Virus record (IMG/VR): IMGVR_UViG_3300042465_002645
Span: 1 to 24,399 of that record
Origin: a virus
Length of the DNA stretch: 24,399 bases
Direction: 5' to 3' (one strand)
In this document: positions 1-24,399 of the stretch, piece after piece
Numbering within the stretch: the stretch's first letter is position 1
Layout of the letters: the number at the start of each line of letters is the position of its first letter
Notes under the pieces: model-generated
The model's database searches: none
Seen by the model: the letters and a program-made list of their open reading frames with translations, nothing else
Told to the model about the DNA's origin: nothing
Position numbers and translations under genes: made by a program

Positions 1-948
1 TTAGTAAGAGTTGTTTCGAGCTTCTTGCGCATATCGCTTAATCATCTTCGAGCGCTTATCGGGATCATCCCAAAAGCCTGCATCCTTCATGGCGCGCACT
101 TGTTCTGGTTTCAGTACAAATGTGTTCCTGTTGGTGCTTCCGTTGACGCTTTCGCGACCAGAACTTGTTACAACACTCCTTGGTCTCTTAGTAGACGAAC
201 GTACGTCCGTGCTGTCATTGTACTTGTGTGGCAAGTACTTATGCAAGCGATTATCGAGTTCATTCCAGTAATCAGGTGAGGTTGGATCCCAACCCTCTGA
301 AACCAGCGTCTCGTCAATCTGCTTTGCAATCTTGGAATCGGTGTCCCGAGCGTTCGGGTCGTACCAATCATTCTTCTCCATCCAGTTCGACGCAAGGCGT
401 TGCAGGCGTGGATCTGGGACGTTCCCTTGGGACTGGCGTGGCTCAACAGCCGCCTTCTTGAAATTGGACAAAGCTTCCATCTGGCGACGTGCTTCGTACA
501 TCATCTCTTGGGCTTCTGCCATGGCGTGACCGTCAGAAGCGCTTGCCGCCTCAGAGATCTTCATCTTGGCGTATTGCAGGCGCAACTCTTGATCTTCAAT
601 AGCCTTGTCGATACGAGCTAGGTCAGCAGAGTGGGTTTTGCGCTCCACAACAGACAAACGCTCCATCAACTCTTGGTTCTTGCGTTCCAAGTGCTGGAGT
701 TTCATGTCCTTCTCTACGCCTGTCTTCTTCGCCAGATCCCTCTTAGCGCGTCTTTTCTCACGACGGGCACGTTGGTACTCTGTCTCGTCTTCAGGGGCTA
801 TATCGTCGTCTGTAGAGCCGCCAGACGCCATTTCACGGTCGTCTTCCTGCTCGTCAGGGGATTCAATGCTGTCAGGTAGGTCGATAACGGCTGAACCGTC
901 CGCCTCTTCGGTGACAACAATCTTGTCAAGTTCGTTTTCTGTGGTCAT
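1..948 (-). CDS. Scaffold-like head assembly protein
   Basis: 315 residues, complete: the TAA lies on the first bases of the window. The N-terminal ~55 residues are strongly acidic (DEQEDDRE, STDDDIAPEDETE). A long charged helical stretch follows (about 55-170, e.g. RARREKRRAKRDLAKK, then heptad-like LERKNQELMERLSVVERK) that should form a coiled coil. The C-terminal part is basic and polar and ends in a short helix (PEQVRAMKDAGFWDDPDKRSKMIKRYAQEA). Such an acidic-coil-basic protein between portal and expected capsid genes is typical of phage scaffolding proteins. No sequence motif proves this, so the role is inferred from composition and position. The ATG overlaps the stop of the GroES-like gene as ATGA, implying coupled translation. 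It could instead be another internal head protein. Confidence 0.6.
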   Translation of the reverse strand: MTTENELDKIVVTEEADGSAVIDLPDSIESPDEQEDDREMASGGSTDDDIAPEDETEYQRARREKRRAKRDLAKKTGVEKDMKLQHLERKNQELMERLSVVERKTHSADLARIDKAIEDQELRLQYAKMKISEAASASDGHAMAEAQEMMYEARRQMEALSNFKKAAVEPRQSQGNVPDPRLQRLASNWMEKNDWYDPNARDTDSKIAKQIDETLVSEGWDPTSPDYWNELDNRLHKYLPHKYNDSTDVRSSTKRPRSVVTSSGRESVNGSTNRNTFVLKPEQVRAMKDAGFWDDPDKRSKMIKRYAQEARNNSY

Positions 949-1379
949 AAGAATGCTTTCATGGCTAAGGGATCACCAATGACTTTGGCAATGATTTCGT
1001 GGTCATTCAAGATCATGAAAAGGGCTGGATCTTCGTAGTCATCCTGTCCTTCGACCTTAACTTCCCACCTGTCTCCGCCCCATTTAGGGACTCGGATGTA
1101 ATCACCGACCTCGCACCACGAGCCCTCGGGCCAGCCCTGCATGGTGTCACGGTTCTTGAATGCGAGAGGGCCCACCTCGATGACTTTCGCCACCATGTTG
1201 TTCCACTTCTCGGTCTCTTTGGTCTCTTCCACCAAAATAATCCCTGTGCCTGTCGTTTTCTGTCTGGTGCGACGTAATTGCACCAAAATTCGACCACCTA
1301 ATGGCTTAGCACCCGGATTCACAGCGGGGAATGCCCACTTAACTTCAGCGTTTTCCAACACTTCGGGGTTATCGCTCAT
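945..1379 (-). CDS. GroES-like co-chaperonin (Cpn10 fold)
   Basis: 144 residues. The core from about residue 27 to 135 has the Cpn10 layout: GGRILVQLRRTRQKTTGTG, IILVEET in place of the mobile-loop neighbourhood, AKVIEVGP, VGDYIRVPKWGGDR, and an end strand reading ILNDHEIIAKV. These match the family signatures for the first strand, the 'V.aVGpG' turn, the 'vGD.V.v.kyGG' segment and the 'i.e.dIlA.i' end. Phage versions (T4 gp31 is the known case) replace host GroES so that GroEL can fold the capsid protein, which fits its place beside portal and scaffold-like genes. No GroEL is present here. It starts inside the 3' end of the 63-residue gene and overlaps the next gene by ATGA. Confidence 0.75.
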   Translation of the reverse strand: MSDNPEVLENAEVKWAFPAVNPGAKPLGGRILVQLRRTRQKTTGTGIILVEETKETEKWNNMVAKVIEVGPLAFKNRDTMQGWPEGSWCEVGDYIRVPKWGGDRWEVKVEGQDDYEDPALFMILNDHEIIAKVIGDPLAMKAFL

Positions 1380-1560
1380 CTTCTTCTTTATCCTTTAACA
1401 TTTTGTTAATGAGATCGAGGGTTTCCTGCAATCCCAAGTTTGTGCCGACCGTGCGTTGGTACGTCTCCCATGACGCGACATTTCCAGCCGCTAAGGAAGA
1501 AGCTATATCAGCTTGACGCGCCTTAATTGCGCCGATCAGATCACCCAAATTAAATAACAT
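1369..1560 (-). CDS. Small hypothetical protein, 63 aa
   Basis: 63 residues, not recognised. It is helical and charged, with an alanine-rich middle (IKARQADIASSLAAGNVAS) and a lysine/glutamate-rich end (MLKDKEEDER). The ATG shares its A with the TAA of the 51-residue gene (TAATG), and the 3' end overlaps the GroES-like gene by 11 bases, so it sits inside a tightly coupled head-gene operon. A perfect palindrome (TTAAC-ATTTT-GTTAA, 1395-1409) lies in its last codons, just upstream of the next start. A role as a small head accessory protein is only a guess from position. Confidence 0.65.
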   Translation of the reverse strand: MLFNLGDLIGAIKARQADIASSLAAGNVASWETYQRTVGTNLGLQETLDLINKMLKDKEEDER

Positions 1561-1715
1561 TATTTTTTCTTAGCTTGCGATAGGGCGCCTCCTTGTTTTT
1601 TGGCTGGCGCTGTGTTGCCAGAGGACTTCAAAGACGTGCCATCGAGCTTCTCGCCTGCGGCAATACGCTTGTGCATGGGAACTGCTTCGTTGTGGTAAGG
1701 GTTAGATGTAGCCAT
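1560..1715 (-). CDS. Small basic protein, 51 aa
   Basis: 51 residues beginning MATSNPYHNEAVPMHKR and ending with a lysine-rich tail (AKKQGGALSQAKKK). Support for a real gene is the textbook Shine-Dalgarno site AGGAGG six bases before the ATG, placed within the last codons of the portal gene, and the TAATG junction with the following gene. There is no recognised domain. The basic, low-complexity sequence could bind DNA or the portal barrel, but nothing shows this directly. Short genes are common between portal and scaffold genes in phages. Confidence 0.7.
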   Translation of the reverse strand: MATSNPYHNEAVPMHKRIAAGEKLDGTSLKSSGNTAPAKKQGGALSQAKKK

Positions 1716-1716
1716 T

Positions 1717-4266
1717 TCAGCCTCCTAAGTAGGTTTGTGCTTCGTTTTGAAGCTGGGTTGCAGTTTTTACCTGCTCTTGTTGCAGTTTTGCCGCGTCTCG
1801 CGTCAACCTTGCAGACTCTATGCGCTCTTGGGTGAGATTCTTCTCTGTTTGCATCGCAACCTCGAGCTGTTGTTCCGACTCGAACTGCTGTTTGCTCTGT
1901 GTAAGCTTGGCAACGTCGAGTTGTTGTTGGTTTTGAAGCTTTTGGACGTTCAATTGGTTGTCCGCTTGATCTTTTGCGGTCAAGCGTTGGGTCTCTGCCA
2001 TGCTTGTCTGTAGCAAAACCTGTGCTTCTGGTGTCATTGGAGGTGTCTGACCCTGCTTGAGCTGTTGCATTGTCTGCATCATCTTCTGCAACTCAGGGAC
2101 AGTCTGCGCAAATACCTTCTGCGTGTCCAAAGAAACGTGCTGTGAGGCGATAGCCATGAGCTTGTCTGCCTCTGGCGTGACCTTTGGATCGTCGTAGTCC
2201 GTAGCTTGGCGACCCAAAGTCTTCACAATGTAGCCATTCATACGGTTCAAGTACCACATAGAGATGTGTTGCTTCAAGTGCTCTACCATCTGGGGCAGGA
2301 TGATAGGCTGAACCAAGGGGTTTGAGCCAAACACTGGGTCTTTGTAGAAGTCCATGTGGCTTTGGATGTGAGACAGGTGGTCTTGCTCCATGTAAGCGAA
2401 GGCGGCTTGCCCAAGCATCATGGCGACGTTCTCATTGGCAGAGTCGCGCTTCTCAGGAGCTGGGACGTCTTTCATGATCTCGTTGATGCCCGGCACCTTG
2501 ATCTGCTTTAAAAACCGCTCCACCACCACCTTTCGATTGAATAGGTCAGGGTTCTTCTCCATCAACGCCATCACCGCTTGGCTCTGCGCCATACGCTGAG
2601 TCTCAGAGAAGATGTGCGGGTCAGAGACAGGGATCACGTCCGTGTTAGAAGCGAAGTCTTCCTTGCGAATGTCAAGGTCTTGAACCACTTCACCCTTGCG
2701 TTGCTCGTCCAAATACCAACGGTTTAGGCGTCCAAGGATCTTGAGGACTCGACCCTGTGACTCGTGCAGGCGTGAGTGAATGGCAGAGAACACCGCGGCG
2801 CCCTGCTCGATCAAAGCTTGAGTAGTACCTACAGGGGTGTTAGAGGTCACGTCAGCAATCTTTTCCTCTGCGGTGGTCACTACCCCCTTAGCCGCCTTGT
2901 CAAGCCATCCTAGAAGCTCAAATAGAACCTGTGAGGGTGGGTTGAAGGGCATGGGCATGGCGATCTTGCGGATGTCGTCAACGCCCGGCGCACCCTCGAT
3001 CTCACAAACCTGCGTCACATCCACCTGTTGGGACTGACCAGAGATCTTCGCGCCCTTGAGCTTTAGCATGGTTGCCGCATTGTTGATATGGGCAGAGTCC
3101 AGCAAAGCGCGCAGAGAGCCTGTAAGAGCCGCTGACAGCCCTCCAATGAGCTGTGGCAGACCGATAGCGTACGCACCACGCCATGGGATGAACTTGAACT
3201 CAACCAACCAATCCAGCTTGGTCATGGTGTCGTCGCCCTCTTCCCAGTTACGGTACAAGCCAACGCACTCGTTCTCGTGCTCGTCAACCATCAAGATGTA
3301 GGGAGCGGACTCACCACCTGTCAAAGGGTCGTCCTCTAACTCGAGCCATGTGTAAATGTGATAGACCTTACGCAGTCCATCTTCGTTGTCATCCCACTTG
3401 CGACCTTCAATCTTGTTGTTGGCTTTTTCAGAGTGGGTTTCCTCTGGCTCAGCGCTTACGCGAACCAAGTCGATGTCACGGTATAGACCAGAGCGTATGC
3501 GGTTCTTGAACTCCCACTCGGTGATGGTCTGCATCTCAGTGACACGTTGAGCGGTGTAGAAGTTTGCGGCGGCAAAGGGCAACAGGATGTTGTCGATTGG
3601 CATGAACTCAGCGCAGGGGCGCTTCTTCTTCTCGTCGTACCACAGCTTGATGTACTGTGAGCCACCCAAGGGAAGCTGAGTCAGCATCTGTTCCTGCTCG
3701 TCGCGGAACTCTTCGATCTGCTCAGTCAACTGCCAATTCATGTAGTCGCGCTTGCGCTCAGCCTTTTGAATCTTAGCTTCATCCACGTCGCCCAAGATCT
3801 TGGTGCGGGTAGGGCCGTCAGGTGGGAACATCTCTTTGATGGCACGAGAGGCGAAGTCCACGCAGGCTTCAGCCATGACAGGGTGCACAACTTTGCTGGC
3901 GCCCATGAAGGTAGCACCGCCGGGGGCATCATTCCCCATACCCGTACGCTTGAGACCCTCTTCGTACTTCTTGTCGCGCTCCTCACGAGACTTCTTGTCG
4001 TTCTCGACCAAGTCCATGTAGCGCAGGGCAATCTTGTTCAGGTCATAGGGGGAGATCTCTTCTGCCAAGTTGGCGTAGAAGTCTTCGTCCTCCATGGGGC
4101 CTTTACTATCCATGCGAACAATGGCAGAGCCGTCAGGCAACTCCTCGACCTCAGCATCTTCTGGGGGCATCTCATACTCAATGCCTTCGTCCTCATCGAC
4201 TTGTTCGTTCTTTAACCCGTCGATAAAACGACCAGCGTTAGGGTCTTGTGGGAATTGTGTCGCCAT
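1717..4266 (-). CDS. Portal protein (P22/podovirus-type)
   Basis: 849 residues, longer than the P22 portal (about 725). It forms the dodecameric ring at the capsid vertex through which DNA is packaged and ejected. Visible features: an acidic N-terminus, a conserved region near residues 90-160 (RDKKYEEGLKRTG, FMGASKVVHPVMAEACVDFA, KEMFPPDGPTRTK), a core with LPLGGSQYIKLWYDEKKKR and FMPIDNILLPFAA, the helix region PQLIGGLSAALTGSLRALLD, and a long glutamine-rich coiled-coil tail from about residue 715 to the end that resembles the barrel extension of P22-type portals. Start chosen at the ATG with AAGGAA upstream. It lies three bases after the 593-residue polyvalent-type gene, which is unusual because terminase and portal are normally closer together. 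Confidence 0.88.
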   Translation of the reverse strand: MATQFPQDPNAGRFIDGLKNEQVDEDEGIEYEMPPEDAEVEELPDGSAIVRMDSKGPMEDEDFYANLAEEISPYDLNKIALRYMDLVENDKKSREERDKKYEEGLKRTGMGNDAPGGATFMGASKVVHPVMAEACVDFASRAIKEMFPPDGPTRTKILGDVDEAKIQKAERKRDYMNWQLTEQIEEFRDEQEQMLTQLPLGGSQYIKLWYDEKKKRPCAEFMPIDNILLPFAAANFYTAQRVTEMQTITEWEFKNRIRSGLYRDIDLVRVSAEPEETHSEKANNKIEGRKWDDNEDGLRKVYHIYTWLELEDDPLTGGESAPYILMVDEHENECVGLYRNWEEGDDTMTKLDWLVEFKFIPWRGAYAIGLPQLIGGLSAALTGSLRALLDSAHINNAATMLKLKGAKISGQSQQVDVTQVCEIEGAPGVDDIRKIAMPMPFNPPSQVLFELLGWLDKAAKGVVTTAEEKIADVTSNTPVGTTQALIEQGAAVFSAIHSRLHESQGRVLKILGRLNRWYLDEQRKGEVVQDLDIRKEDFASNTDVIPVSDPHIFSETQRMAQSQAVMALMEKNPDLFNRKVVVERFLKQIKVPGINEIMKDVPAPEKRDSANENVAMMLGQAAFAYMEQDHLSHIQSHMDFYKDPVFGSNPLVQPIILPQMVEHLKQHISMWYLNRMNGYIVKTLGRQATDYDDPKVTPEADKLMAIASQHVSLDTQKVFAQTVPELQKMMQTMQQLKQGQTPPMTPEAQVLLQTSMAETQRLTAKDQADNQLNVQKLQNQQQLDVAKLTQSKQQFESEQQLEVAMQTEKNLTQERIESARLTRDAAKLQQEQVKTATQLQNEAQTYLGG

Positions 4267-4269
4267 AGC

Positions 4270-6051
4270 TTATTTCCTTTTGAGCTTCTTGTTGCTCAGT
4301 TCCATGAACATAGTATCGCGGTTCGTGGTCATTCTAACCCTGCCGCCTTTTGCCTTTTTAACTTCAGGTTCAACTTCTGGCTCTTGCATCTGCTCAGGCA
4401 TCTGGGATGCCGCACCAGCGCCAGCAGTTGGGATGCCAACCTGTTGGTACAGGGGTAGACCCTTCTGCTTGATGGACTCACGCATCTCTGGTGTGATGGG
4501 GAAGCTGTGGAGCTTCATAGCGCCAGCCTCATCCACCATCTTGTTGAAGTCGATGACCTCTTGAGGCGTCATCTCAGATAAGTTGCGACCTGCAACACCA
4601 AGGCGCTCTACAGTTGCACCGCGGTCACCCGGTATTGAGAACGTACCCATCTGTGCGTTATAGGGCTTGCCAAAGGTGTTCAGGTAGTCGGGCAGGATCT
4701 TGTCGTAGAAGCCCTTCATGCCTTCGCCGCCAACCTGAAGATCAATGCCAGATATTTCCTGATACGGAACATCTTTTCCGCCCTTGAAATTTAATTTGGT
4801 GTTTTGCTCATCAAAAAGGCGTTGTGCTGGCTCTTTGCCAATGTAATCTGCAACTTGGTCAGGCTTAACATTGCTGTGCATGACAACACTTTTATTGTTG
4901 TGGTCAAACGCATTCAACATCCCTGTATCTGGGCTGTAAACAACTCTACTAATCTGTTTACTTAAGTCATAGCGCTTAGCCTGCTCTGCGCCGGGGGTGA
5001 TGGCGATGCTGTCGTACCCATTGTCGGCGGCGTAGTTCAATAGGCGCTTCATTGCTAGCTCGTGCCAGTTCTTTTTGAAAGGGGCGTCAGGTACGCCAGA
5101 AGGTTGAGGCAATCTCCCCATGTTGCCCTTCATAGCATTTTCTGCGGCTTCAGCCGTCATGAATCCAGACATCTGTTCGCCATCAACATACGGATCAAAT
5201 CTTTGACCGTTAGCATCTTTAACTCGGTAAACGCCATAAGCATCTGCTTCAACACTGTATGGAGGCTTATCAGTACGATACCCTTTCTTGCGCCCTTCTT
5301 GATGCCAGTCAGACTGGATCTCTTCGACGTGCAAGATCTTCTCGCCGTTGGGGCCTTTGCGGTCTTGGACGCGCATGTGGGCTAGGACGTTAGCATCATC
5401 CTTCCAGTGAGAAGTTCTGTAGTCAGGTTGAGCGGTGAGTTGTTTATTTTTTAATGCAATAAGTTCTTGCATTTGGTTTTCTGGAATTTCACCACGACGC
5501 AGATCGGCTTCAATTGCCATGATGCGACTAGCTTCTTTATTGGTAAAAGCTTGCGGTAACTTCAGCAGGATCTCACGGTAGTTTTCACCATTTGGCGATT
5601 TGTACTTGCCATAAATTGTACCGTTGTCCATGTCCATTCGTTTGTAAACTTCATCCGAGATTCTTCGATGCCGTTCACCACCAAAGTTAATCTCGCTGTA
5701 TGGCACACGATACATCTCTTGCGACACCATCTCCCGAAGATCGTTTTCATCAATTGCAGTTTTGTCGTCAAATACTTTTTCTTTGAGCTGAGGTGGTGGG
5801 TTGTCTTTGAGGATTTGCTGAGCCTCTTCCTTGGTCATCTTGCCCTTGGCTTTGAATGCCTGCTCAAGCTTGCGATCAGCCAGCTCAGCCTTCTTCACGC
5901 CTGCCTGCTTGGTCAGCTCGGTGTAGAACTCAGCGCCTGTACCCTTGGGTCTCTTGATGGCGGCAAGCGCCTCATCCACGGCAGAGTAGAAGGGGGCGGT
6001 CTTCTTGGCAACGGGCAAGCCGAGCTGTAATGCCCCACGAACTAAGCTCAT
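4270..6051 (-). CDS. Polyvalent-type phage protein, 593 aa
   Basis: 593 residues of a kind common in uncultured aquatic phages, with no established enzymatic activity. Recognisable blocks are VLAHMRVQDR plus HVEEIQSDWHQEGRKKGY (about 220-260), WHELAMKRLLNYAADNGYDS (about 332-351) and LPLYQQVGIP near the C-terminus. These blocks recur in large multi-domain 'polyvalent' proteins thought to be packaged and injected with the DNA. The last 25 residues hold GGRVRMTTNRDTMFMELSNK, which resembles an internal segment of the neighbouring 1478-residue protein (GGKVSISNNPDTMMLAVNNQ). The N-terminus (LVRGALQLGLPVAKKTAP) also resembles a linker of that protein. The ATG overlaps the stop of the upstream gene as ATGA. 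An internal virion protein is the best guess. Confidence 0.7.
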   Translation of the reverse strand: MSLVRGALQLGLPVAKKTAPFYSAVDEALAAIKRPKGTGAEFYTELTKQAGVKKAELADRKLEQAFKAKGKMTKEEAQQILKDNPPPQLKEKVFDDKTAIDENDLREMVSQEMYRVPYSEINFGGERHRRISDEVYKRMDMDNGTIYGKYKSPNGENYREILLKLPQAFTNKEASRIMAIEADLRRGEIPENQMQELIALKNKQLTAQPDYRTSHWKDDANVLAHMRVQDRKGPNGEKILHVEEIQSDWHQEGRKKGYRTDKPPYSVEADAYGVYRVKDANGQRFDPYVDGEQMSGFMTAEAAENAMKGNMGRLPQPSGVPDAPFKKNWHELAMKRLLNYAADNGYDSIAITPGAEQAKRYDLSKQISRVVYSPDTGMLNAFDHNNKSVVMHSNVKPDQVADYIGKEPAQRLFDEQNTKLNFKGGKDVPYQEISGIDLQVGGEGMKGFYDKILPDYLNTFGKPYNAQMGTFSIPGDRGATVERLGVAGRNLSEMTPQEVIDFNKMVDEAGAMKLHSFPITPEMRESIKQKGLPLYQQVGIPTAGAGAASQMPEQMQEPEVEPEVKKAKGGRVRMTTNRDTMFMELSNKKLKRK

Positions 6052-9000
6052 AGTGGTCTCTCCTCCAAGATCAGGTCGTCACCACGGATAGCTCCACCAG
6101 CGGCTTTGTGCATTCCACTGTCAGCAACTTGCTGTGCCGCATCATCTACTGACAAGCCCTTGTTGACAAGGTCTACGATCTTGTTCAGGTTGTTCATGCT
6201 GTCTTTGATGCCGTACTTTTGAGCGGCTAGGACAAACTCATTTCCATCAATGTAGGCGGCAGGCTTCTTGATGTATCCGCCTTCCTTCTTGACAAGTCCA
6301 CCCTTCTTTTTGCCAAGCTTCTGCAACTCGGTCAAGATGTCTTCGGTGATCAATTGTGTAGGTGGATTGCCGCGGGTGTAGTCCATGTAGCCGGGCTTCC
6401 TGCCCTTCTCACGCATGGTCTTCTCGACAAAGTCCTTCATGACAATGTCGCGCTCGACTGGGGTAAACATCACGCCCAAATCCTCACCCTGCAAAATGGT
6501 TGGGAACGCTGGGTGCAGATCAGGTCGGTTAATGATGCCGCCGCTCAGGGTAAATAGACGATTGCCTAACGCGCCAGTAGGCTGATCTAGCAAGACAGGA
6601 TCAGTCGTACTGCGAATGATCTTGTCGTAATCAATGATTTGACCTTTCTTACCGCCAACCTGAACGCCACCCATCAAGTGACCAGCAACAGAGCGACGAC
6701 TAAACGTGTCGGCTACGTCCCTGAACTTTTTGTCCATGATGTCAACATTGGCGGGGAATACAGGGTTGCCTTTGTTGTCAACAGCCGCGGCTAACCGCAT
6801 GTTGATTAGGTCGCGCAGTTCAGGCGTCAACTCACCACGCTTGGCGGCTTTTTTAAAATCACCCAACAGCTTGTCAAACACCATTTGATTTGATTGATGT
6901 TGAGTAGGTGTACCAAGCATAGCCGCGTAGACAGCGTTGTCGCCTTCACCACCAAGGATGGTCTTAGCTGTGCCTGCGTTTTGCACCGCCCATGCCGCCT
7001 CAGCCGCACGGTACTCGGGTTCGGTGAGCTGTAGCCCAGAGAAGCCGGGGCCTCCTAAGTACCCACCGCCAACCTTCGTGCGGTCAGCCTGCGTAATTTT
7101 CAGTGGGCGCCCTTCGATCTTGCCTAGCGCCTCAGAAGCTTTCATGACTTCAGGCTTAGCCGCCTTTAGACCTTGCTTGATTGCCCCAGTCAGACCACCA
7201 CCTGCGTACTTAAAGTCTTCTAGCTTGCCAAACTTGGGGTTCTTTGCCAACACGAGAGGGCCAATCTGAATGACCTCTTCAGCATTGACAACAGGCGCCA
7301 TGGTCTCGCGGTCATAGAAGAAGCTGTGACGCTCTGGATCCATGCCAACCTGACGCCACTCTGGGTTCTTCAGGTACTGCTTAGCCAACGTGAACGCCTC
7401 GTCAGAGCTCGTGGGCTTCCACTTGCCTTCCATGGTGGCGATGGTGTTCTTCTCAGCTCCCTTGGCAATACCTAACGCCGCCTTGGGGCTGACGCTAAAG
7501 TCAACATCGGTCGCCATGGCAACAGGCTCGTAACCAATGCGTGTGCCTGCACCACCAGAGACTGGGCTCTTGCGGGGGCCGTGCGCCGTAACGACCCAAG
7601 TGTTCGCTTGGTTGTAGGACGGAATGTCTAGGCGCAGACCAACAGGGTCGCCTTCCTTCAGTGTTGAGGATGGCTTGCCGAAGTACGTCTCCTTGCGGGG
7701 TAGACCCTCAGCTTCACGGCTGGTTTTGGACAGTGCGGCTAGGATCTCTTCGCGGCTGGCTGGCGCTGGGACTGACTCATAGGGCGTAACGGGCTTATAA
7801 CGCTGTACAAGGCGCGCATACTCGTCGGCTGATATGTCACCAGCCTCAATACGTGCGGCGGCTTCCTGAAGCTCTGGTGTGCGCTTGAGAACGTCTTTGT
7901 GCGCCATGTTCACACGATCAACCGTAGGCTCAGGGAAACGCCTTGCCAAGTTCTCGACTTCAGCGGTGTTCATGTTGATAGGCAGGTCGTTGCCAAACTG
8001 CATGGATAGCCGCGGCACTTCGATCTTTGGAGGCTTAGCCGCCTTCAAACCCTTGCCGACTATGAGCTTGCCACCCGCATAAGCAGGCTCACCGTTCTTC
8101 ATCTTCTGGTTGTTGACAGCCAGCATCATGGTGTCAGGGTTGTTGGAGATGGAGACTTTGCCGCCTGCCTTCATGCCTGCGGCTGGTGGTGGCTTAGCGC
8201 CTAGTCCAAGCTCGTTGTAAGTATCTGCACCCAATTCTTTGAGCAACCAGTCAGCGTGTTCAGCAGGCGTCATGAGCTGATTGCCTTCACGGATCAAGCC
8301 TGTGTTCTTAAAATCGCCAATGTTAGACCACTTGCCACTTTTGACAAAGTCCTGCACGAATGGCAGGTAATCTGCTTTTGGTGCGGCGTTCTGCTTACCT
8401 TTGATCTGAGAGATGCTGAACGGCTCGTTTTCTTTTGCCATGCGCATTGCGATGTCAGATATATCGCGGTCTGTGTAGCCATGTGGCAATTTCTTGGCTT
8501 CTTCAGTTGCCGCTGGCATGTATTCTTTTACAACATCCCAGCGTAGAGCGTATTTACTTGGATGGGCCTCAACGGTGACGTGTGGCTCACCCTTAGAATC
8601 AATCAGCGAATAGACCTTGGCATCACCCCTTTTGATGGCATCCCAGCCACCATGACCATAGCTACTATATCCGCTGTCACCTGAATTTTTTGTCCAATCA
8701 GGATGACCTTCTGGTGGCTCGTAGCCTCGGACAGAGTGCCCCATGGCGTCTGACTCCGCGGCAAAGTCGCCGGGGCGGTTTAGCTCCACCCACTTGAGAC
8801 CTTCTGGGTATTCTTTGTACACAGGTAACTCAGCACGAGCGGTTAAGCGCGTCTCAGCCATCTTCTTAGCCAGCTCTTGGTCGTACTCATAGGTGCGGCG
8901 TACTGCCTGCTCCATGCTGACCTTGTTCAGTTGCTCAGGGCGAATGCGACCAGAGGCTACGTCTTCTTTGAGTACATCAATGATGTGGTCGAAGCCCAGC

Positions 9001-10484
9001 TCATACGTTGAGCCTGAGTACAGCCTTGTCTCTGGGTCAAGCTTGGCAACAAACGGATTAAGTTCACCAGCTCGTTTCTCAAAGCCTTGCTCTCTTGCCA
9101 GCAACTCATACAAATTGTCTTTCAACTCTTTGTACCTTGTGTCGCCTAAGATCTCTGCCTTTTGAATCTCAGGCATTCTCATGAGCATTTCAGCTTCTTT
9201 TGGGGTAAAGATTTCGTTGCCTGTGTGATCGCTCATGCGAGCAAGGAAGTTTTTATCAAGCTCTTTTGTGTAGGCGTCTATCTCCGCTCTGGCTTGTTCA
9301 ACCCTTTCGGAGATGTTCTTTGCATCTTGTATCTTGCCAGCCTTGGTTACCCTGATTGAATCATCGGTTATGTTTTCCCACTGCTTAGCAAGATCAGACT
9401 TGCCCATGCCCTCAGCAGGGTAGCCTTCCGCTTTACGTATGGCTTGCAGGTACTCCATGCGATCTAGGTCGTTGCGAAGGGGTGTATGAACGATACCTTC
9501 TTCAGCCAGCCTACGAACTGGGTCGTCAGGTGTACCCATTTCCTTCTTAACGTAGTTGGTCAAGTTGCTGTCGATCCACCTGTTTACGGCTACAGCGTCT
9601 CTTGTCTCATTGATGGCTCTCTCAACACCAACACGTATGTCAGGTGTAAGGCGAGCCAATGCTTCTGGCGTGTATTTCTCAGTTAGCTTTTTAAGTTGCG
9701 CCTCGGGTTCAAGGCTGTACCCAACTTTTCCCTTCAGCCTGCGAAGGTCGTTCTCAGGTAATGCCAACTGATCGCCACCGCCCAGCCAATTGCCACCGTA
9801 GGGCTTGATCACGTTGGACTGCGTGTTGGCACCCATCGCCATGACCATCTCACGAGGTAAGCCACCACGTTCAAAGGCGCCCTTGACGACGGGCTCCATA
9901 GCGCTCTCAAGCTTTCTGCCAACCTGCTCTGCGCCTCTACCTGCCGCTCTTGCGGCTTGAGCCGTGGCTGGGCCTGACAGGAACTGCAAAGGCAACGCCT
10001 CTGGCATCAATGGCGGGATCTTGTATTCGGTCTCGAGCTTCTCGAGGAAGTCGCCTACGTCACCTGCGTACTCATACGCCAAGGGTTGCTCAGGCTTGTA
10101 CATGCGCTCTTGCATGAACTTGTCAGCCGCCTCGTCACCCTTGAAGATGCGGGTAGGCAGGGAGTTAACAGCTTGCGTCAAGGCTGAGCCGAGGAAGCGT
10201 CCAGCTTGTAAGCCACCAGCCAGCTTCTCAAGTGGGGATCTGTCAGCCTGCACTTGGCGCATGAGGTCAGCATCACGCTCGGTAATGCGCCTGTTCAGCT
10301 CTAGGTTCTCTTTGGACGGGACGCTGAGGTCAACCGTTCCAAGCTTAGGGATGAACTCTTTGTAGTCTGGAAGTTCCATGGCGCGTTCGTCATACACAAA
10401 CGGCATTGGCTGGGCAGGCTTGAAGTTCTTCGCCTTGATGTTCCCAACTCGTGGGTAGAACGCTGGTTTGTTTTCGTCAGCCAT
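6048..10484 (-). CDS. Giant multi-domain polyvalent-type protein, 1478 aa
   Basis: 1478 residues, the largest gene here, between terminase and the 593-residue protein. No catalytic motif is certain. It reads as concatenated modules. Module 1 (1 to about 796) includes a segment like DAKVYSLIDSKGEPHVTVEA that is common in large phage/conjugative polyvalent proteins. It ends in GGKVSISNNPDTMMLAVNNQ, matching the C-terminus of the neighbour. Module 2 (about 800-1095) opens with YAGGKLIVGKGLKAAKP and has RHSFFYDRETMAPVVNAEEV near its end. Module 3 (about 1095-1478) opens with YAGGGLTGAIKQGLKAAKP and closes with AAGGAIRGDDLILEERPL. There are no clear membrane segments. The likely role is as an internal protein delivered with the genome. 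The 3' end overlaps the next gene as ATGA. The Shine-Dalgarno site is weak. Confidence 0.72.
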   Translation of the reverse strand: MADENKPAFYPRVGNIKAKNFKPAQPMPFVYDERAMELPDYKEFIPKLGTVDLSVPSKENLELNRRITERDADLMRQVQADRSPLEKLAGGLQAGRFLGSALTQAVNSLPTRIFKGDEAADKFMQERMYKPEQPLAYEYAGDVGDFLEKLETEYKIPPLMPEALPLQFLSGPATAQAARAAGRGAEQVGRKLESAMEPVVKGAFERGGLPREMVMAMGANTQSNVIKPYGGNWLGGGDQLALPENDLRRLKGKVGYSLEPEAQLKKLTEKYTPEALARLTPDIRVGVERAINETRDAVAVNRWIDSNLTNYVKKEMGTPDDPVRRLAEEGIVHTPLRNDLDRMEYLQAIRKAEGYPAEGMGKSDLAKQWENITDDSIRVTKAGKIQDAKNISERVEQARAEIDAYTKELDKNFLARMSDHTGNEIFTPKEAEMLMRMPEIQKAEILGDTRYKELKDNLYELLAREQGFEKRAGELNPFVAKLDPETRLYSGSTYELGFDHIIDVLKEDVASGRIRPEQLNKVSMEQAVRRTYEYDQELAKKMAETRLTARAELPVYKEYPEGLKWVELNRPGDFAAESDAMGHSVRGYEPPEGHPDWTKNSGDSGYSSYGHGGWDAIKRGDAKVYSLIDSKGEPHVTVEAHPSKYALRWDVVKEYMPAATEEAKKLPHGYTDRDISDIAMRMAKENEPFSISQIKGKQNAAPKADYLPFVQDFVKSGKWSNIGDFKNTGLIREGNQLMTPAEHADWLLKELGADTYNELGLGAKPPPAAGMKAGGKVSISNNPDTMMLAVNNQKMKNGEPAYAGGKLIVGKGLKAAKPPKIEVPRLSMQFGNDLPINMNTAEVENLARRFPEPTVDRVNMAHKDVLKRTPELQEAAARIEAGDISADEYARLVQRYKPVTPYESVPAPASREEILAALSKTSREAEGLPRKETYFGKPSSTLKEGDPVGLRLDIPSYNQANTWVVTAHGPRKSPVSGGAGTRIGYEPVAMATDVDFSVSPKAALGIAKGAEKNTIATMEGKWKPTSSDEAFTLAKQYLKNPEWRQVGMDPERHSFFYDRETMAPVVNAEEVIQIGPLVLAKNPKFGKLEDFKYAGGGLTGAIKQGLKAAKPEVMKASEALGKIEGRPLKITQADRTKVGGGYLGGPGFSGLQLTEPEYRAAEAAWAVQNAGTAKTILGGEGDNAVYAAMLGTPTQHQSNQMVFDKLLGDFKKAAKRGELTPELRDLINMRLAAAVDNKGNPVFPANVDIMDKKFRDVADTFSRRSVAGHLMGGVQVGGKKGQIIDYDKIIRSTTDPVLLDQPTGALGNRLFTLSGGIINRPDLHPAFPTILQGEDLGVMFTPVERDIVMKDFVEKTMREKGRKPGYMDYTRGNPPTQLITEDILTELQKLGKKKGGLVKKEGGYIKKPAAYIDGNEFVLAAQKYGIKDSMNNLNKIVDLVNKGLSVDDAAQQVADSGMHKAAGGAIRGDDLILEERPL

Positions 10485-10487
10485 GGC

Positions 10488-10547
10488 TTATCCCGCTGAG
10501 TTGCTGTTAGCCCAATGATACCTTGGGTGTAGCCGTTCGTCCATCAT
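10488..10547 (-). CDS. Possible 19-aa leader peptide
   Basis: A short frame starting ATGATGGACGAACGG that overlaps the terminase stop codon (ATGA) and ends two codons before the ATG of the 1478-residue gene. It encodes MMDERLHPRYHWANSNSAG. It fills nearly the whole 59-base gap between the two genes and could couple translation of the giant protein, whose own Shine-Dalgarno site is weak. It is too short for a coding test, so it may be chance. Confidence 0.3.
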   Translation of the reverse strand: MMDERLHPRYHWANSNSAG

Positions 10548-11980
10548 GCTGAGTACGGGTTCTCGCGTTTCTTAGCCATACCGCTGTCCAAGTAGTCGTC
10601 CTCGTCGTAGTCGTCCCTTGGGGCGCCATCGATGTCCAACCAACCAGCATCGCGTAGGAACCGCAAGCCTTGGGTGCAGGCGTCCACGAAGTCGTCGTGC
10701 GTGGAGTCAGGGAAGGAGCAGATCTGGGAGACGAAGCCCTCAGCCCAGTCCTTGACGTAGCCCTTCCTAACGCCGCTCTCAGGGATCCATACACGCCCTG
10801 CGGCAATGATGTTGGACACGATGTTGAGGCGTTGGATCTTGTCAGCACGACCGGGGTTGTACGCCCGAACAGGCAAGTGCCCACGCTGTAAGTCTTGTAT
10901 AAGAGCTATGCCTGCGGACTTGTCTTCCACGAGGATCAGGTCTACCCGCTTCTTGTCCTTGCCCTCACCATAGACCACGTCGTACTCCTCAATCACCTTG
11001 GGGCGTAGGTCTGGGTATTGCAGGCGGTCTTGCCAGCAGTCGATCACCATGGCGGACATGGCGCCATCCAGTGGCTTGAACACACCAAACGTGATGGAGG
11101 CTGTCGGATCGTTGACAGTCTTCTCCGAGCTGGCGCAGTCGTAGCTTTGCAGGATGTACTCGAACTTGGGGAAGGGCTTGTTAGGCGCCCACAGCTTGAA
11201 CATGTCGCGCTTGACAATGCCTGACTCCTCAGCATCGATCAGCTCAGCATGGATCTCCTGCCTACCGATCTTGGTTCCCTCATAGGACAGGATCTGCTTT
11301 TGGAAGCTTGGAGCGAGGTTGGCTAGGTTGACGTAGGTAGATGCCGTCGTCATGGCTACGTCCTCACCTTCACGCCCTACGAGCTCCACAATCAGGTCTT
11401 TGGGGCGCGGGGTGGTTGTGGCAATGATCTGGGTGCGACCGTCGTCCTTCTTCAGACGCACGGCGAACTGGATGTTGTACCAAGCTTCATCGAGGTAGTC
11501 CCAAGCGGCAAGCTCGTCTAGCCATGCGCCATGGTACTGACCACCACGGAAACGATCAGGCTCGCTGGCGCTGATGCCTTTGATCAGGCTACCGTTGACC
11601 AGCTCGATCTCATGCAGGGCTTTGTTGTAGTCTTTGATCAGGATCTGAGGGATCACAGCGATCAGCCCTGACTCACCCTCAAAGCATGTACCACGCACGT
11701 CCATCGATGTAGGGGCGGAGACCAGCCAACGGGTGCCGGGGTTCTCCCACGCCCACCACCAGAGCTGTTCAGCCGCGGTACGGGTCTTGCCAGCTCCACG
11801 ACCAGCCAGCATGAGCCAGATAGACCACCACTCACCTTGGGGTAGCTTCTGGTGATTAAACGCGCCTGAGAGCCATTTAGCCCGTCTGGCGTATGCCATC
11901 GAGTGGTAGGGGCCCAACTCCTTGCGGATGTTAGGGTCAGCAAGGATGTCCAGAACGTCTGGATCGACAAGCTCGCCCAT
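10544..11980 (-). CDS. terL: Terminase large subunit
   Basis: 478 residues; the ATPase-nuclease that drives DNA into the procapsid. The N-terminal ATPase shows a Walker A GRGAGKTR (about 60-67), a Walker B WLDEL (about 153-157) and a coupling motif IIATTTPRP (about 186-193). The C-terminal RNase H-like nuclease shows QSYDCASSEKTVNDPTA, LILVEDKSAG and DSTHDDFVDAC with the expected acidic residues. The start is the ATG within TGATG, sharing one base with the small-subunit stop; a frame one codon longer would need a TTG. Length and motifs are normal for phage large terminases. The next sizeable gene is not the portal but a 4.4 kb polyvalent-type gene. Confidence 0.95.
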   Translation of the reverse strand: MGELVDPDVLDILADPNIRKELGPYHSMAYARRAKWLSGAFNHQKLPQGEWWSIWLMLAGRGAGKTRTAAEQLWWWAWENPGTRWLVSAPTSMDVRGTCFEGESGLIAVIPQILIKDYNKALHEIELVNGSLIKGISASEPDRFRGGQYHGAWLDELAAWDYLDEAWYNIQFAVRLKKDDGRTQIIATTTPRPKDLIVELVGREGEDVAMTTASTYVNLANLAPSFQKQILSYEGTKIGRQEIHAELIDAEESGIVKRDMFKLWAPNKPFPKFEYILQSYDCASSEKTVNDPTASITFGVFKPLDGAMSAMVIDCWQDRLQYPDLRPKVIEEYDVVYGEGKDKKRVDLILVEDKSAGIALIQDLQRGHLPVRAYNPGRADKIQRLNIVSNIIAAGRVWIPESGVRKGYVKDWAEGFVSQICSFPDSTHDDFVDACTQGLRFLRDAGWLDIDGAPRDDYDEDDYLDSGMAKKRENPYSA

Positions 11981-12552
11981 CAAACAGTCCGAATCAGCTC
12001 GAGGCGCTTGATCGCCACATCCATGACGTTCTTGACCTCAGCGTCAATGATCATTGGATCGATCTTCTCTTCTGCCGCCCTGTACTCGCCGTACTTCTTC
12101 GGATTGAACTTAGCCAGTAGCTTGAGGCGCGTCTCAATCTGGAGCTTGCGGTGACCCAGCATGTCCTCCTCAGTCACGGTCACGCTGTCCTCGCCTTCCT
12201 CTGCACCAGAGGTGAACACCTTCTTCTTGCCCATGTGCAGGTTGTCAGCAATGTACAGGCACTCCTCTGCCAGAGCGTCGTATCCGATGTCGCGCGCACG
12301 GGCGATGGCTGTGGATAGCTCTGCGTCCCTCCACATCCAATCGTACACAGTCCTCCAAGCAGGGAACCCTTTGTTCTCTCTGCATATCTGTCTCAGTGGT
12401 ATTCCGTCACTCAGTTGTTCGCAGATAAGCCTTGCTATCTCTGGTGTGTACTTGGTAGGACGCCCACCCTTGTTTTTCTCTTCTGTTGTTTGCGGCTTAC
12501 CTGTCACATCGGCGACAATATCGCTGGGAAGACTCTTTGGTTTCTTTGCCAT
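11980..12552 (-). CDS. terS: Terminase small subunit
   Basis: 190 residues; DNA-recognition subunit of the packaging motor. After a basic N-terminus (MAKKPKSLPSD) comes the family signature GGRPTKYTPEIARLICEQLS, a helix-turn-helix segment (IPLRQICRENKGFPAWRTVYDWM) and the A-rich oligomerisation helix AIARARDIGYDALAEECLYI. It sits directly upstream of the large subunit with a TGATG junction. The ATG has a strong Shine-Dalgarno site (AAAGGAG) preceded by a degenerate copy of the TTAAC-type palindrome, so a separate packaging/head promoter may start here. Confidence 0.9.
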   Translation of the reverse strand: MAKKPKSLPSDIVADVTGKPQTTEEKNKGGRPTKYTPEIARLICEQLSDGIPLRQICRENKGFPAWRTVYDWMWRDAELSTAIARARDIGYDALAEECLYIADNLHMGKKKVFTSGAEEGEDSVTVTEEDMLGHRKLQIETRLKLLAKFNPKKYGEYRAAEEKIDPMIIDAEVKNVMDVAIKRLELIRTV

Positions 12553-12605
12553 GTTGCAACTCCTTTAACGCAAAGTTTAACGGATCTTTGCTTATGTGTG
12601 CAACG
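12553..12605 (-). promoter_or_regulatory. Possible promoter before terminase operon
   Basis: The only gap in the left operon that could hold a promoter. Read on the minus strand it offers TTGCAC, a 17-base spacer and TTAAAC, followed by GTTAAAGGAG. The repeat TTTAAC-GCAAA-GTTTAA (12564-12580, plus strand) resembles the operator-like palindromes of the control regions but its right half is out of register by one base. Weak evidence. Confidence 0.35.
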
Positions 12606-12818
12606 TCACTCTCCCAATCCCCTCATGATCCTTCTATCCATGTCCTTGATGGTGAGCTTGAACTCTTTGTTTTGTTTCTCAAGGTTTGCGGCTTTTACGG
12701 TCGCATGCTTGAGCTTGGACTCCAGCTCCTGCACCTTGACCTGTAGCTCTGTGATGGCTTTGTTTGCCAGCTCAGGGTTTTGTTCTATCCACTCTGGCGC
12801 CCAGATCTCTTCGGTCAT
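12606..12818 (-). CDS. Small coiled-coil protein, 70 aa
   Basis: 70 residues, not recognised. After a short N-terminus (MTEEIWAPEWIEQNPELANK) the sequence is one continuous charged helix with heptad spacing (ITELQVKVQELESKLKHATV, then ANLEKQNKEFKLTIKDM), so a dimeric or trimeric coiled coil is likely. It overlaps the upstream gene as ATGA and has GGAG about 11 bases before the ATG. It is the last gene before the terminase pair. Function unknown. Confidence 0.7.
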   Translation of the reverse strand: MTEEIWAPEWIEQNPELANKAITELQVKVQELESKLKHATVKAANLEKQNKEFKLTIKDMDRRIMRGLGE

Positions 12819-13018
12819 CGCTTCATGCTCCGTACGTATGCACTGAAGCTTGCCATGGTGTCCTTCTCAAAGGCTTTGAAGTTGTCCACTTCTTTCGCTA
12901 CCTCTTCCAAGGCGTCGTTCCTGATCTTGTTTGTGATGGGATCGAGCTGGCGTTGGATCATCTGCCTTTTGCGCCAGCCCAATGCCTTCTCCCAAATGTT
13001 TAGTTCTGCTTCGCTCAT
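12815..13018 (-). CDS. Small hypothetical protein, 67 aa
   Basis: 67 residues, mostly helical and charged: ALGWRKRQMIQRQLDPITNK followed by a long amphipathic helix (LEEVAKEVDNFKAFEKDTM). No recognised domain or catalytic motif. Joined by ATGA overlaps to the genes on both sides, which is the main reason to trust it. Confidence 0.65.
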   Translation of the reverse strand: MSEAELNIWEKALGWRKRQMIQRQLDPITNKIRNDALEEVAKEVDNFKAFEKDTMASFSAYVRSMKR

Positions 13019-13248
13019 AAGTTCTTCTCCTTGAGTTTGGCTTCAGTTTCACGCACAACTTTTATGTAGTTGCTCAACCCCATTTTCTCAATTTCATTGT
13101 CTGTCAGCCCAACCCATGTGCGCTGTGCCAAGGCTTCTCTGCACTCAAACAACAAAGTTCTAACTGCGATATGGTCAGCTAGTTCTGGATTGAACAACCC
13201 GCCAGAAGCTAAATAAAAGCTAATGCGGTTAATCAAGTTTTCAGTCAT
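13015..13248 (-). CDS. Small hypothetical protein, 77 aa, LTDNEI motif
   Basis: 77 residues, not recognised by function. The middle carries ALAQRTWVGLTDNEIEKMGL, a motif frequent in short phage proteins of unknown role. The LTDxEI element followed by a charged helix (VVRETEAKLKEK) also occurs at the C-termini of the 165- and 96-residue proteins encoded just upstream. ATGA overlaps on both sides. Confidence 0.65.
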   Translation of the reverse strand: MTENLINRISFYLASGGLFNPELADHIAVRTLLFECREALAQRTWVGLTDNEIEKMGLSNYIKVVRETEAKLKEKNL

Positions 13249-13742
13249 GCTTCCCCCTTAATGCCGTGTGCGGCTTCAATTGCTCGGGCCACTCTCAAAT
13301 CGTCTTGCCAATTGCGCTTCTCATCGGAACCAAGAAACGCTGACTCCAGCGCGTATTGAATCTCCTCATCCGTCATCGGCTTGCGCTGTGGTGGGGTGGT
13401 GTAGAGCGGTATCGGCTTATATGTACTTGATGGCTTTTTCCATCTAAAGTATTTATGACCTACCGCGTTTTCACAAAGGTATGCAACGGGTGCTGGCATG
13501 GTTATAGAAATAGTGCCAGATTGTTTTGCTTCAGGTTGCTCCAATTCTTCGGCATAAACATCATCATGCAATGCTTGCGCTACTGCTTGTCGCACTTTCA
13601 TGGCATCCGTTGTATATTGCTCTGGCTGTGCCAAGGCTTCTTTTATGGCGGCTTGAGCCAACTTTGCAACAGGGAATGGCATTGCTTCATCAATCTGCTT
13701 TAACGCCTCAAACGCAAGGCGTAATGCTTCGTCTTTAGTCAT
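13245..13742 (-). CDS. Hypothetical phage protein, 165 aa
   Basis: 165 residues of a mosaic type common in phages. The N-terminal helix MTKDEALRLAFEALKQIDEA and a second helix (AKLAQAAIKEALAQPEQ) are followed by a short domain around PAPVAYLCENAVGHKYFRWK and PIPLYTTPPQRK. The tail is MTDEEIQYALESAF and RVARAIEAAHGIKG. The 'PVA...PLYT.PPQRK' and 'ARAIEAAHGIKG' pieces recur in many uncharacterised phage proteins; no activity is established. Linked by ATGA overlaps to both neighbours. Confidence 0.68.
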   Translation of the reverse strand: MTKDEALRLAFEALKQIDEAMPFPVAKLAQAAIKEALAQPEQYTTDAMKVRQAVAQALHDDVYAEELEQPEAKQSGTISITMPAPVAYLCENAVGHKYFRWKKPSSTYKPIPLYTTPPQRKPMTDEEIQYALESAFLGSDEKRNWQDDLRVARAIEAAHGIKGEA

Positions 13743-13942
13743 TGCCTCTGCTCCCGCCTGCTTTGAGCCTCGTTGAGCTCCTCAATCTGGTCGTCGTCCA
13801 AAGGTGTTGCGTCATCCATGATGGTTCCGTCTGCCGCCATGCGGTGTAGCTCAGCAATCATCTCAGCCAGCTCGTCTGGTGTGCCATCGAACCCGTCAAA
13901 GCACCCCTCTTGAAATACCAACTTCAGTTTCGGTTCAGGCAT
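13739..13942 (-). CDS. Small acidic protein, 67 aa
   Basis: 67 residues from the ATG at 13942 (MPEPKLKLVFQEGCFDGFDG), chosen because GGAGAA lies eight bases upstream; a longer frame to 13969 would need a TTG. The sequence is strongly acidic (DELAEMIAELHRMAADGTIM, ATPLDDDQIEELNEAQ) and ends in arginine-rich SRREQRQ. No recognised domain. It overlaps the upstream gene by eight bases and the downstream gene as ATGA. Confidence 0.6.
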   Translation of the reverse strand: MPEPKLKLVFQEGCFDGFDGTPDELAEMIAELHRMAADGTIMDDATPLDDDQIEELNEAQSRREQRQ

Positions 13943-14225
13943 TGTTTTTCTCCAATATTGCGGCTTCAATCTTCCTTGCCCACTCGAGCACCATGATCAT
14001 GTTCCAGTTGGAGCTCTCAGCAGTCACACCCAAGGCTTTTTGGATCTCCTCGTCTGTGAGGCTCTCCAGCTCTAGCGGATCAGCAGTCTGCTCCACCATG
14101 TCGTAGATGCCATTCAGGCAGGTTGGGCAGAACGACACTGGCAGTATGCCGATGTAGCCCTCTGAGCCACCCTCGTCTTCAGTGAATTCACACTGGCAAA
14201 TTGAACATTTATGCGTATTCGTCAT
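13935..14225 (-). CDS. Zinc-binding small protein, 96 aa, LTDEEI tail
   Basis: 96 residues from the ATG at 14225, with GGAGC nine bases upstream; the longer frame to 14270 would begin with TTG. The N-terminus has four cysteines in two CxxC knuckles (CSICQCEF and FCPTCLNGI) separated by about 22 residues, a zinc-ribbon pattern. The C-terminal part, SLTDEEIQKALGVTAESSNW then EWARKIEAAI, repeats the tail design of the 165-residue protein. Probably a structural zinc protein; partner unknown. The ATG lies inside the 3' end of the preceding gene (17-base overlap). Confidence 0.65.
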   Translation of the reverse strand: MTNTHKCSICQCEFTEDEGGSEGYIGILPVSFCPTCLNGIYDMVEQTADPLELESLTDEEIQKALGVTAESSNWNMIMVLEWARKIEAAILEKNNA

Positions 14226-14613
14226 AACTTGCTCCGTCTGGTCTTGGGCAATTTGCTGGGGGTACAACAATGCACCACACAGCCTTGTACTGCCCTCTTT
14301 GTGCCGCTTCCCATCGATCTATGTACACGTCTGGCATGGCTTTCAGAACCTTTCTGACGTTCTCTTTTGGTCGATCCATCAGTTCAGAGATCTCCTCCAA
14401 GGTCATGCCTTCAGGCACACCACGCAGGGCAATCCGAACGCTGTTGGTAATCGCCAGCCTCAACCCTTTGCCATAGTACGATTTTGGAACAGGTTTTTCT
14501 TCGCAGACTGGCGCGTCCAACATCCAGCGCACATCCAACGATTCCCCATCTCGATCCCGCCTTCTGGGGGTTTCTTCTGTTGGCACTTGCCACATTGTTT
14601 GAATTGGTGACAT
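14209..14613 (-). CDS. Predicted winged-helix DNA-binding protein, 134 aa
   Basis: 134 residues. The C-terminal half has a helix-turn-helix pattern: GMTLEEISELMDRPKENVRK (about 69-88) followed by VLKAMPDVYIDRW and a strand pair (YKAVWCIVVPP), as in winged-helix regulators of the 'conditional splitting then recognition' type. The N-terminal 50 residues are read in a different frame from a zinc-ribbon gene that covers the same DNA (14460-14613). The ATG has AGGA about 11 bases upstream. Either both frames are used, or translation passes from the zinc ribbon to the winged helix by a frameshift. Its role may be transcription control, but no target is evident. Confidence 0.6.
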   Translation of the reverse strand: MSPIQTMWQVPTEETPRRRDRDGESLDVRWMLDAPVCEEKPVPKSYYGKGLRLAITNSVRIALRGVPEGMTLEEISELMDRPKENVRKVLKAMPDVYIDRWEAAQRGQYKAVWCIVVPPANCPRPDGASYDEYA

Positions 14614-14657
14614 GGTTGTGGGGTTCCTAGTTGTATTTGTTGTTCAGCAAAGCTCAT
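14460..14657 (-). CDS. Zinc-ribbon protein, 65 aa (overlaps next gene)
   Basis: 65 residues with four well-placed cysteines: C22-x2-C25 and C43-x2-C46 (CGKCQQKKPPEGG, then NRWMCAGCW). Short zinc proteins of this style occur in phages. The start forms an ATGA overlap with the 59-residue gene upstream, as other genes here do, although no Shine-Dalgarno site is visible. All but the first 44 bases lie within the frame of the winged-helix gene. The composition of both frames looks protein-like, so this is a dual-coding or frameshift candidate rather than an obvious shadow. Confidence 0.5.
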   Translation of the reverse strand: MSFAEQQIQLGTPQPCHQFKQCGKCQQKKPPEGGIEMGNRWMCAGCWTRQSAKKNLFQNRTMAKG

Positions 14658-14833
14658 GCTGGGGTGTTTTCGGGCTTTTGAGCCGTTTTCTGGTCTCGTT
14701 GAGGGTCAAGGTGCTTGAGAAGCAGTTCGAGGCTTAAAGAGCCTGTTTTCTCAAGTCGTTCAATTTCGGTCAAAACGCAGTCAACCCCTGCGTTAAACCC
14801 TTTGATGTAGTCGCTCATTTTGGTCTCGCTCAT
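14654..14833 (-). CDS. Small hypothetical protein, 59 aa
   Basis: 59 residues (MSETKMSDYIKGFNAGVDCV...), mostly one charged helix with a leucine-rich part (TGSLSLELLLKHLDPQRDQ). ATG at 14833 preferred because it overlaps the upstream stop as ATGA; an in-frame ATG lies 15 bases further in. The stop overlaps the zinc-ribbon start in the same way. The 'DYIKGFNAG' start is common in short phage proteins of unknown function. Confidence 0.6.
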   Translation of the reverse strand: MSETKMSDYIKGFNAGVDCVLTEIERLEKTGSLSLELLLKHLDPQRDQKTAQKPENTPA

Positions 14834-15018
14834 ACTGGGTTGTTGGTTAAGATTTTTTTCAGGTTGACCATCAACTGCTCAGCCTCGACGCGAGTCAACG
14901 GGACGCTCATCATTGATCGACGACCTTGCAGGCACAGCCATACGCCCTCGTCGTATTGGTCGGCACTGACGCGAATTTCTGCCTCAGTGTTGATTGATGT
15001 TTCGATTTCGTTTGTCAT
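14830..15018 (-). CDS. Small hypothetical protein, 62 aa
   Basis: 62 residues, not recognised. It has a polar N-terminus (MTNEIETSINTEAEIRVSAD), a short hydrophobic strand (GVWLCLQGRRSMMSVPL) and an end helix (VEAEQLMVNLKKIL). The layout suggests a small alpha/beta fold. It is the first of four genes carrying the hairpin-TTTACTTGAAAG leader immediately upstream, with GAAAGAA as the ribosome site. It overlaps the next gene as ATGA. Confidence 0.62.
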   Translation of the reverse strand: MTNEIETSINTEAEIRVSADQYDEGVWLCLQGRRSMMSVPLTRVEAEQLMVNLKKILTNNPV

Positions 15019-15051
15019 GATAATTCTTTCAAGTAAAGCCCCCGAGGGGGC
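15019..15051 (-). promoter_or_regulatory. Hairpin leader, copy 1
   Basis: On the minus strand a six-base stem GCCCCC/GGGGGC with a minimal TC loop (15038-15051) is followed directly by TTTACTTGAAAG and, 19 bases after the hairpin, the ATG. It may end transcription from the gene above (short T run) and also form the 5' leader of the gene below. Confidence 0.65.
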
Positions 15052-15056
15052 GGGTT

Positions 15057-15524
15057 TTAGGCGTCGTCGAGCATGAGGTTGCTACGAGAGATAGCGTCGT
15101 ATTTAGCGATGCGTTGTCCCTCTTCGTCAAGCTCGTTGATTTGGTTGCGAATGGCGTTTAAGCGAAGTCCAGCAGAGGCGCAAGGCTCATAGCTGAGAAC
15201 TACGCCTTCGTTGTAGGCAAAGTGATACTCATTCTTCAGGGCGCGATAGGCGGCTTCCGCCTTATCCTCGAGGGCGCACAGCTCGTCCATGGTGAGCTTT
15301 TGCAAAGGGTGGCTGACCTGATTGGCAACGCGCAAGATGCCAGTGTGACCAGTGCCCTTCAAGAACTTGACCATGTCAGCAAGCAAAGCCTGCTTGGAGT
15401 CAGCGTAGAACTCAATAGGAGTCTCCTTCAACTCAACAACATTGGTGTTGATGAAGATGCCTTCGATTTCACCAGTGAAACAACGGTCGTCTTGGTAGAC
15501 GTAAGCTTTGTAGATTTTTGCCAT
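15057..15524 (-). CDS. Hypothetical protein, 155 aa
   Basis: 155 residues from the ATG at 15524 (MAKIYKAYVYQDDRCFTGEI), which has GAAGGA eight bases upstream; a longer frame would begin with TTG. The N-terminal half is beta-rich, and the middle is helical with LTMDELCALEDKAEAAYRAL. The end is a coiled-coil-like stretch (AIRNQINELDEEGQRIAKYD). No recognised family. It has its own predicted promoter upstream (TTGATA-16-TACAAT) and a hairpin leader of the shared type, so expression may be independent of the gene above. Confidence 0.7.
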   Translation of the reverse strand: MAKIYKAYVYQDDRCFTGEIEGIFINTNVVELKETPIEFYADSKQALLADMVKFLKGTGHTGILRVANQVSHPLQKLTMDELCALEDKAEAAYRALKNEYHFAYNEGVVLSYEPCASAGLRLNAIRNQINELDEEGQRIAKYDAISRSNLMLDDA

Positions 15525-15557
15525 TTTGATTTCCTTCAAGTAACCGCCTTATTGGCG
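15525..15557 (-). promoter_or_regulatory. Hairpin leader, copy 2
   Basis: Minus strand: stem CGCC/GGCG with loop AATAA (15545-15557), then GTTACTTGAAGGA and the ATG 20 bases after the hairpin. GAAGGA is the ribosome site. The loop and flanks closely match copy 4 (loop AACAA, then GTTACATGAA). Confidence 0.65.
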
Positions 15558-15564
15558 TGAATGA

Positions 15565-15610
15565 ATTGTAACATGAAATTAAAACGTATCAACCATAGGG
15601 ACTTTCCCTA
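15565..15610 (-). promoter_or_regulatory. Promoter with two palindromes
   Basis: Minus strand: -35 TTGATA (15592-15587), 16-base spacer, -10 TACAAT (15570-15565). The spacer and -10 hold TTTTAAT-TTCAT-GTTAC (15584-15568), a relaxed copy of the operator-like palindrome. Just upstream of the -35 is a perfect 15-base palindrome TAGGGA-CTT-TCCCTA (15596-15610), a possible second regulator site. It would drive the 155-residue gene. Confidence 0.65.
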
Positions 15611-15611
15611 A

Positions 15612-15926
15612 TCAATCTGCCCGAGATCCAGCGTATGCCGAGATGCCGTGCTTGCGAAGCACTTCTGCGAATGCGAAGGCGCCAGCTTCTTTGACGTCCA
15701 TAGACTGTGTGGGGTTGCCAGCAGGGTTCCAGATGCACCAGCCTTTTTGCCAGTGCTTGCGACCCACGTTGTTTTTCTTGCACCAGCCCACGAAGGGGAT
15801 GCGTGCGCTTGAAATGTCAACCCAAGCAAAGCCACAGTACATTGGCTCGCCGTGTGCTTCCATGTAGGCGGACTCAGCGGCTTTAGCGGCGTTGAGGGCT
15901 TCGGTATAGATGTTGTCGTAGTTCAT
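15612..15926 (-). CDS. Conserved phage protein, 104 aa
   Basis: 104 residues. The pattern IYTEALNAAKAAESAYMEAH, CGFAWVDIS, FVGWCKKNN, WCIWNPAGNPTQSMDVKEAG and a close in ...SAYAGSRAD is typical of a conserved but uncharacterised phage protein. It appears to be a compact alpha/beta domain rich in tryptophan, with cysteines at three places. No catalytic motif is obvious. It carries hairpin leader copy 3 and GAAAGA as ribosome site. The stop lies just beside the TAGGGA palindrome of the next promoter. Confidence 0.72.
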   Translation of the reverse strand: MNYDNIYTEALNAAKAAESAYMEAHGEPMYCGFAWVDISSARIPFVGWCKKNNVGRKHWQKGWCIWNPAGNPTQSMDVKEAGAFAFAEVLRKHGISAYAGSRAD

Positions 15927-15957
15927 GATGGTCTTTCAAGTAAAAGCCCCGAAGGGC
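15927..15957 (-). promoter_or_regulatory. Hairpin leader / terminator, copy 3
   Basis: Minus strand: GCCC-TTCG-GGGC (15946-15957), a stem closed by a UUCG tetraloop, followed by TTTTACTTGAAAG and the ATG 19 bases after the stem. The TTTT run makes it a plausible weak intrinsic terminator for the 97-residue gene as well as a leader. Confidence 0.65.
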
Positions 15958-15962
15958 AGGGA

Positions 15963-16256
15963 TTAGTTTGACAGTGCCTCTGTAGTGGCTGACAAAATGT
16001 CGTAAGTGACCTTGGTGTGCTTAGCGATCAGCTCAGTAGGAGCGTTCAGCTCTTTGGCAACGGCAGACCATGCTGTCGTTTTCTTTTCTGGTGTGTGCTT
16101 GATGGTGGTCACGTACATAGTGCCAGCGTATGAACCTTTGCCCAAAATTTTGAGTTGGTTCTTGAGGTCTTCTGCCTGCTCTTGCAGAGCGGCGATTTGG
16201 TCTTCGATCAAACCGAGTTGGTCAACGATCTTGAGAGCGGTAGTGGTAGTAGTCAT
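15963..16256 (-). CDS. Hypothetical phage protein, 97 aa
   Basis: 97 residues. The N-terminal half is a coiled coil (IVDQLGLIEDQIAALQEQAE then LKNQLKIL). After GKGSYAGTMYVTTIKHTPEK comes a helical part containing AVAKELNAPTELIAKHTKVT. The layout (helical hairpin, a beta strand pair, then 'IAKHT') resembles a family of short phage proteins of unknown function that has this arrangement. It is the first gene after the promoter at 16.3 kb, with AAAGGAA before the ATG and hairpin leader copy 4, so it is probably transcribed at a high level when that promoter is free. Confidence 0.7.
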   Translation of the reverse strand: MTTTTTALKIVDQLGLIEDQIAALQEQAEDLKNQLKILGKGSYAGTMYVTTIKHTPEKKTTAWSAVAKELNAPTELIAKHTKVTYDILSATTEALSN

Positions 16257-16293
16257 TTCTAATTTCCTTTTTCATGTAACCTGCTTGTTGCAG
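16257..16293 (-). promoter_or_regulatory. Hairpin leader, copy 4
   Basis: Minus strand: stem CTGC/GCAG with loop AACAA (16281-16293), then GTTACATGAAAAAGGAA and the ATG 24 bases after the hairpin. Same design as copy 2. Here there is no gene immediately upstream, so a terminator role does not explain it. Confidence 0.6.
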
Positions 16294-16300
16294 TGATTGC

Positions 16301-16366
16301 ATCTTAACACGGAGTTAAAGCGCTTGTGAAGTCTTTTATAAATATTTTTATTAGGACAAACCCTAA
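16301..16366 (-). promoter_or_regulatory. Promoter with two palindromes
   Basis: Minus strand: -35 TTCACA (16330-16325), 18-base spacer, -10 TAAGAT (16306-16301). A perfect palindrome TTAAC-ACGGA-GTTAA (16304-16318) overlaps the -10. Further upstream is TTAGG-ACAAAC-CCTAA (16351-16366), similar to the TAGGGA palindrome at the 15.6 kb promoter. The sequence between (16331-16350) is very AT-rich and could act as an UP element. It would drive the 97-residue gene and those below. Confidence 0.65.
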
Positions 16367-16635
16367 CCTTTCATCAAAAGGGCAACGACCCTCTCGATGG
16401 TGACGTTCAGGGCGTCCTGCTCGTCCATCTTCATCACCGACCACATGCGTCTCTGCCCGTGCCAGCCATTGAAGCTCCCTTGGTGGCAGTCCTTGCACAG
16501 AGCCACGCAGGTGTACTGCCTATGCTGTTTGACGTGGTGGGCATCACTCGGTGGGGATGCATCACACACAGAGCACGGGAGCTCTTTGACAAGCCCCACG
16601 TAAGCGCGTTCTTTTGCTGTGAGAGTGTTATTCAT
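16363..16635 (-). CDS. Small HNH-like zinc protein, 90 aa
   Basis: 90 residues from the ATG at 16635; two more codons would need a TTG. Metal-binding pattern: C21-x2-C24 (LPCSVCDASPP), then HH at 33-34 (DAHHVKQHRQYTC), C47-x2-C50-H51 (ALCKDCHQG) and NGWHGQRRMW. This is the layout of HNH-type nucleases, close to short phage recombination-region nucleases such as Ref- or NinG-like proteins; I cannot tell which. The end is helical (DEQDALNVTIERVVALLMKG). It overlaps the glycosyltransferase gene by eight bases. Nuclease activity is inferred from the motif only. Confidence 0.65.
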   Translation of the reverse strand: MNNTLTAKERAYVGLVKELPCSVCDASPPSDAHHVKQHRQYTCVALCKDCHQGSFNGWHGQRRMWSVMKMDEQDALNVTIERVVALLMKG

Positions 16636-17491
16636 TGACAAGCCTCATGCCGTATTCGTTTGTGCCTTCGGGGATCACCAGCCCGTCACGTTTGACAAGC
16701 CTGTTCTTTTTGAATCTGTTGTAGTCCACAAAATGATGCCAACGGTCAAACTTCCACACCACCCTTGCGACGTCTGGGTGCAACTCCTCGAGCATCTGTG
16801 ACTTGGGCATAGTGCCCTCGGTTGCGTAGAAGGCTTCAGTGTTGCCGCCACCCATTGATTGGGTTCTAACCTTGTTTTGCAAAAATGCATTGAACTGCAC
16901 GGTGCACATGCCGTCTTTAAGTGCGCGCAGGGATAGGTGTGTGTCTTCGTTGTAGCGCCCCTCCCAGCGGTGTTTAAGCGCGTTTTCAATCAGCAGGCAG
17001 GAGTAGATGCGGGTGTTCAAAACAAACGGCGGAGGCGTGTCTTTACGCTTGGCGAACATGGAGTAGTTGAATCCAGCAATAGGCACGTTGGTGTAGCGCT
17101 CGACAAAGTCCTCAGCCGCACGGAATATTGCTGGCGTTTCGCACTTGATCTTCATGTTGCGGTTAAGGCGGTGAAAGCCATCGATGTTGTCGTCTAGCAC
17201 CCAGTGTCGGGTGGCGCCCAAAGAGAGGGAGTGATCCCATGCGAAGTTACGAGCGGCGCCGGGGCCTCTGCTCTTCACATCCCCCAGCTCATCACATGTC
17301 ACGTAGTTGTCGAGATAGCTCTGCGGCAACACCACCAACCTATGCACGTCTACGCTACTTGCGTAGTTATCGAATTCCTGCTCCTCGACCACCACGCGGT
17401 ACTCGGCGCCCATACGGTCAAGCGCATCTGCGGTGAGCGTCTTTCCCCAGCGCCCTTTAGAAACAATGTAGATCGGATGCTTAGGCTTCAT
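16628..17491 (-). CDS. TET-associated-type glycosyltransferase (TAGT)
   Basis: 287 residues from the ATG at 17491 (an ATG two codons earlier is also possible; there is no clear Shine-Dalgarno site). The sequence has the hallmarks of the TET-associated glycosyltransferase family: PIYIVSKGRWG at the N-terminus, GPGAARNFAWDHS, HWVLDDNIDGF with a DDN metal/nucleotide-sugar site at about 100-102, NTRIYSCLLIENA, GRYNEDTHLSLRALKDG with a second acidic site (NED, about 181-183), FNAFLQNK, GGGNTEAFY and RWHHFVDY. Family members are proposed to add sugar to hydroxymethylated bases in phage DNA. No TET/JBP oxygenase or hydroxymethylase is in the window, so the substrate is unknown. It overlaps the 88-residue partner gene by 11 bases, suggesting a common task. 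Confidence 0.78.
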   Translation of the reverse strand: MKPKHPIYIVSKGRWGKTLTADALDRMGAEYRVVVEEQEFDNYASSVDVHRLVVLPQSYLDNYVTCDELGDVKSRGPGAARNFAWDHSLSLGATRHWVLDDNIDGFHRLNRNMKIKCETPAIFRAAEDFVERYTNVPIAGFNYSMFAKRKDTPPPFVLNTRIYSCLLIENALKHRWEGRYNEDTHLSLRALKDGMCTVQFNAFLQNKVRTQSMGGGNTEAFYATEGTMPKSQMLEELHPDVARVVWKFDRWHHFVDYNRFKKNRLVKRDGLVIPEGTNEYGMRLVNE

Positions 17492-17747
17492 CGACATACC
17501 GCTTGTCTGCAAGTGTTGCCTTCTCTTGAGCTGGGAACCACACTGAGCTTGTCTTGGTGGTTACGCTCTGCCCAATGAGCTTGGCAAACGCCTGAAGGCT
17601 TTCCACGCTGTCAAAGTTCACACGAAGGGAGTAGACGGGTAGCAGGTTCTTTTGCTCGTACTCAGGCATTCCAGCCCACTCCTCGCGCCACGACTCCTGT
17701 TCTCCGAAGAGAACATGCTGGTCGTCGTTGGGCTTTGCGTAAGGCAT
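17481..17747 (-). CDS. Small conserved protein coupled to the glycosyltransferase, 88 aa
   Basis: 88 residues from the ATG at 17747, chosen because it forms TAATG with the upstream stop; the same frame is open to 17834 but that would run through the neighbour. Conserved-looking elements are ESWREEWAGMPEYEQKNLLP, a strand (VYSLRVNFDSVESLQAF) and AKLIGQSVTTKTSSVWFP. The 'W..eW.gMPe...FakLigq..T.kT.siW.P' pattern recurs in short phage proteins, often beside DNA-modification genes; no activity is known to me. Tight coupling to the glycosyltransferase suggests a role in base modification or substrate delivery. Confidence 0.7.
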   Translation of the reverse strand: MPYAKPNDDQHVLFGEQESWREEWAGMPEYEQKNLLPVYSLRVNFDSVESLQAFAKLIGQSVTTKTSSVWFPAQEKATLADKRYVDEA

Positions 17748-18097
17748 TACAGGGTTGCCTTCTCGACGTGGCGGTTGGAAGCCTCCATAGAGCGCCATAC
17801 GGCGATTCTTTCCTGACAGGCTATGAGGAGCCATCTGAGGCGTTCGCGCTCCTCTACGGCTTGTCTAAGGGCTTGCAAATGCTCTTTGTAGCGTGGGGAG
17901 GCGTAGGCTTCGCGTTCCTGCATGGCGGCGGTCTTGTACTCACCGTTGCCGTACACCTCAGCGTTTTTCATCTCTTCTGCCTTGATGGTCTTCCTCAGCT
18001 CCTCCATGTACACCTTTGTTGCCTCTGCCTCTGCATACTTGGCGGAGTGGGCGATCATGAAGTCGACTGCGTCATTGGGGTCAATAAGCTTGCTCAT
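17747..18097 (-). CDS. Conserved phage protein, 116 aa
   Basis: 116 residues, largely helical. The N-terminus LIDPNDAVDFMIAHSAKYAE and the C-terminal ALRQAVEERERLRWLLIACQ followed by ERIAVWRSMEASNR match a conserved family of uncharacterised phage proteins that tends to sit near recombination and replication genes. Long charged helices suggest a dimeric coiled coil. Linked by ATGA to the RusA-like gene and by TAATG to the 88-residue gene, so it is co-translated with recombination and modification genes. Confidence 0.75.
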   Translation of the reverse strand: MSKLIDPNDAVDFMIAHSAKYAEAEATKVYMEELRKTIKAEEMKNAEVYGNGEYKTAAMQEREAYASPRYKEHLQALRQAVEERERLRWLLIACQERIAVWRSMEASNRHVEKATL

Positions 18098-18522
18098 GTT
18101 TGTTCCTTAATTTCAACAATAAGTTTTCCGGGTTTTGTTCCAAATTTTCTGTAGATCATGATGGGCTGAAAGAGCTGGTCATTCACCATCATTGCGTCGG
18201 CTAAGCCGTCCAGCGCTCCCTTTGCCGCGGCTAAGCAATTGTCCGCGTCGCGCTTTCGTTTATCAGGCATCTCAAACGTCAGCGTAAGCTTGATGTCCTT
18301 GCCTGCGTGTTTCCAGCCCTTGAGTTGGTGCTTAGCCAACCATGTGCTGTTCTCACGGTAGTCTGATCGTAGTTGGTAGAGCTTGCCCCAGTGAGTGCCC
18401 TTAGCCCTGTTTGGGAACAGCTCCGCTGGTGGGAAGTCGAGCTCGACGCGAATCACGCTCCGTTTGCATTCTTCGCACAAGGTCGTCACAAGCGGGTTGC
18501 CCTCTACGTTTTGCGATGTCAT
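18094..18522 (-). CDS. rusA: RusA-type Holliday junction resolvase
   Basis: 142 residues. A basic, strand-rich N-terminus (VIRVELDFPPAELFPNRAKG) is followed by the family core EMPDKRKRDADNCLAAAKGA and LDGLADAMMVNDQLF. D92, D94 and D115 line up with the catalytic aspartates of E. coli RusA (D70, D72, D91), and K101 is near the conserved lysine. RusA cuts four-way junctions formed in phage recombination and DNA maturation. A pair of cysteines near the start (CEECK) is an extra not needed for the fold. Strong AAGGAG nine bases before the ATG, inside the end of the upstream gene. Confidence 0.85.
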   Translation of the reverse strand: MTSQNVEGNPLVTTLCEECKRSVIRVELDFPPAELFPNRAKGTHWGKLYQLRSDYRENSTWLAKHQLKGWKHAGKDIKLTLTFEMPDKRKRDADNCLAAAKGALDGLADAMMVNDQLFQPIMIYRKFGTKPGKLIVEIKEQT

Positions 18523-18727
18523 TCTTTACTCCTTGCCACCATAATTGCGCGCTCCCTGAGCCTCGCTCTATAGCCTTCTTCTCGTACCGACTCATCCACT
18601 CTCGCGCTTCGCACTGTCTCATGTGCTCCAAGGTCTCCAGTGAGATTGAGACATTCGAGGGTGCAAGTCTCGGTGTAGGCATGACCAAACCCTTCGCGGA
18701 TTTCGTCGAGGATTTTTTGGGCTTCAT
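18401..18727 (-). CDS. Possible overlapping gene, 108 aa, RxCEAR motif
   Basis: 108 residues in a frame that overlaps both the 72-residue gene (18519-18727) and the first 122 bases of the RusA-like gene. The core LEHMRQCEAREWMSRYEKKA followed by WWQGVKNDIAKRRGQPACDD resembles a family of short phage proteins with an RxxCEAR start and a KRRG turn. The ATG has AAGGA nine bases upstream. The last ~20 residues look random. Either this is a true dual-coding gene or the resemblance is chance; both frames read like protein here. Confidence 0.45.
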   Translation of the reverse strand: MKPKKSSTKSAKGLVMPTPRLAPSNVSISLETLEHMRQCEAREWMSRYEKKAIERGSGSAQLWWQGVKNDIAKRRGQPACDDLVRRMQTERDSRRARLPTSGAVPKQG

Positions 18728-18737
18728 GTTTGGTCAT
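18519..18737 (-). CDS. Small hypothetical protein, 72 aa
   Basis: 72 residues (MTKHEAQKILDEIREGFGHA...), with CTLECLNLTGDLGAHETVRS in the middle and an arginine-rich end helix (GYRARLRERAIMVARSKE). Supported by AAAGGA before the ATG, an ATGA overlap with the 259-residue gene upstream and another with the RusA-like gene downstream. 'TGDL' followed by arginine-rich helices recurs in short phage proteins, but no function is known to me. It shares most of its length with the 108-residue alternative frame. Confidence 0.58.
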   Translation of the reverse strand: MTKHEAQKILDEIREGFGHAYTETCTLECLNLTGDLGAHETVRSARVDESVREEGYRARLRERAIMVARSKE

Positions 18738-19513
18738 CCTTGTCCTTTAAGTTCACGATCAGCAACGTAGTCATGGACAATAAGCCCGTTCTCAATGCTA
18801 CCCACCCACATCTCAGGGATCCAAACAAAGCTACCATCTCTTTTCTTTCTCATGTGCGCTCTACGTTTATGCCTTGCAGGGCTGGCATGGGTTCCGCCTT
18901 TGTGGGGTTGCTTAACTTGCGCGCTAGGTCTAAGTTCAATCGTGTTCCATGAGTACAACAAAGGTTGGTGCTTGGCTCTGCGCTTGCGATTGATAAAGTC
19001 CAACCCCTTGGCGTTGTGGGCAATGAGCACCTCTTCGGTTGTGTGTGCCCTCATGTTCAACAAACAAGTCACATTTAAAGCCGCAAGACACGCATCGTTA
19101 AATGTTCTGGAGACCGTCTCTAGTGATTTGTTTTCATAAAGTTTTTTTTGAAGTCTTGTGAAATGCTGAACTGTTTTGCTGTCTAAAACATCCGTGATAA
19201 AACCAAGCGGTACTTCTTCTAGGTTCAAAGCCCACAGGCAAAGGACAGCACCCTCGTAATCATCCACCTTCCCATGCTTCTCGTAAGTTACCACTGTGTT
19301 TTTAAGCTTGGGATGAATTATTGCCATCTTCTCGGACGGTGGCATGTAGTCTGAAATTCTGTACTTGCTTTCTTGATGATCTGGGACGTTTTTACCAGCC
19401 CAGTCCATCAATTCTTTTTCACCAAACTCACTGATGTTTGATAAGTCAAACCATGTGAAATCAGCAACATCAAACCCAACCTTTGATGCCATGTCAGCTA
19501 CTTTTGGGTTCAT
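18734..19513 (-). CDS. Conserved phage protein with GTHASPxxHxRR motif, 259 aa
   Basis: 259 residues. The C-terminal part carries KGGTHASPARHKRRAHMRKK, then DGSFVWIPEMWVGS. This 'GTHASPR.H.RRGH.R...G..vWv....vG' signature is shared by many phage proteins of unknown function. The N-terminal 200 residues look like an alpha/beta domain (KMAIIHPKLKNTVVTYEKHG; LEEVPLGFITDVLD) with no motif I can name. The basic histidine/arginine stretch suggests nucleic acid contact. ATGA overlaps on both sides place it in the replication-recombination operon. Confidence 0.7.
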   Translation of the reverse strand: MNPKVADMASKVGFDVADFTWFDLSNISEFGEKELMDWAGKNVPDHQESKYRISDYMPPSEKMAIIHPKLKNTVVTYEKHGKVDDYEGAVLCLWALNLEEVPLGFITDVLDSKTVQHFTRLQKKLYENKSLETVSRTFNDACLAALNVTCLLNMRAHTTEEVLIAHNAKGLDFINRKRRAKHQPLLYSWNTIELRPSAQVKQPHKGGTHASPARHKRRAHMRKKRDGSFVWIPEMWVGSIENGLIVHDYVADRELKGQG

Positions 19514-19929
19514 GATTTCCTCTTCGCCAGTCCTGCACGAATAGCCAGCTCGTTGCGCAGACGGTACTCGTACTTTGTTTTGCGGATCTTCTCGTGCTCT
19601 GTAGGCTGTAGCTCTGGCTCGTTGTCAAACAGGGCGGCAAACTCTTGCCACTTTGGTGGGTAGCCATTGACGCTGGCGCCCCAAGAGATCATGTCGATCT
19701 TCATGACTTCATTGATCGCAACACGAATGGCTTCTGCGTCACGCAGGGCTTCTGTGACGCGAGGCCACGTGTCCGAGGTAGCCTGATGGTGGTAGGCACA
19801 GACCCAGTTTCCACCAGTGGAGATCCCACCAGCCATAGGGCACCCGTTAGCAAAACAGTTGTGGTTGACTTGTTCGTCAGCGACCTCAGTCGTGTCGTGA
19901 TATTTTCGTTTGGCAGTTACGTAACTCAT
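19510..19929 (-). CDS. Zinc-binding phage protein, 139 aa
   Basis: 139 residues. A metal-binding segment near the N-terminus, CFANGCPMAGGISTGG then NWVCAYHHQAT, gives a C-x4-C...C-x2-HH arrangement. A helical middle (RVTEALRDAEAIRVAINEVM) and a basic end (RNELAIRAGLAKRKS) follow. Similar proteins occur beside replication genes of phages; the role is unknown. It follows the replication initiator with an ATGA overlap and precedes the 259-residue gene in the same way. Confidence 0.72.
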   Translation of the reverse strand: MSYVTAKRKYHDTTEVADEQVNHNCFANGCPMAGGISTGGNWVCAYHHQATSDTWPRVTEALRDAEAIRVAINEVMKIDMISWGASVNGYPPKWQEFAALFDNEPELQPTEHEKIRKTKYEYRLRNELAIRAGLAKRKS

Positions 19930-20708
19930 TTTTTGTCCTCATGGTATGCACCTTCGATGATGCGTGGAAATTTTTGTGGGTTAAACAGAAAATCAAAGCT
20001 TGCTTTCCATTCCTTAGACTGACCAGTCAAAAACTTTGAATCTTTGACCATTGTGAAAAACCACTCAAAGAACTCAAGACCTTGCTCCCTGTTCATCTTT
20101 TCGGTTGTCACAACTTCACGCCATCTTGCCGAAACCATCTTTTTGCGAGAGTCATTGACAACTGTCACCATAGGCAACATTGGGAGGATCTTGTTGTACA
20201 TCTCAATGATTTCAGCAACTGGACATGCTGGTTGGGCTTTTGGCTTTGCCAAAGGCTCAGAGGCTTCAGCCTCACAAGAGAGATCCTGTCCTTGATCTAT
20301 TCCTTGATCCTCTCCTTGATCCTCTCCTTGATCCGCATGGGAGTCTTCGAGAGGATTCGCGAGGATTCGAGAATTGCCAGATGATGGAGGTATTTTTGAC
20401 TTGCTGGGTTTGTCAATCTTCTGGTGTGACAACCACTTACAGATCTCAATGTACGAATCACCCTCAATCTGATAGCGAATGATAGTGTCCACTAACTGAA
20501 GCTCATTCAGCCAGCCATCGATCTTGGCTTTTGCATCATCATCATACGGAAAAAGAAGGCTCGCGAGCATTCGCGAATTTCCTCGAAGTCGACCTTCATC
20601 ATCTGCCAATGTAAACAACATGATGAATAAAAGACGTGCATCACGGCTGACCTTACCCATGCTTTCAGATTGAGGAAACTCAGGTTTTATAGTTCTGATT
20701 CGAGCCAT
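19926..20708 (-). CDS. Replication initiator / replisome organiser
   Basis: 260 residues. The N-terminal ~105 residues match the winged-helix domain of phage replication proteins (ARIRTIKPEFPQSESMGKVS, RDARLLFIMLFTLADDEG, LFPYDDDAKAKI). A low-complexity linker (about 124-140) reads QGEDQGEDQGIDQGQD. The C-terminal ~90 residues (YNKILPMLPMVTVVNDSRKK, then KASFDFLFNPQKFPRIIEG) resemble the helicase-loading half of DnaT/O-like proteins. It would bind the phage origin and bring in a helicase. The linker is encoded by tandem DNA repeats, as the lambda O gene contains its own origin. GGAGAA before the ATG lies at the end of the HNH gene. Confidence 0.8.
   Translation of the reverse strand: MARIRTIKPEFPQSESMGKVSRDARLLFIMLFTLADDEGRLRGNSRMLASLLFPYDDDAKAKIDGWLNELQLVDTIIRYQIEGDSYIEICKWLSHQKIDKPSKSKIPPSSGNSRILANPLEDSHADQGEDQGEDQGIDQGQDLSCEAEASEPLAKPKAQPACPVAEIIEMYNKILPMLPMVTVVNDSRKKMVSARWREVVTTEKMNREQGLEFFEWFFTMVKDSKFLTGQSKEWKASFDFLFNPQKFPRIIEGAYHEDKK
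20290..20373. repeat. Iteron-like tandem repeats inside the replication gene
   Basis: Four 12-base units of the type CCTTGATCCTCT (starts 20290, 20302, 20314, 20326; the first and last are partly degenerate) are followed after six bases by three 10-base units TCTTCGAGAG, GATTCGCGAG, GATTCGAGAA (20344-20373). A related TTCGCGAATT sequence lies at 20570-20579. They could be a phage replication origin within the initiator gene, or merely codon repeats of the acidic linker. Confidence 0.6.
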
Positions 20709-20710
20709 GA

Positions 20711-21118
20711 TTATTCTCCAAACAAAATGCGGTAAACATTCTGCTTTTCTTGTTCAGCGGCTTCATTAGAGACTGATTTTGCATCCACGTAGTAAGACAA
20801 CGCAGTTGCTAACTGTTCAATCCGATACGACAAACCAAAACCATTTTGAGCCAACACGGAAGCCAACGCCAATCTGGCTACCTTGGCAGACTCATGCTCT
20901 TCTTTGTGGCAGTCAGCACACAAGGTCTCAATCTCATGAATGGCATAGTCCCATGGCCCCTCTGAATCAGGGCTGTACAGCACATGATGTGCGTGTAAGG
21001 TACTTGTTGAATCACCGCAGGCTTGGCAAGTGAAGTTATCACGTTGAAATACCTCAAGGCGAAGTTTTTGCCAACGAGGGTCTAATAGCTTTTCAGCATA
21101 GGTGTTTTTTGAACGCAT
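20711..21118 (-). CDS. HNH endonuclease
   Basis: 135 residues. A canonical HNH domain occupies about residues 14-76: WQKLRLEVFQRDNFTCQACG, then LHAHHVLYSPDSEGPWDYAI and ETLCADCHKEEHE, giving the two zinc CxxC knuckles, the AHH catalytic pair and the closing CHKEEH. The C-terminal ~55 residues are helical and unassigned. Phage HNH proteins of this type may be free-standing nucleases for packaging, recombination or homing. It is the first gene below the repressor on the same strand, with GGAG eight bases before the ATG, and it overlaps the ribosome site of the replication gene. Confidence 0.85.
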   Translation of the reverse strand: MRSKNTYAEKLLDPRWQKLRLEVFQRDNFTCQACGDSTSTLHAHHVLYSPDSEGPWDYAIHEIETLCADCHKEEHESAKVARLALASVLAQNGFGLSYRIEQLATALSYYVDAKSVSNEAAEQEKQNVYRILFGE

Positions 21119-21220
21119 TTAAGCATCTCCGCAAATCTCCCAAAAAGAAACAGTCGGCAGGCGGGGAGTTCGCTTTTCGGTACGCTCATGACTTCGTACC
21201 TAGCCGTGTTTCAAAATATG

Positions 21221-21427
21221 TTACACGAAAAACAAATCTGGACGCAAGTCTTTTCTTGTGACCAAACCTTGTGTTGCTTTTTCAATCTTAACCGCCAACG
21301 CGGCTGATGCTGTTCTACGCTCGTGAATGAGCAGTGACATCCATGTCAGGCTGATGCCTAGATACTCTGCCATCTCACCACGTGCGCCCAACGGCTCCGT
21401 CTCAAAATACTCTTGCAATGTCATCAT
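21221..21427 (-). CDS. Cro/YdaS-type repressor
   Basis: 68 residues from the ATG at 21427, which has AAGGA six bases upstream; the frame is open to an ATG at 21454, but that lies within the predicted promoter. The sequence matches the Cro/YdaS helix-turn-helix family: LQEYFETEPLGARGEMAEYL, recognition helix around GISLTWMSLLIHERRTAS, AALAVKIEKATQGLVTRKDL and a close in RPDLF. Such small regulators control divergent phage promoters. It faces the rightward operon across 136 bases, and operator-like palindromes lie in both promoters, so it probably represses itself and the early operon. A single such repressor with no CI-type partner is visible. Confidence 0.8.
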   Translation of the reverse strand: MMTLQEYFETEPLGARGEMAEYLGISLTWMSLLIHERRTASAALAVKIEKATQGLVTRKDLRPDLFFV

Positions 21428-21445
21428 TGTTTTTCCTTGGCGGCA

Positions 21446-21468
21446 AGTATACATTAACTTTGAATTAA
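21446..21468 (-). promoter_or_regulatory. Leftward promoter of the repressor with operator
   Basis: Minus strand: a good -10 TATACT (21451-21446) with only a poor -35 (TTTCTT at 17 bases). The palindrome TTAAC-TTTGA-ATTAA (21454-21468) occupies the spacer directly upstream of the -10, as expected of an autoregulated repressor gene. Confidence 0.6.
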
Positions 21469-21498
21469 AAGAAACCCTTGAATTTAGTCAAGAATGTA

Positions 21499-21528
21499 TT
21501 GCAAGGCTTTTTAATATCGTGTTAAGAT
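21499..21528 (+). promoter_or_regulatory. Rightward early promoter with operator
   Basis: -35 TTGCAA (21499-21504), 18-base spacer, -10 TAAGAT (21523-21528). The palindrome TTAAT-ATCGT-GTTAA (21511-21525) overlaps the -10. The last 12 bases of spacer and -10 resemble those of the leftward promoter at 16.3 kb (CGTGTTAAGAT in both). Confidence 0.7.
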
Positions 21529-21563
21529 TCGCTCACGCCGATACGGCGGTTAAGGAGAATCAA

Positions 21564-21782
21564 TTGGACAAACAACTTCCCTACACGACCAAGTCTGGTC
21601 TTCAAATTGGGTGCAACTACACCCCTCCCCAACGTAACCACATGAGCGCTGATGCTGAACGCATTCAGATGGCTCTGCTTGGCATTGAGCCTGAGTTCTC
21701 TCAGCGCCGTGTTGCTGGCTGGGTTGCGTACATCATCTTTCTGGCAGTGCTCGTTTCAACCTTGGTTGCGTTAGGGGTCTGA
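21564..21782 (+). CDS. Small membrane protein, 72 aa, TTG start
   Basis: 72 residues from a TTG at 21564, chosen because a strong AAGGAG ends six bases before it and no ATG fits; the next in-frame ATG is 25 codons in. The sequence begins (M)DKQLPYTTKSGLQIGCNYTP, with ERIQMALLG in the middle, and ends in one membrane helix (WVAYIIFLAVLVSTLVALGV). The 'TKSGL.IG..Y.PP' start recurs in short phage and prophage proteins. First gene of the rightward operon. Function unknown; the helix suggests action at the cell membrane. Confidence 0.72.
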   Translation: MDKQLPYTTKSGLQIGCNYTPPQRNHMSADAERIQMALLGIEPEFSQRRVAGWVAYIIFLAVLVSTLVALGV

Positions 21783-21783
21783 G

Positions 21784-22104
21784 ATGACCAGAGAAGACAT
21801 TATTTGTATGGCGCAAGAGGCAGGATTGATTGGCAAGCCAATCTTTACAGAAGGTTTAGAACATTTTGCCAACCTTGTTGCTTCTGCTGAACGTAGTGCA
21901 TGTATTGATTTACTGATGGGTTTGCATGAAGCCCAAAGCAACAACGGCGCCCATGACTACTACCACTTTGCTTCAAACGCAATAAAAGAGTTAAGGGGCA
22001 AAACCATCACCATTAAATCTAAACAATTTAAATGCACTGGTTGTCAAGGCAAATGGCATAACTCAGAAGATGCCAAGCATCATTCATGTAAGGATTTCCA
22101 ATGA
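21784..22104 (+). CDS. Hypothetical protein with C-terminal zinc finger, 106 aa
   Basis: 106 residues. The N-terminal ~70 residues are helical and begin MTREDIICMAQEAGLIGKPI, a start common in small phage proteins. The end is a probable zinc finger: FKCTGCQGKWHNSEDAKHHS, then C, giving C-x2-C...H...HH-x-C. Begins one base after the preceding stop and overlaps the next gene as ATGA. DNA or RNA binding is possible but not shown. Confidence 0.65.
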   Translation: MTREDIICMAQEAGLIGKPIFTEGLEHFANLVASAERSACIDLLMGLHEAQSNNGAHDYYHFASNAIKELRGKTITIKSKQFKCTGCQGKWHNSEDAKHHSCKDFQ

Positions 22105-22475
22105 ACAAAGAACAATTACTTGACCAATTTGCAATTGAGGCAATGAAGGCAATTCAACGTCAAGAGGGTATGGTTGCTGTGCATAACGTAGCACTACGCG
22201 CTTATGGAATTGCAGAAAAAATGTTGGAATGCAGGCAAACGGTTTTAGACAATTGGGCATTGAAGGATGCAATTGTTGAAGATGGCATTGAAAAACTTGA
22301 ATTGACTGTACGGTCTGAGCACTGTTTAAAAGCTGAGGGCATTTACACCATAACGCAACTGCTCACATACTCTGATATTGGCTTGCTTAGGGTACCTAAT
22401 TTGGGACGAAAAAGCCTCAAAGAAATTATGGAGCAATTAGATGCACGTGGATTGAAGTTAAGGGGGCAAGCATGA
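22101..22475 (+). CDS. Protein with RNA polymerase alpha C-terminal domain, 124 aa
   Basis: 124 residues. The last ~62 residues closely match the C-terminal domain of bacterial RNA polymerase alpha subunit: IEKLELTVRSEHCLKAEGIY, LLRVPNLGRKSLKEI and LDARGLKL. Counterparts of the DNA-contacting residues R265, C269, G296, K298, S299 and E302 (E. coli numbering) are present (here R71, C75, G102, K104, S105, E108). N268 is H74, and D259 is K65. The N-terminal 60 residues are helical and replace the assembly domain of alpha, so it cannot build core enzyme. It may guide host polymerase to phage promoters or compete with host alpha for UP elements or activators. AAGGA precedes the ATG. Confidence 0.82.
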   Translation: MNKEQLLDQFAIEAMKAIQRQEGMVAVHNVALRAYGIAEKMLECRQTVLDNWALKDAIVEDGIEKLELTVRSEHCLKAEGIYTITQLLTYSDIGLLRVPNLGRKSLKEIMEQLDARGLKLRGQA

Positions 22476-22564
22476 ATGACAAAGACTTCGAGCGCCTCTA
22501 CATCATTCTGTTTGTAGCTGGTTTGGCAATTTCCCTATACGACCTTTTTATCTGGAGACCCTAA
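22472..22564 (+). CDS. Membrane micro-protein, 30 aa
   Basis: 30 residues: a charged start (MNDKDFERL), one hydrophobic helix (YIILFVAGLAISLYDLFI) and WRP. The start overlaps the upstream stop as ATGA, AGGGGG lies upstream, and the stop forms TAATG with the following gene, so it fits the operon exactly. The topology is that of a single-pass membrane peptide. Function unknown. Confidence 0.6.
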   Translation: MNDKDFERLYIILFVAGLAISLYDLFIWRP

Positions 22565-22773
22565 TGAATTTACAAGACGTCCTATGGTTTGACACCAGCA
22601 AAGGTCGCATCGGCATCCTGATGGTGCTTGATTGGCACACGGAGACGCTTCACTACATCATGGGCATAGCCAGTGGCATGAACGACAACGTGGACATCAA
22701 CCACATCTACAGCGGAGGGATGCACCTTCCTGACTACGTAGGTGCGGCGTTCTTCTTTGGAGACTGGGAGTGA
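22564..22773 (+). CDS. Small hypothetical protein, 69 aa
   Basis: 69 residues, not recognised. Short beta-strand-like segments (GRIGILMVLDW; LHYIMGIASGM) are followed by DINHIYSGGMHLPDYVGAAF and FFGDWE. Aromatic- and glycine-rich, without cysteines. GGAG lies six bases before the ATG. TAATG junction with the membrane micro-protein gene. Confidence 0.6.
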   Translation: MNLQDVLWFDTSKGRIGILMVLDWHTETLHYIMGIASGMNDNVDINHIYSGGMHLPDYVGAAFFFGDWE

Positions 22774-22778
22774 TTACC

Positions 22779-22943
22779 ATGGCTACAAATCAAGAATACG
22801 AACAATGGAAAAACGACCCTGTGTTACAGCAGGAATACACACAATATTTACTTGAGGAAGCACTCAAAACAGACCCAAAATCAATTGAATTTATCAACCA
22901 ATTTACTAGCAAATTTAACGAAATCTTTAAGGAAAAATCATGA
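22779..22943 (+). CDS. Small hypothetical protein, 54 aa
   Basis: 54 residues, helical and charged (MATNQEYEQWKNDPVLQQEY, then LLEEALKTDPKSIEFINQFT). The ATG has GGGAG eight bases upstream, and the stop overlaps the next ATG as ATGA. Base composition is more AT-rich than in the neighbouring genes. No recognised domain; the coupling to the ssDNA-binding candidate suggests joint expression. Confidence 0.6.
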   Translation: MATNQEYEQWKNDPVLQQEYTQYLLEEALKTDPKSIEFINQFTSKFNEIFKEKS

Positions 22944-23608
22944 GTTTTATCGTAGAAAACACAGCGCCAATTGGCGATTTCAAACCCGTACCCGCAGGGC
23001 TTCACCTCGCACGTTGCTACCGCATCATTGACTTAGGAACCCAGCGTTCTGAGTACGATGGTCAAGAGAAGCACCAGCGTAAGATCATGCTTGGTTGGGA
23101 GCTCCATGGCAAAGACGACGAAGGAAACGAGCTCGTCACAGAGCGTGGTGACCCCCTAGCCATCTTTAAGAACTACACGCTGAGTTGGTCAGAGAAGGCT
23201 AACCTTCGCATTGACCTACAGAACTGGCGTAACAAGCCCTTCACAGACGCAGAGATGCGGCGCTTTGACATCCAAACCATCTTGGGTGCGTGGTGCATGT
23301 TGACGGTGATACCGAGACCGGGGAAGAGCGGCAAGATGTACTCCAACGTCAAGGGCGTAGCCCCTGTTCCTTCGGTCATCAAGTCCGCTGGTCTACCCCC
23401 TGCCATCAATCCTAACCAAGTGTTCCGCATCGCTGAACCTGACTACGAGCTTTTTGAAACCTTCGGTAAGGGGCTCAAGGCGATGATTGAGGAGTCACCT
23501 GAGTGGCAGGCTCTCCAAGGCAGAAAACCCGCTCCAAAGCCCGTTAAAACAGGTTCTGGTAACGCGAACTCTGGTTTTGATGATATGGAGGATGATTTGC
23601 CTTTCTAG
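22940..23608 (+). CDS. Probable ssDNA-binding / replication protein with SSB-like tip
   Basis: 222 residues. A beta-rich core starts with VPAGLHLARCYRIIDLGTQR and continues through KIMLGWELHGKDDEGNEL, YTLSWSEKANLRIDLQNW and GAWCMLTV. This is a pattern of conserved phage proteins often annotated as replication or single-strand-binding proteins. The tail is a flexible proline/lysine and glycine/asparagine stretch, ending FDDMEDDLPF. That acidic, phenylalanine-tipped end imitates the C-terminal tip of bacterial SSB (DFDDDIPF), which recruits repair and replication enzymes. Binding to ssDNA is inferred, not proven. AAGGA lies seven bases before the ATG. Confidence 0.68.
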   Translation: MSFIVENTAPIGDFKPVPAGLHLARCYRIIDLGTQRSEYDGQEKHQRKIMLGWELHGKDDEGNELVTERGDPLAIFKNYTLSWSEKANLRIDLQNWRNKPFTDAEMRRFDIQTILGAWCMLTVIPRPGKSGKMYSNVKGVAPVPSVIKSAGLPPAINPNQVFRIAEPDYELFETFGKGLKAMIEESPEWQALQGRKPAPKPVKTGSGNANSGFDDMEDDLPF

Positions 23609-23635
23609 AATGGTATACTTTGGGCATACCGTTCT
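23607..23635 (+). promoter_or_regulatory. Inverted repeat with extended -10 promoter
   Basis: Arms AGAATGGTAT (23607-23616) and ATACCGTTCT (23626-23635) pair at nine of ten positions around a nine-base loop. TGGTATACT (23612-23620) is an extended -10 (TGn-TATACT) with no good -35. The repeat starts on the stop codon of the previous gene and ends just before AAAGGAG. It could be a promoter-operator, or an RNA hairpin that tunes the following gene. Confidence 0.55.
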
Positions 23636-23647
23636 AAAGGAGACATC

Positions 23648-24121
23648 ATGAAGGTATGCAAAGAGTGCGGCGTTGAGAAAGAGCTTGGCAGTTTTTACAA
23701 ACACTCGCGGATGCTAGATGGTCACTTAAACAAGTGCATTGAATGCGTCAAAGCAAGGGTGAAAAAACATAGGACTGCCAATCTTGATCGAGTCAGGCAA
23801 TACGACAAAAGTAGGGCAAATCAGCCACACAGAGTCCAAGCTCGAAAAGACTACGTTGCAACCGAACAAGGCAAAGAAACACGAAAGAAAGCAGGTCAGG
23901 CATACAACAAAAGGTACCCATTGAAGTACGCATCGCACGTCATAACAGGCAATGCGATTCGTGACGGCAAACTGGTAAGACCTAACAAATGCTCGACCTG
24001 TGATTCAACCGAAAAAATAGAAGGACACCATGATGACTACACAAAACCGTTTGATGTTCGTTGGCTTTGCGAGTCGTGCCACAAAGAGTGGCATCGCCAC
24101 AACAAACCAATCTATGAATGA
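23648..24121 (+). CDS. HNH-type nuclease with two zinc sites
   Basis: 157 residues. The N-terminal zinc ribbon has C4-x2-C7 (CKECG) and C30-x2-C33 (CIECVK). A long basic helical linker follows (about 34-95, rich in R/K/Q). The C-terminal domain has C115-x2-C118 (CSTC), HH at 127-128 (EGHHDDYTKPFDVRWLC), C141-x2-C144-H (CESCHKEWHRH), the layout of an HNH (His-Me) finger. Similar proteins are frequent as free-standing phage endonucleases. AAAGGAG lies six bases before the ATG. It has its own control region, as would suit a gene inserted into the operon. Confidence 0.78.
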   Translation: MKVCKECGVEKELGSFYKHSRMLDGHLNKCIECVKARVKKHRTANLDRVRQYDKSRANQPHRVQARKDYVATEQGKETRKKAGQAYNKRYPLKYASHVITGNAIRDGKLVRPNKCSTCDSTEKIEGHHDDYTKPFDVRWLCESCHKEWHRHNKPIYE

Positions 24122-24127
24122 CTGATC

Positions 24128-24399
24128 ATGAAACACGAACGGGACGAATTAACACTTGACCTGTTTGGGGGGTATATGCCCCCACCTACGGGTTTACAGC
24201 TTGGTCACGCCTTGGCTAAGGTGGCGGCTGATAACGCTGGTGAGGAGTGGAAGAAGCTTGCCTATGAGACGTTTGTCCAGTATGCGCGTATGCACCACGA
24301 GTTCACCACAGAGCAAGTCAGAGCTGACAGCTTGGACGTTCCCAATCCCCCTGAGCCTCGTGCTTGGGGGCACATTGTGAACATGAAGAAAAACAACAT
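24128..24399 (+). CDS. Conserved phage protein, partial at the window end
   Basis: At least 90 residues from the ATG at 24128; no stop before the window ends. After MKHERDELTLDLFGGYMPPP comes a helical part (LQLGHALAKVAADNAGEEWK, then AYETFVQYARMHHEFTTEQV) and the segment VPNPPEPRAWGHIV. The 'F.te.vR.......P..pRAWG.i' pattern recurs in uncharacterised phage proteins near replication genes and resembles a DNA-binding helical domain. The Shine-Dalgarno site is not evident. Function unknown. Confidence 0.68.
   Translation, partial: MKHERDELTLDLFGGYMPPPTGLQLGHALAKVAADNAGEEWKKLAYETFVQYARMHHEFTTEQVRADSLDVPNPPEPRAWGHIVNMKKNN

Follow-up and report, generated by a model that had tools for sequence, protein, structure and literature searches.

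Stem-loops that stabilise an mRNA from its 5' end are familiar from ompA and papA, in which structure is conserved over sequence and the ribosome site is left free. Lambda nut and HK022 put are RNA hairpins that lie near the start of early operons and are absent from the repressor transcript; put consists of two stem-loops. The leader of T7 gene 10 (phi10) begins a phage transcript with a hairpin and runs through a U/A-rich stretch into the ribosome site; it is made from a T7 RNA polymerase promoter, its hairpin is larger than the one described here, and it has no repressor dyad. At the level of DNA, multi-operator phage repressor regulons repeat one palindrome at a divergent switch and at several early promoters, beside a Cro-like gene. 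The requirement of RppH and RNase E for a single-stranded 5' end explains stabilisation by 5' structures (reviewed in PMC3997798), and in the beta-proteobacterium Cupriavidus necator, expression rose 1.5-3 fold, and the mRNA level also increased, when a T7 gene-10 stem-loop was present at the 5' end (PMC6146998).

The promoter-leader cassette described here was found in a 24,399-nucleotide stretch of viral DNA (positions 1 to 24,399 of IMG/VR record IMGVR_UViG_3300042465_002645, referred to as the window). Whereas ompA and papA are single host genes, one hairpin cassette is here placed on one promoter type in front of many genes in many phages, and its loop is conserved. In contrast with nut and put, which lie deeper in the transcript, the cassette has its one small stem at +2, and it has no boxA. 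Unlike in the multi-operator regulons, a 5' hairpin accompanies most promoters of this type, the one before the regulator gene excepted; that the regulator binds them is itself a prediction. The resemblance to phi10 extends to the U/A-rich stretch (TTTAACTTTAAG, compare GTTTACTTGAAG), and is a likeness of layout.

The gene cluster and its two kinds of leader

A preliminary description had drawn attention to four short genes at 14834-16293, each preceded by a hairpin, the motif TTAC(T/A)TGAA and a ribosome site. Re-reading the window bears out all four hairpins, the motif and the hairpin-to-ATG distances of 19, 20, 19 and 24 nt for genes A, B, C and D, whose leaders all lie on the minus strand. 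TTACWTGAA occurs five times in the window (0.43 expected; shuffle maximum 3), four of the five copies being the leaders of these genes, and it forms a set of exactly four, on one strand and within a span of ~2 kb, in five close relatives (scanned lengths 49,977, 24,192, 25,492, 49,075 and 34,282 bases), the 34,282-base relative having one extra copy elsewhere on the opposite strand. The enrichment in the window and the recurrence of the same set of four in relatives establish that the leader observation is not due to chance.

The four leaders do not, however, make up the one set that had been proposed. The shared module, which is limited to TTACTTGAA plus the ribosome site, stands; the leaders themselves are of two kinds, linked to a promoter at B and D, and placed behind a stop codon without a promoter at A and C. 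The sequence would divide the cluster into two operons, promoter-hairpin-D-hairpin-C and promoter-hairpin-B-hairpin-A. The statement that nothing similar precedes other genes of the window fails, since a fifth hairpin, CGCC-GATAC-GGCG, lies with the same promoter on the plus strand at 21510-21548, before the start codon TTG 21564 (ATG in some relatives) of a rightward operon. Also overlooked had been the promoter, the anchoring of the hairpin to the probable transcription start, and the dyad that the promoters share. The features are the following, with promoters, transcription starts and 5'-terminal positions as predicted:

16301-16319, minus: dyad and extended -10 promoter of gene D, TTTAACTCCGTGTTAAGAT (covariance model match 16267-16308, E 7.8e-8)
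16281-16293, minus: 5'-terminal hairpin CTGC-AACAA-GCAG of the gene D leader (RNA fold -5.0 kcal/mol; putative transcription start A at 16294)
16271-16279, minus: TTACATGAA, clade-specific upstream part of the ribosome site of gene D
15963-16256, minus: gene D, 97 aa, ATG 16256, first gene of operon D-C
15946-15957, minus: second-type hairpin GCCC-UUCG-GGGC, 5 nt after the D stop codon
15935-15943, minus: TTACTTGAA before gene C
15612-15926, minus: gene C, 104 aa, phrog_22149
15565-15583, minus: dyad and extended -10 promoter of gene B, TTTAATTTCATGTTACAAT (covariance model match 15531-15572, E 4.1e-8)
15545-15557, minus: 5'-terminal hairpin CGCC-AATAA-GGCG of the gene B leader (putative transcription start A at 15558)
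15535-15543, minus: TTACTTGAA before gene B
15057-15524, minus: gene B, 155 aa, ATG 15524, first gene of operon B-A
15038-15051, minus: second-type hairpin GCCCCCTCGGGGGC, 5 nt after the B stop codon
15028-15036, minus: TTACTTGAA before gene A
14830-15018, minus: gene A, 62 aa
21510-21528, plus: dyad and extended -10 promoter of the rightward operon, TTTAATATCGTGTTAAGAT
21536-21548, plus: 5'-terminal hairpin CGCC-GATAC-GGCG of the rightward operon (covariance model match 21521-21562, E 4.1e-6; putative start A at 21535)
21451-21469, minus: dyad TTTAATTCAAAGTTAATGT before the regulator gene, with no hairpin behind it
21221-21427, minus: YdaS/Cro-like DNA-binding regulator gene (Pfam YdaS_toxin 2.7e-12; phrog_35 transcriptional repressor 1.5e-9)

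Matches to gene B in L009-L015 cover only about the first 70-78 of its 155 residues; the remainder may be a separate or fused domain.

TTACTTGAA was considered as the core of the element and rejected: an open scan for TTTACTTGAARGAN6-7ATG returned mostly unrelated places without hairpins, and outside the close clade few matches have one (L123, L125, L147, L150). Because the scan is mostly hairpin-free and distant cassette members have GTTTATTAGGAG, GTTAACTGGAG or GTTAAGGAG in its place, TTACTTGAA is a clade-specific ribosome-site motif.

The A/C hairpins begin 5 nt behind the point where the preceding gene stops. Their sequences are near-constant in close relatives and are replaced further away by another hairpin (GGGGGGCTACGGCTCCCC in L017). 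They may protect the 3' end of the upstream message or mark a processing point; more speculatively, cleavage upstream of the hairpin would provide the downstream gene with a 5' end of similar make-up, a hairpin followed by a ribosome site. The A/C type should be kept out of any covariance model shared with the B/D type. The leader of gene A is of the promoter type in some relatives, of the post-stop type in others, and without a hairpin in a third group, so the movement of the cassette is not tied to that of the gene.

Architecture and base pairing of the promoter-leader cassette

The cassette of genes B and D and of the rightward operon has a constant order: a dyad TYTAAY-N5-GTTAnAnT that contains the extended -10, a spacer of 6-8 nt with CA at its end, a hairpin of 4 bp (CNNC-RAYnn(n)-GNNG), GTT, the ribosome site and the start codon. 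At B and D, 7 nt ending in CA separate promoter and stem. The rightward copy, identified by pattern and by covariance model, lacks TTACTTGAA and is followed by the first gene of its operon. Within the window the stem varies, being CTGC at D and CGCC at B and in the rightward copy. Long or near-complete records mostly hold two to four copies each, usually as two or three clustered copies and one on the opposite strand.

The spacing of these elements is fixed. In a first set of loci the stem occupies the same place in 38 of 46 distinct dyad sites (shuffled downstream sequence: mean 2.0, maximum 6). The offset of the stem from the -10, taken over 203 distinct dyad/-10 sites, is 7 nt in 130, 8 nt in 18 and 6 nt in 9, any other offset up to 59 accounting for at most 5 each; CA directly precedes the stem in 127 of 142. 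The usual distance from -10 to start would place +1 on the A just before the stem, and it is with this A that the transcript probably begins. From the hairpin to the start codon there are 13-27 nt, mostly 18-21, and the ribosome site is left uncovered. Forty sequence families are represented among the 149 ORFs downstream, so the cassette is spread over unrelated genes. Its loop is conserved at positions 1-3 (R in 148, A in 146 and Y in 143 of 153), the closing C-G pair is near-invariant, GTT is conserved behind the stem, and a GTTA(C)/GTTT stretch is kept between hairpin and ribosome site. The R-A-Y loop of all promoter-type copies and the GTT that follows the stem at once are complementary; a pseudoknot between the two was considered and dismissed, being impossible within one molecule without linker nucleotides. 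In one phage (L018, TTTAATTTGGTGTTATACT site and a second site) the hairpins in this position are larger, namely CTGAC...GTCAG and TCGAC...GTCGA, and covary with each other.

Base pairing was assessed by scanning for GTTANANTNNNNYCACNNCRAYN{2,3}GNNGGTT, a pattern in which the outer stem bases are fixed and two inner positions are free. Among the matches listed, the inner positions are both complementary in 73 of 75 distinct readable matches in viral contigs (~1/16 expected by chance). A scan of bacterial and archaeal genomes, 257 billion bases in all, gives 9 matches to this pattern, 1 of them paired, and this lone paired match is a phage contig (L374) with a related terminase, binned in a Burkholderiales MAG. 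An alignment of 24 distinct copies scores 0.608 for covariation, where shuffled alignments score 0.124 +/- 0.040 (0 of 500 as high) and slid alignments 0.123 at most. In a wider anchored set, pair 1 is almost always C-G and pairs 2-4 show compensated changes: G-C, U-A and C-G at pair 2; C-G, G-C, U-A and A-U, with three G.U, at pair 3; C-G, U-A and A-U at pair 4. As judged from these sequences, the shape of the B/D-type hairpin is clearly under selection. Selection on structure, which had been proposed for all four leaders, is thus strongly supported for this type; for the A/C type covariation cannot be shown, its hairpins being near-constant or replaced. The three loci with a G.U pair favour RNA over DNA as the level at which pairing matters.

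The regulator and the switch region

The rightward copy of the cassette sits opposite the YdaS/Cro-like regulator gene, whose own upstream dyad, TTTAATTCAAAGTTAATGT, has no hairpin either in the window or in those relatives that were read. The switch region is arranged alike in close relatives, with a rightward stem of CGCC/GGCG, CGTC/GACG or CGCT/AGCG. Among annotated phages there is one clear match to the full cassette, MW202545, an uncultured genome from Manatee Spring, in which a regulator homologue of 61.5% identity is likewise divergent from the hairpin promoter. The window and its close relatives have the same dyad at the promoter of the regulator, at the rightward promoter and at those of the cluster; its presence at all of them suggests that the cassette promoters may be switched together by the YdaS/Cro-like protein, which position and the retained dyad single out as the candidate to bind it. 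A recurring gene (..EEFHYF.. in several; L271, L280, L302, L318, L321, L325, and L261 near 5672 on the minus strand) has the dyad and promoter and no 5' hairpin. With the regulator's promoter and this one gene family both carrying the dyad without a hairpin, the promoter apparently functions in the absence of the hairpin. A small protein encoded at 22101-22472 (plus strand of the window), which has the C-terminal domain of bacterial RNA polymerase alpha (Pfam RNA_pol_A_CTD 1.3e-18), is possibly a transcription regulator at promoters lacking a -35.

Possible functions of the hairpin

The best explanation, and one on which we consider the balance to be even, is that a 5'-terminal, mRNA-protecting hairpin is built into repressor-controlled promoters. 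Operator and promoter would be one functional unit, the dyad TYTAAY-N5-GTTARA overlapping the extended -10, and the transcript would start with one unpaired A and enter the small hairpin immediately. Once the regulator had left the dyad, messages from several early operons would begin with a structured 5' end; RppH and then RNase E, host enzymes that are assumed to be present and that need a single-stranded 5' end, would be hindered by the hairpin, and the ribosome site behind it would remain open, for a greater yield of protein from short-lived early transcripts. The single free nucleotide before the stem and the open ribosome site behind it fit such a role. Of three functions suggested in the preliminary description, an RNA stability element fits best. 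Counting against it are the stem of just 4 bp, at about -5 kcal/mol, and the dyads without a hairpin at the regulator's promoter and in the EEFHYF gene family. A translational regulator, another of the three, is unlikely as a gene-specific mechanism and was rejected as a general role: about 40 protein families lie downstream, the ribosome site is free, and gene A occurs with either leader or none. The part of that suggestion that persists is a possible RNA-binding partner common to all copies.

Protection does not require conservation of the R-A-Y loop, of the closing C-G or of the GTT behind the stem, all of which is seen, and this makes a binding partner a serious alternative. The hairpin might be an identity tag for a dedicated phage or host RNA-binding protein, either as an antitermination signal in the first nucleotides of early operons, like lambda nut and HK022 put, or as a mark that spares the message from a phage-triggered nuclease. 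We entertain this tentatively: the inner stem pairs vary freely around the conserved positions, leftward and rightward early operons have the hairpin and the regulator's promoter lacks it, and these operons contain terminator-like hairpins in their interior; yet the U-tracts of those internal hairpins are not conserved, no arginine-rich N-like protein was recognised among the hairpin-led genes looked at, and the tag itself is anchored at the predicted transcription start and hardly ever found elsewhere in the leader. A boxA upstream of boxB, as in lambda-type nut, has no room here, a single transcribed nucleotide preceding the stem if the start is the A, and the leaders have one 4-bp stem-loop against the two adjacent ones of put. 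A recognition element in the strict sense, with a phage or host protein that binds the RAY-loop hairpin in the opening 14 nt of each early phage message and so modifies RNA polymerase or marks the message as phage-owned, is a proposition that we regard as less likely than not; if true, it would be a compact 5' tag operating across unrelated genes and phages.

The strict -10 spacing, the CA conserved at the start and the GTTA(C)/GTTT stretch kept up to the ribosome site would also be accommodated by an action in initiation or early elongation (promoter escape, anti-pausing, prevention of R-loops or slippage), or by the keeping of the ribosome site unstructured, mRNA life not being the target. 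Effects on initiation do not as a rule depend on pairing from +2 to +14, yet no property is better conserved than pairing, and we think this reading improbable. It is very hard to see the stem as a DNA palindrome, a second operator for a dimeric regulator with no RNA structure. It does adjoin a clear DNA dyad, and the AAY...GTT in and behind the loop resembles the inner half-sites TAAY...GTTA; but a single genome may contain different stems (CTGC beside CGCC in the window, and beside CGTC in L006), loops of 5-7 nt change the spacing, and G.U pairs occur. Intrinsic terminators merged with ribosome sites, the remaining proposal of the preliminary description, are just as far from likely. For B and D they are excluded: these hairpins, like the rightward one, have 4-bp stems lying directly behind a promoter and continue into GTTACTTG or GTTAAGG, with no U-tract. 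The A and C hairpins do score as terminator-like, but weakly so as an argument, since the U-run shrinks to ATTTACTT or TTACTT, a mere TT, in relatives that retain the hairpin, and terminator-like sites overall (11 against 8.7 by chance) are not above chance.

Whatever the function, the carriers of the cassette are a family of uncultured, mostly freshwater phages, in which it precedes many unrelated early genes; their host probably belongs to Burkholderiales. The window also encodes (16628-17491, minus) a TET-associated glycosyltransferase (PF20691, 3.2e-47), which suggests glycosylated modified bases in the phage DNA. The window has no Rfam match at gathering score (best weak match E 0.54), and the open-licence papers searched hold no prior description of the cassette. 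Protection of mRNA by a 5' hairpin is a known principle; its hard-wiring, with a conserved loop, to a class of phage promoter is, as far as can be tested, new. On the evidence of evolution alone, a structure at the 5' end of mRNA has become fixed to a promoter in a phage group, and the two have been copied together to places before some 40 gene families. The long-argued idea that blocking the 5' end benefits phage mRNA during infection thereby becomes testable with very small mutations, and the compact promoter-leader part is of possible use in beta-proteobacteria.

Follow-up and report, generated by a model that had tools for sequence, protein, structure and literature searches.

A Split TET-Associated Glycosyltransferase from an Uncultivated Virus Belongs to a Partner-Marked Subfamily Apparently Separate from TET

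The stretch of DNA analyzed here (the window), 24,399 bases long, spans an entire IMG/VR record, which is a linear fragment from an uncultivated virus. It carries two overlapping genes that probably encode a bipartite, TET-independent TET-associated-type glycosyltransferase (TAGT) most likely glycosylating phage DNA. New here are an obligate partner domain, its split, fused, and ParB-linked architectures, and the separation of the enzymes that bear it from TET.

The Catalytic Half and Its Operon

The catalytic half is a TAGT-family GT-A glycosyltransferase (GT) of 287 residues, encoded on the minus strand (16628..17491) by a frame that runs from the ATG at 17491 to the stop at 16628; an alternative in-frame ATG at 17497 would add two residues. 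The protein matches PF20691 (TET-associated glycosyltransferase) with 161.5 bits (E=3.4e-47; curated cut-off 27.5 bits) and PHROG 842 with E=7e-51, which upholds the family call of the initial annotation; the blocks that it quoted (IYIVSKGRWG, HWVLDDN, NTRIYSCLLIEN, and GRYNEDT, with WREEWAGMPE in the partner) are all present. The window GT retains all columns that are at least 90% conserved in 60 family rows, and the acidic metal/donor motif and catalytic residues are intact (D100-D101-N102, R81-N82, N181-E182-D183, and H253). The dN/dS of the GT, measured against seven close relatives, is 0.03–0.09, a range that together with the PF20691 E-value rules out chance or mis-called open reading frames. 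Neither phmmer nor profile searches returned a sequence relative of known structure.

The partner, an 88-residue protein here termed the N-domain (WxxEWxGMPE ... TxSxWxP ... RYVDE), is encoded directly upstream on the same strand (17481..17747). The two genes overlap by 11 bases (17481..17491), as first described, with the GT start codon lying inside the RYVDE-coding end of the partner gene. Directly upstream of the partner gene, and overlapping it by 1 base (TAATG), is a gene for a 116-residue protein (17747..18097, minus strand) with no Pfam or PHROGs family above threshold. This is preceded by a RusA-type Holliday junction resolvase gene (18094..18522, minus strand; PF05866, 1.3e-5; phrog_34, 5.8e-19), whose 4-base overlap with the 116-residue gene places it in the same operon. 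Downstream, a small gene (16363..16635, minus strand, start ATG at 16635) overlaps the GT gene by 8 bases; its product matches phrog_1588 and, more weakly, HNH endonuclease families. The resulting order, RusA resolvase, 116-residue protein, partner, GT, and phrog_1588 protein, with overlaps of 4, 1, 11, and 8 bases, forms a tight operon in a setting of RusA, HNH-like, and replication genes. Elsewhere in the window are two adjoining, very long open reading frames (4270–6051 and 6048–10484, minus strand; 593 and 1478 residues, overlapping by 4 bases); the relative G007 has a single 1809-residue frame at the same place, between terminase and portal, which matches the 593-residue frame of the window.

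The Small Partner Is a Domain of the Enzyme

The partner is homologous to the N-terminal ∼100 residues of single-chain TAGTs from Aeh1, PTm1, and other phages, a region with the consensus W..W.GMPEF...I.V.F...ED...F...Q..T.KTKSIWYP...RYV that is covered by no Pfam family and no PHROG. The cultured Aeromonas phages Aeh1 and 65, Tenacibaculum phage PTm1, phage POP12, and Vibrio phages Kuja, 1.076.O, and 1.124.O carry the domain fused in frame, in a single chain of 386–473 residues with the GT as its C-terminal part, whereas in the window the WxxMPEF...TKSIWYP domain that marks this subfamily lies directly beside the GT as a separate protein (17481–17747).

The N-domain motif was searched as a DNA pattern, blind to the GT, and found in at least 120 viral stretches. 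Among the 120 matches listed, 119 code for an N-domain and 114 also have a TAGT; the five N-domains without a TAGT all lie at the edge of a stretch. The reverse search, from the GT, found an N-domain at 113 of 114 viral GT loci (counted as distinct at 95% identity), the sole exception starting at a contig edge, and at 49 of 54 GT loci on bacterial genome contigs, where the other five are edge-cut or partial GT frames. Among the N-domain frames found, the domain has its own gene immediately ahead of the GT in 116 cases, is fused to it in 21, and is parted from it by other gene(s) or a gap in 17, while a few N-domain frames follow the GT or are cut. The commonest junction in relatives is the 11-nt overlap seen in the window (68 pairs), followed by overlaps of 4 nt (22) and 8 nt (17). 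The in-frame fusions and the near one-to-one linkage rule out that the partner is an unrelated neighbor, and the earlier view that the small gene belongs with the enzyme is borne out by homology, fusions, and locus counts alike. At the level of sequence comparison, TAGT family membership, the intact catalytic motifs, and the near-exclusive linkage of the two halves are established.

The window GT falls inside an N-domain clade of 61 rows (support 98/98), apart from six other rows, in a tree that is weakened by long branches and by similarity-based sampling. Fused rows are scattered at several places in this clade, which implies that fusion or splitting has recurred. An N-domain-less Porphyromonas TAGT also falls inside the clade, on a very long branch. 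In Porphyromonas phage005b (L238, 15327–17109), an annotated ParB-like partition gene overlaps a distant TAGT beside the terminase, with no N-domain detected at this locus.

Several relatives elaborate on the pair. Kuja has two tandem, overlapping N-domain TAGT paralogs (L050, 31594–32952 and 30264–31604), and in Aeh1 (L046:8882–9094) and POP12 (L049:6831–7028) the fused TAGT gene is directly followed by a gene for a second small N-domain-like protein. A SAM methyltransferase gene lies between the N-domain and GT genes at six loci (L083, L088, L098, L100, L107, and L114); at others this place is taken by FkbM (L077 and L164), an extra TAGT-like gene (L059 and L127), or a group 1 GT (L075). The second TAGT paralog of L127 has no match among cultured phages. 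The presence of a methyltransferase or a second GT between the two genes suggests possible methylation or extension of the sugar once it is attached.

Predicted Structure of a Fused Relative

An AlphaFold2 model of L134, a natural fusion of N-domain and TAGT (373 residues), stands in for the window protein, its GT being ∼49% identical to that of the window. The model has a pLDDT of 91.8 and a pTM of 0.89, with values of 81–97 per ten-residue block in the conserved N-domain core. In contrast, the window N-domain modeled alone from a 70-row alignment gave a pLDDT of 76.6, a pTM of 0.45, and no strand. The difference between the confident fused model and the poor lone model suggests that the two halves, predicted in this way, fold as one unit.

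The fold of the L134 model is that of GT-A enzymes (Z 12–14, rmsd 3–5 Å over ∼190–240 residues). Its top Foldseek match is the collagen galactosyltransferase COLGALT1, and in the PDB it is matched best by transferases that act on proteins and polysaccharides. Of the named viral models, TAGTs are the nearest; the fold matches also include T-even-type proteins and a Klebsiella phage beta-glucosyl-HMC-alpha-glucosyltransferase. The BFVD entry A0A6G6XN95, an 890-residue viral protein with further regions, is 43% identical to the N-domain TAGT model over 370 alignment columns.

Comparison with Known Systems

The TAGT of T2/T6 puts a second glucose on alpha-glucosyl-hmC DNA (PMC13216743; PMC13390438). 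Like the window GT, this beta-1,6-glucosyl-alpha-glucose transferase is phage-borne, matches PF20691 and PHROG 842, and has a GT-A fold. However, the T2 TAGT has no N-domain, adjoins gene 42, and acts after the alpha-GT; it scores 35.7 bits against PF20691, compared with 161.5 for the window GT, and the two proteins have no significant pairwise similarity. Nonlabens phage P12024L, with its TET-TAGT-methyltransferase operon, similarly has a PF20691-type GT in a phage DNA-metabolism region, as does the window, but there a TET/JBP gene lies directly upstream of the TAGT, the N-domain is lacking, and the sequence is distant (59.6 bits, local profile). Both the T2 and the P12024L TAGTs lie outside the N-domain clade, although the T2 branch is very long.

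In contrast, the single-chain TAGTs of Aeh1, 65, PTm1, 1.076.O, 1.124.O, and Kuja are the same enzyme as that of the window (GT identity 47–60%), differing in that N-domain and TAGT form one gene there and two overlapping genes here. The Aeh1 glucosyltransferase (Aeh1ORF087c), which appears to be the Aeh1 N-domain TAGT, is entered in a listing in PMC8056088 (citing Iyer et al. 2013) as one that “presumably modifies DNA, unknown base,” and PMC2993671 reports no gene 42 for either Aeh1 or 65. A 2026 survey counted 753 phage genomes with homologs of T-even-type DNA glucosyltransferases; 288 of them have a TAGT alone, and the chemistry of such solitary TAGTs is a recognized open problem (PMC13216743). 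In view of the T2/T6 role, the Aeh1 listing, and this survey, neither the enzyme class nor the proposal of a DNA target is new.

ParB_N Domains and the Nature of the Target

N-terminal extensions of more than 100 residues are present on the partner frame at ∼24 viral loci and at roughly half of the bacterial-contig loci. The extended partners scanned often match PF02195 (ParB_N), above the cut-off in L057, L242, and L267 and more weakly in others, and at two loci a ParB_N-like region, an N-domain, and a TAGT lie in a single frame (L070:1254–2837, 528 residues; L271:2219–4288, 690 residues). ParBc domains are described as binding DNA and as common fusion partners of DNA methyltransferases (PMC12783734). 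The linkage of ParB_N to the TAGT partners is the chief new hint of a DNA target. The CmoX systems show a comparable arrangement, in which ParB_N (PF02195) proteins accompany phage DNA methyltransferases: as with the ParB-N-domain and TAGT pairs, ParB_N goes with an enzyme that modifies bases, but the partner enzyme there is a carboxymethyl- or methyltransferase (PMC12783734). The window's own 88-residue partner differs in this respect, having no PF02195 match and no room for a ParB_N domain.

Together with the T2/T6 family members, the ParB fusions make DNA the most likely target, by analogy, and the DNA hypermodification proposed in the initial annotation stays the leading reading, although the TET route attached to it does not. 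The main rival, which we judge unlikely, is a non-DNA acceptor, i.e. a virion protein, host protein, tRNA, or surface glycan, in which case both the ParB domains and the family name would mislead. The GT-A fold is common to protein, lipid, and glycan transferases, and the compact genomes that carry these enzymes without an acceptor-making enzyme would suit such a target. In some phages, moreover, the N-domain TAGT sits between portal and head genes, and some N-domain TAGTs lie near sugar epimerase, FkbM, and terminase genes, which fits glycosylation of a glycan or a virion protein. Against this, the only family members with an assigned chemistry act on phage DNA, the ParB_N linkage is repeated and includes one-frame fusions, and the window operon groups the pair with RusA and replication genes.

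Search for an Acceptor-Making Enzyme

In agreement with the initial annotation, which saw no oxygenase, hydroxymethylase, or other base-modifying gene in the window, profile searches of the record gave no Tet_JBP, thymidylate synthase (TS)-family, or C5-methylase match. Tet_JBP (PF12851) was found in none of 87 records with an N-domain TAGT, the window fragment included, by a search that recovered the TET of P12024L (2.8e-29). The TS family (PF00303) was found in none of 72 uncultivated records (the window and 71 others) and in neither small Vibrio phage, by a search that detected T2 gene 42, whereas a TS-family gene is present in each of the six large cultured phages whose TAGT is fused. C5-methylase (PF00145) was found in 4 of 48 records, one match being weak. 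As these families are lacking in the window and rare in its relatives, the classical acceptor appears to be missing.

The acceptor-making enzyme had earlier been supposed to lie elsewhere in the genome, a suggestion weakened by relatives that cover the rest of the lineage's gene set. G003, whose GT is 95% identical to that of the window, extends 27 kb past the window's right end, and its scanned proteins serve in replication, tails, lysis, and homing; G075 leaves little uncovered apart from the terminase-portal block of the lineage. Neither has a Tet_JBP, TS, or C5-methylase match, and such an enzyme is likely to be absent from this phage too, as judged from relatives whose coverage is composite and partly fragmentary. 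Terminal repeats, sought as a mark of completeness, occur in just two records, G033 (123 bp) and G070 (60 bp); a further repeat of 16 bp in G051 may be chance. Nor is an acceptor-making gene shared near the GT: TAGT itself is the sole protein family that the window shares with 22 relatives, and the neighbors at 88 non-redundant loci are ordinary phage genes. For the first glucosyltransferase of the T-even glucosyl-hmC pathway (alpha-GT or beta-GT; PF11440 and PF09198), the few proteins scanned between partner and GT in relatives gave no match. G075 encodes a 2OG-Fe(II) oxygenase in its tail region (L225:14259–14873; PF13759, phrog_81), which is not of the TET/JBP type. Proteins of phrog_1574, with weak GT-like Pfam hits, are encoded near the N-domain TAGT in L022 (12193–13041) and in the tail region of G003 (L174:8448–9197).

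The TS-family genes of the large relatives raise the question of a 5-hydroxymethylpyrimidine acceptor made at the nucleotide level by a TS-family hydroxymethylase, which in the window's lineage would be host-carried or missed; we regard this as improbable. The usual YGxQWR motif is replaced in the TS homologs that phage 65 and Kuja carry, and PTm1 encodes a second, divergent TS paralog. Relatives of Kuja in the same family, of the ViI-like type, use hmdU (PMC3184105); by analogy with them, the TS homologs of the large relatives might make hydroxymethyl pyrimidines. PHROGs calls the Kuja and phage 65 proteins thymidylate synthase, and their nearest records are annotated likewise. The lack of the family from the uncultivated records and the small Vibrio phages speaks against such an acceptor, as do the Aeromonas phages CC2, AS-zj, and ZPAH1, which carry a phage-65-type TS with no detectable N-domain TAGT and so indicate that the two genes do not travel together.

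An ordinary TET/JBP-dependent TAGT, acting on hydroxymethyl bases made by an oxygenase elsewhere in the phage, is highly improbable: the window is a fragment and operons such as that of P12024L do exist, but the validated Tet_JBP search was negative throughout, including in the relatives that cover the other half of the lineage's genome, and the TAGTs of P12024L and T2, neither of which has an N-domain, branch outside the N-domain clade. The link to TET/JBP-oxidized bases drawn in the initial annotation is thus not upheld for this separate, partner-marked subfamily, the TET-linked TAGT of P12024L having no partner.

Proposed Mode of Action

In the bipartite, DNA-directed enzyme that we favor, the GT-A catalytic half and the small N-terminal domain would work together as one glycosyltransferase, the latter being made in the window as a separate, translationally coupled protein and in many relatives as part of the same chain. 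With a nucleotide sugar as donor, the enzyme would glycosylate a base of phage DNA post-replicatively, and the sugar may protect that DNA from nucleases. The N-domain, plus the ParB_N domain attached to it in many relatives, may help to hold or choose the DNA site. No TET/JBP product would be used; the acceptor hydroxyl may be supplied by the host or by an unrecognized enzyme, or prior modification of the base may be unnecessary. As a tentative and rather doubtful extension, N-domain TAGTs could be self-sufficient DNA glycosyltransferases, in which the GT and its obligate partner, often with ParB_N, need no phage TET, hydroxymethylase, or C5-methylase and place the sugar either on the amine of an unmodified base or on a base made by the host, possibly at selected sites.

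The window carries a member of an apparently distinct group of solitary TAGTs, defined by an obligate partner domain outside Pfam and PHROGs. Expression of the catalytic gene by itself, where the genome has the split form, would probably test half an enzyme, and the genomes worth assaying are small ones without acceptor enzymes. For N-domain TAGTs, the misleading expectation of a TET partner is removed.
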